Shown here piece after piece: positions 1 to 64,000 of a DNA stretch of 64,000 nt. Made by a program: the position numbers and the translations under genes. A model generated the notes under the pieces. It had not been told where the DNA came from. It worked only from the letters and a program-made list of their open reading frames with translations, and made no database searches. How positions within the stretch are numbered: position 1 is the first letter of the stretch; each line of letters opens with the position of its first letter. The stretch is from Prorocentrum cordatum. Lineage: Eukaryota; Sar; Dinophyceae; Prorocentrales; Prorocentraceae. The DNA lies in NCBI GenBank assembly GCA_963575745.1, contig CAUYUJ010019104.1:41900-105899 (forward strand), given 5' to 3'.

Positions 1-178
1 CCCACCTTGCTCTACTTGAGTGCGTTTCCAGCTGATCTCGCGTTCGCTTCTCCGGCGGTGTTGGGGCACACATGTGAAAGTTGTGGTTCAGTTTCCGCGT
101 CGTTGTCCTCCGCTGTGGATACGCTAGTGCTGCTTCCACTCTGCCCTCCTGCCGGGAAAACAGCAGCGAACATTTCAG
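1..178 (+). other. Upstream intron tail, no exon seen
   Basis: No recognisable coding segment. It ends in a plausible acceptor (TTTCAG) just before exon 1 of the visible OGDH set, so it is read as the end of an intron that starts left of the window. Confidence 0.5.
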
Positions 179-238
179 ATGTTGGCCGAGTTCGCCGGCA
201 CCGCGCATGACTTGGACGCCAAGGTCCAAGAGTTCGAG
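179..238 (+). CDS. OGDH: OGDH visible exon 1 (phase 0-0)
   Basis: Twenty codons beginning MLAEFAG and ending VQEFE, bounded by TTTCAG before and GAG|GT after. In bacterial-type E1 the segment just before GDVKYHLG reads F-x-E-F-A/S-G followed by a short linker, which is what this encodes. It joins in frame to VEDWSSAGDVKYHLG of the next exon. It is the only visible exon whose acceptor is not followed by G. Because it is short, the assignment rests on position, frame and the EFAG motif rather than on long similarity. Confidence 0.75.
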
Positions 239-770
239 GTTTGCTTTGGCCTTCTAGGGAGGTTGGAGTAGCTAGGGAATGCAGATTGGTGCGAGTACGA
301 GTACGACGATGATGATTGCGCTTGTGGTGATGATTGTGATAGTGACGGTAATGCTGAGTAGGATGATGTGTGTGACAGTGATGCTGGTCATGGTCATGGC
401 GATGACGATGAAGTTGGTGATGAAGATCATGATGATGACGATGTTGTTGTAAACGGTAGTGGTGACGTCGACCATGACATTCAAGGTATCGTCGCGCTGA
501 GCATAAACAAGCACAGCGATTGCTCTCACGGCCATCACGGCAACGCAGCAGAGACATAGAGGCGCAAACGACGTCCCACGAGGAGCACACAGATGAAGGG
601 TGAAAGTTCACAACAGCTGCGAGGAGAATGGGCAGTGCGGCATAGGCAACCTCCAAAGGGAGGCAACAGAACCGGTGCAAGGCTTGCACGGCTGGCGCCA
701 CAGCTGGCTGGCGCGTGCGATCCCGCCTACCACTGCGAAAGACATGCGCGTCAGGGTCGGCCAAGAGGGG

Positions 771-935
771 GGTGATGATTCGGGGGGGGGATATCATGGC
801 GGGGCCATGACAGCTCCACAGACATCATGGCGCCTCTACTTACCTCAAGACGTCCCTGGCCCCCCCGCGGGTCGCGCACATGCCGCCAGCCATGATCTGC
901 GCCCCCCCCTCTTGGACGCCCCCCTCGTGGACGCC
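771..935 (+). repeat. Dispersed repeat family R2, copy 1
   Basis: A block with ATCATGGCGGGGCCATGA near the left and TCTTGGACGCCCCCCTCG on the right. The same order of motifs recurs at 24040-24186 and 61948-62066. No coding capacity. Class unknown; no clear terminal inverted repeats seen. Confidence 0.7.
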
Positions 936-1032
936 CCCGGGCAACACAGCCGAGAAGCCGGCGTCGCCCCAACATATGAATGCAATGTGTACGTCGCCCC
1001 CCTAGGGGCGACGCGCGCGCCGAGCAATCTTA

Positions 1033-1200
1033 CGATGGGGGCGTTCGTTAAGGAATGTGTCGCGGAGGCTTCAGACCCTGGAGGGTTCCTTATCTGATGA
1101 GGGTGGCGGTGATATCCCTGGCCAAGCCTCAAATGGAGGTCCACCAGCCTCCATGCCCTGGATTCCTTATCTAAGGGTACCTTGTCCAATGCCCCCACCG
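1033..1200 (+). mobile_element. 168-bp TIR element (MITE-like) copy 1, TA-flanked
   Basis: Left end CGATGGGGGCGTTCGTTAAGG and right end complementary to CGGTGGGGGCATTGGACAAGG: 16 of 21 positions agree. Flanked by TA on both sides (1031-1032 and 1201-1202), as for Tc1/mariner-type target duplications. A second copy of exactly the same length lies at 25884-26051. Non-coding. Confidence 0.75.
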
Positions 1201-1489
1201 TATACTAGATGCTGCGTGGCGGGCGCTTTCTGGCCGTACCGCTCGGGAAACGATGCACTGCAAGATGGGTGTACGTCATGTTCGGGTCGGGCGCACGCCT
1301 CCGCGGAGGACCCTTTCTGCCAAGTATGTCCTTGTACGCCCCGAGAAGCACAGCTGGTCCCTCCATGCCTCGCGATGCCTCGTGCCGCGCCAGTGCTCTG
1401 CCAGGACGCGGGTCGGCACGCCGGGAGGTGTCTTCGCCCAGGGCTTGGCATGGCGAGTGTGGGGCGTGTCGATGTTGTACGGTTCAGTA

Positions 1490-1620
1490 GGGCGTGCCCC
1501 TCTACAGAAGGAATATGCGAGAATAATTAAAAAAAAGTCCGGGGGCGATGGTTTGAATATGTGTTGGCAACGCTTCATTGTTTTCTTCCAAAATCCGCCT
1601 GCAGGGGGACATGCCCGACC
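1490..1620 (+). mobile_element. Foldback element family GGGC, copy A
   Basis: Begins GGGCGTGCCCCTCTACAG and ends CTGCAGGGGGACATGCCC, which are inverted versions of each other, followed by GACCTAAG. About 130 bp and AT-richer inside than its surroundings. Related copies with both ends lie at 21081-21204, 50301-50448, 62215-62372 and 62490-62635. Confidence 0.7.
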
Positions 1621-1649
1621 TAAGTGTACGGTCGGACGGAGGCATCGGG

Positions 1650-1712
1650 GTCTGCCAGAAGGTGCGCCTGGCCCAGGGTGCTCCCAGCTTGTCGCTCCAT
1701 TTCGGAGCCCCA
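1650..1712 (+). repeat. Short dispersed repeat, pair with 5219-5312 (inverted)
   Basis: The motif TGCCAGAAGGTGCGCCTGG and the following stretch to CATTTCGGAGCCCC recur in reverse complement at 5219-5312. Non-coding; class unknown. Confidence 0.55.
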
Positions 1713-1854
1713 TTCGTGAATTGTCCGTTATTTTCCAGGCTTCATTTTCCAGGCTTGCGCCCGCCAGGTTTGAGCCCGAGGTCGTTTTCACTAAACCACG
1801 TGATGCTAAAAGGGGTTCTGTCCATCCCCGAGTATACCCTCTTAATTCTGTCCT

Positions 1855-1985
1855 CGGCGTCGATTCGCGTCGATTAGCGTCTGGGAGTCGATAGGATAGC
1901 GCCGATTTTGCGTCGGTCGGCGTCGACTAGTGTCGATTCGGCGTCGATAAGCGTCGACTAGCGTTGATGAGCGTCGAATCGCAAG
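1855..1985 (+). repeat. Degenerate GCGTCGATTA-type tandem repeat
   Basis: The unit GCGTCGATTA / GCGTCGACTAG repeats with substitutions roughly every 10-13 bp through this stretch. No coding meaning is evident. Confidence 0.7.
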
Positions 1986-2172
1986 AGCTCCTGGGGCCCG
2001 CTGGGCCTCGCGAGGGGTGCTCTGGAGGCCGCGAGGGCCTCGTCGGGAGTCCCCGGGGGCGCCTCGGGCCGGGGGCACTTTTTAGCAACCCCCGAAGGGG
2101 TAGGATCGAGGTTGGCTCGGGGAGGGTACCCGACTGCTCTTCGTGCTCGTTGGACGTGCCTGTTACGGGACG

Positions 2173-2350
2173 TGAAAGCGAGCACAGCCACTGCGTTTCT
2201 TTTGCTGCCGCCTTCCAGCCAGCAGAAGCAAAGCAGTGGTTGTGGTCATTTTCGTTAAGCTTGGCACCAGAGAAATGACCACAACCACTGCTTCTTTTTC
2301 GGCCGGCTGGCAGGCGGCGCAATCAAGAAGCAGTGGCTGTGGTCATTTTC
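2173..2350 (+). repeat. Large imperfect palindrome
   Basis: Inner arms AAGCAGTGGTTGTGGTCATT (2231-2250) and its complement (2272-2293) face each other across an 18-bp loop. Outer versions of the same motif sit at 2173-2200 and 2328-2350, so the whole block folds back. It could be a short foldback element or an insertion remnant. Confidence 0.8.
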
Positions 2351-2711
2351 CCGTCCCGCACCTGTGCATCTCCGGGGGAGGGTGCCCTCGAGTGATCTTT
2401 ATGGTTCGGGACGTTCCTGCCCGCGGAGGGGCTCGTGCTCTCGGGGGCTGCTCCTCTGTCCCGTGTCCGGCCGCGTGCGCGGCGACACGTCGGCGGTTCC
2501 TTGGTGTGACCGTGCATCCGGCGCCTGAGGCCGACGGACGAGCGAGCGGGCGTCCGCCCGGCAGAACTGGGCAGGCCACACACAGTTCAGTGCTCTCTCG
2601 TCGACGTGGTTTCATTCTTCGGGCCGGTTGGCGCATCCTTCCAGATCGGGAGGCGAGGAAGCAGGTCGACGCTGTCAGGGAACACGCGCACGCTGACACA
2701 CACACACACAC

Positions 2712-2773
2712 CTCGAGCTTGTCCATGATGGCCTCCAGGTCCTTCGCCGCGATATCCCGCCCGTCGGTGAGGA
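2712..2773 (-). CDS. Possible antisense exon, unassigned
   Basis: On the - strand a segment bounded by AACAG and GAG|GTGTGTG reads LTDGRDIAAKDLEAIMDKLE with GC-ending codons. The helical, acidic look and the splice-like borders suggest an exon of a nested gene, but it is short, no partner exon was found and no family is recognised. Confidence 0.3.
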
Positions 2774-2814
2774 CTGTTATGTGTGCCCGATGATCTCAGG
2801 CGTCATCGTCACCC

Positions 2815-2955
2815 TCGCCATCATCATCACCACAATCGTCAACATGACACTTCTCGTCCTTATCATTTCGGGTCATCATCGTCGATCTTATCGCCACCAT
2901 TATAATCAGCATCAGCATCACCAGCAGCGGCAACATCATCATCACCACCATCAGT

Positions 2956-2997
<42 letters not shown>

Positions 2998-3085
2998 AGC
3001 AGCATAAGCATCAGCGTCAGCATCGGCATCAGCATCAGCACCACATCATCACCATCACCATCACCATCGCCATCGCCGTTATCTG
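2815..3085 (+). repeat. CAT/CAG/CAC triplet repeat tract
   Basis: Mixed ATC/CAG triplets. They read as His/Gln or Met/Leu runs in every frame, so no protein is called. Confidence 0.9.
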
Positions 3086-3157
3086 TCACCGCCATCTTTT
3101 GCAATCTTGCCTCAAGCCGTTCTGCCTCGAGCTGTCGAGCTCCAAGACCAGGGGCGC

Positions 3158-3352
3158 TCCGGGGCTCAAGTCCGTTCTCGCGCCTCCCCCGCGCTGGCTA
3201 CCATGCAGGCGGCGTTCGCGGCGGTGGCCGCGCTCTGCAGCATCACCGTGGCGAGGGATGCTCCCGGTGCCGTCCAGGGCATCCAGGACGCGATCACCGA
3301 GCAGAGGCCGGGCAGCATGCCCGAGGGCGTCCAGGAGTGCATGGTGGGTTCG
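3158..3352 (+). CDS. Open, coding-like segment of unknown identity
   Basis: This frame has almost only G/C third positions (segment around ATMQAAFAAVAALCSIT, ending near QECMVG), as in dinoflagellate exons, and an Ala-rich helical look resembling repeat-helix proteins. One - strand frame is also open with high GC3, so strand is uncertain. No splice borders were fixed and no family is recognised. It could be a nested-gene exon or a relic. Confidence 0.25.
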
Positions 3353-3805
3353 AACAGCTCTGCAACAGCAAGGAAGGACTCGTCACGACGAAGCCAGCCG
3401 TGAGGCAATGGCCTGGCTGTTTGTTGCAGGTGGGTGAACTGCTAGAACATGTCGGCATAGCTTCCTCATGGTTTGGGTGCTGCTGCAGTTGGCGAGTTGA
3501 AGAACTGGTTAGCCTTGGTAGCGGCATTGGGCCACGTTGTGGCCGTCTTGGCCCTGAGAGTTTCGAGTAGTGGTGCTGCGGCTGGCCGTGGCACCCGTCT
3601 AAGAAGCTCCCGAGCCGTCAGTTGTGACAGACTCGGTGTGCGGACGATCTGCTTAGCAGAAATCCGCCGCGGTGAGCGAGAAGGAGCCGAAAGTCTGGCG
3701 ACCAGGGGGCGCACAATGATCGTGGCTCGTCATGCGAAGCGGTCGGGGCGTGGACGCGCGCGGCCACTGTACCCAGAGGCAAAGGCAACCCGGTGGCAGC
3801 GCATC

Positions 3806-3851
3806 CTCCTCCTCCTCCTCCTCCTCCTCCTCCTCCTCCTCCTCCTCCTCC
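3806..3851 (+). repeat. (TCC)n microsatellite
   Basis: Uninterrupted CTC triplets. Confidence 0.95.
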
Positions 3852-4067
3852 CTCTTCGTGACGCGATCCTTCGGCCTCACGGCCGACGATCGCCCTCGTG
3901 CGCAGGATCGGACTCGGAGTTCGAGTCTGATCCCGAGGGCTTCGAGTGAGCCCGTGTTTGACCGCCTTGAGGGCCAACCCAAGCCAAGCCAAGCCTCCTC
4001 TGCGTGAGCCTCCTCTGCGCCGCACCGACGTTGATCAAGGCGAGCGCCGCGTCCGATCTCCTCCTTT

Positions 4068-4260
4068 CATGGAGGAGGAGGAGGAGGAAGAGGAAGAGGA
4101 AGAGGACGAGTTGGAGGAGGAGGAGGAGGAGGAGGAGGAGGCGGAGGAGGAGGAGCAGGCAGAGGAGGAGGAGGAGTCACAGGAGGAGGAGGAGGAGGAG
4201 GAGGAGGAGGAGGAGGAGCAGGCAGAGGAGGAGGAGGAGGAGGAGGAGGAGGAGGAGGAG
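4068..4260 (+). repeat. (GAG)n microsatellite
   Basis: Long GAG triplet tract with rare GCA/CAG interruptions. Apparent poly-Glu and poly-Arg frames come from the repeat. Confidence 0.95.
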
Positions 4261-4423
4261 CGCTGCCTCTGCTCCGGGCCCTGCCGCTCACCTCCTGCTG
4301 CCCCCGGGGAGAGCCCCCCGGGGGCGGGGCCCGCGCGGCGCCCGGCGGCGGTGGTGAGCCTCTCCCCGCTGCCGCTCGCCCTCCCCGCGCTCCCCTGCTC
4401 GGGCTTTTTGCGCTGGACAGCTA

Positions 4424-4602
4424 CTCCAGATTTCGTAATAAAGGGAGGGGGGTCTCATTTCGGGGGGGGGTCTCTTCCAGGCTATCTTGGAGGGCCTGGG
4501 GGGTCTGGGGACGATGTTCTGGAGGGTTCTCCCACGGGGGAGGTCTGAGATGGCTTGTCTTGGAGGGTCCAGACCCCCTCCCTTTTATTACGAAATCTGG
4601 AG
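4424..4602 (+). mobile_element. TIR element (MITE-like) family CTCCAGATTTCG, copy 1
   Basis: Left end CTCCAGATTTCGTAATAAA and right end TTTATTACGAAATCTGGAG are exact complements over 19 bp, followed inward by AGGGAGGGGG-type sequence on both sides. TA flanks both ends (4422-4423 and 4603-4604). 179 bp, non-coding. A reverse-orientation copy is at 22798-22978. Confidence 0.88.
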
Positions 4603-4787
4603 TACACAATGTTCAGGTCTACTTCTTCGGAAGTTCTTTGTTTTTTTTTTTGGGGGGGGGGGGGCAAGATCCCCTTATTTCTAACTGTTCTATCCTGGGC
4701 CTCTTCCTGGCCACTAGGGGGCCAGGAACAATCAGAAACGCGCACACTTAGGAATGAGCACGATTAGAACGGAACGACGTGTAAAGC

Positions 4788-5105
4788 TGACATGCTGGAG
4801 CACACCACGGGATGAAACGATGCCGACTAAGGCAGGCCGAACAGCACATTGCCCGTCGGTCGTTGGAAACAGGTGTTTCTGGAGTCCCAGATTCCAATTT
4901 GCTTTAGACGCCTTCCTACTTCACGGTTCGAGTGGCTTCCCTTCTTCCCTCCATCTCAGGGGGAGAACGGAGACCCAATCTATTTCCGACGCTTTCCTAC
5001 TTCATGTGTCTACCTACTTCATCCGACCGATGACTAAGCTGACATGCTTGAGCATGCCACGGGATACAATAATGCCGACTAAGGCAGGCTGAACAGCACA
5101 TTAAG
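4788..5105 (+). repeat. Direct repeat pair with dispersed segment
   Basis: The stretch GCTGACATGCTGGAGCACACC...GCCGACTAAGGCAGGC recurs at 5037-5105 about 250 bp later. The intervening part around 4855-4925 (GGTCGTTGGAAACAGG through GACGCCTTCCTACTTC) has a diverged relative at 21508-21575. Looks like a degraded dispersed repeat. Confidence 0.55.
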
Positions 5106-5639
5106 GGGCTGCGGCTCCTGCTCCGGCTCGCCCCTCCCTCCCCCCCCCCCTTCGATCGGGGTTTCTAGAGAAGTGCCCTTGGCCAAAGGTGCCTCCAGCC
5201 TACAGAGCACGCCTCATAAGCCCAGGCGGCCCCAGGGGCTCCAAAGTGGAGTGAACAGCGGGGGGCAGCCTGGGCCAGGGGCACCTTCTGGCAACCCCCG
5301 ATTCGACAACGCCACGCCAGCCTTTCCCTCCTGCGCTCAAAGAGATGCCTGCGCGACCTCAGGCTGATGCTGCCTCGGGAGGGCTGCTGGGCAGGTGGTC
5401 GGCGTCGCCGTCCGTGATGTGCTACAGCGCTGCGTAATGCAGCATCGGCCATCACCGCTTTCGATTGGGGCTGCGGATCTGCTTCGCGATCTCTTCTCCG
5501 CTCGGCCCGTGACGTGAACGGTCAACCTCAGCGCGGCCGACAGCGACCTGTCTGCGCCAGGTTGGCTGCGCAGACGGCCACGGAGGCGCGGGTACGCTAC
5601 GGCTGGGCGGCGAATGCCTGGTAGATTCTCCATGATGCT

Positions 5640-6100
5640 GTTGATCGTGAAGATGAGGATGAGGACGAGGACGAGGACGAGGATGGGGATGATGATGTTG
5701 CTGATGATGATGATGCTGATCGTGATCACAATCATGAACATGAAGATGATGTTGGTGCTGATGCTAATGGCGTTTCCTGCTACCCCTAATAGTGTTATCA
5801 TTATTTGGTAAGTGTCTCACTAATGGTGTGGATCGTTCTATTAAACATAGAACTGCCATTCGTATCATTGAGCCGTGGTGATGGTGGTGTGATTATGACG
5901 ACGACGATGATGCTGATGTTGTTGATGGTGTTGATGCTGATGCGTATTGTTATTGCTATTGATATTTTGGGAGTGATGATGTTGGTGATGACGATGATTG
6001 TGGTGATGATGACGATGATGGTGATGATGGTGCTGGTGGTGGTGGTGGTGGTGATGCTGCTGACGATGATGATGATAGTGATGATGCTGCTGATGCTCGG
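5640..6100 (+). repeat. GAT/GAG triplet tracts
   Basis: Two blocks (5640-5765, 5880-6100) dominated by GAT, with GAG and GGT. Confidence 0.9.
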
Positions 6101-6180
6101 AAGTGAAGTGCCGTGGCAGCTTCGAGACATGCGGATGCCGCTACGGGGGAGAGCGCCTCCGCGCCTCTCCCCCCAACCAG

Positions 6181-6225
6181 GTGGAGGACTGGTCCTCCGC
6201 CGGCGACGTCAAGTACCACCTCGGT
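6181..6225 (+). CDS. OGDH: OGDH visible exon 2 (GDVKYHLG motif)
   Basis: After CAACCAG the frame reads VEDWSSAGDVKYHLG. GDVKYHLG is a signature of E1 of 2-oxoglutarate dehydrogenase, just before the conserved NPSHLE segment. Joins in phase 0 to exon 1. The 3' border is uncertain: a GC donor at 6226, a GT donor at 6224, or extension through GCGCAG to 6231 are all possible, because the next short exon was not found. Confidence 0.88.
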
Positions 6226-6239
6226 GCGCAGGGGGGAAG

Positions 6240-6273
6240 GGTGGCTTGGCCTGGCGCTCCCAGGCGCTCCCAA

Positions 6274-6309
<36 letters not shown>

Positions 6310-6383
6310 CCAAGCGCCCCCAGGCGCTCCCAGGCGCTTCCAGGCGCTGCCAAGCGCTCCCAGGCGCTTCCAGGCGCTGCCAA

Positions 6384-6428
<45 letters not shown>

Positions 6429-6460
6429 TCCAGGCGCTCCCAGGCGGCCTGGTGGAAATC
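6240..6460 (+). repeat. 10-bp minisatellite CAGGCGCTCC
   Basis: About 21 nearly exact tandem copies of CAGGCGCTCC (variants CAAGCGCTCC, CAGGCGCTTC, CAGGCGCTGC) in strict 10-bp register, immediately after exon 2. Confidence 0.97.
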
Positions 6461-8289
6461 CGCACCGCGGGGCTGGTCCAACCCGGATCTGATGCCGAGC
6501 ACAGGGATGGATGAGGAGTGCCCCTGTTCGACTAGACGCGATAGTGACCTTTCGCCTGAGTGACCTGTGGTGCGGGCCCAAAGGAGTCCCCCGATCGTTG
6601 AGCACGAAGCGGAAGCAGCGGCTGTGCGGCCAGGTCTGGCGTGTAGCCGAACTAGTTACCAATCCACCCCAAGCCCAACCTGAAGTTCCCAGACCCGTAT
6701 TTGTTCGGGTTGGGGGTGTACGGGTTCCACTGCGTTTTCTCGATATCCCAGAACGTCCCCCTACTGGAAATTGGCAGGCCCCTGCTGTTACTTCGGGTCA
6801 GGGTTGGGGTGGCTTGGTGGGTCATCAGAGGGAGGGGCGGACGGAGGGAGCGCGGAAGGTGTGCGGACATGTTCCCTAGTTCTCGGCGGTCTTCCAGCCT
6901 CTGGGTGCCTTCCAGCAGGAGAGAGGACGTTCCCGGGGTGCCCGTACCGTTCCGAACGGCCGCTGGAGAGCCAAGGTGTGGCCCCAAAGCCAGGAGGCTG
7001 ATTTTCGGGGGGATGTGTTGAGAGGGGGACGCATCGACCCCCGACCGCCCACTCGCGCCAGGGGCCTGATGGGCCACCCCGCCCAGAAACGTGCGGATTC
7101 GCTACCAGGGGCCTATCGCCGATCTAGCGGCGATGTACCGCCGATTCAAGCTCGATGTTTGCTCCCCCGGAGCCTGTCCCCCCTGAACGTTTCCCCCTCA
7201 ACGAATAGGTAAGGGGAGTAGGGGGGACCTGTGGCATGCCCTTCATTCTCTTTCTCTTCGAGGAAACCTCCAGTCTGAGGGTCTTGGGGCCATCTGGGGA
7301 CGTCCGCAGGCTTGCAGGGGGACCTGCGAGCTTACCGAGGGCAATTCCCAGGAGTTTCCAGGGAGCGCAACATATGACATAATTGTGTGTGCGTGTGTGC
7401 TAATTTCAGCTGCGCTGCCTTCGCTGATGTAGGACGTAGACGTCCTGCAGTGCCTACGGTTCATGTGTGCACCGGCGGGTGTAGTGCAGCAGTGCGCGTG
7501 TGTGTTGTTGTGTGCTTGCACGTCTACGCAGTCCCTTGGGCGACACGGAATCACACAGTAGTTGGCAGCTCCTGTCTTGTGCTCCATGGCACGTTTGCCA
7601 CATGCGTGTCGCACCCAAAGAAGAAGTGGGGAAGCACACGCAAATTCAGTGCATACCCCATGTGTGCAATCTTGATGTACCCTCTTCGCGCGTGCGTAAC
7701 GTGTCCCATGTTGGCGTGGTAGCGCATGCAATGCATGGCGCACGGGATGAGTGAGAGCGGTGCGTGCCATGCAAGCGCGAGTGCATATCCCCAAAAAGCG
7801 ACATGGGCACCTGCATTCCCCATACCTTGCGTACTGCTGCGCGTGTCGCGCATCCAATGACTTAACTCAATCCGGGCCCAGGGCCCAGGGCGAGGGAGGA
7901 GGAAGAGGAGGGGCAAGAAACGGAGGAGGAGGAGGAGAAGGAGGACTAGGATGAGGCGGAGGAGGAAGAAGAGGAAGAGGTTGAGGAGGAGAGGGATGAA
8001 TGCGAGGCGGAGGGGGATGAGAAGAGAGAGGGGGTGCGGAGAGAAGGGGAGGATGAGAGAAGAAGTCAGAGGGATAACGAAGATGAGCAGAGAAGTGGCA
8101 ATGTGTAAGGAGGAGCAAGAAAGACATCTGCTATACCGGCTTGAAGCCCATAGAGAGGTGGGTGATGGGGGAATGGGATTGCAAATCAATTGCGTCTGAG
8201 TATGTTCTTTGATCGCCTAGTTAACTGAGCACACCACGGTCACACCGAAGAGAACGATGAAGATAATATTGGTTGCGGGTGATAAGATT
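6461..8289 (+). other. Non-coding intron sequence
   Basis: No gene recognised. The part 6880-6975 resembles the 5' half of OGDH intron 7 (around 49338-49450: TCTCGGCGG...CCAGCCTC...GAACGGCC), so it is probably a fragment of the same element. 7860-8110 is a GAG/GGA-rich tract. Confidence 0.6.
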
Positions 8290-8461
8290 AGCGTTGCGAT
8301 GATGGTGATGATGCTCATCATCATCATCATGCTGATGATGCTGATGCTGATGCTGATACTGCTGATGATGATTGTCACGGTGGAGATGATGATGATGATG
8401 ATGAAGATGATGATGAAGATGATGATGATGATGGTTATGATGATGATGATGATGATGATGC

Positions 8462-8497
<36 letters not shown>

Positions 8498-8751
8498 CGC
8501 TGATGATGCTGACGATGATGATGTTGATGTTGGTGCTGATGATGAGGATGATGATGAGGATGCGGATGAGGATAAGGATGAGGATGCGGGTGAGGATAAG
8601 GATGTGGACGAGGATGATGAGGATGAGTATGAGGACGATGAGGATGAGGATGAGGATGAGGATGAGGATGCGGATGGTGATGGTGATGGTGATGGTGATG
8701 GTGATGGTGATGGTGATGGTGATGACGGTGGTGCGGACTGGTGATGATGAC

Positions 8752-8792
<41 letters not shown>

Positions 8793-8860
8793 CGATTCTG
8801 ATGACGACTATGATGATGATGCTGCTAATGGTGATGATGATGCTGATGATGTCCGAAGGT
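8290..8860 (+). repeat. (GAT)n and GAT/GAG/GGT repeat array
   Basis: Nearly 600 bp of GAT-based triplets, with GATGAG and GGTGAT subarrays. The poly-Met and poly-Asp frames are artefacts. Confidence 0.97.
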
Positions 8861-9179
8861 GCCTAGGGATGCGTTCAGGGTGTGCTTGACGATTTCATGG
8901 TGTGGATGTTTTAACGAAGTATTTCACCCCAGTCTTCACAATATTGAGATCAGCGCCCAGTCAGGCCTTTGCATGATGGAGCGCCCCGTCTGGCACACAG
9001 CTGCATGGGTTATGTGGCAAGAGAGCTTGTCTAGCAATCATTTGCACACATCAGCATAGGAGTGAGCAGAACAAATATGGCATGGCGAAGACGTCATCGG
9101 TGAGTCACCGCCGCCCCCTGCCTCTTGGAAAAGCCTGCCGTGAAATGCGGAGCGCGTGCTCCGCCAGCTGTTGGGGAGA

Positions 9180-9850
9180 CTCGGGGGCAACGCCGGAAGA
9201 GGGCGAAGGCCTCTGGGGTCATCCAGGGGCTGTCTTGGGGTCATCGCCTGGCCTGCTGGATATTCCTGGGGGTGGCTCCCGGAGCCCGATGGGGCCATCT
9301 TGGGGCTTTCTTGGGCGGTCGCAGGGCGCTCCGGGGCCGTCTGGGGCCCTCGGAGGCCGTCTTGAAGGGCGTCGTGGGCCCTCTCTGGTGGCCCTTGAAT
9401 TCCCTCCTGGGGCTCTCTTGGGCCGTCTTGTTCCTGCCCTCTTGGGACTGTTTACCCGGACTTTGGGGCCGTCTTAGGGGCGATCCTGGGGGGCCTCCTG
9501 GGCCATCTTGGGCTGTCAGAAGCTCGGAACGGCTAGGACGCGACCATCCTTGAAAGCCTGATGGGCGTACAGGAGTTTTGCCTCGAGGGGCCGTCCCGGG
9601 GATCCTCTTGGAGCCCTCCTGGGGCGTCTTGGGGCCTCTCAGACCGTTTCGAAGTCATCCTGTGACGTCTTGGGGCCTTCTTGGGTCGTCCGGGGGGGCC
9701 GTCTTGCACCGTCGTGGGGCTCTTCTGCGACTCTCTCGGGCCGTCTTGGATGCCGTCTTGGCCCGCCCTGGCCGTCTTGGAGGCGCCTCGGCGGCGATCT
9801 GGGCCGAACCTCGGGCCTACGGCGGGGCAGGCGCGGGGGCAGTTGCGGGA
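9180..9850 (+). repeat. GGGCCGTCTTGGGG-type degenerate array
   Basis: Repeated motif CTTGGGGC / GGGCCGTCTTGG every 10-25 bp. The same motif in this orientation fills 23220-23830 and 41370-41550, and in reverse complement 56220-60230. Not coding. Confidence 0.85.
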
Positions 9851-9939
9851 CGTCCGCGAGGGAGAGCCGCGGGGGAAACCTGCAGCGCACGCCACCGCAC
9901 GGGGGCAGGCCGCAACGCAACGCAACCGCACGCTCCTCC

Positions 9940-10030
9940 CCGTCCTCCTCCTCCTCCTCCTCCTCCTCCTCCTCCTCCTCCTCCTCCTCCTCCTCCTGCT
10001 CCTGCTCCTCCTGCTCCTGCTCCTGCTTCT
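9940..10030 (+). repeat. (CTC)n microsatellite
   Basis: CTC triplets with CTG interruptions. Confidence 0.95.
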
Positions 10031-10737
10031 CGCTCCCCCCTCCCTTCCTCCCTTCCTCCCTCCCTTCCCCCCTCCCGTGGCAGCCGCACGGGGCAAACCG
10101 CGCGGGGCAAGGCCGCACGCAGTCGCGGCAGTGCAGCCGCACGGGGCGAGCTCAGAGCCATCGTGGGACGACCGCGGCTTCAGAGCACGCGCCACGCCCC
10201 CAGTCTTCATCTAATATCTAATGCTTTTGGGGGTCAATGGACGGGGGGCCTCCAGGGGGTTCGCTCAGGTGGTGGGGGTTTAGGGTTGTGTTTCTTCCCC
10301 CCACGCCCCTGCGATGCATTGGCCACAGCGGCGCGACTGGTTCGCCCGCTTGGCCTGGCTTCCTGTGCAGCAGCGCGGACGGTCTAAGCATGCAGGCCCC
10401 GCTCGCGTTCGACTCGTGAGGGGCAGCTATGCTGGCACCGCCTCCAGGACTGCCTGAGGTGACTGGTCTACTCGAGCGCGAGCTTAGTTGTGCGAGCGAT
10501 CGGCAGTTTATTTCTCATGGGCGCACTGGGCAGCATTTGAGCGCGGGGAGAAGTCGCGCGAGCGTCGTGGCCCCTATTGGCTATCTTCTTGCTTGTCTCT
10601 AATGCTGCGGGACGGCTATTCACGGCTGAGGCGGATCCCCACCCTGCGCGCCCGCGAGCGCGTTCTCGTCGCAGGTGAATGGGATTTGTCTCACGCGTGG
10701 TCGTCCCGCTGGCGGGATGCGTTTTTCGCGCGCGTTC
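10031..10737 (+). other. No feature recognised
   Basis: GC-rich sequence without a convincing reading frame or repeat. It may include the left boundary of the DIRS-like element, but no terminal repeat could be matched. Confidence 0.4.
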
Positions 10738-11025
10738 GCTTGGCCGCTCCGCCGCCTCTTTCTCCCGTCGCAGGTTCCCCCCCCCCCCCCCCTCCTCCCG
10801 CGCGCGCGTCGCTTGACCGCTCCGCCGCCTCTCTCTCCCGTCGCAGGTTCCCCCCCCCCCCCCTCCTCCCGCGCGCGCGTTCGCTTGGCCGCTCCGCCGC
10901 CTCTCTCTCCCGTCGCAGGTTCCTCCCCTCGCCCCTCCTCCCGCGCGCGCGTTCGCTTGGCCGCTCCGCCGCCTCTCTCTCCCGTTGCAGGTTCCTCCCC
11001 TCCCCTCCTCCCCCACAGGTCCGCG
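10738..11025 (+). repeat. 72-bp tandem repeat, four copies
   Basis: GCTTGGCCGCTCCGCCGCCT recurs at 10738, 10811 (as GCTTGACCGC), 10883 and 10955, each followed by CCCGTCGCAGGTTCC, a C-run and a GCGCGCGCG stretch. Lies just upstream of the DIRS-like coding region and could belong to its 5' end. Confidence 0.9.
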
Positions 11026-11109
11026 CGTCTACTTCGCGGAGAGCACCTACGTCCCTCGTCGGTTTTGCGGCTCGAAGGTCAGGACACACATGAGCACGGG
11101 TCATCCTGG

Positions 11110-11655
11110 GCCGAATGCCGACCCAGTGCGCAGTATGCCTGCGGATGCCGTATGCCGGCCACTTGTCCCCTGCGCTGTACTGCAAGTGCGCGCCGTATGC
11201 TGGTCCCTTGTGCACAGTATGCCTGCGGATGCCGTACGCCGGCAATCATTCCTCTGTGCAGTATGCCTGCAGTGTGCGCCGTATGCCGGCCATTGTGCGC
11301 AGTATGCCTGCGAATGCCGAATGCCGGCCCTGTGCGCAGTATGCCTGCGATTGCTGCCTGTCAGCCCCTCTCCGCAGTATGCCTGCGCGCGCGGCTGTAT
11401 GCCTGCAAGTGGGCGCCGTATGCCGGCCATTAAGCGCAGTATGCCTGCGAGTGCCGTATGCCGGCCCCCCCCCCATAGCGCAGTATGCCTGCGTGCGTTG
11501 CAGTATGCCTGCAAGTGTGTGCCGTATGCCGGCCCTTGTACGCAGTACGCCTGCGGTTGCCGCATGCCGGCCCAGTGCGCAGTATGCCTGCGGATGCTGC
11601 CTGTCAGCCCCGGTGCGCAGTATGCCTGCGGCGTGCGTTTGCCTGCCCTCTTGCG
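11110..11655 (+). repeat. CGCAGTATGCCTGCG / GTATGCCGGCC interspersed repeat block
   Basis: GCGCAGTATGCCTGCG and CCGTATGCCGGCC alternate about 15 times at irregular 30-60 bp spacing, ending about 100 bp before the first gag-like ATG. Possibly the untranslated leader of the DIRS-like element. The long frame through it is not considered coding. Confidence 0.85.
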
Positions 11656-11754
11656 CTGGATGCCTGCGGGTTATGTCATGTGCAACCGCCAGCGCGCGAT
11701 AAGGACGCCGAGGGGGATACGTGCACTGCGCTTTCCGACGCGCGCGCAGCATCC

Positions 11755-13241
11755 ATGGCGCTGGCTCGCTCGGACATCGTTGAGTTGCTTGGCGATCTGC
11801 CTGCTGGCGCATTCGGCACCGACAAAAATGCCATCAGGGCGCGCGCGCGTCTCCGTGCGTCTACCGCGGGCATGAGCCCACTCGCAGCGGCGCGCAAGGC
11901 CGATTGGGTCCTCTTCGTCGCAGCGGCCAACGCGGCGGAGGGGGGCGCATCGCCAGCTCCCGAGCTGGTGCTGTGCACCACGGTCGCGCGCCTGATGGCC
12001 GAAGCGATCGGGGCGGTCCGCCCGATTGATTACTCGGACGCGGCCATGCGCGATATGTTGATTGCGGCCCTGAGTCCAGGCGCGAAGCCGTTTGCGGGCG
12101 ATTCTTCCGCGGAGTGGCGCGATTTCGCGATTAAGCCGTGCCACGTCAATATGGCGCTGCGGACACAGTCGCGAGCGATGGAAGCCTTCGGGCGGAAGGC
12201 CCCCGCCCCGTTGGTGCGCGAGGACGCGGGCCGCCGCGCGGCGTGCCGCCAGGAGGGTCAGCAATCGGCCCCGGCGGAGGCGGCCGCCAAGCCCGCGGAG
12301 GAGACGACGCGGATTGCGGCGGCAATGGAAGAATACGTGAAGGCCAGCAAGGAATTGCTCGAAGAAAAGCGGGAGAAGCCGCTGGCGTTTACCATGGAGG
12401 CGCGCCGCGTTTTCGCATGCGCGGGCGGCATTGTTCGGGGATACGCGCCTCGGCAGGACCGTGTGCGCGAGGTCTGGCTCGGCAAGTTCCCCCGTGAGGG
12501 ATTGCCGACCGAGGAGTCGATGCGCAAATTCGCGGCCGCGGGCCGGACGGCCCAGTCCCATGGCCGCTCATACATTGGGAGCGCCGAGGGCGAGAGCCTG
12601 CAGGCTCCCTGCTCGGCGGCACGTGCAATGACAAGCTTCCGTTTCGCCGATTGCTCCGCGCGCAGGACCACTGCAAGCCCCAATGGGCGCGAATGCCGAA
12701 GCTGGACTCGGTACCAGCGGGGGCGGGCTCGTGGCGCGATCGCGCGTCGGCCGTCACCGCGGCGAACCGCGCGGGCGCGGCCCTGGACCGAATGGATTTT
12801 CTCGGTTATGCGCACTTCCAGGTCGCGCGCGCGCGACACAGCGCAGCGCCCGCGCCCACGCGCGCCCCGTGGCGCGAGGCCCACGCAATGGAGTGGGGGC
12901 TTCGCTGCATCCTGTCCAAAGCGTTTGATCCCGTCGTGCTATTGGGATACATGCACCAGCTCGCGCGCGTGAGCGAGGAGCACGGGGGCGTCAAGGCGCG
13001 TCCGCGGAGCGGCGGGCCCGATGCCCAGGGAGCCGCGCGCGGGAGCCCGCGCCGCGTCCAGGTTTCCTACACGTACGATTTGCTTCTCCGCCAGAAAGTG
13101 GCGAAAGACCTGGAACACGGCGACGAGGATGCGACGGCCTCGTTCACTGCGTTGTCGTGGGACATTCTGCGCGCCGCCAAGGAGCGCAGCGCTTTTGAGT
13201 GGCCGCCGCCCTGGCATCGTGCATCGCGCTGCGCGCTGTAG
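11755..13241 (+). pseudogene. Gag-like protein of the DIRS-like element (frameshifted near 12600)
   Basis: From ATG at 11755 the frame reads MALARSDIVELLGDLPAG and continues Ala-rich and helical to about 12600 (segment FTMEARRVFACAGGIVRGY). The coherent frame then moves to another register (GGTCNDKLPFRRLL onward) and goes on to TYDLLLRQKVAKDLEHGDED and a stop at 13241. Amphipathic helices with a central Glu/Lys-rich stretch fit a capsid-like first ORF. The call rests on position before RT. The restored protein is not written out. Confidence 0.6.
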
Positions 13242-13549
13242 GAGAGAGTCCAGCAGTCGGACCGCCAGGCGGCGTTCGCCAAGGGCGGGGGCAAGAAAGG
13301 CGGCAACGACCGGCGCGACCAGGCGCGAGCCCGCGCGCGCGCGCCCCGCGAGCGCGAGCACGCGTCGCGGCGCGCGAGGCGGCGAAGCCACGGACCCCGG
13401 TGAGCCCTGTCCTCCGCCAGCGCTCGCGCAGCCCCCGCCGCGATACCTTCAGCAAGAAGGGGGGCGGAAAGGCCGGCAAGGGAGGGGCTCCCAAGGACGC
13501 GGGGGGCTCGTGGCACAAGCCTGAGCGAAAGGAGTCCTGGCGGTGGTGA
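13242..13549 (+). pseudogene. Basic C-terminal tail of the gag-like region
   Basis: Two overlapping frames carry strongly basic sequence (AFAKGGGKKGGNDRRDQARA, then RQRSRSPRRDTFSKKGGGK, ending KESWRW and a stop at 13549). An Arg/Lys/Ser-rich tail fits nucleic-acid binding at the end of gag. The frame break lies in a GCGCGC-rich stretch. Confidence 0.45.
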
Positions 13550-13719
13550 AGCCAGGGCGCCGGCGCTGTGCATGCTAATTATTCGCCCGCCCGAGGCGCG
13601 CTCCGCGCGCGCGCGCGCGCGCGCCCCCCCGCGGGGACGCCGCGCCAGCCAGTGATGCAGACGACGGGGCCTCCCCATTGCACCCTGCCGACAGCGGCGA
13701 GGGCGCAGTGTGGCGCGGG

Positions 13720-14855
13720 CCGTCGCCCGAGGGGCAGGAGGCGCCGCCAGTGCGCCGCGCGCGAGACCGCCCCGCCCGCGGCGAGCGCAGCGCAGGACGC
13801 GGATGTTGATTCCGACGACGGCGCCGAAGGCGGGGGCGGCGACCTTTGCCCCCAGCAAATCCACGATGCCGGCTGCGCATTTGAAGAGGCCCTTGCCCGC
13901 CACTCTACGGGGGCGGAGCCGCGAAGCGCGCGCGCGCAGATCAAAGCCGCCGCGGATGCGTTGCTCGACGACGAAGACAAGAGGGCGGGCATGAGCCCTC
14001 TTTGCCACGCCGCCTGGGCGGCACACTTGCCGCGAGTCCGCGAGATAGCGCCGCTTGCGGGACCTGAGCGCGATGCGGCGGTGGCGGCGAGCCAGACGAG
14101 CGACGCGCTCTTGCAAGAGAGGCGCGAGGCGGCGTTGCAATTTTGGCGAGAGCGCAAACGTGCGACGGCGTCAGAATGGAAGGCGCCGCCCGGCACGCCG
14201 CTACCGCGAAGCACCGGCGGAGAGCGCGGTCGGGCGAGGCACGCTATGCGAAGTTACCATGGCATGTGCGCTCCGTCCTTGGGCCTGACAAGAACTTGTT
14301 GCTTTTGGCCGAAATTATGCAAGCTGCAGGGGTGACCAGCGACGCAGCGCGCGCGCGCGACAGCGGGGCGCGGCTCCGTGCTTGAGGCGTCCGACGAGAA
14401 TTTGACGCGTGACTTGGAGCGGGGCTTCCCGCTAGCGGGGGTCCTGCCGCGCTCGGGCATGAACGCGCCCGTGACCCTCAAGGGGGCCGAATGCCCATCC
14501 GAGTTGCGCAGCCGAGCGGACACTTTGAACGCCGCCACCCTCGAGCGCGTGTCTCGGGATCTGGGGACCGACGCGGAAGTCACCCAGATTTTGCATGATA
14601 AAGCATGCGAAGAGGCGCGCGCCGCGCAAGCCAGCGGGGACAGTCGCCCATGCTGCGACGTCCGCGAGCGCGCAGGTGGCCGCGGGCCAGGCAGCGTGGG
14701 TCCGGTTGTCCGACCTGCCACGCGGGGCGGTGTTAAACCCGCGATTCCCTGTAGACGAGGGATGGCGCTGGAAGTTCGAAGAATGGATACGCAAGGAATG
14801 GCGCATTCGCCGCGGCATGCACCGTCCCCTCCCCTGGGCGCCGCGCCGGGAGCCA
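13720..14855 (+). pseudogene. N-terminal pol region of the DIRS-like element
   Basis: Coherent Ala/Glu-rich sequence jumps between three frames: PQQIHDAGCAFEEALARHS at 13850, GEARYAKLPWHVRSVLGPDK near 14240, then DENLTRDLERGFPLAGVLPR from 14390 and LPRGAVLNPRFPVDEGW near 14720. The latter two resemble the lead-in to RT of dinoflagellate DIRS-like elements. No protease motif was seen. Confidence 0.5.
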
Positions 14856-15666
14856 ACGCGCCCAGGTACGCGCGATCGACGATTTCACTGCCGCGGGCGT
14901 TAATGACTGCGCCGCCGCAGCCGAGAGGTGCAGGCGGGCCCTTTCCCCCCCCCCCCGCCCCTCGCGCGCGCTGTCCGCTCTCCCGTGTCGCCGCGACCGC
15001 GCGTAGGGTGGATTCTCTCGATGCTCTGGTCGAGCTGGCGCGGATCGCGGCCGCTGCCGGCACGCCGGTGCTGAGCAAAGAAGATTTCATCGGTGCTTAC
15101 AAAACGTTGCCCGTGCGAGGCGCCGACCTCCCGTTGGCCCATTCGGTATGGGCCAAGGGAGCCCGCGAGGGCTACTGTCTGCAACTCTTGAGCTGCCCCT
15201 CCGGCGCCGTGGGCAGCGGATACGCTTGGGACCGCGTTGGGGCGGCGCTCCAGGCGCGAGGCGCGAGCGCCGCGGCGGCACGGCGAGCGCCCCGCGAGCG
15301 CGGCAGGCCATCCTTGCCAAGCTGTTCTCGCTCGCTTCGGGCCGATTCGTGGACGATCTGTCCCGGGCCGACGCGGACAGGGGGCCCGGCACGGGCGGCC
15401 CCCGCGATGCCGCAGAGGTCCTGAGGGCGGTCGTCGAAGACCTTTTGGGCTGGCGCCTGGACGCCGGCAAACGCGTTGTTGCCGAGCCGAGGGCCACTGT
15501 GCTCGGCGTCGACGCGGACGTGCGCGGATCGGGCGATGAGCTCTCGTTAGTATTCGCGATCGGTGGCGACAAGCGCCACAAATGGATCCAAGAGATCGAG
15601 TGGGTGCTGGAGGCAGGGAGAATGTCGCCGGCGGCGGCATCAAAACTTGCCGGCAGACTCGGATAG
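14856..15666 (+). pseudogene. Reverse transcriptase domain of the DIRS-like element
   Basis: RAIDDFTAAGVND near 14870 matches the first RT motif (R-x-x-D-D-F/S...N). EDFIGAYKTLPV near 15080 is the D-x-x-x-A-Y region and SGAVGSGYAWDRVGAAL near 15200-15250 the following motif. After a frame change, FVDDL (15346-15360) supplies the catalytic Asp pair, followed by LGWRLDAGKRVVAEPRATVLG and MSPAAASKLAGRLG, the connection to RNase H. The catalytic residues are present, but the frame break makes this copy unlikely to be translated whole. Confidence 0.85.
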
Positions 15667-15869
15667 GGCTCCTCTGCGGTGTTCGGCAGAGGCACGCCCA
15701 AGCTCCCGCGCGCGAGCGACGCGCGCGCGCGAGAGCGACGGCAGGTGCCCGGGTATACCTCGCCCCGCTGTTCTGGCACGCGCAGCAGCGGGGATGGAGG
15801 TTGAAGTCGCGGCTCCGCGGGGCATTTGAATGGTGGCTGCGCTTCCTCCGGAGCGCGCCGGAACGAGCG

Positions 15870-16520
15870 GTGCCCCTGCGGGTGACCCCGGAGCGGCCAC
15901 GCTACCTCGTCTATTCCGACGCGACGGGCGGCGGCAGGCGACATACGCGCGCGCCTGTTTGGAACGGCGCCCGCATTGCCCGGCCCGCCCCGCCTCCGCA
16001 GGCTCGCGTGGGTCATCATTGGGCCCAGCGGTAAGCGCTACGCAGCGGCTGATGTGCCTTCGTCGATCAAGCGGTGGACGAAGCACCGCAAGACGCAGGC
16101 GGGGGCGCCCCGGCCACGCGTAGCCTGGCGGACAGCCCGCCGTGTTGCGAAAGGTCGCGGCATGGGAACTCGTCGCGGCCGTTTGCGCCTTGCATCATTT
16201 GCTCGCGACGCTGCGCGATGCGGAAATCGTGTTGTTTGTCGATTCGAAGGCGCGGCCGGGCGCGGGTCGCCGAGCTGCCCGTGCGATGCTCCGCTTACCG
16301 CGCCAGGCCGCGCTCGGGGTGCTCCTACGCGGGACCTCGCGCCAGGCAGATTATAACGCGCTCGTGGCAGATATTTGGTTCGCAGCAGCGACCGCGCGGT
16401 GCCTCCTGAGCGCGTGTTATGTGCCATCCGCGCTCAACGTGGCAGACGCCCCTACGCGGCCCGCCACGAAGGCGGCCGCGATTGCGGCCATGCACCGCGA
16501 GGGCTTCACCCGAGTGGCGT
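15870..16520 (+). pseudogene. RNase H domain of the DIRS-like element
   Basis: RYLVYSDATGGG (about 15899-15934) carries the first catalytic Asp, IVLFVDSKA near 16230 the later Asp, and ACYVPSALNVADAPTRP near 16415-16463 the V-P-S-x-x-N-x-A-D-x-P-T/S-R ending typical of DIRS RNase H. Frame changes occur between the first motif and the rest. Confidence 0.82.
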
Positions 16521-17228
16521 GGCCATGGCCCCGCGCGGCGCCCTGGCATTCGCGCGGGCATGCATGGCAAGTAGCACAGGGCAATTTGCAGGGGGCGCAA
16601 AGGCTTGCGCGGCGAGCGCGTGACGACCAGGCCCGCCGCGAGAGGGGGCCCGCGGGCGCCATGCTTGCGTGCTTGTCACACGCGTCGCGGTGGACGCCCG
16701 AAAATGATTCGCATCCGGTAGGCGCGGAAGCTCTGCAGTGTCTGACATCCATGCTCGCAGCCGAAGGAGCGGCGTATCCCCCCGACCTGTCCGGATTCAC
16801 GGCGAAGGAGGCGAGGGAAGTGTTCCCGTGCCTCCGGGCGTGGTCAGAGTGCTTCACCGTGACGCTTATTACTCACGCGCGTAAGCTGACCCACGAAAAG
16901 GCAAAGCGGCCCCGGGAGGACGATGCAGCGGCATCGCTCTCCCAGGTCGAGCGCGCGCGCGCAACTCCGCCCCATCCGGCGGAGCAAGCAAGGCCGGCCG
17001 CCGCCCGCAGACCCGTGGGCGCGAAGGCGGCGGAAACGTTACTCGAGAAAGCGGCCAAGTGCCCGGCACCGGCACCGGGCTTGCGCGCGAAACGCCGGCC
17101 CGGCGGGGGTTTGACGCCTCAAGAAGCCCTCGCGTTGCTCTCAGCGGCAAGGCAGGCGCGGCAGGCACCACCGCGCGGCGCCCCCGTCCTCGTGCACCGC
17201 GCGCGGCGCGGAGGTACCAGCGCCGCCG
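16521..17228 (+). other. Linker between RNase H and recombinase
   Basis: Continues the RNase H frame through PPDLSGFTAKEAREVFPCLR and a charged, Ala/Arg-rich stretch. No domain recognised; a spacer of this kind is usual before the recombinase. Confidence 0.5.
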
Positions 17229-18500
17229 ATGCTGGCAGAGGCAATCCGCCAGCTGACGAAACTCCAGGCTCCGCCCGCGATATTCATAAGCGAAGGCGGC
17301 ATTCCGCGGGAGGTGCGCGCGAGGCAGGACATCGGCGTGCGGCGGGTGCCAGGAACACCTCGTCGGCGCGCCGAGGAATTGCGGGTGTCAGGAGCAGGAC
17401 TGGAGTGCATGCGCCGCATCCAGATGGCCGCGCTGTGGCGAGAATTCCACGCGTGGAAGCTCTCGGCATCCCCGTATGCCTCGGCGGTGGAGTTGTACGG
17501 CCAGGCGTGCGATGCGGCAGGCGTCCCGCCCTGGCCGCCGTGCGCCATCGCGCGGGACATGATGGTGGCGCTCTGTCGCCGCCCGGGGACCCTGTCGACC
17601 TATTTGCAGGGCATTCGCTCAGTCCTGCATCTGCTCCGCGCAGACACAGGGTCTTTGGCGGACACGCGGACCCTGGTATTCGGTGCCCGAAAGGTACGGC
17701 CGCCGCGCGCGTCGGCCGCGAGCCCATGATATCGGCGGCAGGCGGAACCGCCTGGTGCGCAAAGATTTCGCGCGCGCGCCACGGCCGAAAACGTGCGCGC
17801 GATGTCGGATTGGCTGCGCGAGGCGCAGCCGCGCGCTCTTCGAACTAAGCGGCCTGCCGTGCGCGCGGGCCCGCGGGCCTGGCGTTTGGCAGATCGGACG
17901 CGGCGATATGGCCGACGCTTTCGTCATATGCTGGCAGTTCTGCTTGCGCTTCGGCTCCGAAGTAGTGGGGCTGAATGCGCCTGGGCATAGTGCCGTCTCG
18001 CTCCACGCAGACGAAGGAAAGCACCAGGTGCAGGTGCAATTCCGCCAGCGGAAGGGGAGAGTGGCTCCCGACCCGGCGGGCCGAGCGCGCGCGCGCGGCG
18101 GGGCGCGCCCCGGGCTCCCCGCATCGCGAGGTCTGGAGGGTATGCGTATGCCAGCTCCAGGGCAAACGATTGTGTGCGGTCTGCATCATTCGGCATTCGC
18201 TCCGGCCCGGGGAGCAGCTCCTGCCGGGCGTCTCTTACGTGGACGGGCTGGCTTGCGTCGAGCTCGCCGCTGCCCACCTCGGGCTCCATAGGGCATTGGA
18301 GTGGGGGACGCATTGCTTCAGGCGCGGCCGGGCCGACCAGGCATGGGCTCCCCTTGCCGTCCCCTGCCTACCCAGGGCCCGCGCGCAGATCGTGTCTCTC
18401 GCACACAGGCACTCCGCACCGGGGGGCCAGCAGCGCTGTTCTTCGAAGGGGGTTGGAGATCTGTGGCCGCGTTCGGGCACTCCATTCCGACAGGGGGCAC
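17229..18500 (+). pseudogene. Tyrosine recombinase of the DIRS-like element
   Basis: The N-terminal part (RIQMAALWREFHAWKLSAS, then RRPGTLSTYLQGIRSVLHLL) resembles the core-binding helices of tyrosine recombinases. After a frame change, DAFVICWQFCLRFGSEVVGL carries the first catalytic Arg box. THCFRRGRADQA near 18308 is the H-x-x-R box. Downstream, FFEGGWRSVAAF near 18440-18475 is at the place of the last box, but the Tyr nucleophile expected after it is not seen, so this copy is probably inactive. Confidence 0.8.
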
Positions 18501-18900
18501 GGCCGCGCTGCCTGGGTCGCGAGGGCGCGGCGCTTGGCGGCACACAGGTACCCGGCCGCAAAGACGCGAGCCATGGTGCTGGCGGCAGAAGCCGAGATCG
18601 CGCACTCCGATTCCGACGAGGCGCCGCCCTGCAGGCATCGGGGTCGGGGCTCCGCGGCGGCGCGTGGCGCGCAGGTCGCGCCGATCGCCGCGGAAGCGGT
18701 GCAGGGGCCGCCCAGGCCGTGAGTCAAGCAGACCAGGCATCTGCGGTCTGCTTAGAGCGCGCTTGGGCGTCGTTCCGCCGAGCATGCATCGGGAGGCGTC
18801 GGCGAGGTTGCTCGGCTCCGCGACGCCGACTCGCGCTCACCCCACCGCCTGGCCTGGGCCTGCGCCAGTCGACGGTTGTGGCCTGCGTTAGCGCGGGCCC

Positions 18901-19000
18901 NNNNNNNNNNNNNNNNNNNNNNNNNNNNNNNNNNNNNNNNNNNNNNNNNNNNNNNNNNNNNNNNNNNNNNNNNNNNNNNNNNNNNNNNNNNNNNNNNNNN
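18901..19000. other. Assembly gap (100 N)
   Basis: Exactly 100 unknown bases, a conventional scaffold gap. The sequence directly to its right is a 90-bp tandem repeat, so the gap probably marks a collapsed repeat. Confidence 0.99.
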
Positions 19001-19192
19001 CACCGAAGGCCCCAGTGGCTGCGTTCGCATGCCGCCCCCACACCAACTTCGGTGCAACCCTCACACGTTTCGTGGCCCCATAAGGAGCTCCACCGAAGGC
19101 CCCAGTGGCAACGTTCGCATGCCGCCCCCACACCCATTTCGGCACACCCCTCAAACGGTTCGTGGCCCCATAGGGAGATCCACCGAAGACGG
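19001..19192 (+). repeat. 90-bp satellite, two copies at the gap edge
   Basis: CACCGAAGGCCCCAGTGGC recurs at 19001, 19091 and (truncated) 19181. The unit contains CATGCCGCCCCCACACC and CGTGGCCCCATA. The same unit in reverse complement with about 89-bp spacing occurs at 39960-40200. Confidence 0.9.
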
Positions 19193-19869
19193 TACTCACA
19201 CCAGCATTACTCACAACTGCATATGGTTGGGTCCTTCGCCAGGCTAATTTATTTTTTTCTCGTGCCACGCAGGCGCAGCGTCATTGGAAGAACGCAACAG
19301 CCAAGATGCTTATGTATGGTCAATGTCAGAAAAGGTGGAGGAGGAGGCTATCAAGGGCACACCGCCTCCGTTGGGAGCCTTTCGGTAAGTTGCTCCCTTC
19401 GTCATTGTGCGAGGTCCTGGCGTTTCTCAGACGGAGCCACGCTGATCGGCTCCCTGCGGCCGCGTGTCATTCATATCGCTCTTGCTCCCCTAGCCATCGT
19501 CTGCCGCCAGCCGCCCAGTCCTCTTCGCGCTCTTCCCGTGCTCCCCCTCGTCGCCCCATGCCCTCCTACGGTCAGGACGCCTGTTCAGCGCGTGGCGCCG
19601 CCAGCGTTCTGGCCCAGCACGCGTCGGCGCGACGCACGGAAGCGCGTGCCGGCCCACGGGCCTCAAGTTTCCAAGTTGTCCCCGGCCCCGCGCCGCACGA
19701 AGCAGAGCGACAGACGCGATCGGCCTGCACGGCGTACTGCGTGTCGCAGGGGCCGCCGCCGCCGCCGCACCCTCAGCAGGCGCTCCTCCTTGTGGTCCTC
19801 GTCCTCCTCCCTCCTCCGCCTTCTCCCTTGCGGCCGCGGGGAGGAAAGGGCGAGGAGGAGGATGATGAT

Positions 19870-19900
<31 letters not shown>

Positions 19901-20100
19901 GAGGAGGCGGAGGAGGAGGAGGAGGAGGAGGAAGAGGAGGAAGGAGGAGGATTGCTTAGTCGACTTCTTTCGCTGCAGCGTCGCCGTACGTCTTCTTTCC
20001 TTTCGTACTTCCTGTAGGATGATCCCGAAGACCATGCGGCCTGCAGTGCGGCCCCTGCGACGCGCGGCCGTCGGACGTGGCCCACTCAGGCGCCTGGGCG
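19193..20100 (+). other. Intron sequence with GAG tract
   Basis: No gene recognised; 19850-19950 is a GAG/GGA tract. Several frames are open only because of GC richness. Confidence 0.6.
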
Positions 20101-20885
<785 letters not shown>

Positions 20886-21080
20886 CTCCTCCTCCTCACT
20901 TTTCTTCCCCCTCCCACCCCAGCTCCCCTCCCCGTCGCCCCCCTCCCGGCCCCCGGCCCGTGCCTCCTCGCCTGCTGCTGCGCCCCCGCGGGCGCGCACC
21001 CGAGACTCGCGGGCGCGCGCTGCTGTAGCACCGAGGGGCCTCCGGGTGGCCACCAGAAAGGCCTCGGCTACGGTGAAGCT

Positions 21081-21204
21081 GGGCCTGTCCCTCTACGGGG
21101 GGAACATTCAAAAATAGTCCAAAGAGTCTAGGGACCGTTTTTTGACAATGTTTGACCATGTTTAGGGTATTCCACAAATCCCCCTGTGGGGGGCAGGCCC
21201 GACC
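21081..21204 (+). mobile_element. Foldback element family GGGC, copy B
   Basis: Left end GGGCCTGTCCCTCTACGG, right end CTGTGGGGGGCAGGCCC followed by GACCTAAGG. Interior AATAGTCCAAAGAGTCTAGGG and CATGTTTAGGGTATT are shared with the copy at 50301-50448. Confidence 0.75.
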
Positions 21205-22220
21205 TAAGGATAGCAGGGCGTTGCGTGGAAAGGCCTGGCGAAGAGCTTTGGAATGACCTGGAGAGAGCTTCCGAAGGACGTTTCCTGCTCGCAGGAGTCG
21301 CAGCGGGGGGTCCTGCCCGAAGCGTGAACGACCTCCGTGGCTACCCTGCGGCCCCGGCTTCTTAATCTGAAACCATCTTAGCACTCTAGAGGCTATCCGG
21401 GAAAAACCTGGATAGCAGGGCGCCAGAAGAGCGTGTAAAGGCCTGTCGAAGAACTCTGGAAGGACGGCGGAGGACAGAGGGAGGAGGCCCATCCAACCAT
21501 GCACGCTGGTCGTTGAAAGTAGGTATGTATTGTTCAGGGTTCCTAGATCGCAATCTGCTTTGAGCGCCTTCCTATTTCAAGGATGGATATGAGGCATTCA
21601 AGAAAGGCTTTGCCATCAAGGACCAGAGCAGTCGTCATTTCTTCCGCGGCGGAAGGCGGTGGAATGCCGGCGGAAGGTCGGCAAAAGGTCGGTGGAAATA
21701 AAACGAGGCCGTCTCTGCCAGCGGAAGCCGGCGGAAGGTCGGCGGAAGTAAAACAACCGCCTCTAAGAGATTAACACTGTTTGGGGAGCAGGGTTTCCGG
21801 AATCCGCACTGTGTCTGTGCCGTTTGTGTCATTCTTGTGGGCAGGTCCGAAAGCATTCTATTTCATCCGCCTTCCGGCTTCATGTTTCCACCTAGTTGTT
21901 CCGATTGGCGTGCACCATCCTAAATTTTGCTCGGGCATGTCCCCCTACAGGTGGATTTTGCACGAACATCAAAAAGCACCGACCACGGGCGATAATAAAG
22001 TACCCCCCTTCGAACCCCTCAATTATTTCTATCCCCGACCACAGGGACTCATCTGTGGGGAAGGCGCGGAGGCCGAACTTGTTAATCCACGGAAAAGTTG
22101 CGGGGATCGAAGTTGCTATCATATCATGCTGATTAGCAACAGCATCAAAAACGCTGAGCATGGCCATGGCGGTCTCACCACACCAGCTTCCGCAATCACG
22201 AGCGCGTGGCAGGGCTGTGG
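21205..22220 (+). other. Intron sequence with fragmentary repeats
   Basis: GATAGCAGGGCG...AAAGGCCTG...GAAGA appears twice (21213 and 21412). 21645-21765 has GGCGGAAGGTCGGCGGAA repeats. 21931-22062 carries one clear end (GGGCATGTCCCCCTACAGG) of the GGGC foldback family in reverse orientation, with a diverged remainder. No gene seen. Confidence 0.55.
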
Positions 22221-22390
22221 CCACGAGCCTCGAGATCGCTCGAGTCAGCCTTGTGTCCTGCGCCTCTGCGGGCAAGTAGCCACGAGCCTCGAGATCGCTC
22301 GAGTCAGCCTTGCGTCGTGCGCCTCTGCGGGCAAGTAGCCACGAGCCTCGAGATCGGTCGGGTCAGGCTTCTGTCGTGCGCCTGGTTCAA
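22221..22390 (+). repeat. 59-bp tandem repeat, three copies
   Basis: CCACGAGCCTCGAGATCG starts at 22221, 22280 and 22339; units differ by a few substitutions. Confidence 0.95.
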
Positions 22391-22797
22391 CCTTTTCCTC
22401 CACCTCCATCATCGTCGTCATCTTCATCAACATCATCATCATCATAACTTACCTTCCCCGGGAAAATCCTTTATTATCCCCACGGGAACCGCGAACATAA
22501 TTATCCAAGGGGGCTATTATCGCCCGCACAGGGCTCGTAAACACATACACCAACATAGCCAAACAGACTGCAAAGATCGTCCCCGTGCTATTGTTTGACT
22601 GTTTTTGGAGATTCCTCCTGTCGAAGGGACAGGCCCGACTGAATCCTCAGTCCTGGAGGGCCACAGGAGGGGGAGGCGAGTTGGATGGCAGGCCCCGATC
22701 GGCCCCGGCGCTCCCCGTAGCTTTACAGATGTCTAAAGCATGTCTGAAAATGTTCTAACATGTCTAACACATGGTTAGAACAGCTTCCTACAATGCA
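22391..22797 (+). other. Intron sequence, one foldback end
   Basis: CATCATCAT tract at 22400-22445, and near 22600-22640 a single right end of the GGGC foldback family (GGGACAGGCCCGACTGAA). Nothing coding. Confidence 0.5.
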
Positions 22798-22978
22798 CTC
22801 CGGATTTCGTACTAAAGGGGAGGGGGTCTGGACCCTCCAAGACAAGCCATTTCAGACCTCCCCCGTGGGAGAACCCTCAAAAACATCGTCCCCAGACCCC
22901 CACAGGCCCTCCAAGATAGCCTGGAAGAGACCCCCCCCCCGAAATGAGCCCACCCTCCCTTTATTACGAAATCTGGAG
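22798..22978 (-). mobile_element. TIR element family CTCCAGATTTCG, copy 2 (reverse)
   Basis: The right end TTTATTACGAAATCTGGAG is exact and the left end has two changes (CTCCGGATTTCGTACTAAA). The interior is the reverse complement of the copy at 4424-4602. Flanked by CA on both sides, so the 2-bp duplication is preserved in length although not TA. Confidence 0.87.
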
Positions 22979-23005
22979 CACAGTTGAAATTGTTGTCGCT
23001 TCGCG

Positions 23006-23976
23006 AATCCCCACCAGCCCATCCAGAAACGATGCCCAGAGGAATTGCCTCGATCAGAGAAGTGGGCAGCACACAGAGGAAGCCATTATGAGACATCTTG
23101 GGATATCTTGAGCCATCTTGGAGGTCATTTTGGGCTCTCCCAGACGCTCTTGGAGTCATCTTAATCCGTGCCCCCCCCCAAGAGGCCTCCATGTGGCTAA
23201 AACCTGTGTAGAATCAATGATTAGGCATTCTCGCCGAGGCCTCTTGGAGCATCTTGGGTGCATCTGGGGGGGCTCTTGGGGCCTCTTGGGGGTCTCTTGG
23301 GGGCCTCCGGGGGGCCTCTTGGGGGCCTCTTGGGGCCATTTTGGGGCCATCTTGGGACCTCTTGGGGCTTCCTGGGCGCTTCTTGGGGCCATCTTGGAGG
23401 AGATCGATCAAACAAGAGGGGGGGGTTAATTAGCGTCCCCCCTCGGAAGCCCCTAAAATCGCCTCTTGGACCCCTCTTGGAACGCTCTTGGAGTGCTCTT
23501 GGGCGCTCTTGGGGCCGTCTTGGGGCTCTTTTGGGGCTCTCTTGGGGCCCTCTTGGGCCATCTTGGAACCATCTCCAGGCCTCGGATGGCCATCGGAAGC
23601 GAAAAGGCGAGAAAGCAAAAATCATTGATTTTCCTTAGGTTTTGGGACGATTTTGGCCTCTTCGGGGCCTCCTTGGGGAGCTGTTTGGCCACTTGGAGTT
23701 ATCTTGGGGCCGTCTTTGGGCTTCTTGGAACCATCTTAGGAGCCATCTCGAGCGATCTTGCGCTATCTTGAGCCATCTTGGAGCTCATCTTGGGTTCTCT
23801 GAGGCGCTCTTGGAGCCGTCTTGGGCCATCTGGGACGCTCTAACTACCAGCGGCCCCCCCCGTCCAGGTCCTGGGGAGGGGGTAGGGGGAGGGGTAAACC
23901 CCTCCCCAAGGGGGAAGAGGGAGGGGTGGAAGAGGATCTGCTCTAGACCACCTACGCCCAGAGGGCTGGTGGGATT
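23006..23976 (+). mobile_element. Composite TIR element, copy 1, carrying CTTGG arrays
   Basis: Left end AATCCCCACCAGCCCATCC and right end GGGCTGGTGGGATT are inverted. The interior is CTTGGGGCC-type array (23220-23830), then CCCTCCCCAAGGGGG and AGACCACCTACGCCCAGA before the right end. The copy at 40969-41786 has the same ends and interior order in a shorter version. Non-coding. Confidence 0.75.
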
Positions 23977-24039
23977 CAATGATAGGACTGTCAGGGTGTT
24001 GGGGTGTCCATGGTCGTGGCATCCACAAGGCTAGTGGAG

Positions 24040-24186
24040 CGGTGATCCTGGCCAGGGCCATGATATCTCCCCAGAGTTTATGGCGCTTCTTCTTATTTCG
24101 TTACGTCCTTGGCCCCCCCCCTGGGTAGTGCACATGCCGCCGGCCATGATTTCCGCCCCCCCCTCTTGGACGCCCCCCTTTTGATC
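24040..24186 (+). repeat. Dispersed repeat family R2, copy 2
   Basis: GGGCCATGATATCTCCCCAGAG, then CACATGCCGCCGGCCATGAT and TCTTGGACGCCCCCC, the same motif order as at 771-935. It abuts the 3' end of the antisense gene relic and supplies its last frame-extending codons. Confidence 0.7.
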
Positions 24187-25878
24187 TTGGCCGCTCCCGA
24201 GGTTTCCTTTGGACGAGGTAGCGGGGCACGTTCTCCTCCGAGCCGTCGGCCCAGCGGACTTTCAACGTCTGGACGTTCTGGTCCAGCACCGTGCACTCGA
24301 AGTACTCGAAGTACTCTCTGCCGAGCTTGCCCTCCACCGTGTCTCCGATGGCGATCGGCGTTTTTGATGTCGAGGTCTTCTGTTGGCCTTAGTGTTCGTC
24401 TCGCGGCCCTCGCGGCTGGTCATAGTAGCTCAGCTGGTAGTCCTCGTAGCCCGGGATGTGGGTCTCGTAGCTCAACTCGCGGGCTCGCAGCTCAGCTGGT
24501 GGCCCCCATAGCTCAGTTGTTGCCAGCTCTCGTAGAACAGCGGGTGACACTGGTAGCGCTGCTGGTGGTTCTCGTAGCTCTGTTTGCGGCCCTCTTTGCA
24601 CAGGTTGTCTATCTCAGCTAGTGGCTCTCGTAGTCCAGCAAGTGGACCTCGTAGCTCTGCAGGTTGCTCTCGGAGCTCAGTCTGTCGCCGTTGTAGCTCC
24701 ATCTGTGGCCCTCACAGTTCCGCTGGGGGAACTCGTGACCGAGTTGGTCCCGGGTGCTCGTTGCCCTGGACGAGCAGGTTGTGGTCCTCGTAGATCAGCA
24801 CGTGGTCTTCGTAGCTCAGCAGGTGGCCCTCGCAGCTCAGCCAGTGGCTCCCTTGGCCCGCATGGCTCAGTTTGTTGCCCTCGTCGTTCTGCAGGTCTCC
24901 CTAGCAGCTGCGGCGGTGGGTCTCCTAGCTCAGCAGGTGGCCCTGGTAGCTTGGCTGGTGGCCCTGGTAGCTGTACTCATGGCCCTGGTAGCTCAGCTGG
25001 TGGCCCTAATAGCTCACCTGGTTTCTCTCCTCATCGTTCAGCTAGTGGCCCTTGAAGCGCTGCTGGTGGCCCGCGTAGCTCCGATGGTGGCCCCGGTAGC
25101 TATGCTTCTGGTAGCCCTGCCGACTGTCCTCGTAGATCCGCTGGTGGTCCTCCCCGTTCTGCGTGCTGCCCTTGAAGTTCTGCTTGTGGCCGTCGTAGCT
25201 CGGCCGTTGGTCCCAGGCAGCTCTGCTGGACGCCCTTAGAGCTCTGCGAGTGGCCCTCGTCGCTCTGGGTGTGGCCGCCGAAGCTCGGCTGGTAGTCCTC
25301 GTAGCTCTTCTTCTGGCCGGCACAGCTGTGCTGGTGGCCCTGGTAGCGCCGATGGTGGCTTTCGCAGCTCTGCCGGTGGTCTTCGCAGCTCTGCGGGTGA
25401 CCCTGGTAGCTCTGCTGGTGGTGGCGGCCCTTGTTCGTCCTCTGGTGGTCCTCGTAGTTCATCGTGTTGCCCCTCGTCGGAAGCCACCCAGGCCTCCTCC
25501 CGTTTGTCCCCGTGGTCCACGTCGGGGCCGTCGGCTGCCATGTCGTAGTGATTCGTTTTCCAATTACCTTCGTAGACGTACTCGCCGCCCTGCTCCTCGT
25601 GATCCTCCTCGTGGCAGCATCATTCGTCCTGCTCCGGGTACCTGGTCGCACTGCTGTCAGCCCCCATCGCAAGGGCTGCAAGCATTGTCTGGTCGACATG
25701 ATTCTGGCGCAGCTCCTGGTCGTACCGCCGATCGTGTCACTCACACAACTTGGCCTTCAGCTCGCCTATGCGCTGCTCTTGAAACCGCAGCTGGCCCATG
25801 ACCCGATGCTGCGCCGCCAGCTGGCGCGCCGTCATGGCCCGCCGTAGGCCTGGGGTCCAGGGATTGCAGTCCATGATC
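24187..25878 (-). pseudogene. Antisense gene relic: helical N-term, heptapeptide repeats, Tudor-like C-term
   Basis: Read on the - strand from 25878: QIMDCNPWTPGLRRAMTARQ and a Gln/Arg-rich helical stretch, a TGA, more coding-like sequence (RRYDQELRQNHVDQTMLAAL), a second TGA, then an acidic part (YDMAADGPDVDHGDKREEAW). Then follows about 1 kb of degenerate 21-bp units encoding seven-residue repeats of SYEGHQQ type with frame slips. It ends with TPIAIGDTVEGKLG, CTVLDQNVQTLKVRWADGSE and ENVPRYLVQRKPRERP, which looks like a small Tudor/chromo-type beta barrel. The 5' end is cut off by the TIR element at 25884 and the 3' end by R2. In-frame stops and slips suggest a pseudogene; introns cannot be excluded. 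Function unknown. Confidence 0.5.
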
Positions 25879-25883
25879 TGGTA

Positions 25884-26051
25884 CGGTGGGGGCGTTGGTT
25901 GAGGAATGTGCCCAGGAGGCTTCAGACCCTGGGGGATTCCTTATCTGATGAGGAGGGCGGTGATATCCATGGCCGATCCACGATTGGAGTTCCACTGGCC
26001 TCCAGACCCTGGATTCCTTATCGAAGGCTTCCTTGTCCAATGCCCCCACCG
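25884..26051 (+). mobile_element. 168-bp TIR element, copy 2
   Basis: CGGTGGGGGCGTTGGTTGAGG at the left and CAATGCCCCCACCG at the right; same length as the copy at 1033-1200 and alignable throughout (GCTTCAGACCCTGG, TTCCTTATCTGATGAGG, GTCCAATGCCCCC). The left flank is TA; the right flank was altered when the retrocopy inserted at its very end. Confidence 0.8.
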
Positions 26052-26053
26052 CG

Positions 26054-26075
26054 TCCGTAGCCATTTTGGCTCAAG
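26054..26075 (+). other. Dinoflagellate spliced-leader sequence embedded in genomic DNA
   Basis: Begins TCCGTAGCCATTTTGGCTCA and ends AG: the 22-nt DinoSL consensus is matched at every position, with T at the variable first base. It is followed by CCTGTG and not by a GT donor, so it is a retroposed mRNA end and not an SL RNA gene. Confidence 0.97.
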
Positions 26076-26116
26076 CCTGTGTTCCGCCCGCTTCAGCGCG
26101 CGCGGGACCGCTTGGG

Positions 26117-27073
26117 ATGGCACGGGCGGAGTCGCCCCATTGCGGCGATTCCAGCATAGAAGCATGCGGCCGGCGATCGAGAGCGACGCGGACGGCAGCA
26201 CGGAGGAGGGCCTTGGTGGCAGCCGACGCGGGGCTTGCAGCAGCTCGTGCTCAAGTTCGAGCACTCGAGGAGCAGCTGCGGCACAAGACGTCGGAGTTCA
26301 ACCAGCTGCTGCGGCATCTGGGCTACGGGGATCACCCTGACCCTCATGCAGACGAACTGCGCCAGCGGTGGATGGGCATCAAACCGGTTCTTCGAGCCCA
26401 GATCGAGGCCCGCGATGGCGTGGCGGCCGCCCCGCTCACCGACGTGGACATCCTGCGGCGGAATGTTTCTGAACATTCGGCAGTCGCGCCACGGGCGGCG
26501 GCCAGCGGCAGGGAGCTCAGGCGCTTCCAGAAGTCCGCGAGGCTGGCGCCGCCGCGGGCGCTGCGGCAGGAGGCGCGCGGCGTGCAGCTCCGCAGGGAAA
26601 GCCCAGCTTTCATTCCAGGTGCGGGAAGCTGGGAGCCGTTGCACGGCATGGGCGAGGCGGCGGCTGGCCTGCGCTGCACATGCGGCGCGGTGGTCTACAG
26701 CCAGTGGGAGCCCTTCGATACGAAGACGCTCGGCAAGGACGGCCAGCACGCGCAGCTTCTCGGCAGCGAGCAGAGCATCGGCAGTTGCGAGATGCAGGAG
26801 ACGCTCGACGGCCTCACGGAGGACCAGGGCAGCCAAGGGGACGGCGGTGCCGATCCCGAGATTGGGCAGCAGTGCATCGCGCGCGATGACGAGGAGCTGC
26901 TGCAGGAGGACTACCTGCAGAGAAGCTGGACTGGACGGCCTCGGCCCACAGGCTTCTGCTGGTTTCTGCAGAGGCCACGGGCCAGCAGCCGTTCGTACGG
27001 CGGCGTGCGCGCCTGGATCGAGAGCGCCGCGACCGTGACGTCGCCCAGCTCTGCGCCTCGTTCATGGAGGTGA
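26117..27073 (+). CDS. Intronless ORF of the spliced-leader retrocopy, 318 aa, unknown function
   Basis: The first ATG after the spliced leader opens a 318-codon frame to TGA at 27071-27073. The N-terminus is basic. Residues around 40-75 (AAARAQVRALEEQLRHKTSE) have heptad spacing for a coiled coil, followed by FNQLLRHLGYGDHPDPHADE. The middle has RCTCGAVVYSQWEPF and the later part is acidic (GLTEDQGSQGDGGADPEIGQ). No catalytic motif or signal peptide is evident and I do not recognise the family. The start is chosen because it is the first ATG of the fossil transcript. The C-terminal 40 residues look less regular and might reflect a frameshift. Whether it is transcribed inside the OGDH intron is unknown. 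Confidence 0.7.
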   Translation: MARAESPHCGDSSIEACGRRSRATRTAARRRALVAADAGLAAARAQVRALEEQLRHKTSEFNQLLRHLGYGDHPDPHADELRQRWMGIKPVLRAQIEARDGVAAAPLTDVDILRRNVSEHSAVAPRAAASGRELRRFQKSARLAPPRALRQEARGVQLRRESPAFIPGAGSWEPLHGMGEAAAGLRCTCGAVVYSQWEPFDTKTLGKDGQHAQLLGSEQSIGSCEMQETLDGLTEDQGSQGDGGADPEIGQQCIARDDEELLQEDYLQRSWTGRPRPTGFCWFLQRPRASSRSYGGVRAWIESAATVTSPSSAPRSWR

Positions 27074-27197
27074 TAGGGTGGTGAGCGGGCGCCGCGGGGC
27101 CCCGCGGGACCCCGCGCTGGTCCCGCGGCTGTGAATGCGTGCATGAAACCGCCGTGCTCGCGCGGTGCCTACATAGATAAAAAAATGCCCCCACCGC

Positions 27198-28381
27198 ACT
27201 CGTTGCATTCGTTGTGGGTATGCGGCTGCGCGAGCGGGCATTCGTTGTGCATTCGTTGTGGGTATTCGCCTTGCCGCGCCCGCGCACTCACATCGGCTGC
27301 TGGCGCCCGCCAAGCCGCCACCGCGAAGCTGCGGCCAGCGACCTAGCCCCAACCCCCGTGGGTGCGGCGCGCGCGCCGGCGGGCGCGCCGCCAAGGGGCG
27401 AGTGCGGGGTTTGGATCCCGCACACGGCCCTTCCTCCTGCCCCTCCTCCTCTCGGCGGCGAGCGAGGGGGGAGGTGAGAAGGAGCAGGCCTTCTAAGAGT
27501 GCAGAAGGGGTTCCTCAGAAGCCCGCCGGCCCTGTGAGAGGTTTTCTGTGTCTTTGGGCGGGGGGGGCTCCTGCTGTGAAGCGTCTAGGCCTGGAGGAGG
27601 AGGAGGAGGAGGAGGAGGAGGAGGAGGAGGAGAGGAAGAGGAGGAGGAGAGTAGAGGTGGAGGAGGAGGAGGAGGAGGAGGAGGAGGAGGAGGAAGAGGA
27701 GGAGGAGGAGGCCAGGGGACTCCCAGGCCCTCTGAGAAGGCCCGCGCCGACCTGTATGTTTCTCCCTCGTTCCGCACGCGTCGCCCTTTTTCCTCCGCCC
27801 TGCTCCTCGTCTGGCTCTGTCTCCCCCCCCGGCTCGGCTGCTGCCATCCTGGTGGTGCACCAAGCCTCTGGCTGGCCGCCGCCGACCCTATGTTTCTCCC
27901 TCGTGCCGCACGCTTCGCCCTCTCCTCCGCCCTGCTCCTCGTCCGGCTCTGTCTCCCCCCCCGGCTCGGCTGCTGCCATCCTGGTGGTGCAGTTGTCTGG
28001 CCTCGCGGAGCGCCCAGGCACACCCACCTCTCTTTTCGCAGCTGTTTTAAGAGAATTGTTCAGTGTCTCTTTGCAGCTGCGATTTTACTCGCTGCAGTGC
28101 CCGCTGTTGCCGCGAGAAGTCATTGAAGCGGTGAGACCTGTCGAGGTGAAAAAAACATCCTGGTTATGCACCAGGCCTCTGGCCTCACCGGCGGAGTCGG
28201 GGCGCCCGAGAGCCGTACCAGTTCAGGCTCCTCGTCCGTGATAGGTCTGTGGTCCACCACCCCCATGGGTTCGAGGGGGGAAGGAGGTGGATGATGATGA
28301 TGATGATGCTGATGATGATGCTGATGATGATGATGATGATGATGCTGATGATGATGTTGATGCTGATGCTGATGCTGATGC

Positions 28382-28413
<32 letters not shown>

Positions 28414-28582
28414 CTGATGCTGATGATGATGATGATGCTGCTGATGATGATGATAACGATGCTGATGATGATGATGGGGAGGAGGAGGAGGAGGAGGAGG
28501 AGGAGGAGGAGGAGAAGGAGGAGGAGGAGGAGGAGGAGGAGGAGGAGGAGGGAGCCCCTCCCCCCCCCCGCGCGCACCCCAG
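27198..28582 (+). other. OGDH: End of OGDH intron 2: repeats only
   Basis: 27452-27545 is a left-end fragment of the GGCGGCGAGCG introner-like family. 27593-27712 is (GAG)n. 27762-27990 has two copies of a segment starting TTTCTCCCTCGT and containing GGTGGTGCA. 28285-28480 is (GAT)n and 28478-28552 (GAG)n. The intron ends CGCACCCCAG. Confidence 0.75.
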
Positions 28583-28636
28583 GCGAACCCCTCGCACCTG
28601 GGAAGCGTGGGCCCCGTGACGCTGGGCCGGACGAAG
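28583..28636 (+). CDS. OGDH: OGDH visible exon 3 (ANPSHL motif)
   Basis: Eighteen codons, ANPSHLGSVGPVTLGRTK, between CCCCAG and a GC donor (AAG|GCGCTC). This is the E1 segment N-P-S-H-L-E-x-V-x-P-V-V-x-G-K/R-T/A-K/R. The usual Glu after NPSHL is Gly here, a substitution worth checking. Phase 0 on both sides; joins directly to AKQYYIGDD of the next exon. Confidence 0.92.
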
Positions 28637-29339
28637 GCGCTCCCGGCTGGCGCCCATATATCCCGCGGCCGCGCGGCGGCGCCGCCTCCTCCTCTGTTCG
28701 GCGACTGCAAAGGGTATGGTTACGCCCGGGGTGTGGTTTGCGATCGGCGCCGTCGGGGCCTGGGGGGCACGATACTGTCCTCGTCGGGCCTCCTCGGGGC
28801 GCGACGGAGAGCTCCGTGGAGGTCCTCGCCCGGCCCCCCAGGGTGCCTCTCAGAGTGCTGGTTGCAAGCCACACCCTTTGCAAACCACACCCTTCGGAGT
28901 CGCCGATCTGTCCTCATCAGCCTCATCGTCCTGGCTCTCCCTCCCTCCAGTTGTTTCTCCCTCTCCTGCTCCTCCTTCTTCCCGCTTCTCCTACTTCCTG
29001 TCCTCCTCCTCCTCCTCCTCCTCCTCCTCCCTGTCCTTCTCCATGTTATCCTCCTTCTCCTCTTCCTTCTCCGCATGATATTATTGTTCGTCTAATTCTC
29101 TGTATGTTGTATCAACTTTCCCTTGTTCGTACTCATCTCATTACTCGTCTTCTTATTATGCTTGATTTTATTATCATTAGTATGATTCGTTTTAAATCGC
29201 ATCTTAGTATTATTATTCCAGGCTGGGCCAGATGAAATTCCGTGCCCTACGCTGACTGACTGATTGACTGAATTGAACTGTGCTGACATGATTGAAATGA
29301 GTGCTTAACGGGCACTTCTGACATCACGATTCAACCCGT

Positions 29340-29795
29340 CTGGGCTCACCCGCAACCAGAACCAAACGACACATTTCAACCCGCCAGTTGGCGCAACCGC
29401 AACAGCAACCAGGCGACACATTTCAACCCGCCCGCGGGCGCAACCGCATCCGCGATAAGGCGGCACATTTCAACCCGCCAGCGGGTGCAACCGCAACCGC
29501 AACCGCAACCAGGCGACACATTTCTTTACCCCTCGCGCGCGCAGCCGCAACCGCAGCTGCAACCTGGCGACACATTTCACCAGCCCCCGCGGGCGCAACC
29601 GCAACCGCAACCAGGCGACACATTTCAACCCGCCCACGGGCGCAACCGCAATCGCAACCAGGCGACACATTTCAACCCGCCCGCGGGCGCAACCGCAAGC
29701 GTAACGGGACGACACATGTCAACCCGCCCGCGGGCGCAGCCGCGACCACAACCAGGCGACAAATTTCAACTCGCCCGCGGGCACAACCGCCCGAG
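29340..29795 (+). repeat. Tandem repeat CAACCAGGCGACACATTTCA
   Basis: About nine units of 43-62 bp, each with GGCGACACATTTCAACCCGCC followed by GGGCGCAACCGCAACCG. Length differences come from varying numbers of the CAACCG hexamer. Confidence 0.93.
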
Positions 29796-30559
29796 GAGGA
29801 GGAGGAGGAGGTGCAGTAGCACGAGGAAAAAAAGGAGGAGGAGGGAGAGGAAGAGGCGGTAGAGGGGGGACGTCAAGAGGAAGATGGGCAGGACGGCCAG
29901 GAGGAGACAAAAGAGGAGGAGGAGGAGGAGGAGGACGACGACCTTGAGGAGGGGGATGCAGGGCTGGTCGTGTTTTTCTGGGTTGCAGGAGCAGGTGTCG
30001 GTGGAGAAAGACATCCAACGGCACGGTAGGAAGATGGAGGGCCTGGAGGATGAGAAGGAGAAGGAGGCCGATGAGTTTTTTCCCTCAGGGTAGAACGTAA
30101 CGTTTGGTTCAACCGTGGAGGAAGCGAGGATCCTCTTTTGCATCGGAGCTAGGCTCAGGAGGGAGCACCTCCTGGGCATTGCCCTGGGCCCCTGGGAGGG
30201 GTGGCTCCTGTGGGGGCTGCTGCCCCACGAGAAGCCCCCGCAAAACAGGAGCAACCTGAAAACCTCAAGCCTCCTCCCCCGAACTGCCGCCGCAACGCCT
30301 CGAGCCCTGGCAACAGCCCGCCGCCTGGGACACCGTCCTGGGGTAGATGGAAAACGACCGCCCGCTCCCGCGGCCGCTGAGTCTGCAGCAGCCTGAGCCT
30401 CTCCACACCATTCAAGATATGGAGGACGACGCCAGGGGCACGATTTGACAGCGGGTGGAGGCTTCTCATCATTCGATCGAGCCTGCATCGGGTGGCAAAC
30501 GACACAATTTGACTTTTGCTGCATACACGTTCGAGCTGTCGGCTGATGCGATCGGTACT

Positions 30560-30869
30560 GTATGCATCACACCGTCTGTGGAAAATCAGAACCGGGCCAT
30601 TCGAAAGTCGCGTGTGGACTAACGAGTGGCCCAGCCCAGCTTTTCCCGATCGGCAAGAAACGCAGACTTGGTCCTGCGACCCGTGCAACCAGACATGTCG
30701 AGCCTCTGCGCGCAAGGGTTGGTGGCTCGGGCGTGACAGTCGTAACATGTAAAGGAGCCTGGTGCACCTGGGGCAAACGTCCACGCATGTCGCACCAGTT
30801 TCTCGGGGCCTGGGGACCTTGGGCCTGGGAGGGAACTGGGCGAAAGGAAACAGGGGCAATACCGAGCCC
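30560..30869 (-). pseudogene. C-terminal Cys/His region of the non-LTR element
   Basis: ARHVWLHGSQDQVCVSCRSG carries an H...C-x2-C pattern usual at the end of these polyproteins. 30150-30560 continues GC-rich without clear meaning and probably contains the element's 3' end. Confidence 0.45.
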
Positions 30870-31560
30870 ACCACGCGGGCCGCAGCACGGGCCTTGGAAA
30901 TCAGGGCGTCAAACTCGCCAATGTCCCCTGGGCGATCCTGAGCATGCAAATTCAAAGCCTCCTTCGCACACTGATCTGCCAGGCAATTCGCACGGCTGGT
31001 CCTTCTCCCAGGAGCGGGGAGGCAGTCGATGTCCTCCATTCGTCGGCGCGCTGGTGTGTGGTGAGCCTCGCCGAGGCGCTCCTTCGAGTTCATCAACACC
31101 TGTTCTCAAGCCTGCGTGCTTTGACCTGCCCGAGAAGACCTGGCACTTCGCTTGATTATTATGCAATGTTGCACCTCTTAGACAATCGGAATGTGCCTCC
31201 ACGGGCCCCAGAAGCAGGAATGCAGGCATTGCCATCGCCATCTGCTCTGCTGCCTGCGGGGCTGGGGGAGGGAAGGCCAAACGGGTTTTCGAAAGCGCGC
31301 GAGGACCTCTTCGGAATCGTCGCGCAGAAAGTATCCTGCATAAGCCGCTCTCGACAATCCCTGACCGGATGCCTGGTGCACGACCCATCGACGACGACAT
31401 CAGACGCTTCGCTCAGGATCCAGGGGTCGTCGAGGGGGGCTCCTTCAGCCGTGAGGGGCTCAGGATAAAGCATGCCAGCAGGAGTTTGGAGGTAGGAGGA
31501 CGGGCGGAGAAACATAAGACGGGTCCAGAGTAGATCTCTGCTCCTTGCCTGGGCCCCTTC
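30870..31560 (-). pseudogene. RNase H domain of the non-LTR element
   Basis: ASDVVVDGSCTRHPVRD gives the first catalytic Asp; AAEQMAMAMPAFLLL with HSDCLRGATL the Glu and second Asp; and NCLADQCAKEALNLH the final N-x-x-A-D-x-x-A motif. Frames change between motifs. Confidence 0.7.
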
Positions 31561-31939
31561 GGCAATTATCTCCGCGCTAACCGCCTCCTGGCGAGCTTCG
31601 GCAACTTGCCGGCTCTGGCAGCGCCGCAGTCTATGATGGAGGTCACCGCGCTGCCCGCGCAAAGGGCGCAAGCCGCCCGGTTCGTGTCCTAGATCTCTTA
31701 GACGAGCCTGCGTAAAAAAAAAGAAAAAAAAACTGCTTCCGTGAAACAACTGGCCACTGCGTACTTGCGCCGAGGTGTGAACTCGTTTGCTGTTCTAACC
31801 GCCGCGCGCGCAACATCTACGTGCACGCGCGCGCGCTCGCCAGGAATGCCCGCAACATGTGCCAGATCACGCTCGCGTTCACGTTGGAAAGTTTCGCACA
31901 TGGGCTCGGTGTGGGGGGGGGGGGGGGGGGGGGGGGCGC

Positions 31940-32626
31940 GGGAGAGAAAGCTCGGGTCTTCGATCGTGGGCCCACTTCGCCGCGTTCTCAGGCGCCCAAC
32001 CAACTCTCTTGAGGCGCAGGAGCATCCTCGAGATCGGGCCTTTGGACTGCCTCCATGTGGGGCTGGGCGGCTGCTTCTCAACCGCCGCGTTATACATCCG
32101 CGCAGGGGCTGCCCCCGTAAACAATGGCGCTCGGTTGCAGCCGCTGCCGACCACGCTGCCGCGGCGCGCTGCGCCGCGGGAGCCACGGCCGCATCTGCAA
32201 CAGGGTCGCCTCGGGACACGCGCTTGGCGAGCAGGGCGGCACCTCGATGAGAGGGGGGAGCTGTGCATCGTCGCGCGAACTCTCTTCAGCTCGCGGTTGC
32301 TCATGTCCACGACTGCGCTGCCGTAGGATAGAGCAGGTTTGAGGCCCGCCGAATGCGCGATCGGAATTCGACGCTTACCATGCGGCAACCATTCTCGAAA
32401 ACGAAGTACACGACTGTGGCGAAGCTTGAACTGCTGAAAACGAAGACGAGGTCTGAGGAGGGCACTTTTGATAGAACGAGCTTGTCCTGGAGCGAAGTCG
32501 ACGCCCAATCGTAGCGAAGCCAATGTAACCTGACCTTGAGGTACACCGCGAGCATATAGCTGGCGCGCAAGCGGCCTAGCCAGAGGAACCGAGCTTGCTA
32601 CAGCAATGGCTCGGTTATTGCAGATA
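31940..32626 (-). pseudogene. RT thumb/connection region
   Basis: LGVDFAPGQARSIKSALLRP, then HSAGLKPALSYGSAVVDMSN and ELKRVRATM match the L-G-x-D-F-x-x-G and G-L-x-P-A-x-x-Y-G-S segments that follow RT in these elements. Confidence 0.65.
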
Positions 32627-33410
32627 TCAGCTATAAGTTCGTTTGAACACGCGATGGACATCGGTTCCTGCTTCGGGATGTGTCCTGAGTAGCGTGTGCG
32701 CGCCACCTATATGTATGGCGACAACCTGACCGAATCGCGCCGAAGTGCGAGAGCATCGAAGGCGCCGGTAGCGTATACTTTGACGAAGGCGCTTTTCAAG
32801 ATGTCGCTGGCTGGGAGGCCACTCGCAGCAAAGATCGGCCACGGGTGAAAAGCCGTGCCCAACCTGGCCAGCCCTGGAGAGCGCCACAGGTTACGCATCG
32901 CGTTGGCAATGAGCCTCGGAATGCCCCGTTGATGCGCTCTGTCTCTAAGGAGGTCGAGCTGAAACGGTTCGTAGCATTTCTTGCCATCCAATTTGGCCCC
33001 CACGACAATTTGGTCATTGGCCGCGGCAGCTTCAGAGAGTGCCGCTAGGGCCCGCGCGCGAGACCCCACACTCTTCCCAGACCCGAACGCCCAATCGGCC
33101 CTCTCCGTGGCTGCGAAGAAGGGGTCGAGCTGGGGGCGGCAAAGCCTTCCCCACGCGCGCGCAAAGCTGGCCAACAGGAGGATCGCTCGATGTCCGCCTG
33201 CAGGCTCATGAAAGGTCGATCAAGGGAAAGGCCATCCACATTGAATGTCGAGGGAAGAGCCCGAGCCGCTCCACCGCCTCGAACAGGACGCTGAGGTTGG
33301 ATGCGCCAGCATCCCCCAACCAACAAATGTGCTTCGGGTAGAAGCCGCCGAGCGTGGACATTGTAAATTGGCAAAACTTGCGGGGCGTATTTCTGAGTTT
33401 CTCCACGGTG
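32627..33410 (-). pseudogene. Reverse transcriptase of the non-LTR element
   Basis: TLGGFYPKHICWLGD and VERLGLFPRHSMWMAFPLID are the fingers region. FARAWGRLCRPQLDPFF, IVVGAKLDGKKCYEPF (the first catalytic Asp region), RGIPRLIANAMRNLW and FAASGLPASDILKSAFVKVY follow in order. At about 32702-32707, where Y/F-x-D-D is expected, I read HIGG, so the Asp pair appears lost, although frame slips make this uncertain. Confidence 0.78.
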
Positions 33411-34099
33411 GCTCGTGGAAAGCACTCTCAGGTCTTTCAGCAGCAGGGGCGGTAGCAAGGGGGGTAATGGTAGCTTGCCATTGCACTTGTGGCGCATCAG
33501 CTTCAGCTGCATGGGCGTCATCAGGGCAACTTGAGAAAATGCCCGGCGCCCTCTCAACCACGCATGGATGCCAGACCTGCTGCAATCGCGTGATCTCGTG
33601 CATCGGCTCGGCCGAGCCCTTGAGCGCCATGTCGCAACATTCATTCCAGGACTGGGTTCGCAGCTTGCTAGCCTGCGTCGCCGACACCTTGAACTCTTCA
33701 GTAAATTGCTCACCGAAGTCAGTAGCCTTATCCCACCATGTATGTGGATGCTGATCCGGGTATGCGTAGAAATTCGCGAAGCATGGTGGCCTGCACATCA
33801 AGTTGCACATCCAGTCCCTCACCAGGGCAGCTCTCAACAAGGCACGTCTGCCGCAGCTCGACAACAGGTGGATGAGACGACAAGCATGTAAGATCCCTCG
33901 CCATCACCTCAAACTCATGCCAAATTATGTTTGCTCGCTGCCATCCTCGACAAACTCGAACGTCGTCTGCAGGCGAAGATTTTCGGCCTAGAACTGGCAC
34001 CCATCGTCGCGCAAGGCGCCGTGATCTAGTGCGAGACTTGAGCGGGCAATCCAGCACATCTGAGAGCTTCATTACAGCATCTTGCAAGAAGATAACCCA

Positions 34100-35020
34100 T
34101 CCATGGTTCTGTTGTTGCCAAGCAGCGCGTGCTGGCTCGTGCTCAGCAACGCGCGCCGCCGGGTCAGCGAGCTGCACGGCTGCAGTGCACGTGCGAGGTT
34201 CCTCCTCGGACCCGGAGGCGAAGTGCGGGCAATCGAGCATGGGCACAGTAAACAAGTTGCTTCAGATGTAGCGCCCCATCGCGCAAGCGCAATCGCACTG
34301 GCTTGTGAGGTCCACGATGCCACGTCTGAAGCACTCTAACCTTACCAGCTAAACGAACGTTATCATGAGAACACAGAAAGTAATCGATCGTGGTAGCCGA
34401 GCTCGCCATGGTGCATGCGCTGTGGGCAGGTACAGTAGCGATGAGTCCGGCCTAACGTATGAATCCTGACCCCTTCACCGCGGATGCTTCAACATGCCAG
34501 CCAGCCCCTGCGAGGATCGAACCTGACGTGCGCTGGGCACTGTTCCCCACCACAGTGAGAATGGGCATGTTGGCCGCGTCTAGTCCCGCGGCCGTGTACA
34601 GGTAGGCTGAATAGACAGCGAGCGCGGGCCATCTCGGGATATCATCTTGAACCGACATCAGTCTTCTCTTGCCGAGATCACCACCAGTCGGATTCCATCG
34701 AATGCCAATGCGTTGTGTAGCACAGACGGCCACACCAGCAGAATAGGAACTTCTCTCGCGCTCGAAGGAAAGGCTGCACAACGTTCGGTAGCCAAGCGCG
34801 CGAGCGACGCGCTGGAGGTCGGGGGCGGCATGCTCAGCTGTTCCGATCTCTTGCGCACAAGTAGTCGACGAGTCAGAATTCTTGAGCCGATCCATCAGCG
34901 TAGCCCGACAATTGCCATTGCATGACTCAAAGAATTGGGCATGATTCTCTCCATCGCCGGCTGGCCGGGGACTTTTGCGAAGAGGCGCAACCTTCCCATC
35001 GCAAGGCCTTGGCAGCCCAC
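34100..35020 (-). pseudogene. Endonuclease-like region of the non-LTR element
   Basis: QFFESCNGNCRATLMDRL, then AQEIGTAEHAAPDLQRVARA and SSYSAGVAVCA resemble the N-G-N..., Q-E-x and S-G-G-x-A-x segments of APE-type endonucleases. PALAVYSAYLY corresponds to the later strand. Several catalytic positions are changed, so activity is unlikely. Confidence 0.55.
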
Positions 35021-35387
35021 CTAGAAGAGGCATTGGAATAGAAGATGCGCGGAACAGGCTTCCATCAGCCTCAGCCGCATGCAAGGGATGAGCGTCGGGA
35101 AGTCGTCGCACGCGCACGCTTGATGCTCATGGCCTCCAGCTGCTCCTCGAACGCCTTCTTGTCGGCTGTGCGCCCGTGGGATAGGCGCACCAGGAGCAGC
35201 AGGTTGATCTGCTCCACTCGTGGCACTTCCACCTTCGCCTTTTGCTTCTCCTGCAGCGGGCATGGGAGCAGTAACAGACTCGAGGAGCTCGAGGAGCTTC
35301 GCGAAGGACGCGGACCCCATGAGCTCTTTAACATCAGCATTCGATTCATCTGCAATTACTTCAGGCGGCCGACTCCTGGGCTTTCAG
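35021..35387 (-). pseudogene. ORF1 continuation or linker
   Basis: KAFEEQLEAMSIKRARATT and the upstream EKQKAKVEVPRVEQINLLLL form a coiled-coil-like stretch between the ORF1-like part and the endonuclease region. No domain recognised. Confidence 0.4.
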
Positions 35388-35996
35388 CTACTTCCCCTCA
35401 GCCGCCTGGAGCTTGAAGGCCACGTTGGTATGCTGTTGCAGCGGAGGCTTGGAGCTGCGCTGGGCCTGGCGGGCCTCGCGCAGCTGGTCGAGCAGGACCT
35501 TCTTGGCGGGGTCGTTGTCGTCGACCTGCTCCAACTGCTTGAGAGCACCCTCGGGTGATTCGACGCCAGCAGCTCGAATATTGTCAGCATTGGTGCAGCA
35601 GGAGGAGCGCCAGCAGAAGCATCGCCCCCCCATCCGAGACGCAGGCGGCTCCTTGGGTGGCTTCTCCTTGAACGCTCTTTTGGGACGCTGGCCCAGCTTC
35701 TGCCCCATGGCAAGGGTGATCTGCTGGACAAGGTCAGGCGGCGCACTTTGAGCCCACTTGCCACCTGGACCCTTCGGTTGCGCCCGCGCTGGTTGCGATG
35801 TCCACTCCTTCTCATGCTTGCGAGCAGTCTGAGCCACGCGCTGAGGAGCAGGAGAACCACGCAGACATTTAATACGACAGGCCCAATTCGCAGCACGCGT
35901 ACACTGCGAGCAAGACCATAGAGGCAAACGAGGGCCTCTGAGCACGGATCTATCGCCTGACATGCTGCTGCCACGGGGATGGTTGGTGGGAGTCAA
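35388..35996 (-). pseudogene. ORF1-like protein of the non-LTR element
   Basis: About 200 codons. LPLWSCSQCTRAANWACRI with a following CLR gives a W-x-C-x2-C...C-x3-C finger like those at the start of dinoflagellate retroelement ORF1 proteins, followed by KHEKEWTSQPARAQPKG and a C-terminal helix LDQLREARQAQRSSKPPLQ. Likely nucleic-acid binding. ORF1 assignment is by position. Confidence 0.55.
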
Positions 35997-36269
35997 AATC
36001 GCCTTGGCCCGCCGACGCAGTCCGCTCGGAAGGAATGCGTCGGCAAGCTCAAATAAAACTGTTGAGCCAGAACGGCTGAGGCCGGTGAGGAGGACGAGGA
36101 GGTGGAGGAGGAGGAGGAGGACGCGTTGCCCGCGGCTCTCCGCCGGGGAATTTGCGGCGGCGAATGTTCACGCCGCGCTGCTGCCCCTCATTATCAAAGT
36201 GAGGGGGCCGAACGGTCATTCATTGTCTCTGGGTGCGTGGCTGCAGTGGGGATCCGTGGTGGGGATTAA

Positions 36270-36282
36270 TGTTTGTTGCGTT

Positions 36283-36313
<31 letters not shown>

Positions 36314-36628
36314 TTGTTGCTGTTGTTGTTGTTGCTGCTGCTGTTGTTGCTGTCGTCTTCACTCCCGCGACACACCCGCGACCCACCCCGCGACCCACCC
36401 CGCGACCCACTCCGCGACCCACCCCGCGACCCACTCCGCGACCCACTCCGCGACCCACCCGAGACCCACCCCGCGACCCACCAGCGATCCACCCGCGACC
36501 CACCCCGCGACCCACTTGCGACCCACCCGCAGCCCACCCCGCGACCCATCCGCGACGCACCCCCGACCCAACCGCGACCCAACAGCGACCCACCCTCGAC
36601 CCATCCGCGACCCACCTACGACCTACCC
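36270..36628 (+). repeat. (TTG)n and 12-bp CCGCGACCCACC array
   Basis: TTG/CTG triplets to 36355, followed by about 20 tandem copies of CCCCGCGACCCA with T or missing-base variants. Confidence 0.96.
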
Positions 36629-37245
36629 ACATTGGTTTAACGAAAAAACGGCGCCTGTGGCGGACTTGTTGTATAATTAGTGAAACTTTGGCGCCTGCGG
36701 CGGGGTTGTCCATAGTCCCGCATATTGCCGACGTCCCCACCGCCCCCTCACTCTTATCCGCCTTTGCGGGGTGCTACGATTACTACACCTTCTTCTCCTT
36801 CTTCTTATAATTATTAGTATTCTCATTGTTATTATTCGTATTATTATTAGTATTATTATTACTATTTATTATTATTATTAGTATTAGTAGTATTCTTATT
36901 GTTAGTATTATTATTATTAGTATTATTATTATTACTATTATTAGTAGTAGCAGTATGATTATTATTAGTAGTATTATTATTATCATTATTATCATTCATA
37001 TCATTATTATTGATTGTTATTGATATTAGTAGTATTATCAGTATTATTCCTTTTACTATTCGGTTATCCCCCTCCTCCTCCTCCTCCTCCTCCTCCTCCT
37101 CCTCAGGCCACCGCTGCTCCTCCTCCTCCCCCTTCTTCTCCTGCATCTCCTCCTCATCCTCTTCTTACTCCTCCTCCTCCTCCTCCTTCTCCTCCTCCTC
37201 CTCCTTTCTTTCCCTCCTCCTCCTCCTCCTCCTCCTCCTCCCCAC
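36629..37245 (+). repeat. ATT-type and CTC-type triplet tracts
   Basis: 36795-37055 is an AT-rich tract of ATT/AGT triplets, unusual in this GC-rich region; 37070-37245 is CTC-based. Confidence 0.93.
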
Positions 37246-39065
37246 AGAGAGAGAGGGCCTGTCGCCGTGCTTCCCCCCCTCCACCCCCTTTGTCCTCTCA
37301 ACGGTGCCGCGTCGCCGCGGGCAGCACCACGGCAGAGTGCGCGCCGCAGCGGCCGGGTGGCGAGCAGCTGGAAGGGCACGGCCTCGTTGCCCGCCTCTCG
37401 GACGTCGGCCGCGCGGGTGCTTGGGACGGAGGGCCCGATGCGTGTCGCCACCCGCGCGGCCTCGGGCTGCGCAGCTGGAGGGAGGCTGGTGGCTGCCCGC
37501 TGGCGCAGCACCGCGCGAGGACGTCTTGCCAGAGGCTGATGGCCGGCAGCGAGGAGGAGGAGGAGGAGGAGGAGGAGGAGGAGGAGGGAAGAGAAGGAGG
37601 AGGAGGAGGAGGAGGAGGAGGAGGAGGAAGAGGACAAGGAGGCCACGCCCGCGCCGCCTGGCAGTTTGAGCTGATCTCCACCGCTGCGCTCGGTGCCGCG
37701 GCTGCTGGTCTCAGCCCGCCAGGAGCAGCAGCCACGAGGGAAGCCTCCGACGACTGGAGAGGCCGCCGGGGACGAGGGCCAGAGCGTCACAAGGGCTCTG
37801 GACTGGAGCGGCGGTCACGGCCAACACGTTGTCACACAGCCTCGTTGGGTCACGGGGCCACCACGGGGTCACATCAACCCCGTTGGGCTCCCGAGGGTTC
37901 CCGAGAGGGGTCACGCGACATGCCCGCCAACACGGGCGTCAGACGACCGCACGATGGCAACGCCACAAGGTGGACGCGGCCATGTACCGAGACCGCCGGT
38001 ACCCTTGGCTCGCTTTTGGTTTGGGGGGCCTCCTGGGAGTCGCTCGTCGCCACGGGCAGAGTCGCTTCGAAACTCTGCGTCAGCGGTGTCCGCACCTGCC
38101 GGCTTCCCCAGAGGGACCCCCAGCTGCCGCCGCCGACGGCTGGCGACGGCGAGCGGCTGCCCAGGGCTGCGCGAGTCGCCGGCGCAGAGCGGTGGGCCCG
38201 CCGGACCAGCGGCCGCGCGGCGGGGAGGCATCCACGGGCCCGCTGCTGCAGCTGTGCTCCGGGCGGAGCGCGACGGGCCTTCTGTGCCTCTGCCAGCCCG
38301 CTCCCCAGCGCGCCTGCCAGCCCGCTGTCGCCCCAGCAGCCAGCCTGCACGGGCTCCGGCGCCTCGCGCGCGCCGTGTCGGAGGCGACGACAGGGGGGCG
38401 AATAGCCCAGGGGAGAGCAACACAGGCATTGAGAGCCTCCGACCGCCCGCCGACCTGCTGTCGCGCCCTTCCCCCAGCCTGCACAGGCTTCGGCGCCCCG
38501 CGCGCGCCGTGTCGGTGGCGACAGGGGCGAATAGCCCAGGGCAGAGCAGCGCGCGCATCCCATCCAAAGCCTCCGAGCACCCACGTCTTGGGCGAGGCTC
38601 CTGGGCGAATGCGTGTACCGCCCGCCCCATGGTCCATCCGCCCCTATCGCCCACCCCAGCCGTGGGAGCCCGTGCTGTTGCTGCGCTCCGGAGCTCAGCC
38701 CGCGCGCGGCGGCTCCGCGCCTGCGGCGCGCAGGGCTGGGCGGAGCGCGGCGCGGCTGCAGGAGGCTCGCGCGAAGGGCCGCGGGGGGCCGCGGCCAGGC
38801 CCCCAGGAGAAGCCAGGCCGGCCCCCGGCAGTCAAGGGCGCGCGCCGGCGCCCGCGCGCCCTCTCGGTCCCGCTGTGTGGCGCCGGTTGCCCCCCCCCTC
38901 GGAGAAGTCTCGGGTCCCCTCGGGTGTCATCTGTCATGGGATGAGGGTGTTTCTCGCCTCTCCCTGCTCCTGATCCTCCTCGCCCTTGTCCCTCCTCCAA
39001 CTCCTCCCACCCCTCCTCGTCGTTGAATCCCTCCCCCCTGCTCGGCCCTGCTCCTTCATCATCCT
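37246..39065 (+). other. GC-rich intron sequence, no gene assigned
   Basis: All frames are long because stops are rare. 37553-37630 is (GAG)n. A segment of about 130 bp containing CCAGCCTGCAC, CGCGCGCGCCGTGTCGG and GGCGAATAGCCCAGGG is duplicated (38315-38440 and 38455-38575). No family-specific motif was found. Confidence 0.55.
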
Positions 39066-39262
39066 TCCTCACCTCCTCCTCCTCCTCCTCGTCGTCCTCC
39101 TCCTCCTCCCTCTCCTCCCTCTCCTCCTCCTCCTCCTCCTCCTCCTCCTCCTCCTCCTCCTCCTCCTCCTCCTCCCTCCTCCCTCCTCCTCTCCTCCTCC
39201 TCCTCCTCCTCCTCCTCCTCCTCCTCCTCCTCCTCCTCCTCCTCCTCCTCCTCCTCCTCTCG
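39066..39262 (+). repeat. (CTC)n microsatellite
   Basis: About 190 bp of CTC triplets with few breaks. Confidence 0.96.
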
Positions 39263-39434
39263 CGGGCCCTGTGGCCACCTCCAGTCCGGCCAGCTCTGCC
39301 AGAGACGAGTGTGAACATACCCATGACCTTTGAGACCGCAGTTCGCGGCGTATGACGGGTAGCTGGCCTCCCAGACTTCTGTGTGCGCGGCCTTTTCGTG
39401 CGTGCTTCTGACGTGGCCTGACCTCCTGCTTCCC

Positions 39435-39652
39435 TGCTCCTCCTCCTACTCCTCCTCCTCCTCCTCCTCCTCCTCCTCCCTCCTCCCTCCTCCTCCTCCT
39501 CCACCTCCTCCTCCTGCTCCTCCTCCTCCTCCTCCTCCTCCCTCCCTCCTCCTCCTCCTCCCTCCTCCTCCACCTCCTCCTCCTGCTCCTCCTCCTTCTC
39601 CTCCTCCCTCCTCCCTCCTCCTCCTTCTCCTCCTCTTTCTCCTCCTCCTCCT
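39435..39652 (+). repeat. (CTC)n tract just upstream of the exon 4 acceptor
   Basis: CTC triplets with CTG and CAC breaks, ending 26 bp before the acceptor AG at 39677-39678; may act as an extended pyrimidine tract. Confidence 0.94.
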
Positions 39653-39678
39653 ATCCGCTCTGCCTCTGCATACGGCAG

Positions 39679-39723
39679 GCGAAGCAGTATTACATCGGCG
39701 ACGACCCCGAGGAGCCGACGCGT
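39679..39723 (+). CDS. OGDH: OGDH visible exon 4 (AKQYYIGDD)
   Basis: After CGGCAG the frame reads AKQYYIGDDPEEPTR, the E1 segment that follows G-K/R-T-K and has the pattern A-K/R-Q-x-Y/F-x-G-D. It joins exon 3 in phase 0 (GRTK|AKQYY). The 3' border is ambiguous: a GC donor after CGT (39723) or a GA donor after the first GAG (39711). Both keep phase 0 with exon 5. The GA option gives an AG|GA repeat at both intron ends. Confidence 0.85.
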
Positions 39724-39959
39724 GCGCGCTTCTTCTTGTGCCATCTACTGCGAAGGACCTCATAGCCCAGACCTCTGGGCGTCGCGAGTTGCAACCCGAC
39801 GGGATTCCTTTGCTCGCGATGCGTGTCTCGCGGGGCCCCCGCGGGGCCGCGAAGCCGTCAGCAAGCACGGCCCGCCACAGAACGACACGCATCTTGGCGA
39901 GGGATCCAACCACATGCAGGTGCGATTGCCGCAGGGCAGAAGGGGGAAGTTCCGCGCAG

Positions 39960-40200
39960 GGGCCGCGGCGCGAGTGAGGGGTGTGCCGAGATGGCGTGGC
40001 GCCGCCACGCGGGCGCTGCCGCTGGGGCCTTCGGCTCAGCTTCCTGAGGGGCCGCGAAGCAAGTGAGGAGCGTATCCAAAGGAGGCGCCGCCGCCACGCA
40101 GGCGCTGCCGCTGGGGCCTTCGGGTGGAGCCTCCTGTGGGGCCACGATACGTGTGAGGGGTGCGCCGAGGTGTGCGGAGGCGCCGCCATGCCACAAAACG
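39960..40200 (-). repeat. 90-bp satellite family, inverted copies
   Basis: GCTGCCGCTGGGGCCTTCGG recurs at 40015 and 40104 (spacing 89), with GGGGCCRCGA and GTGAGGGGTG between. This is the reverse complement of the array at 19001-19192, about 21 kb away. Confidence 0.85.
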
Positions 40201-40404
40201 TGTGGTGCGTGTGCCGAAACGGAGGGGGGCGCGCGGCTTGTTCTCCAGCCAGGGCCCGCCTGCCCGTCGATACGCCTCCCTGCTTTGGGCAAACGCTGCC
40301 GTCGGGGCCTCCCTGGCCCTCTCGAATTTCACGCATTGGCCTCGGCTTGAATCTCGAATTGCAGGTTGAGGTTGAGATACGGATCGAGACCGTGTGAGGG
40401 ACTC

Positions 40405-42012
40405 CATAGCGGTAGCACGCCCCACGTTGTTGAGCTGGAAAGCCGCATCGCGGCAGCATGGCAGAAGTTCCACGCATTCAAGGACGAGCTCACGGGAAGA
40501 AGACATATTTACGAGTTGACCAGCTACAACTCTTCAACGGAACCATCACGCCAACGATTCTGTACGGTTGCGAGATTTTGTGCCCTCGCGACTGAACTGG
40601 AAAACCGATTGCGTCGAACTTACAGGCAGATGTGTCGCACCATCGTACGAGTAACGAGACGCACCAAAGGAACTGCAAGCTCACAGCCGGCGCCACACCC
40701 GACCCAGGCCAATACCGGCAACCGACAAGACAGCAACCACCTGCACGACGCCGACTTCACGGACGAAGAAGATAGCACGACGTCAGACCGCACGCCCACC
40801 ACAACACCGACGCGCGACGACCAGACAACGCCCGAATCGCGGGAGCCACGGGTAAAATGGATCAAACGTGCCTTTCACGACGCAGAGGCCTTTCACGAAT
40901 CAAATATTGGGGCTCCATTCTGAAGCAACGGAAATGGAGATGGGTTCAAAATTCTTGACGCTTCGCGCATCCCCACCAGTCGTAGCTCGCTCCTGCGCGC
41001 TTAGAGTTAGAGAGTAATTTAGTCCGCTGCTCGTTAGCTGCGCCTTGACTCAACTTGACGCCGAGCGATTTGTCGCTACGGTCGCGATCAAGCAAAGTAT
41101 CCCCACCAGCTGTTGTCTCTCCTCTCCTCTCTCTAGTGTGCAATTTAGGCTGCTGCTGGTTAGCGGTCGCCCTGGACGGCGCGCGGCCTTTCCGTTTGCG
41201 CTCGCGGTCAAAAACATCCCACCAGCTCTGGCACGCTCGGCGTTCGACTCGTTTTGCGCGCCCGCGAACCAAACAGTAGACCCACCAGCCCATCCAGAAG
41301 CGATGCCCAGGAGAGCTGACGGGGGGAGCGGGTAAGAGACACGCATCGGCAAAAAGCGAGGCTATCTTGAGCCATCTTGGAGTTCATATTGGGCTCTCCG
41401 AGGCCGCTTGGGGGCCACTCGGGGGCCTCTTGGGGGCCACTCGGAGGCCTCTTGGAGCCCTCATGGGCCTCTTGGGGTGCTCGTGGGACCCTCTTGGGGG
41501 CCTCCTGGGAGCCCTGGAGGGCCTCCTGGGACCATCTTGGAGGCAGTCGGTTAAAAAAGGGAGGGTCCTCGATGTTCGTCCCCCCCCTCGGGGGCCACGA
41601 TCCTCGTGATGGGGTGTCAAAGACTGGCCCTCCCACTGGCCGAAAAAGGGGCCTCCGACACCTCGCGAAACCTCCAAAAATCCTCATGGAGGGGAGGGGG
41701 AGGGTTCCCCTCCCCGAAGGGAAGGGGGGGGGGGAAGAGGAAAGACCCTCCATAGACCACCTGTCGCCCAGAGGGCTGGTGGGATTTGAGCACAACAGGT
41801 GAACAATAATGGATCCGACAGGTGATCCAATGGACGCCGCACACGACCGAGCATATTGTGCAAAACGGAGACAGGGACGCCCGACAATGAGATGGATCGG
41901 CGACGTCAGAAGCCACGCAATGAACCACATGGATAATGGAATCACGAGCATCAACGGTATATTAAATGCTATCACGAGAGAGTTTTGGAATAGGATCGAG
42001 CAGGCTTGCTGA
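40405..42012 (+). mobile_element. LINE-type reverse transcriptase tail, interrupted by a TIR element
   Basis: Left part: ESRIAAAWQKFHAFKDELTG, then in a shifted frame LFNGTITPTILYGCEIL, the A-W-x-K and T-x-L-Y-G-x-E motifs after the RT palm, and RRTYRQMCRTIVRVTRR. Right part, after the insertion: CAKRRQGRPTMRWIGDVRSH, the R-x-G-R-P-x-x-R-W motif at the end of the same protein type. The two halves are separated by the composite TIR element at 40969-41786. Pseudogene. Confidence 0.75.
40969..41786 (+). mobile_element. Composite TIR element, copy 2, inside the LINE fragment
   Basis: Begins ATCCCCACCAG and ends GGGCTGGTGGGATT. The left end motif ATCCC(C)ACCAG recurs at 41099, 41214 and 41280, so the left terminus is internally duplicated. 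The segment from 41281 (CCCACCAGCCCATCCAGAAG) and the CTTGG array at 41364-41545 match copy 1 at 23006-23976. Confidence 0.72.
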
Positions 42013-42413
42013 GCGGGCCTCATTTTCTGACGCTCCGTCGCTCCGGCGCCGCACCCTCAGCACCCCAGACGGTGTCCTTGTGCGGGCCTGCTTTGTGGTT
42101 CGTGCGCCTCACTTTTATGCGTGGTATGGCTCCGGACCAGACAAAGAACTCTATCCAATGCAAGGCCACTCCGAGCTCCATGATTCTACGCGTGCGAATT
42201 CGGCCTGGCTCGGAGCTTACCAGCCTGAAGCACATCCCTATCCCATGGTCGGCATCACCTTATGTTGGTGCCGATCTAAAGGGTTCCCTCAGCTTCTGAG
42301 GGCACATCCCTGAGACTGTCACTCCCTCGGGCTTGTCCACCTCCGGGATCTGGATGCGCTCGTGGCTGGTCGGGGACGTTGCTCGTGCTCCTCCTCCAGC
42401 CCCTCCTTGCAAG

Positions 42414-42468
42414 GAAGCTGGCCGCATGGTCATGCCCGTCATCATTCATGGGGACGCCGCGTTTGCAG
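42414..42468 (+). CDS. OGDH: OGDH visible exon 5 (thiamine-diphosphate loop HGDAAFAG)
   Basis: EAGRMVMPVIIHGDAAFA plus one base of the next Gly codon. HGDAAFAGQG is the start of the thiamine-diphosphate and Mg-binding motif of E1. The exon stops inside it: GCAG|GACCGC, a GA donor. With GA of exon 6 the codon becomes GGA (Gly) and the motif continues QGVVYE. Phase 0 at the start, phase 1 at the end. Confidence 0.95.
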
Positions 42469-42769
42469 GACCGCCGCCCGCTGGACGGAGAGGGGGGCGG
42501 GGCGACGGGAACGCGTGAGGGGAAGGAGGACGAGAAGGGCCGGGAGGTCGAAAAGGAAGAAGGATCGGGCGGAGGAACAGGAGGGGATCGTTTGATAGCA
42601 CCCCTTCAACCGGCGGTATGGGGGACGAGGAAGGGGGAGGGAGGAGGCTAAGAGGGATAAGGAGGAGAGCCCTCCTCCCTTCCCCCTCCTCCTCCTCCTC
42701 CTCCTTCTACTCCTCTTCCTCCTCATCCTCGTTCTCTCTCCAAGGGGTATGCCATGACGGCTCTGGATC

Positions 42770-43910
42770 ATGCCTGACGGCACGGAGTGGCGGTTCCCTG
42801 AGGAGCAGCATGCGGACATCATGGCGCTCAATGGCCGCAGGCATTGTTTCACGGACTTCGATCAGGCTTTTGCTCGGCTGCTGTGGCAGCACGCTGAGAG
42901 GCATTCCTGTGGAGGAGGCCTCGGCGCAGGCGCAGACATGACCTCTTCACGTCAACTGCTGAGGCATCTGGAGCTTTCCAAGAACGAGAAGCGCCTCGCC
43001 GAGTTGCTGGTGACGGTCGCGGCCTGTGGGCGTTGGCGTCGTCAGAGGTGGGCCGACGCTGCCACCCGAGTAGCTGTGGATCCTTTCTGCCCTCGGTGCA
43101 AGTGCTATCCCGAGTCGGCCTACCACCGCATCTGGGGCTGCGAGGCCAGCTACGGGGAGGTGGCATATGAGAAGTCGGATTTCCTCCTGGGGCAGGCTCG
43201 CACGCAGCACGAGTTCGACGAGGCGATGTGGCTGCGCGGGCTGCTTCCAGCGGACCGTGCCCGGGTCCCCCCCTCCGATGCAGGACGGGTGCTGGTGGGA
43301 CACGGGCGTCTCCGAGGGGGTGCTCTGCGATTGCGTGGGGCCAGGGTCCAGTGAGCCGACTCAGCCTCCCCGTTGTTTTTTTGTCGCGTCGGCGTGGGCT
43401 TCGCTCGGTTCGATGGCGCGTGGCTCATGGATCCAACGCGTACTGTCTCTGGCGTCTTGCCAGGCCCACAGCAGTCTGTACCCAGAGGGGAGCTGTTCGT
43501 GTTCTTGTGTGCCTCCGATGGGCGTCAGATTGTATCTTACATGTGACGGATAACAAAAGCAGTCTTCGACGGTTGACTCGGACAGCAGGACCGCAGCCCA
43601 TCAGGAGAGAGCGGTGACCTGTGGGCTGAAATCGGTTTTCTGATGGCCTCTCGGGAGCAAGGGCACGTGCTTCTCCTTTTCGCCCACAGCCACTTGGACG
43701 CCACGGTTTTTTTTGGCAGGAAAACGGGAGTCTTGGCTTGTGAGCGGGAACGCGCTCGCCGATGCCCTGGCGAACTGGGGGGCCGAGCAGCATCGACTCC
43801 CGTCCAATGTGCGTAGTCCCATCCTTCTCCTTGAGCAACAAGTCTTCTGGATCCGAATGCGCATTCTGAGGCCCACGCTTGACGCGTTCGCCGCCGAGGA
43901 AAAAGCTATG
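42770..43910 (+). mobile_element. C-terminal fragment of another non-LTR element (Cys/His and RNase H)
   Basis: PFCPRCKCYPESAYHRIWGC (near 43083-43142) has the C-x2-C...H-x4-C pattern of dinoflagellate retroelement polyproteins. Downstream FDGAWLMDPTRTV (from 43409), QQSVPRGELFVFL and SGDLWAEIGFLMASREQGHV correspond to RNase H strands with the first Asp and the Glu. The next catalytic Asp region is interrupted by TGA codons. No RT or 5' part remains. Confidence 0.65.
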
Positions 43911-44046
43911 AGTGAGCAGGCTCCCGATGGGTCTCACCGCGGGTTTCGGCGGCCTGGGGTTTCGGGCCCCGTGGGCCCTGCGAGAGGCGAGGGCACTGGT
44001 GAACCAATTGTCCTCCCTCCCGCTCCCGTGGCTCCTGTCCCTGGCC

Positions 44047-44280
44047 CTCCTCCTCCTCCTCCTCCTCCTCCTCCTCCTCCTCCTCCTCCTCAGGAACTGA
44101 AGCACTGACGGCTGCAAGGCCGTTCAGACGTAGCCACCCTTCCTCCTCCTCCTCCTCCTGCTCCTCCTGCTTCTCCTCCTCCTCCTCCTCCTGCTCCTCC
44201 TGCTCCTCCTCCTCCTCCTCCTGCTCCTCCTCCTCCTCCTCCGCCTCCTCCTCCTCCTCCTCCTCCTCCTCCTCCTCCCG
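44047..44280 (+). repeat. (CTC)n tracts
   Basis: 44047-44095 and 44140-44280, CTC with CTG breaks. Confidence 0.95.
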
Positions 44281-44593
44281 CCGCCTTCTGTTGAAGCTGT
44301 TTCCATTTTCGAGTTTAGTCACGCCCTGGACGAGTCGGGGCGCCACTGCTGCCGTTGTCGTGGTTCCGCTGCGGCGTCCCGGGTCCGAGCGTGGCGAAAG
44401 ACCGAATGTTCCCAGTTAGTTGTTGTTGACGGCTCCCCTCGAGGACTACCCGAGAGGGGGCGAGGCTACACATAGCTGGATGGTGGACCCACCCCTCCCA
44501 CAAAATGCGGTTGCATCAAAACCTAAATATATGGTTATGCGCGTCTTGTGGTATGTAATTATGGGGATAAGCAGTTGCTTGGGCTCGGTAAGT

Positions 44594-44718
44594 TGTGCCC
44601 CAGTGAGGTGTCGGACACCAGAGCTGAATATCTCAGTCAGATCGAGTGGGGGCGTTTCCCCAAGGCCTACAGCAGGGCCGAGCTCGTGAAGAAGACCGGG
44701 GCCCACAAGGGGCCTTAG
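44594..44718 (+). CDS. Possible exon, unassigned
   Basis: A GC3-rich frame reads LCPSEVSDTRAEYLSQIEWG and RFPKAYSRAELVKKTGAHKG before TAG. It looks coding, with natural composition. It does not belong to E1 at this position and no family is recognised. It could be a retroposed gene tail or a nested-gene exon. Confidence 0.3.
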
Positions 44719-45288
44719 TGGTGGTTTCTATGGACTTCGTCCTGGCACTCCTGACTCCTGACCCCTCCACATCATCATCCTCCTCCTCCCGCCCAGAAGA
44801 CCCGGGAGGGGAAGGAGGACGAGAGGGAGGGGGGTGGGGAGCGCAAGAATGGGGTTGAGGACGGCACCGCCCACCCAGGCCCCCAGCCTGGATCTCCCCT
44901 GACCTGGAGGTGGGTGTCCTTGCTGGGAGTGGGGGGCTTTTTTTTGTGGTCTTCTGGGGGGGCTCAAGCCATCCTCACTTCCAGCCAGGCCCCCTGGATC
45001 ACCGGATCGGGAGTGGGGGTCTTGGCTGGGGTGGGGGTGGGCTTTGCTGTGCTGTCCTCCATGGCACCCCTTCGGCAGCGAGCGCTGAGCAGATGCACGC
45101 AGTTCTCTCGGAGAGGGGCCACGCTAGGGGGCCACAGAGTTTTGCCACGATGGGGGGCGCAGATGGGGGGGCCACGGGGAGGGGCCACTAATGACCACGA
45201 ATCGGCTCCCCCACTGGGCGCTAGAAGCATTCTCTATAAACCTTCACAGGCAAGCTGCTCAGGGAACAACTCGGGCGACGCCGTTCTT

Positions 45289-45350
45289 GACCCAGGATCG
45301 GTGCATATACCTTCCTGGCCGAGGTAGCGGGCGTATGCACCGATCCTGGG
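45289..45350 (+). repeat. Hairpin with 18-bp arms
   Basis: CCCAGGATCGGTGCATATAC (45291-45310) and GTATGCACCGATCCTGGG (45333-45350) are complementary apart from one inserted base, around a loop of about 20 bp. A weaker third TGGTGCATATGCAT follows at 45374. Confidence 0.85.
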
Positions 45351-45584
45351 CTCAGGATGGGCCTGGCCAGAGTTGGTGCATATGCATAGTTCTCTTTCTT
45401 CTAACAACGCATCCGCATGGACGTAAACTTCCGGAGGCCCGCCCGATGCCCGGGATCGGCACCGAGACCCCCTCTGACCCGACCCCGGCGCCACCCTCGG
45501 CGCGCTCTGCGCGCCAGCAGCGCCCATCCGCACAGAGCCTCCAAAGTTTGGGTTTCAGGTCTTTTGTTTCTTCGGTAGGGGCGG

Positions 45585-45600
45585 GGACGAGGACGACGAG

Positions 45601-45639
<39 letters not shown>

Positions 45640-45722
45640 CAGGACGAGGACGAGGGCGACCAGGGCGAGAACGAGAACGAAGACGAGGACGAGGACGACG
45701 ACGACGACGACGACGACGCTCG
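45585..45722 (+). repeat. (GAC)n triplet array
   Basis: GAC triplets with GAG and AAC, encoding Asp/Thr/Arg runs by frame. Confidence 0.95.
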
Positions 45723-45889
45723 ACAGCGTGGCAGGGATGGCGACGAGGCGGCTCTGGCCATTGGGTGCGGATGCCATCCGCTGCCGGGCTATCCGTTGAC
45801 CGTGGTGCCTGGGGGCTCCTCGCACGGGTGCGCCTGGCTGGGCATGGGTTTCGTGTTAACTGTTAGCTTCCTTTCTCATCCTCCCCCTC

Positions 45890-46388
45890 TTCCTCGTCCT
45901 CCTCCTTCTCCTCCTCCTCCTCCTCCTCCTCCTCCTCCTCCTCCTCCTCCTCCTCCCTCTCGTCCTTCTCCTGCCCCCCCTCCTTCTTCTCCCCCCCCCT
46001 CCTCCTCCTCCTCCTCCTCCTCCTCCTCCTCCTTCTCCTCCTCCTTCTCCTCCTCCTCCTCCTCCTTTTCCTCCCCCCCTCCTCCTCCTCCTCCTCCTCC
46101 TCCTCCTCCTCCTCCTCCTCCCGTCCTCCTCCTCCTCTTCCTCCTCCTCGTCTTTCTTAGGCATGCTGTCGGGCCCGTCGAGCCCGTAGCGTCAATCCTC
46201 CTCCTCCTCCTCATCAGCATCCGCCTTCTCCTCCTCTTCCCTTCTTCTCTTCCTCCTTTTCCTCCTCCTCCTCCTCCTCCTCCTCCTCCTCTCTCCTGCT
46301 CCTCCTCCTCCTGTTCCTCCTGCTCCTCCTCCTCCTCCTCCTCCTCCTCCTCCTCCTCCTCCTCCTCCTCCTCCTCCCTCCCCCATCG

Positions 46389-46437
<49 letters not shown>

Positions 46438-46456
46438 GTCATCATCATCATCATCA

Positions 46457-46531
<75 letters not shown>

Positions 46532-46544
46532 TATCAGTATCATT

Positions 46545-46605
<61 letters not shown>
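45890..46605 (+). repeat. (CTC)n and (ATC)n arrays
   Basis: CTC-based 45890-46150 and 46195-46380, then about 215 bp of almost pure ATC. Between them lies GCATGCTGTCGGGCCCGTCG (46160-46179), which recurs at 48030 with one change (see findings). Confidence 0.96.
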
Positions 46606-46729
46606 GTCTCCTCCTATTCCTCCTTCTCCTCCTCCTCCTCCTCCATTCTTCTCCTTATGTAGAACTCCTCCCTGTCGCACCCCGAGGCCAGTCGAAAGGG
46701 CGGGCCGGGCAGTTGGCCTGAGATTGCCT

Positions 46730-47275
46730 CACCATTTATGACCCTGAAGCCTGAACATCGGCGACAGTTTCATAGATGGCGGCGGGCGGCTGGTTTTCAC
46801 AACGTGGCTCTCGCCTCAGCGCCGTGCACATTCGTTGTTTGGGGCATGTAAGATTTTTACATCTTGAGGGCGGGTCGTGTTCAACATGTAGCTCGTGACT
46901 GGGCGCCGCGCACATTCGTTAAAACATGCAAGAGTTTCATGGGTTGAGGGCGGGTCGTTTTCAAAATTTGGCTCTCGCCCTAGCGCCGCGCCCATTCGTT
47001 TCAAACATTTGCAAGAGTTTCACGGATTGAGGGCGGAACGTTTTCACAATGTAGATCTCGCCTTGGCGCCGCGCACATTCGTTTTAACAAAAAGAATGTG
47101 TCGGATTGAGAGAGGGTCGTTTTCAACATGTGTTTATTTTCAAGGCGCCGCGCATTCTCGTTTTAACAAGTTGCATGAGTTTAATGGATTTAGGGCGGCT
47201 CCTGTTCGAAATGTGGCTCTCGCCTTCGCGCCGCGCACACTCGGTTTGAACATTTGCAAGAGTTTCACTGACTCG
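46730..47275 (+). repeat. 80-86 bp tandem repeat, about six copies
   Basis: The unit contains GCGCCGCGCACATTCGTT, CAAGAGTTTCA and GAGGGCGGGTCGTTTTCA. Units start near 46817, 46903, 46984, 47066, 47145 and 47231. Confidence 0.92.
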
Positions 47276-47597
47276 CATGGTCCACGTGCCAGAAATTGTT
47301 TTGGGGAAAGGCTCCGGATTGTGGGGGCGCAACAGTTACATTGATTCACGGTGTTGGAGTCCCAGACACTTTGTTCTGGCACGATTTTGGATCGATCGCC
47401 AGGACGCAGCAGTCAGGTTGAGTCGTGGTATTAGAGTCCCGAGAATGGTGTTCGGGTGCACGTCAGGGTCTTCAACCAGTTGTCCCCCAATGAGGCAGCT
47501 CACTCAGCGGAATTGAACCCTTTTAGGGCCATGTGAAGAGGGAGTTTGGAGGGAGGGCTGATTCCAATATCGTTGATGAGCCTTGGCTTTACACTGG
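47276..47597 (+). other. No feature recognised
   Basis: Short unique intron sequence. TTGGAGTCCCAG / TTAGAGTCCCGAG suggests a weak internal repeat around 47352 and 47429. Confidence 0.4.
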
Positions 47598-48182
47598 TCC
47601 TCCTCCTCCTCCTCCTCCTCCTCCTCTTCCCTGTCCACCTCCTCCCCCTCCACCTCCCTCTCCTCCCTTCCCTCATCCTCACAGCGTGCTTGTCACCCTC
47701 CTCCTCATCATCATCCTGTTCCTCCTCCTCCTCTTCCTCCTCCTTCTCCTCCATGTCTTTTCCTGATACATAACTCCTCCCTGTCGCCCTCCTCCTCCTC
47801 CTCCTTTTCATTATTATCCTCCTCCCTCTCCTACTCCTACTCCTACTCGTACTCGTACTCGTACTCCTCCTCCTTCTCCTCCTCCTCCTCCTCCTCCTCC
47901 TCCTCCTCTTCCTCCTCCTCCCTCCTCTTCCTCCTTCTCCTGCTACTCCTCCTCCTCCTCCTTTTCCTTTTCCTCCTTCCCCTCCTCCTCGTCCTCCTCC
48001 TCCTGCTCTTCCTCCTCGTCTTTTTCTTAGGCATGCTGCCGGGCCCGTCGAGCCCGTAGCGTCAATCCTCCTCTTCCTCCTCCTCCTTCTCCTCCCTCCT
48101 CCCTTCTTCCTCCTCCCTCCTCCCTTCTTCCTCCTCCCTCCCCCCCATCCTCCTCCTCCTCCTATTCATCCTCCTCTTCCTC
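47598..48182 (+). repeat. CTC-rich tract before the exon 6 acceptor
   Basis: About 580 bp of CTC/TTC/CTCC sequence. Pyrimidine-rich to within 90 bp of the acceptor, which itself follows CCCGTTTTTTTCAG. Confidence 0.93.
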
Positions 48183-48273
48183 CCCGTCCTCATTCCTGCA
48201 CTCCGCCTTCCGTTCTTCACGTTCTTCCCATTCCTTGATCTGCTCTTTCTGTGGAGACACCCGTTTTTTTCAG

Positions 48274-48935
48274 GACAAGGTGTTGTGTACGAGGCCATGC
48301 AGCTCTCTGGCGTTGTTGATTTCAACGTCGGTGGCACCATCCACGTCATCATCAACAATCAGGTTGGCTTCACAACAGCCCCCGAGAACGCAAGATCCAC
48401 CTTGTACTGCTCGGACCTCGGCAAGGCCTTCCGGCTGCCCATCTTCCACGTCAACGGGGACGATCCAATGGCGGTGGTGCGCGCTTTCGAGCTCGCCGCC
48501 GAGTGGCGTCAGGACTGGGGGGAGGATTGTATCGTTGACGTTGTCTGCTACAGGCGGTTCGGCCATAACGAGAGCGACAACCCAGAGTTCACCCAGCCAT
48601 TGCTGTATCGGGAGATCAAGCGGCACAAGAGGACAGAGGAGATCATGGCCCAGAGGCTCGTCGAAGATGGTCACGCGACAGCGGACCTGCTCGACGCGAT
48701 CAAGGCAGGGGTCTGGAGCCAGTACGAGAAAGATTTCGAGGCGGCGCGGACGTACAAGCAGAGACCGACATCGCATTGGGTGCCGACCAAGTGGCAGGGC
48801 ATGCGATCCCCCAACGAGGTCTCCCAGAGAATGCCCACGGGTGTGGACGCGCGCCTGCTGAGGGAGATCGGGCTGCGATTGTGCGACGTGCCCGCCGGCT
48901 TCGAGCTCCACGGCAGCCTCACGCGGATCCTGAAG
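48274..48935 (+). CDS. OGDH: OGDH visible exon 6 (thiamine-diphosphate and central domain, 662 bp)
   Basis: The largest exon. After one Gly codon split with exon 5 it reads QGVVYEAMQLSGVVDFNVGG, TIHVIINNQVGFTT, RSTLYCSDLGKAFRLPIFHV, NGDDPMAVVRAFELAAEWR, DVVCYRRFGHNESDNPEFTQ and PLLYREIK, all E1 landmarks. NNQVGFTT completes the cofactor-binding motif and GHNESDNP is the conserved active-site region. It continues through the less conserved helical part (SQYEKDFEAAR) to FELHGSLTRILK. Donor AAG|GTCGG, phase 0. No frameshift across 220 codons. Confidence 0.98.
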
Positions 48936-49138
48936 GTCGGACCGGACGAAACGGCATGGTAGGGAAGAGGACGGCTACGAAATCTGCTGCATGCAGCTGG
49001 TTTCCGCCCTGCCGCCGGGCCTACGCCTCGAAATACGGGCGCCTCCCGGCGCCAGGAGGCGCCAGGCTAATCAGCTACGTAAGTTGATTGTCTACCCTGC
49101 CCTTTGCTGTCCTACCCTCTTGGCCCCCCCCCGAGAAG
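48936..49138 (+). other. OGDH: OGDH intron 6 (GT-AG, 203 bp)
   Basis: CTGAAG|GTC at the donor and GAGAAG|GCC at the acceptor. GC-rich, pyrimidine-rich toward the end. No relative was found elsewhere in the window. Confidence 0.95.
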
Positions 49139-49260
49139 GCCAAGCGCCAGCGCATCGAGGACGGCCGCGGCCTGGACTGGGCCACGGCGGAGAGTCTCGC
49201 CGTCGGCTCGCTGCTACTCGAGGGCTGCCACGTGCGGCTGACGGGCCAAGACGTGCAGAG
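49139..49260 (+). CDS. OGDH: OGDH visible exon 7 (DWATAES)
   Basis: [20 protein letters not shown], then [20 protein letters not shown] plus two bases. Corresponds to the E1 segment x-D-W-A-x-A-E-x-x-A-x-G-S-L-L-x-E-G-x-x-V-R-L-S/T-G-Q-D. Ends CAGAG|GTCGG in phase 2; with exon 8 the codon AGG gives the Arg of RGTF. Confidence 0.98.
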
Positions 49261-49664
49261 GTCGGCGGCCAGCCCTGGGGATGTGTGGAAGTTTCTGGAG
49301 TTTCGGGTTCGAAGTTCGAGGACTTCGGGCGTCGTCGTCGGTTCTCGGCGGCTGTCCAGCCTCGGGATGCGCTCCAGCGGCTGCGCCTCGCCGAGGGCGT
49401 TCCCGGCTGTGCCCAAATCGTTTCGAACGGCCACCGGAGGATACCGGAGGGCCAAGTTGTGACAGAGAAACCACCAGGCGTCCGAGACGAGGCGGGCCTT
49501 CTCAGAATGCTCGGAAGCCCCCCGGGCCTTCCGAGGAAGTTTTCTACGCCTTCCCAGGAGACGCAGACAGCTTCTCAGAAGGCCGGAGGGTTTCTGAAAA
49601 GTCCCGCCGCCTTCTGAGAGGGCCTTCTCCTGCTTGCTTCCCCCCCTCGCTCGCCGCCGAAGAG
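49261..49664 (+). other. OGDH: OGDH intron 7: introner-like element (404 bp)
   Basis: GCAGAG|GTCGGCGGCC at the donor and CTCGCCGCCGAAGAG at the acceptor. The right end CCCCCCCTCGCTCGCCGCC and the preceding 140 bp (GGCCTTCTCAGAA...AAGTCCCGCCGCCTT) match the right half of the free element at 61505-61939. The left end GGCGGCCAGCCCTGGGG is a diverged version of that element's left end. The element begins and ends within a few bases of the splice sites. Confidence 0.88.
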
Positions 49665-49711
49665 GGGCACCTTCTCGCATCGCCACTGCGTCGTCCACGA
49701 CCAGGTCAACG
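49665..49711 (+). CDS. OGDH: OGDH visible exon 8 (RGTFSHRH, 47 bp)
   Basis: With the AG from exon 7 it reads [16 protein letters not shown] plus one base. G-T-F-S-H-R-H carries active-site histidines of E1. A very short exon, phase 2 at entry, phase 1 at exit, with a GC donor (AACG|GCGCGGAG). Confidence 0.97.
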
Positions 49712-49920
49712 GCGCGGAGCTCAGCTGCCCTCATACGCACGTCTCTACACGCAGCACGTGCCGTGCTCAGCGCGTCCGTGTCAACACGGTGCGTGTTGGC
49801 TCGGCACGTGTTGGCCCGCGTTTTGGCGAACGTATCGCGCCAGACTTACGTGTTCAGTCCACGTGTCGAGCTTCGTGCCAACACGCTACAGGTTGGGTGT
49901 TGCGTATCGGGGCGGCGAAG
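49712..49920 (+). other. OGDH: OGDH intron 8 (GC-AG, 209 bp) with 8-bp junction repeat
   Basis: GCGCGGAG stands at the intron start and again at the start of exon 9, preceded by G in both places. The interior resembles 52185-52378 (GCTCGGCACGTGT; GTGCCAACACGCTAC versus GTGCCAGCACGCTCC; TTGCGTATCGGGGC versus TTGCGCATCGGGGC), so this intron belongs to a repeat family. Confidence 0.92.
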
Positions 49921-50099
49921 GCGCGGAGTACACCTTTCTCAACGAGCTCCACCTCGGCCCGCAGGAGACATTCGTGGCCCGCAACTCCATCCTCTCCGAA
50001 CTGGCCGTGCTGGGCTTCGAGCTCGGCTACAGCTACGAGAGCCCGAACGCGCTGTCGATCTGGGAGGCGCAGTTCGGGGACTTCGCCAACAATGCCCAG
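49921..50099 (+). CDS. OGDH: OGDH visible exon 9 ([13 protein letters not shown])
   Basis: Completes Gly, then [54 protein letters not shown] and AQ. S-x-L-S-E-x-x-V-L-G-F-E-x-G-Y-S and [11 protein letters not shown] are strong E1 signatures. Ends CCCAG|GTC in phase 0. Confidence 0.98.
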
Positions 50100-50874
50100 G
50101 TCATGATCGACGGCGGCGACGACGATGACAGGACATGACGATGATTAACTTCTGGGGTCGACGACGACGCCGATGACTGGCTGGCGAGGGCGACGACGAC
50201 TGACGACGACGACGACGACGACGGCCACGAAAAACAACGGCATAACCATTTTTGGAGATCCGCGCGGATTTTTCGGATCAACGCTGGACAGCCTTAAGTT
50301 GGGCCTCTCCCTCTACAGGAGGAATATTCTAACATAGTACAAAATAGCCTGGGGACCATTCTTTGAGTATTGTTTGAATAGTTTTGAATATGTTTAGGGT
50401 ATCAAATTTTGTTCATCCAAACTCCCCGTGTAAGGGAACACGCCCGACCTAGGGACAGCCCTCCCTCTCCCTGGCGCGCGGGGCGCGCCATCGGTGGCGC
50501 CAGAGGCACTGCCACAGGGGGTCACGCGCAGGTCCGCGCGGACCTCCAAAAGTCAGGAGGGAAAGAACACATACACAAGTAATCGTCGATTCCGCAGTAA
50601 ATATTGGGAAATATGGGAAGTCGGGGGGAAGACGTAGACCCAGAAAGTATGGTGAAACCTGGGATTTGTGTCTATTTGTTTGTGTGTCCCTGGGCCCCTT
50701 TCGTTTCTTTCTCTGAGGTCATGATGCCCTCCGACGGGGCACTGCCAGCAGCGCCAAGCAATTATGGTAGGGACCTGCGAAGAGGGACCTCGGAGGGAGG
50801 GTTTACTGCAACACCGCTGATGCGCCTGGTCCTCGTCCGCCTCCTCATGCTCCCCTTCCTCCTCCACCCCTGAG
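50100..50874 (+). other. OGDH: OGDH intron 9 (GT-AG, 775 bp) with 12-bp junction repeat
   Basis: GTCATGATCGAC follows AG at both the donor and the acceptor side. A third partial copy (GAGGTCATGAT) lies at 50716-50726. Inside are a CGA-triplet stretch, a complete GGGC foldback element (50301-50448) and a sub-block (50560-50715) with ends resembling those of intron 12. Confidence 0.94.
50301..50448 (+). mobile_element. Foldback element family GGGC, copy E (in intron 9)
   Basis: GGGCCTCTCCCTCTACAGG at the left, CCCCGTGTAAGGGAACACGCCC at the right, followed by GACCTAGG; interior ATGTTTAGGGTAT is shared with copy B at 21081. Confidence 0.8.
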
Positions 50875-51033
50875 GTCATGATCGACCAGTTCGTGTGCTC
50901 GGGCGAGCACAAGTGGCTGCAGCAGTCGGCCCTGACGATGCTGCTGCCGCACGGCTACGACGGGCAGGGTGCCGAGCACTCGTCCTGCCGCCTGGAGCGG
51001 TTCCTGCAGCTCTGCGACGACGACGAGGACGAC
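50875..51033 (+). CDS. OGDH: OGDH visible exon 10 ([10 protein letters not shown])
   Basis: [53 protein letters not shown]. Matches D-Q-F-x-x-S-G-E-x-K-W and L-L-P-H-G-Y/F-x-G-Q-G-x-E-H-S-S-x-R-x-E-R-F-L-Q-L-C. Donor drawn at GAC|GTGCC (GT). A GA donor after GAG (51027) would give a CGAG|GA repeat with the acceptor and is equally in phase. Confidence 0.97.
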
Positions 51034-51550
51034 GTGCCTCTTTTCACGCAGGACGAAGAAGAAGAAGCAAGGGCATAAGCAGATGGTCGACCCGCATGAT
51101 AAGGATGGGCAACCTTCCCAAGGGTACCCCTGCATCCTTGCCCCTTCGGCCCATCCTTGGCCACTTTCGTTGGCCGCGCCCCGCTCGAGAAGCTTCGAAA
51201 TGGCCATACAAGGCCCTTGCATCCTTGCCGTGCATCCTTGTGATATGGGTCGACTGTACAGCCGTTGGCGGGAAAACGCACACCAGGCATAGTGCACAAC
51301 GCTGCTGTGTTCAGAACCCCCGTGCCCCCCAATTTCAGTATTGAAAATGGCGCTGCCTTGGCGGTGGAACTTTGGGCGTTTGCGCTCCGACAGCGGCCGC
51401 TCACGCGACGTTGAAATGGGGTGTCCAGGGGGCGGCACCGTCGAAGCAACGTCTGCGGATGGGCGTTCTTTGCGCCAACAGCGGTGCGCTTTCGAAGCTC
51501 CGCGGAGAGCTCCGAGAGTCCATGTGTATGCAGGCGTTGTTGTCCCCGAG
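51034..51550 (+). other. OGDH: OGDH intron 10 (517 bp)
   Basis: Ends TTGTCCCCGAG. It contains CCATCCTTG / GCATCCTTG repeats (51120-51240) and TTTGCGC/GCGTTTGC fragments. No gene. Confidence 0.88.
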
Positions 51551-52003
51551 GATGGCAACCTAAAGGCAATCCAGAAGGCAAACTGGCAGGTCATGAACCT
51601 GACGACGCCTGCGAACTACTTCCACGCCCTGCGCCAGCAGCTGAAACGGGACTTCCGGAAGCCGCTCGTGCTCGCCGCGCCCAAGGCGCTGCTGAGACAC
51701 AAGGCGTGCACCAGCAGCCTGGAGGACATGGGCTACGGGTCCAGCTTCCAGCGCCTGCTGGGCGAGAGGGACCCCGCCATCAAGAACAGCCCGGAGAGGG
51801 TTGACCGCCTCATCTTCTGCTCGGGCAAAATCTACTTCGAGCTGCTCGCGGCGCGGACGAGGCTGGGCCTGACCAATGTGGCGCTGGTCACCGTGGAGCT
51901 CATCGCCCCGTTCCCATTCGACAAGGTCCGGGACCAGATGAAGCTGTACAGCAACGTTCAGCGGGGCGACGGGGTGTACCCTGGCAACATCATCTGGTGC
52001 CAG
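51551..52003 (+). CDS. OGDH: OGDH visible exon 11 (151 codons)
   Basis: DGNLKAIQKANWQVMNLTTP, ANYFHALRQQLKRDFRKPLV, LAAPKALLRHKACTSSLEDM, RVDRLIFCSGKIYFELLAAR, NVALVTVELIAPFPFDKVRD and NIIWCQ. Matches the C-terminal transketolase-like domain of E1: T-T-P-x-N-Y/F-F-H-x-L-R, F-R-K-P-L, P-K-x-L-L-R-H, F-C-S/T-G-K, P-F-P-F-D and W-C-Q. Ends CCAG|GAGTCG, a GA donor, phase 0. Confidence 0.98.
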
Positions 52004-53819
52004 GAGTCGGGGGGTGCCGGCAGACCACCCAACGCCGACTCCAGCCAGGCCCACCCTTTGCCCTGGGATCCCGCATACCCCCCCCCACCCCCAGCTCTGA
52101 CTCTGTTGCCCGGAGGGCGCACGCGCCGATCCAGGGCCCACAATGGGCCCGGCCAGGGGCGGTTCCAGTTTTGGTTGCCCGGATGCGCCCGTGCTGCAGC
52201 GCAGCGTGCTCCGTGTTCAAGAGACGCACGGGTGGAACACGCTGCGCGGATTGCTCGGCACGTGTGGGCCGGTGCCCCCGGTGAGCGCATCGCGACAGGC
52301 CTGCACGGTTGCAATCTGCGCGTCAAGCTCCGTGCCAGCACGCTCCGGGCTGCCCGTTGCGCATCGGGGCAGCCGAGGTGCCAGTACAGTGGAGACCCAT
52401 ACCAAGAAACAGCCTGCCCGTCTCCATGGTGCCCTGGGTTTCGTGGTTTGCGGTGTTCGGCGGCGAAGGAGGGGGGAATTGAGAAGGAGAAGGCCTTCTC
52501 AGAAGGCTCGGAAGTCCCCTGGACTTCTGAGATGTTCTCTAAGCCTTCCCCGAAGGCACAGACTCAAAACAGGAAAAAACACATAAACACAAAGGGTGTT
52601 ATTGGTTTTACGCCGGAAGGAGGCGTCGTTGAGAGGGCGCCTGGCACGGATGCGGGGATCGGTGTGGCGTCGGTCTTTGGAGCTGGCGGTTTGCGTGGCA
52701 AGTGCGTTTAGTTGGTCGCATGTGTTCGGAACGCGTGACGGGTGGAAAGGCCGCTCACCAGCAACTGGCAGTCCTCTGCCCGCGGGCCAGAACAAATCGT
52801 CGCGCGCTCGCAACGGTGTGTGGGAAAGGGGTTGGGAAGATAGCGCGATTCCCATTCCCAAGAAGTCCCTTCGATAGGCAGCAAACAATTATTTTTCTTT
52901 TCATCTGCCGCACGGCCAACCGAACGAACGAACAACTGTCTCGGCGCGCAGTGTTAGCTTCGTTTGCGCGCATCTTGGCTTCCTTCCGTTAATTCCTTCG
53001 CTTCTTTCTCGCCCTCCTCTTCTTTTTCCTCTTCCTCTGCTTTGCCTTGTCCTGCCTTCATTTCCTTTCCAGCTCGGAGCTGTCACCGCGCGCGAAGAGC
53101 GCAACCCAAAGGGCGTTGCTGTAATTCCTCTGTGTGCCACGAAGTCTCGTGTAATTCCTTTGTGTGCGGTCTGGTTGCACTACCAACCGGGGGGGCACAC
53201 AAAAGAATTTCCTTTGTGTACGATCGTTTTCGCCGCCCCCACAAGAGCACGCGCGATTCCTCTGTGTAGAGCTTGCTTTCCCGCCTCGAGGAGCGCACGG
53301 GGCCTAGCGCCACAATCGCAAGGCCGCGGCGCCTGGCAGTGCGATGCAGCTGCACCGGATACCACGCCCAAAACGATCCTGCGTGGATTTCGGCTCCTCT
53401 GCCGAAGTCGCGCTGGCAGCTGGCCAGCCACATCGCCTGCCCTGCATGCCCGCGCGCGCTACTGCGCTCTGCTGCCGCGACGCGTGCTGTTGTCAACAGA
53501 TGAACAAACTGACGTTGCACGGTGGTTTGGTTGTGCCAAACCACCATGGAATGTTTGATGGTAGCGGATATTGGGTCTTGTCGCCGCCGACAGCTTTGCC
53601 ACACCATACATGTCAACTGCATCTTAGACCGCGGCCACGCATCAACCCTGGTTCGGATCGCTGGGGGTCCTGTCGCATGTGTGCACATGCGCTGTACCGT
53701 TCGTGGTGCCAAAACCCTTGGCGTGAAATTCCTTTGTGTGTTTTTCCCCACATGCTTCGTGCGGTTATGGTTTTCTTCCCTGCCGCGTCGCACCCGCGTC
53801 TCACCTCACACCTCATCTC

Positions 53820-53930
53820 CTCCTCAGAGCACTGCTCAGCACAGCTCAGCTCAGCTCAGCTCAGCACGGCGCAGCTTAGCACAGCTCAGCTCAGCTCAGC
53901 TGAGCACAGCACAGCACAGCGCAGCACCCC
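53820..53930 (+). repeat. AGCTC pentamer repeat
   Basis: CAGCTCAGCTCAGC and variants (CAGCACAGC, CAGCACGGC). Confidence 0.93.
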
Positions 53931-53992
53931 ACATTCTTAATTCCCCACATGCTTCGTGGGGTTCTGGCACTATGCGTAGGGGGCGCGCAGGG

Positions 53993-55352
53993 GGTGCGGT
54001 CTCTATGCGTTGCAGGCGCGCAGGGCACGGCAGGCGTGGCACTTTCTTTACACCAGTGGGGGTGCACATGGGGTGCGGTCTCTATGCGTTGCAGGCGCGC
54101 AGGGCACGGCAGGCGCGGTATTTTCTCGACACCAGGAGGGTGCGCAGGGGGTGCGGTCTCTATGGGCTGCAGGCGCGCAGGGCGCGGCAGGCGTGGGAAT
54201 TTTCGACACCAGAGGGGGCGCACAGGGGGTGCGGTCTCTATGCGCTGCAGGCGCGCAGGGCACGGCAGGCGCGGCACTTTCTCGACACCACGAGGCAGGG
54301 GGTGCGGTCTCTATGCGTTGCAGGCGCGCAAGGCGCGACAGGCGTGGGAATTCTCGACACCAGAAGGGAGTGCACAGGGGGGGCGGTTTCTATGCGTTGC
54401 AGGCGCGCAGGGCACGGCAGGCGCGGCATTTTCTCCACACCAGGAAGGTCCGCAGGGGGTGCGGTCCCTATGCGTTGCAGGCGCGCAGGGCACGGCAGGC
54501 GTTGGAATTCTCGACACCAGAGGGGGTGCACAAGGGGTGCGGTCTCTATGCGTTGCAGGCGCGCAGGGCACGGCAGGCGCGGCACTTTCGCGACAACAGA
54601 AAGGTGCGCAGGGGGTGCGGTCTCTATGCGTTGCAGGCGCGCCGGGCACGGCAGGCGTGGCACTTTCTCGACACCAGTGGGGGTGCACATGGGGTGCGGT
54701 CTCTATGCGATGCAGGCGCGCAGGGCACGGCAGGCGCGGCATTTTCTCGACACCAGGAGGGTGCGCACGGGGTGCGGTCTCTATGCGTTGCAGGCGCGCA
54801 CGGCGCGGCAGGCGTGGGAATTTTCGACACCAGAGGGGGTGCACAGAGGGTGCGGTCTCTAGGCGTTGCAGGCGCGCAGGGCACGGCAAGCGCGGCATTT
54901 TCTCGACACCAGGAGGGTCCGCAAGGGGTGCGGTCTCTATGCGCTGCAGGCGCGCAGGGCACGGCAGGCGTTGGAATTCTCGACACCAGAGGGGGTGCGC
55001 AGGGGGTGCGGTCTCTATGCCTGCAGGCGCGCAGGGCACGGCAGGCGCGGCACTTTCGCGACAACAGAAAGGTGCGCAGGGGGTGCGGTCTCTATGCGTT
55101 GCAGGCGCGCAGGGCACGGCAGGCGTGACACTTTCTCGACACCAGTGGGGGTGCACATGGGGTGCGGTCTCTATGCGTTGCAGGCGCGCAGGGCACGGCA
55201 GGCGCGGCACTTTCTCGACACCAGGAGGGTGCGCAGGGTGTGCGGTCTTTATGCGCTGCAGGCGCGCAGGGCGCGGCAGGCGTGGGAATTCTCGACACCA
55301 GAGGGGGCGCACAGGGTGTGCGGTCTCTATGCGTTGCAGGCGCGCAGGGCAC
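53993..55352 (+). repeat. 78-79 bp tandem array, about 17 copies
   Basis: Each unit begins GGTGCGGTCTCTATGCGTTG and contains CAGGCGCGCAGGGCACGGCA and CTCGACACCAG. Because the period is near 78 (divisible by three) and free of stops, long frames stay open on both strands; they are not genes. Confidence 0.98.
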
Positions 55353-55589
55353 GGCCACCAACATCTTTCTCACATGCTTCACTTCAGCTATCATCACTCC
55401 AACCATAATAAAAATATGTGGGGTCCCTCGGTAGCGTACTTTGTTGCTGGCCCTTACAGACAACTTCCCAGAAGGCGCGAGGGCTTCTGAGAAGTCCCGC
55501 CGCCAATGGTTTTGCGATGGGAAGCGCGACGTTCCCACACCAAAAATAGATGGACGCCCTGGGGTCTCAGGGTTGGGTTTCTTTTCGGA

Positions 55590-55722
55590 GAACGAGGAGG
55601 AGGAGGAGGAGGAGGAGGAGGAGGAGGAGGAGCGAGGAGCGAGGAGCGAGGACGAGCGAGGAGGAGCGAGGAGGAGCGAGGAGGAGGAGGAAAAGGAGGA
55701 GGAGGAGGAGGAGGAGGACAAG
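55590..55722 (+). repeat. (GAG)n tract before exon 12
   Basis: GAG/GGA triplets with GCGAGGAGCGAG subrepeat; ends 48 bp before the exon 12 acceptor. Confidence 0.95.
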
Positions 55723-55770
55723 GTTTCTTGTGGGTTGGCCTCCACTGTGTGCGTCCACCGCACTCCCGAG

Positions 55771-55818
55771 GAGGAGCCGAAGAACATGGGGGCCTGGGCG
55801 TACGTGCGGCCCCGCATG
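55771..55818 (+). CDS. OGDH: OGDH visible exon 12 (MGAWAYVRPR, 48 bp)
   Basis: EEPKNMGAWAYVRPRM continues WCQ of exon 11 as W-C-Q-E-E-P-K-N-M/Q-G-A-W, a diagnostic C-terminal E1 segment. The GT donor after ATG puts it in phase 0 with exon 13; GGTGT occurs at both junctions. Confidence 0.94.
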
Positions 55819-56078
55819 GTGTTCAGGAGGGGGAAAACACACACAGACACAATTCATCGTCGATCCCCCTCCTCCTGTATCCCCCACTCTCCTCCATGAT
55901 CCGCCTCCTCCTCTTCCTCCACCCACTCCTCCTCAATACTGCATCCTCCTCCTCAGTGTCCTCCTCCTCCTCCTCCTTCTCCTCCTCCGCCCCCTTCTCC
56001 GCCTCGGACCTAGGAAGATGGGGGAACACATGGGACGTGGTGTGGAATATTGAAGTCGAGAAACTAGCTTAGAACATG

Positions 56079-56082
<4 letters not shown>

Positions 56083-56126
<44 letters not shown>

Positions 56127-56213
56127 TGTATATACCTATATGTATATATAAATATGTATATATATGTATATGTATATATATAAATATACATATGTATATA
56201 TATATATATATAT
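56083..56213 (+). repeat. TA-dinucleotide tract (left border)
   Basis: TATATA with TATG and AAATATG breaks, immediately left of the CCAAGA array. Confidence 0.97.
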
Positions 56214-59200
56214 CCATGGGGGGGCAGGCCTGGGGCCACAAGCAGCTGCCCCGACCCCCCATGGGAAGGCGGGGCGGCTGGGGAGGTCCAAAATAGTCCA
56301 GGAGCGCCTCCAGAGACTCCCCAGACGGCCCAAGCGGGCCCCGAGTCGCCAAGATAGGCCCAAGACCGCCCGAGAAACCCCCCCAAGGCACTCCGCGACG
56401 CTTCAAGACGCCTCTTACGAGCGCTCCAAGAGACCAACATCGTAAGTTTTATTTAGGTTTTGGAGAGATTTTGGCCTTCCAGCCTTCTCGGCTGTCTGAC
56501 GTTCCAGGCCGGCTCCATAGGCCCCCAGGAGCGCCCCAAGACGGCCCAAGAGGGCCCCCAGACGGCACCAGAGGCGCCCCAGAGAGCCCCAAGACGGCCC
56601 CAAGATGCGCCCAAGAGGGGGACCACGACTCCAAAATTCGACCCTCCCGCTTGAAGAGTGCCCCAGGAGGCCCCAAGGAGCCCCCCAGAGGCCCCAGGAG
56701 GCCCCCGAGAGGCACCCAGGAGACCCAAACATTGCCTCAAGAGGCCACAAAACAGCCTCGAGGAGGTCCCACAACGGTCTCAAAATGGCTACCGAGATGC
56801 TGCGAAACTACCTTCACGATGTCCCCGACAGGCCAACCACGAGATCCAAACCAACACCCATGAGGCCTCTGACCTGCCACCTAGGGCACCCGCCGCCCGC
56901 CCGCCGTCCGCGTAGCACGCACCACTCTGTACTCAACAGCTTCAGTCTCCAAGACAACACCCTGTAGTCAACAGCCCCCGTCTTCAAGGCAACACCCTGT
57001 ACTCGACAAGCTCCCGCTACAAGAGAGCACCCTTGAGGAATTCATTCAAATCCCGACCCGCCCGCCCGCCCGCTACCCTCCCGCCCGCCGCCCGCCCGCC
57101 CGCTCGCTCGCCTTCCGCGTAGCAAGCGCCACCCTGCACTCAACAGCCTCCGCCTCCAAGACAACATCTAGCATTCGACAGCCCCCAGGGCTCCCGGGAC
57201 TGCCCGGGCCCGCTCCCAAACACGCCACGACATGCCAAGAGGGCCCGAAAGATTGCCAAGACAGCCCCAAGAGGCCCCGGACACGCCGAAGATGGCTTCA
57301 GGACGGCCGACGACGCCGCCAAAACGCCCCAAGAGCGCCTCCAGAGGCTCCTCCAAAGGGCCCCGCATTTTTGCGCTCTCGCATGTTCCGCCTCCCCACG
57401 GCCCGGACGGCGTCAGAGGCCCTTCAGATCGCTCCAAGACGGCCGAAGAGACTCCCAAGGAAAGACCAGAGACGGCCCAGGAGGCCCTCCAGATAATTCA
57501 AGAGGGCCTCGGGAGCGCCCCAAGAGTGCCCCAAGAGCGACCCAAGAGGGCCCGAAGAGCGCGACATTTCAAGGTCTCCAGCCTGAGAGGCTCCTAGGAC
57601 GCCTCCGGAGGCCATCAAGAGGCTCCCAAGAAGCCCCGTGAGGCTCCCAAGAGGCCCCCTGGAAGCCCCAATAAGCCCCAAACGGCCCCCCAGGGAAGCA
57701 CCCTGCGGGCCCCCAAGAGAACTCGGTAAATCGTATTTCCCAGAGCTTTCCGGGAACATGATTCCTTAGCTTCCGCCCACCGCCCCAACCATGTTTCCAA
57801 TAGGCTTGCCGACAAGGCCAAAAAGGGCCCTTCGGTAAGCCCCCAGAGCCCCGCCTCTTAAGAGAGCCGAACAAATCATGCTCCCGGAAAGCTTCCCGTG
57901 AACATGATTCTCGGGTTGCCGCCCGCCAGGATAAAGAAAAACGAGAGTCCTAAGCAGCGCTACCTGCCGCCACGCTCGGAAGCGCGTCAGGCCCCGAAGC
58001 CTCCGGAGGCGCCAACGACACCCCAACAAATCATGTTCCCAGGAAGTCTGACAGCCAGTGCCGCCGACGTTGAAGGAGGACGGTCCAGGACACCCAGAAA
58101 TCTTCCAAACAGGCTTCCAAGAGGGCGCCGAGACAGCCCAGGGCCGCCCCCAGACGGCCCAAGAAAGCCCCAACACTGACGAAAAGGGCCGCAAGAGGCC
58201 CCCAAGAGGCCCCGATCGTTCGAACACGCCCAAGATGGCCTCAGGACGGCCCACAAGGCTTCCAACACGGCCCAAAGGGACGCCAAAATCATTGATTGTC
58301 CTTAGGTTTTTGATGGATTTCAGACACCCAATGTCGCCCCAACAGGCCCCCGCGAGGGCGCCGAGACGGCCCAGGGAGGCCCTGCCGCGGGCACGAGGCG
58401 GGGCCCAGGACGGGGCCCTCGCACCGGGGGGCCCGGGGGCCCTGCCGTGGCGCTGGGGGCCTTGTAAACTCCTGGTCCTCCGAAGACGGCCCTGGCGTTT
58501 CCAGACAACGAAAACGACCAATGACCGCCCGAGATCACCCCAGAAGTGGTCCCTGACTGTCCAAGAGGCCTCCAAGACGCCCCAAGAGGTCTCCAAGATG
58601 GCCCCCAAGGAGTCCCAGGAGGCACAACTAATTTGTTTTCCTCTCTGGTTTTTGATAGATTTTCGAGTTCTCGCCTTTTGAGTTTCCGGACGCTCCACAC
58701 CGACCCAAGAGGCTTTAATTTCCGCTCCAAGGCATCCCCAGAGGCCTCGAAGACGGTCACAAGAGCCCATGGGGTCCCAAGACGGCGCCAGAGGCGCCCA
58801 AGGCGGCCCGAGAGGGCCCCAAGACGGCCCCAAGATGGAGCCAAGAGGATTGACACGAACCGAAAATCCGAGTCTTCCACCCCGAGAGGCTCTCAGGAGG
58901 CCCCGAGAAGCCCTTAACAGGCTCCAAGAGGCCCCAAGAAGCCCCCCAGGGGGCCGAAGAGTATCCAAGAGCCCCCCCACGAAGGCCCCAAGAGGCAAAC
59001 ATCCATGTCTTGCCATAGGTGTTTGATTGATGTTAGAGTTTTCAGCCTTTTGGCGTCCTGCCGCTCCAAGACGGCCCAAAAGGCCGCCAAGACCACTCCA
59101 AGATAGCCCAAGAGGCCTCCAACAGGGCCCAAGACAGCCCGAGAGGGCACCAATACGGCCCCAAGTAAAAGGCATAAAAACGCCCCTACCCTGGTTTACG

Positions 59201-60240
59201 AGGCGCTGTGTGCTGAAACTCCTGTGGGCTGACAGGGTAAACCCTGCGTGATGTGCCGCGTCCTGACGGCTCTGGGCTTTGGGGGTTCCCAGGAGGTTTA
59301 CAGACCACGCACTTGTAGCCCAGGGTAGGGCCTTTTTTTCATCCCTCAACCAAGGGGGGCCCAAGAGGGGTAAGACGAACCGAAATTCCGAGCCTTCCAC
59401 CCCGAGAGGCTCTCAGGAAGCCCCAGAGGCCCCCAAATGGGACCCAAGAGGCCATCAAGAAGCTCCCCAGAGGGCCGAAGAGGTTCCCAGAAGCATTGTT
59501 TTCCCATCGGCTTTTGATGGATTTTAGAGTTCCCAGCCTTTTGGCATCCCGACGCTCCAAGACGGCCCAAGTGGCCCCCACGGCCGCTCCAAGATAGCCG
59601 AAGAGGCCTCCAAGAGGGCCCCAAGACGGCCCACGAGGGTCCCAAGACGGTGCCCGAGGCGCCCAAGACGGCCCGAGAGGGCCCCAAGAGGGCCCCAAGA
59701 GAGCCCCAAGAAGGGGAACGCGAACCCAACAACAGAGCTTTCAGCCCTAAGAGGCCCACAGGAGGCCCCAAGAGTCCCCAAGTGGTCCGACGAGGCCCCC
59801 CAAAGCCCCCCACCAGGCCCCCAAAGGCTCACAGGAGACGTACACGGGGCCCCAAGATAGCCGAACAGTGCTCTCGATGCATCAAAATTGCTTCAAGGAG
59901 GCCCGGGGAGGCTTCCGGATTGCCCCAATGTGGCCTCAAGCCGGGCCTCCACGCAGCCAAGACGGCCAATTGACTGCTTCAGACTGCAGAACATCATTTT
60001 CCGACTGCCCAGAGAACCCTGACGATGCCCCCAAGGGACCCCAAGAAGCCCCAAGATGCCCCCCCGAGAGGCACCCAAGAGGTGCCTCCAACAGCCAAAT
60101 TGAGGAAGCACGGAGAACCCCCCAGAAGCCCTTCAGATGTCCCCACGAAGACCCAAGAGGTTCCCAAGAGGCCCTCAGGAGGCACGACTATGTCACGCGC
60201 CTGTCCAAGATCTTCCACCGCGCCCCCAGCCTGGGCTAGA
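56214..60240 (+). repeat. Higher-order CCCCAAGACGGCCC array
   Basis: Short motifs GGCCCCAAGACGG / CCCAAGAGGCCC fill 4 kb. An AT-richer core of TTTTGATGGATTTTAGAGTT type recurs near 56440, 58285, 58635, 59007 and 59495, so there is a longer period of about 350-490 bp in the right half. The basic motif is the reverse complement of arrays at 9180, 23220 and 41370. 56880-57180 differs, with CCGCCCGCCCGC and AACACCCTGTACTC repeats. Confidence 0.9.
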
Positions 60241-60267
60241 ACCTGAGCGCGCGCGAAGCGCGCGCGA

Positions 60268-60346
60268 TGGTTCTAGGATATGTGTATATACATATATATA
60301 TATATGTATACACATATTTGTGTACACATGTATATATATATATATA

Positions 60347-60385
<39 letters not shown>

Positions 60386-60386
60386 G
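60268..60386 (+). repeat. TA-dinucleotide tract (right border)
   Basis: TATATACATATATATATATG and TGTGTACACATG patterns; mirrors the tract at 56083-56213 on the other side of the array. Confidence 0.97.
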
Positions 60387-60925
60387 CATATCTTCGTCGC
60401 GATCTCGCGGCTGGGGCCCGACTCGGCGGCCGCGCAGGAGAGCTGCGGTGCTCGTTTTGAGATCGGAGTTGAGTGTTTCACTCGGGGTCTGTATTGCGAA
60501 TAACTGCCCGAATTTCCGCCCCTAGTTTCGGCCACGTTCGCAGGACAGGCGTTCTGTTGATGACAGCGGTTTCTTTGTCTTTGCTCTTGTGTGTTTCCTA
60601 TTTCTCTGCGCTTGCGCTGCAGTGGTCATGTGGGCGCCCAGACTGACAGGCAGTCGGGCGATGACCGCCGAGTCCAATCAGTCTGCACTTTTGCCCCACA
60701 AGCCGGAACAACATAAGATTGACATCCTCATTTTTGGGTGTACCGGCCTATCTGCGGTTTTAGGGGTGTAGTTTGTTGGACGTCGCGTTCTCTCCTCACG
60801 GCCTGCGGGCTGATCTCATCCCTTGCTCTCTTGCGTTTGAAAAAAAAAAAACTATATGTGTGTGTGTGTGGGGGGGAATCCTGGGATCTGTGTCTGTTTG
60901 TTTCTGTGCCCCAGGGCCCCTTCAG

Positions 60926-61207
60926 GTGTGCGTCGCGCGCGAAGCGCTGGGCGCCGCCCTCGTGCTCCGCTTCGTGGGCCGGCGCGCCGCCGCGGCGCCG
61001 GCCACGGGGCTCGGGAAGCTGCACGCCATGGAGCAGCAGGCCCGGGCCGGCCTGCGCCCGCGCGGCGTGGCGTCGGGGCTCAAGAGGCGGGGGTCCATCC
61101 CAGGCCGCCAACGCATTGACAAACATCAAGGCGGAGGTTTTTCTCGATCTTCGGCCTCCAGCGGCCCTCGCCGGGCCCTGGGACCGTCAAAACACGACTC
61201 AGGGTGA
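60926..61207 (+). CDS. OGDH: OGDH visible exon 13, C-terminus
   Basis: VCVAREALGAALVLRFVGRR, AAAAPATGLGKLHAMEQQ correspond to the E1 end, V/A-G-R-x-x-S/A-A-x-P-A-T/V-G-x-x-x-x-H-x-x-E-Q. The frame runs on to TGA at 61205-61207, giving about 60 residues more than usual for E1. Beyond about 61080 the sequence (CGCATTGAC motifs) resembles the downstream repeats, so the true end may come earlier through another splice (for example at AAGAG|GC near 61086). Confidence 0.88.
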   Translation: MCVAREALGAALVLRFVGRRAAAAPATGLGKLHAMEQQARAGLRPRGVASGLKRRGSIPGRQRIDKHQGGGFSRSSASSGPRRALGPSKHDSG

Positions 61208-61504
61208 AAAATCGGTCCTGGGGAATGGGTCGAGACTTCCGGGGACCCCGCATTGAAAAAATCATGACATCGGATCTCTGGGATGCAGACGGGGGTCAGC
61301 CAGAGCGCTGGATCCTGCAGGATGCTGCAGGGCCAGGGCCGCATTGACCCGGGTCTGTGTGCAGGATCCTGCAGGAACCTTCTCGCATTGACCCAAGGTT
61401 GGAGTGCAGGATCTTGCAGGATCCTGCAAGGCCTGACTGACCTGGGTCTGGATTGACCCAGGTCAGAAGATCCCCGATGGCGGTGGGTCGGGGGCGGCAA
61501 AGAC
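61208..61504 (+). repeat. GCATTGACCC / GGATCCTGCAGG repeat block
   Basis: GCAGGATCCTGCAGG-type palindromes occur at about 61310, 61362 and 61408, each linked to CGCATTGACCC or GATTGACCCAGG. One more GCAGGATCCTGCAG lies at 62191. Confidence 0.8.
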
Positions 61505-61939
61505 CGGCGGCGAGCGAGGGGGGGAAGTGAGAATCGGGCAGTGGCGAAGCGTCCAGGCTTGCCTATCTAGGTCACCAAATAATGTTCTGAGAACCTCTTT
61601 GGTGGCCTGCCCGAAAGGTTCTTAGAACATGTCTGGCTACTGTCTTGCTTGTAACACGTCGGGCTTACGTTCTAAGATCATCGTTATTGTTCTTAGAATA
61701 GTTCTGGATTCTAAGAACATGTCTTAGTAGGCCTATAGGAATGCCGGGGCGGTCGGTCGCTGCTCAAGCGAAGGGGAAGGCCTTCTCAGAAGGTTCGAAA
61801 GTCCCCCGGCCTTCTGGGAAGTTGTCTAAGCCTTCTCCGAAGGCGCAGGAAACTTCTCAGAAGGCGCGAGTTGTTCTGAGAAGTCCCGCCGCCTTTGAGA
61901 AGGCCTTCTCGTTCTCATTTCCCCCCCTCGCTCGCCGCC
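61505..61939 (+). mobile_element. Free copy of the GGCGGCGAGCG TIR element (introner-like family)
   Basis: Left end CGGCGGCGAGCGAGGGGGG followed by AAGTGAGAA, right end TTCTCATTTCCCCCCCTCG then CTCGCCGCC: exact complements over more than 20 bp apart from one base. The right 150 bp match the 3' part of OGDH intron 7. The centre carries TTCTTAGAACATGTC / GTTCTAAGA repeats. 435 bp, non-coding. Confidence 0.88.
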
Positions 61940-61947
61940 AACAAGGG

Positions 61948-62066
61948 GGTTGATGACTAGGGGGGCACATCATGGCGGGGACCATGATCTCTCCCCAGAT
62001 CTCATGGCGCTTCTTCTATGATTTGCGCCCCCCTCTCGGACGCCCCCGTCTCGAACGCCCCCGAAT
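61948..62066 (+). repeat. Dispersed repeat family R2, copy 3
   Basis: TGATGACTAGGGGGGCACATC, ATGGCGGGGACCATGAT and CTCGGACGCCCCC, as in the copies at 771 and 24040. Confidence 0.7.
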
Positions 62067-62214
62067 GGGAGGGGCGGGCATCTCGGGTCAGCGGACAGGC
62101 GGTGGGGTTCAGCGCAGACGTCGTCGTGGTCGCCGTCGCCGTCGCCGTCGCCGTCGTCGTCGTCCAGAGCGCCGGAGCCTGCAGGATCCTGCAGAGCCAG
62201 GTTTGGGTTAAGTC

Positions 62215-62372
62215 GGGCAGGTCCCTCTTCAGGAGGAAGCTTCAAAAATAGTCAAAAGAGATAGCTTGGGGACGATGTTCCGACTGTTGCTGGCCAGTTT
62301 GGAGCCTTGGCTCGTCGTTCTAGAAAAAGATCTGTCGCCCCGAACCCCCCCGTACGAGGACATGCCCGACCC
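62215..62372 (+). mobile_element. Foldback element family GGGC, copy F
   Basis: GGGCAGGTCCCTCTTCAGG at the left, CGAGGACATGCCCGACC at the right; interior AAAATAGTCAAAAGAG matches copy B. Confidence 0.72.
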
Positions 62373-62489
62373 AAGACTGGGGCCGAGCCGGGTTGCGGGG
62401 GGGGGGCGCTCGCGGCCCAGGAGGAGGCGGTTTTGTCCAAGTTGGCCGAGCCGGGTTTTTGTTGTGCAGGCCGCTTCAAGAGTTACTTC

Positions 62490-62635
62490 GGGCATGCCCC
62501 TCTGCATGAGGAACAGTATGTCAAAAGTCGTATGGGACTACTTTTAAAACCGTTTTGGGATATGTGCTGTTGCATATGTGTTTGACTATCTTAAATCTGT
62601 CTTCTAAAATCCGCCTGTAGGGGGACATGCCCAAC
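62490..62635 (+). mobile_element. Foldback element family GGGC, copy G
   Basis: GGGCATGCCCCTCTGCATG at the left, CCGCCTGTAGGGGGACATGCCC at the right. The most complete right end of the family; lies 117 bp after copy F in the same orientation. Confidence 0.8.
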
Positions 62636-63211
62636 CTAATGCAAGAGCTGCAGCGCAGCTGTTCTCTGGATCGGCTGAGCCGGGCTTGCGCTGAGCCAGC
62701 GTTCGGAGAAGAGTAAATCGCACAAGCAACAACTTGTGGCGCTTCTGCGGATTTCTTGAGTTCGCGCTGGGACCCCCCTGGCCTCGCCTCCGGCGCTGCC
62801 CCTGGCGCGCCAGCGGAGGGGGTCCAGCTCAGATCCAAAGAGAAGTCCGCGCGGACCTCCAAATGTTAATATCTGTGCTGTTGTTGTTCGTCCTCTAAGT
62901 TAGTCCACGCAAGACTGGGCCTCTCTCCAGGCCTCCCGGATGGGGCCCGAGCAGGCAGGGTCGGAGGATCACGCCGACTCGCCGATGCCTCGGCGCTGCG
63001 GCTCGACGTGGAGCCCGATTTTCTGCCCCCGCCGACAGCGCCGACTGCATCGCCCGAGGCATCGCCGATGCATGGGCGATGCCTCGGCGGTACGGCGCGA
63101 CCCGCCGACCCCAGCTGCTCTTACCCCCCTCGCGCGGCCTCCAACCTTGGGCAGCCCTCGGGGCCGCCGCGGGGCCGCCGCGGGGCCTCTGCGCGCCCGG
63201 GGCCTCGGACC
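62636..63211 (+). other. No gene recognised
   Basis: GC-rich sequence with CGATGCCTCGGCG / CGAGGCATCGCCGATGC inverted motifs around 62978-63085. Long frames are unconvincing. Confidence 0.5.
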
Positions 63212-63419
63212 CGGGGCGCTCTCGGGGCGCTCTCGGGGCGCTCTCGGGGCGCTCTCGGGGCGCTCTCGGGGCGCTCTCGGGGCGCTCTCGGGGCGCTCTC
63301 GGGGCGCTCTTGGGGCGCTCTCGGGGTGCTCTTGGGGTGCTCTTGGGGCGCTCTTGGGGCGCTCTTGGGGCGCTCTTGGGGCGCTCTTGGGGCGCTCTTG
63401 GGGCGCTCTTGGGGTGCTC
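63212..63419 (+). repeat. 11-bp minisatellite GGGGCGCTCTC
   Basis: About 19 copies in strict 11-bp register; C-type units (CTCTC) dominate the left half, T-type (CTCTT) the right. Confidence 0.97.
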
Positions 63420-64000
63420 CGGAACGGCCGCGGCGCCCGACGCAGGTGCCCTCCGAACTCGCCCGCTCCGGGAGGCGTTGGGCTTGCCCGTGTGCGGGTG
63501 CCCCGTGTTGGTCGCACCCTGCCTCCGTCCGACTCGTCGTCCTGCCAGCGGTCGCCGGGGTGTCGCGGCGGTGGCCTCTCCGGTCGCTCGTGGGCAGAAG
63601 GTTCTGCCGGGGGCACGCGTCGCCGCGAGGGCTCCGGGTGGCAGTGCGAGGGGGAGGTCTCCGTTCTTCGCCATCCTCCGCGTCTTCCCCCGCACCCCTC
63701 GCATCCCCCTCCAGCTTCGCCCCTCTTCCTCCCCCGCCCTCCTGATCCTCTCCCTACCCCTCCTTCTGCCGCTCATCCTCCTCACCTATCCTCGTCGTCC
63801 TTTGCTTTCCTCCTGCCGATTAGTCTTATCGTCTCCTCCTCCTCCTCCTCCTCCTCCTCCTCCTCCTCCCTCCCTCCCTCCCTCCCTCCCTCCCTCCCTC
63901 TCCTTGTCTCCTCCTGCCTCTTCCTTCTATCCTCCTCCTCTTTTTTTGGCCGCAGCGGCCCCTCGTTTTGATAGTGTACTGCAGTGGCCGAGAGGTAGCA
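63420..64000 (+). other. GC-rich sequence and CTC/CCCT tracts
   Basis: 63836-63900 is (CTC)n followed by (CCCT)n. No gene recognised in the remainder. Confidence 0.7.

Follow-up and report, generated by a model that had tools for sequence, protein, structure and literature searches.

How messenger RNAs headed by a spliced leader (SL) return to a dinoflagellate genome, and whether they land at random or at a chosen sequence, is the question raised by a short unit in a 64,000-nt stretch of Prorocentrum cordatum DNA (the window). Dinoflagellates are said to recycle mRNAs into the genome at large scale, and section 7 of PMC6050394 calls the enzyme unknown and favours LTR elements as more likely, with the words target and insertion absent from that section. 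For viral insertions that carry an SL tag in Symbiodiniaceae, LINEs have already been proposed on the strength of LINE genes close by, with no target site given (PMC10235124), and the available portions of PMC12014239 and PMC11453091 report no target sequence. The evidence set out below indicates that a sequence-specific non-LTR retrotransposon probably primes on the right ends of terminal-inverted-repeat (TIR) elements, also taking other SL-RNAs.

The window unit is a real, nearly textbook retrocopy, and all of its parts lie on the + strand. It adjoins a MITE-like TIR element of about 170 bp (25883–26052), recognized by the complementarity of its arms (25884–25906 and 26029–26051, 83%), by its relatives and by the genome-wide count of its right end, which is the target. 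By direct reading, the last 14 bp of the element (26039–26052) are the first copy of an exact target site duplication, AATGCCCCCACCGC, repeated at 27184–27197; a single extra G (26053) separates the first copy from a complete 22-nt dinoflagellate SL, TCCGTAGCCATTTTGGCTCAAG (26054–26075), which is followed by 41 further nt of 5′ UTR. Frame reading gives 318 codons from an ATG at 26117 to a stop at 27071–27073 (26117–27073), after which come a 3′ UTR of 105 nt terminating in ..CATAGAT (27074–27178) and a run of seven A (27179–27185), whose final two are the first two As of the second duplication copy. A full SL at the 5′ boundary, an A-tail at the 3′ boundary and a target duplication, i.e., the marks by which an SL-mRNA retrocopy is recognized, are thus present together. 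An initial annotation of this DNA had already described the exact 14-bp duplication, the 22 intact leader bases, the A-run—although it is just seven A long—and the end of a TIR element (there given as 168 bp) as target, all of which are borne out.

Within the window, the SL 21-mer has one match when up to three mismatches are allowed (none in 100 shuffles), and the 14-bp duplication has just two exact matches and, with up to two mismatches, five matches against 1.06 expected. An Rfam scan of the window gave 0 matches. The TIR family has a further right end at 1178–1201, which reads CCAATGCCCCCACCGT, continues into ATACTAG and carries no SL, and positions 18901–19000 are a 100-N assembly gap.

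Downstream of the insertion and on the same strand are coding pieces of 2-oxoglutarate dehydrogenase (OGDH) E1 (48249–51075), with matches to PF00676 (E1_dh) in 48249–48959 (E 2e-38) and to PF02779 in 50884–51075 (E 3.6e-9), as well as + strand words at 42450, 48561, 50061, 50974 and 51602 that we take to be OGDH-like motifs. Since the sole such word upstream, at 6208, is weak, the insertion is likely, rather than proven, to lie inside the gene in an apparent intron and not merely upstream of it; of the proposed placement in an OGDH intron, the shared orientation stands and the intron position is likely. Introns of P. cordatum are rich in inverted-repeat elements (PMC10666404), and the window element, like introners and other dinoflagellate TIR elements, is a TIR element in an apparent intron, but here it is the landing site and not, as in introners, the mobile cargo.

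A search of the genome (4,128,499,153 bases in 21,875 contigs) with the 1130-bp unit, in which 40 of 167 first-look candidates were scored, returned 17 copies at least 97% identical among those 40: 15 of whole length (1–1130), one covering 1–1006, and one of 883 nt (1–883) beside an N gap. Two further partial copies cover 755–1129 and 975–1131 of the consensus. Copies differ from the family consensus at 3 to 24 of 1131 columns and the window copy at 10, gap columns included, which agrees with its description as young. The multi-exon parent that had been expected was found nowhere among the 40 scored candidates, in an assembly that may be incomplete: the 17 best matches are contiguous, and none of them is split into exons. 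Absence of a parental locus had been named beforehand as refuting retroposition; retroposition nevertheless holds, because independent insertions carry their own duplications.

The position of these insertions is far from random. Ahead of 14 of the 17 copies, the upstream flank is occupied by a diverged relative of the window's TIR element, oriented alike and always with its right end toward the copy (14/14), and in 12 of those 14 the element ends no more than 3 bp from the SL; in L034 the right end sits behind a TG repeat, and in L040 the TIR match stops 14 bp early. No TIR match was found upstream of the remaining three (L038, L043 and L047). Flanks are similar in one of 136 pairs of copies downstream and in 88 of 136 upstream, and the 25 longest upstream similarities listed fall in the TIR element stretch. 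Duplications of 13–16 bp with the same start, directly after ..TTATCC or variants of it, flank 12 of the 15 full-length copies; in four of these 12 the two repeats differ by one mismatch. By eye, the truncated copy L048 has the same target site, which was not seen at the truncated copy L049. Recurrent insertion at one sequence with fixed junctions, as is characteristic of target-specific non-LTR retrotransposition, is therefore present, and while the unit remains an SL-headed, A-tailed, full-length retroposed mRNA, as first annotated, the sharing of the TIR end by 14 of 17 sites shows that it did not arise singly at a target hit by chance. The element itself is repetitive: 39 other relatives were scored at 89–92% (out of 5530 first-look candidates), and its exact right-end consensus, TTCCTTATCCAATGCCNNCACCGT, occurs 595 times in the genome (reversed control, 0). 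On the reverse strand of L039 (about 930–1500), a tandem array of TIR-end-like units of ~85 bp contains an mRNA1 copy (mRNA1 being the transcript of the window family); farther upstream in the array lies the 3′ terminal part of a diverged relative, and both are accompanied by an A-run and AATGCCCTCACC.

The same association extends beyond this family. Exact SL/TIR-end junctions number 105 genome-wide and exact A7/TIR-end junctions 80, with reversed controls of 0 in both cases, and the window family contributes seven of the 100 SL junctions listed. When an SL junction is paired with an A junction no more than 12 kb away, strand, order and duplication variant all match in 25 of 25 pairs (by chance the variant would match at 0.28 per pair, and some of the 25 share an SL), and the pairs cover 21 of the 100 listed SL junctions; one more pair on a common contig, separated by 64 kb, has the wrong order and differs in variant. 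The other 79 have no exact A7 partner, for which the strict pattern, longer inserts and decay may account. A sample of 20 (the first junctions listed, C170 left aside) contains 12 leader groups by ungapped comparison and about nine kinds by eye, 16 of the 20 with an intact 21-mer. The leader groups overstate the variety of transcripts, since some leaders (L104, L117 and L120, by eye) resemble diverged relatives of the window gene. Other transcripts at TIR ends may include some LINEs.

Insertions also follow one another at one site. An SL junction stands directly behind an A-tail junction in six of the 100 listed cases, and at L044/L082 an mRNA1 copy and a second SL-mRNA of 2.4 kb lie in series between three copies of AATGCCATCACCG. 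At C19299:39477-43895 one SL junction is followed by three A-tail/TIR-end junctions ~1.45–1.5 kb apart, apparently serial insertions.

The G at 26053, which had been proposed as a record of the mRNA cap, has no counterpart in most sibling copies, where no extra base precedes the SL. In the 100 listed junctions the letters between the target core and CCGTAG are T in 59, TT in 20 and TTT in 2; immediately ahead of the SL T stands G in nine, A in four and C in two, and four lack the T. Where no SL follows the right end, A comes next in 15 of 19 cases (by eye), so that G before the SL is in excess. A cap-derived G is possible in a minority of junctions; the window G by itself proves nothing.

The most probable account of these junctions runs as follows. 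The window unit arose when a polyadenylated mRNA headed by the SL was inserted by target priming into an old TIR element, at its right end. A sequence-specific LINE-type endonuclease would nick the bottom strand as 5′-..GGGGGCATT^GGATAAGGAA, and the freed ..ATT 3′ end would pair with the A-tail of the RNA and prime reverse transcription; a second nick 13–16 nt away, at the element terminus, would yield the duplication AATGCCNNCACCGT. The RNA may come from the LINE itself, as an SL-headed transcript, or may be a different SL-RNA picked up in trans. Because the duplication rebuilds the target, further RNAs could then insert in series. The nick positions, the in-trans step and the source of the enzyme are what we infer here; the site, duplication, A-tail, orientation, different leaders and serial junctions are read from the assembly itself.

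Whether the cargo is host mRNA at all is the point on which a different reading has to be weighed, namely that the family is a non-autonomous, SINE-like partner of a LINE, its SL-headed RNA being retained for a well-recognized 3′ end (..GATAAAA). Seventeen near-identical copies of an orphan sequence for which no intron-bearing parent was found are what such a partner would leave, and mRNA1 and a second transcript, mRNA2, both terminate in GATAAAA. The predicted protein has no Pfam match (window frame and a sibling frame), nor does the one frame of mRNA2 that was scanned; homologues of the mRNA1 protein number four, two of which are P. cordatum products with no function in their names. Most full-length copies nevertheless retain the family frame. 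The intronless frame from the first ATG is present as first annotated, but the family frame is 322 codons long and is shifted in the window copy, the only one to lack a G at consensus column 863, a 1-bp deletion, so that the description of this copy as complete holds for its length and not for its frame. Twelve of the 15 full-length copies read 322 codons directly, and L040 is only apparently off-frame, its 1-bp deletion falling in the SL; the coding region is therefore free of frame-shifting indels in 13 of 15, the exceptions being L038 and the window copy, and none of 75 coding substitutions creates a stop. Among private changes, 41 are nonsynonymous and 24 synonymous, with no stops, against a spectrum-based expectation of 0.73:0.25, and purifying selection on the copies is weak at best. 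The copy tree is star-like, with 12 of 14 inner branches open in a bootstrap that had not settled, as expected from repeated copying. There are about 80 diverged protein relatives (83 of 118 match rows, the other 35 being near-identical copies), most without inner stops, which also argues against a SINE-like partner, as does the use of the same site by other leaders, though some of these belong to relatives of the mRNA1 gene. We regard this reading as possible but doubtful. Ahead of one diverged relative (L057, about 1317–1370), an SL is followed by two relict SLs in tandem, a record of repeated rounds of recycling; such tandem relict SLs and the intronless SL-headed copy are features shared with dinoflagellate SL-mRNA retrogenes.

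If the insertions are the work of a target-specific LINE, its own copies might be expected at the same site. Nearest SL-to-A inserts cluster near 1.15, 1.45, 5.0, 7.25 and 8.1–8.3 kb, with single inserts of 1.64, 1.90, 2.40, 4.24 and 9.76 kb; because 12 of the 21 are shorter than 2.5 kb, too short for a whole LINE, RNAs other than the LINE itself have been inserted. One insert of 7.25 kb (C6058:192642-199908) runs from SL to A-tail with the same duplication variant on both sides and contains long frames. In the 3.8 kb of it that were read, a frame of 566 codons open at both ends (L124) is, by coordinates, in phase with one of 577 codons (L123). Pfam matches occur in collinear order—RVT_1 (E 0.043), zf-RVT (E 0.0019) and RNase_H (E 0.22)—all of them under the curated cut-offs, and RVT_1 matches on sub-pieces only, the whole L124 piece giving none. 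By eye, the words FDISKFYERID and VIDDI resemble reverse transcriptase motifs A and C, and NPHAPV upstream resembles the end of an AP endonuclease. For the piece of this insert that was searched, a homologue search returned one short match not named as a reverse transcriptase, and a PDB search just two unrelated oxidases (E about 1). Sequence features are thus suggestive of an SL-headed candidate LINE, and this element or a relative could be the source of the enzyme. Against a LINE origin, the A-tails are short (5–10, by eye), unlike the long tails of LINE-1. L081, the second SL-headed insert of L034, has a LINE-like look but is not counted as a LINE, as the one frame scanned had no Pfam match and no A-tail end was found in 7.3 kb.

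These sub-threshold reverse transcriptase matches, and the fact that the insertions abut a transposon terminus, would fit a model in which the TIR-element transposase makes double-strand breaks that take up cDNA opportunistically, with no sequence-specific LINE endonuclease involved. Breaks of this kind do not predict 13–16-bp duplications with a fixed start, nor, as in all 25 pairs, an A-tail facing the primer end ..ATT, and a transposase should open both ends of its element, yet the right end alone is used in all 14 assigned copies; we consider such capture unlikely.

Ordinary LINE-1-like retroposition of a host mRNA, with a transposon end as target by coincidence, would equally leave an SL, an A-run and a 14-bp duplication. 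It is rejected as very improbable, given that 14 of 17 copies, set in unrelated flanks, all adjoin one particular end of the TIR element, and given 105 SL/TIR-end junctions against none in the reversed control.

A-tails, duplications of this size and 5′ truncation are marks of target-primed reverse transcription, whereas retrocopies made by LTR machinery have no A-tail-primed junction and a short duplication of 4–6 bp. The junctions thus do not have the form expected of an LTR-retrotransposon retrocopy: A-runs and 13–16-bp duplications are present and copy L048 is 5′-truncated, so that a Ty1/copia-type route, suggested in print from expression data (PMC6050394), is hardly credible and is rejected. 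Least plausible of all, and likewise rejected, is the idea that a TIR element captured a retrocopy once and that the composite, or a segmental duplication, then spread, for although an element adjoins the copy at 14 of 17 places, the adjoining elements are 75–90% and the copies 97–99% identical to those of the window, the copy lies outside the TIR pair and the flanks differ.

Insertion at TIR ends is a minority route. Exact SL 21-mers number 14,218 in the genome (reversed control, 0) against 105 at TIR ends, a small share, and one of the first 20 right ends in list order (of 595) directly abuts an SL. Among 30 exact SLs taken in contig order (contigs C1–C3, L001–L030), one is at a TIR end (L022, by eye), and 22 directly follow CCT or GGA repeats and two more another simple repeat, counts that stand without a background control; it is from this comparison that the minority status follows. 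Several diverged relatives of the window gene likewise follow CCT/GGA repeats. This class may have a different origin. In none of the 30 was an A-run followed by CCT/GGA repeats found downstream, and a search for duplications within 1.5 kb downstream of the 30 sites was convincing solely at L030. There, an SL copy of ~1.3 kb with A6 and a 15–16-bp duplication lies at a site other than a TIR end, so that other insertion targets exist.

Target-specific non-LTR elements are known from rRNA genes, SL exons, microsatellites and other transposable elements (PMC8869645). The insertions described here resemble those of R1, R2, TRAS, Tx1L, SLACS/NeSL and the microsatellite-targeting families in their fixed site within a repeat and their duplication, and differ in that the target is the end of a MITE-like element, that the host is a dinoflagellate and that short inserts of other RNAs are present. 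Tx1L reportedly has a specific endonuclease and takes the transposon Tx1D as its target. Processed pseudogenes made by LINE-1 show copying in trans, a duplication, an A-tail and, in some, 5′ truncation; by comparison, there is strong site specificity here instead of a loose nick motif, together with serial insertion at a rebuilt target. In titles and abstract openings, with subscription journals mostly outside this scope, neither a stated target site for dinoflagellate retrogenes nor a link between LINE, SL and MITE was found. What is new is that SL-RNAs differing in their leaders land time after time, also serially, on a single end of a single element, where an SL-headed candidate LINE sits as well.

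The question of the recycling enzyme becomes testable, because one site combines a fixed target and a duplication with an SL-headed candidate LINE. A cut site is predicted and an enzyme proposed as candidate, the insertions can be dated, and strains can be compared at about a hundred exact junctions. If the interpretation is true, a site-specific LINE carries other RNAs in trans, and transcripts accumulate serially at a target that is rebuilt each time. Tentatively, and with slightly less than even confidence, we propose that mRNA recycling is partly directed, an SL-headed LINE bringing various full-length SL-mRNAs to TIR right ends, where intronless genes would stack serially at rebuilt landing pads, also within genes such as OGDH. 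This suggests a route by which dinoflagellates may recycle some of their genes.
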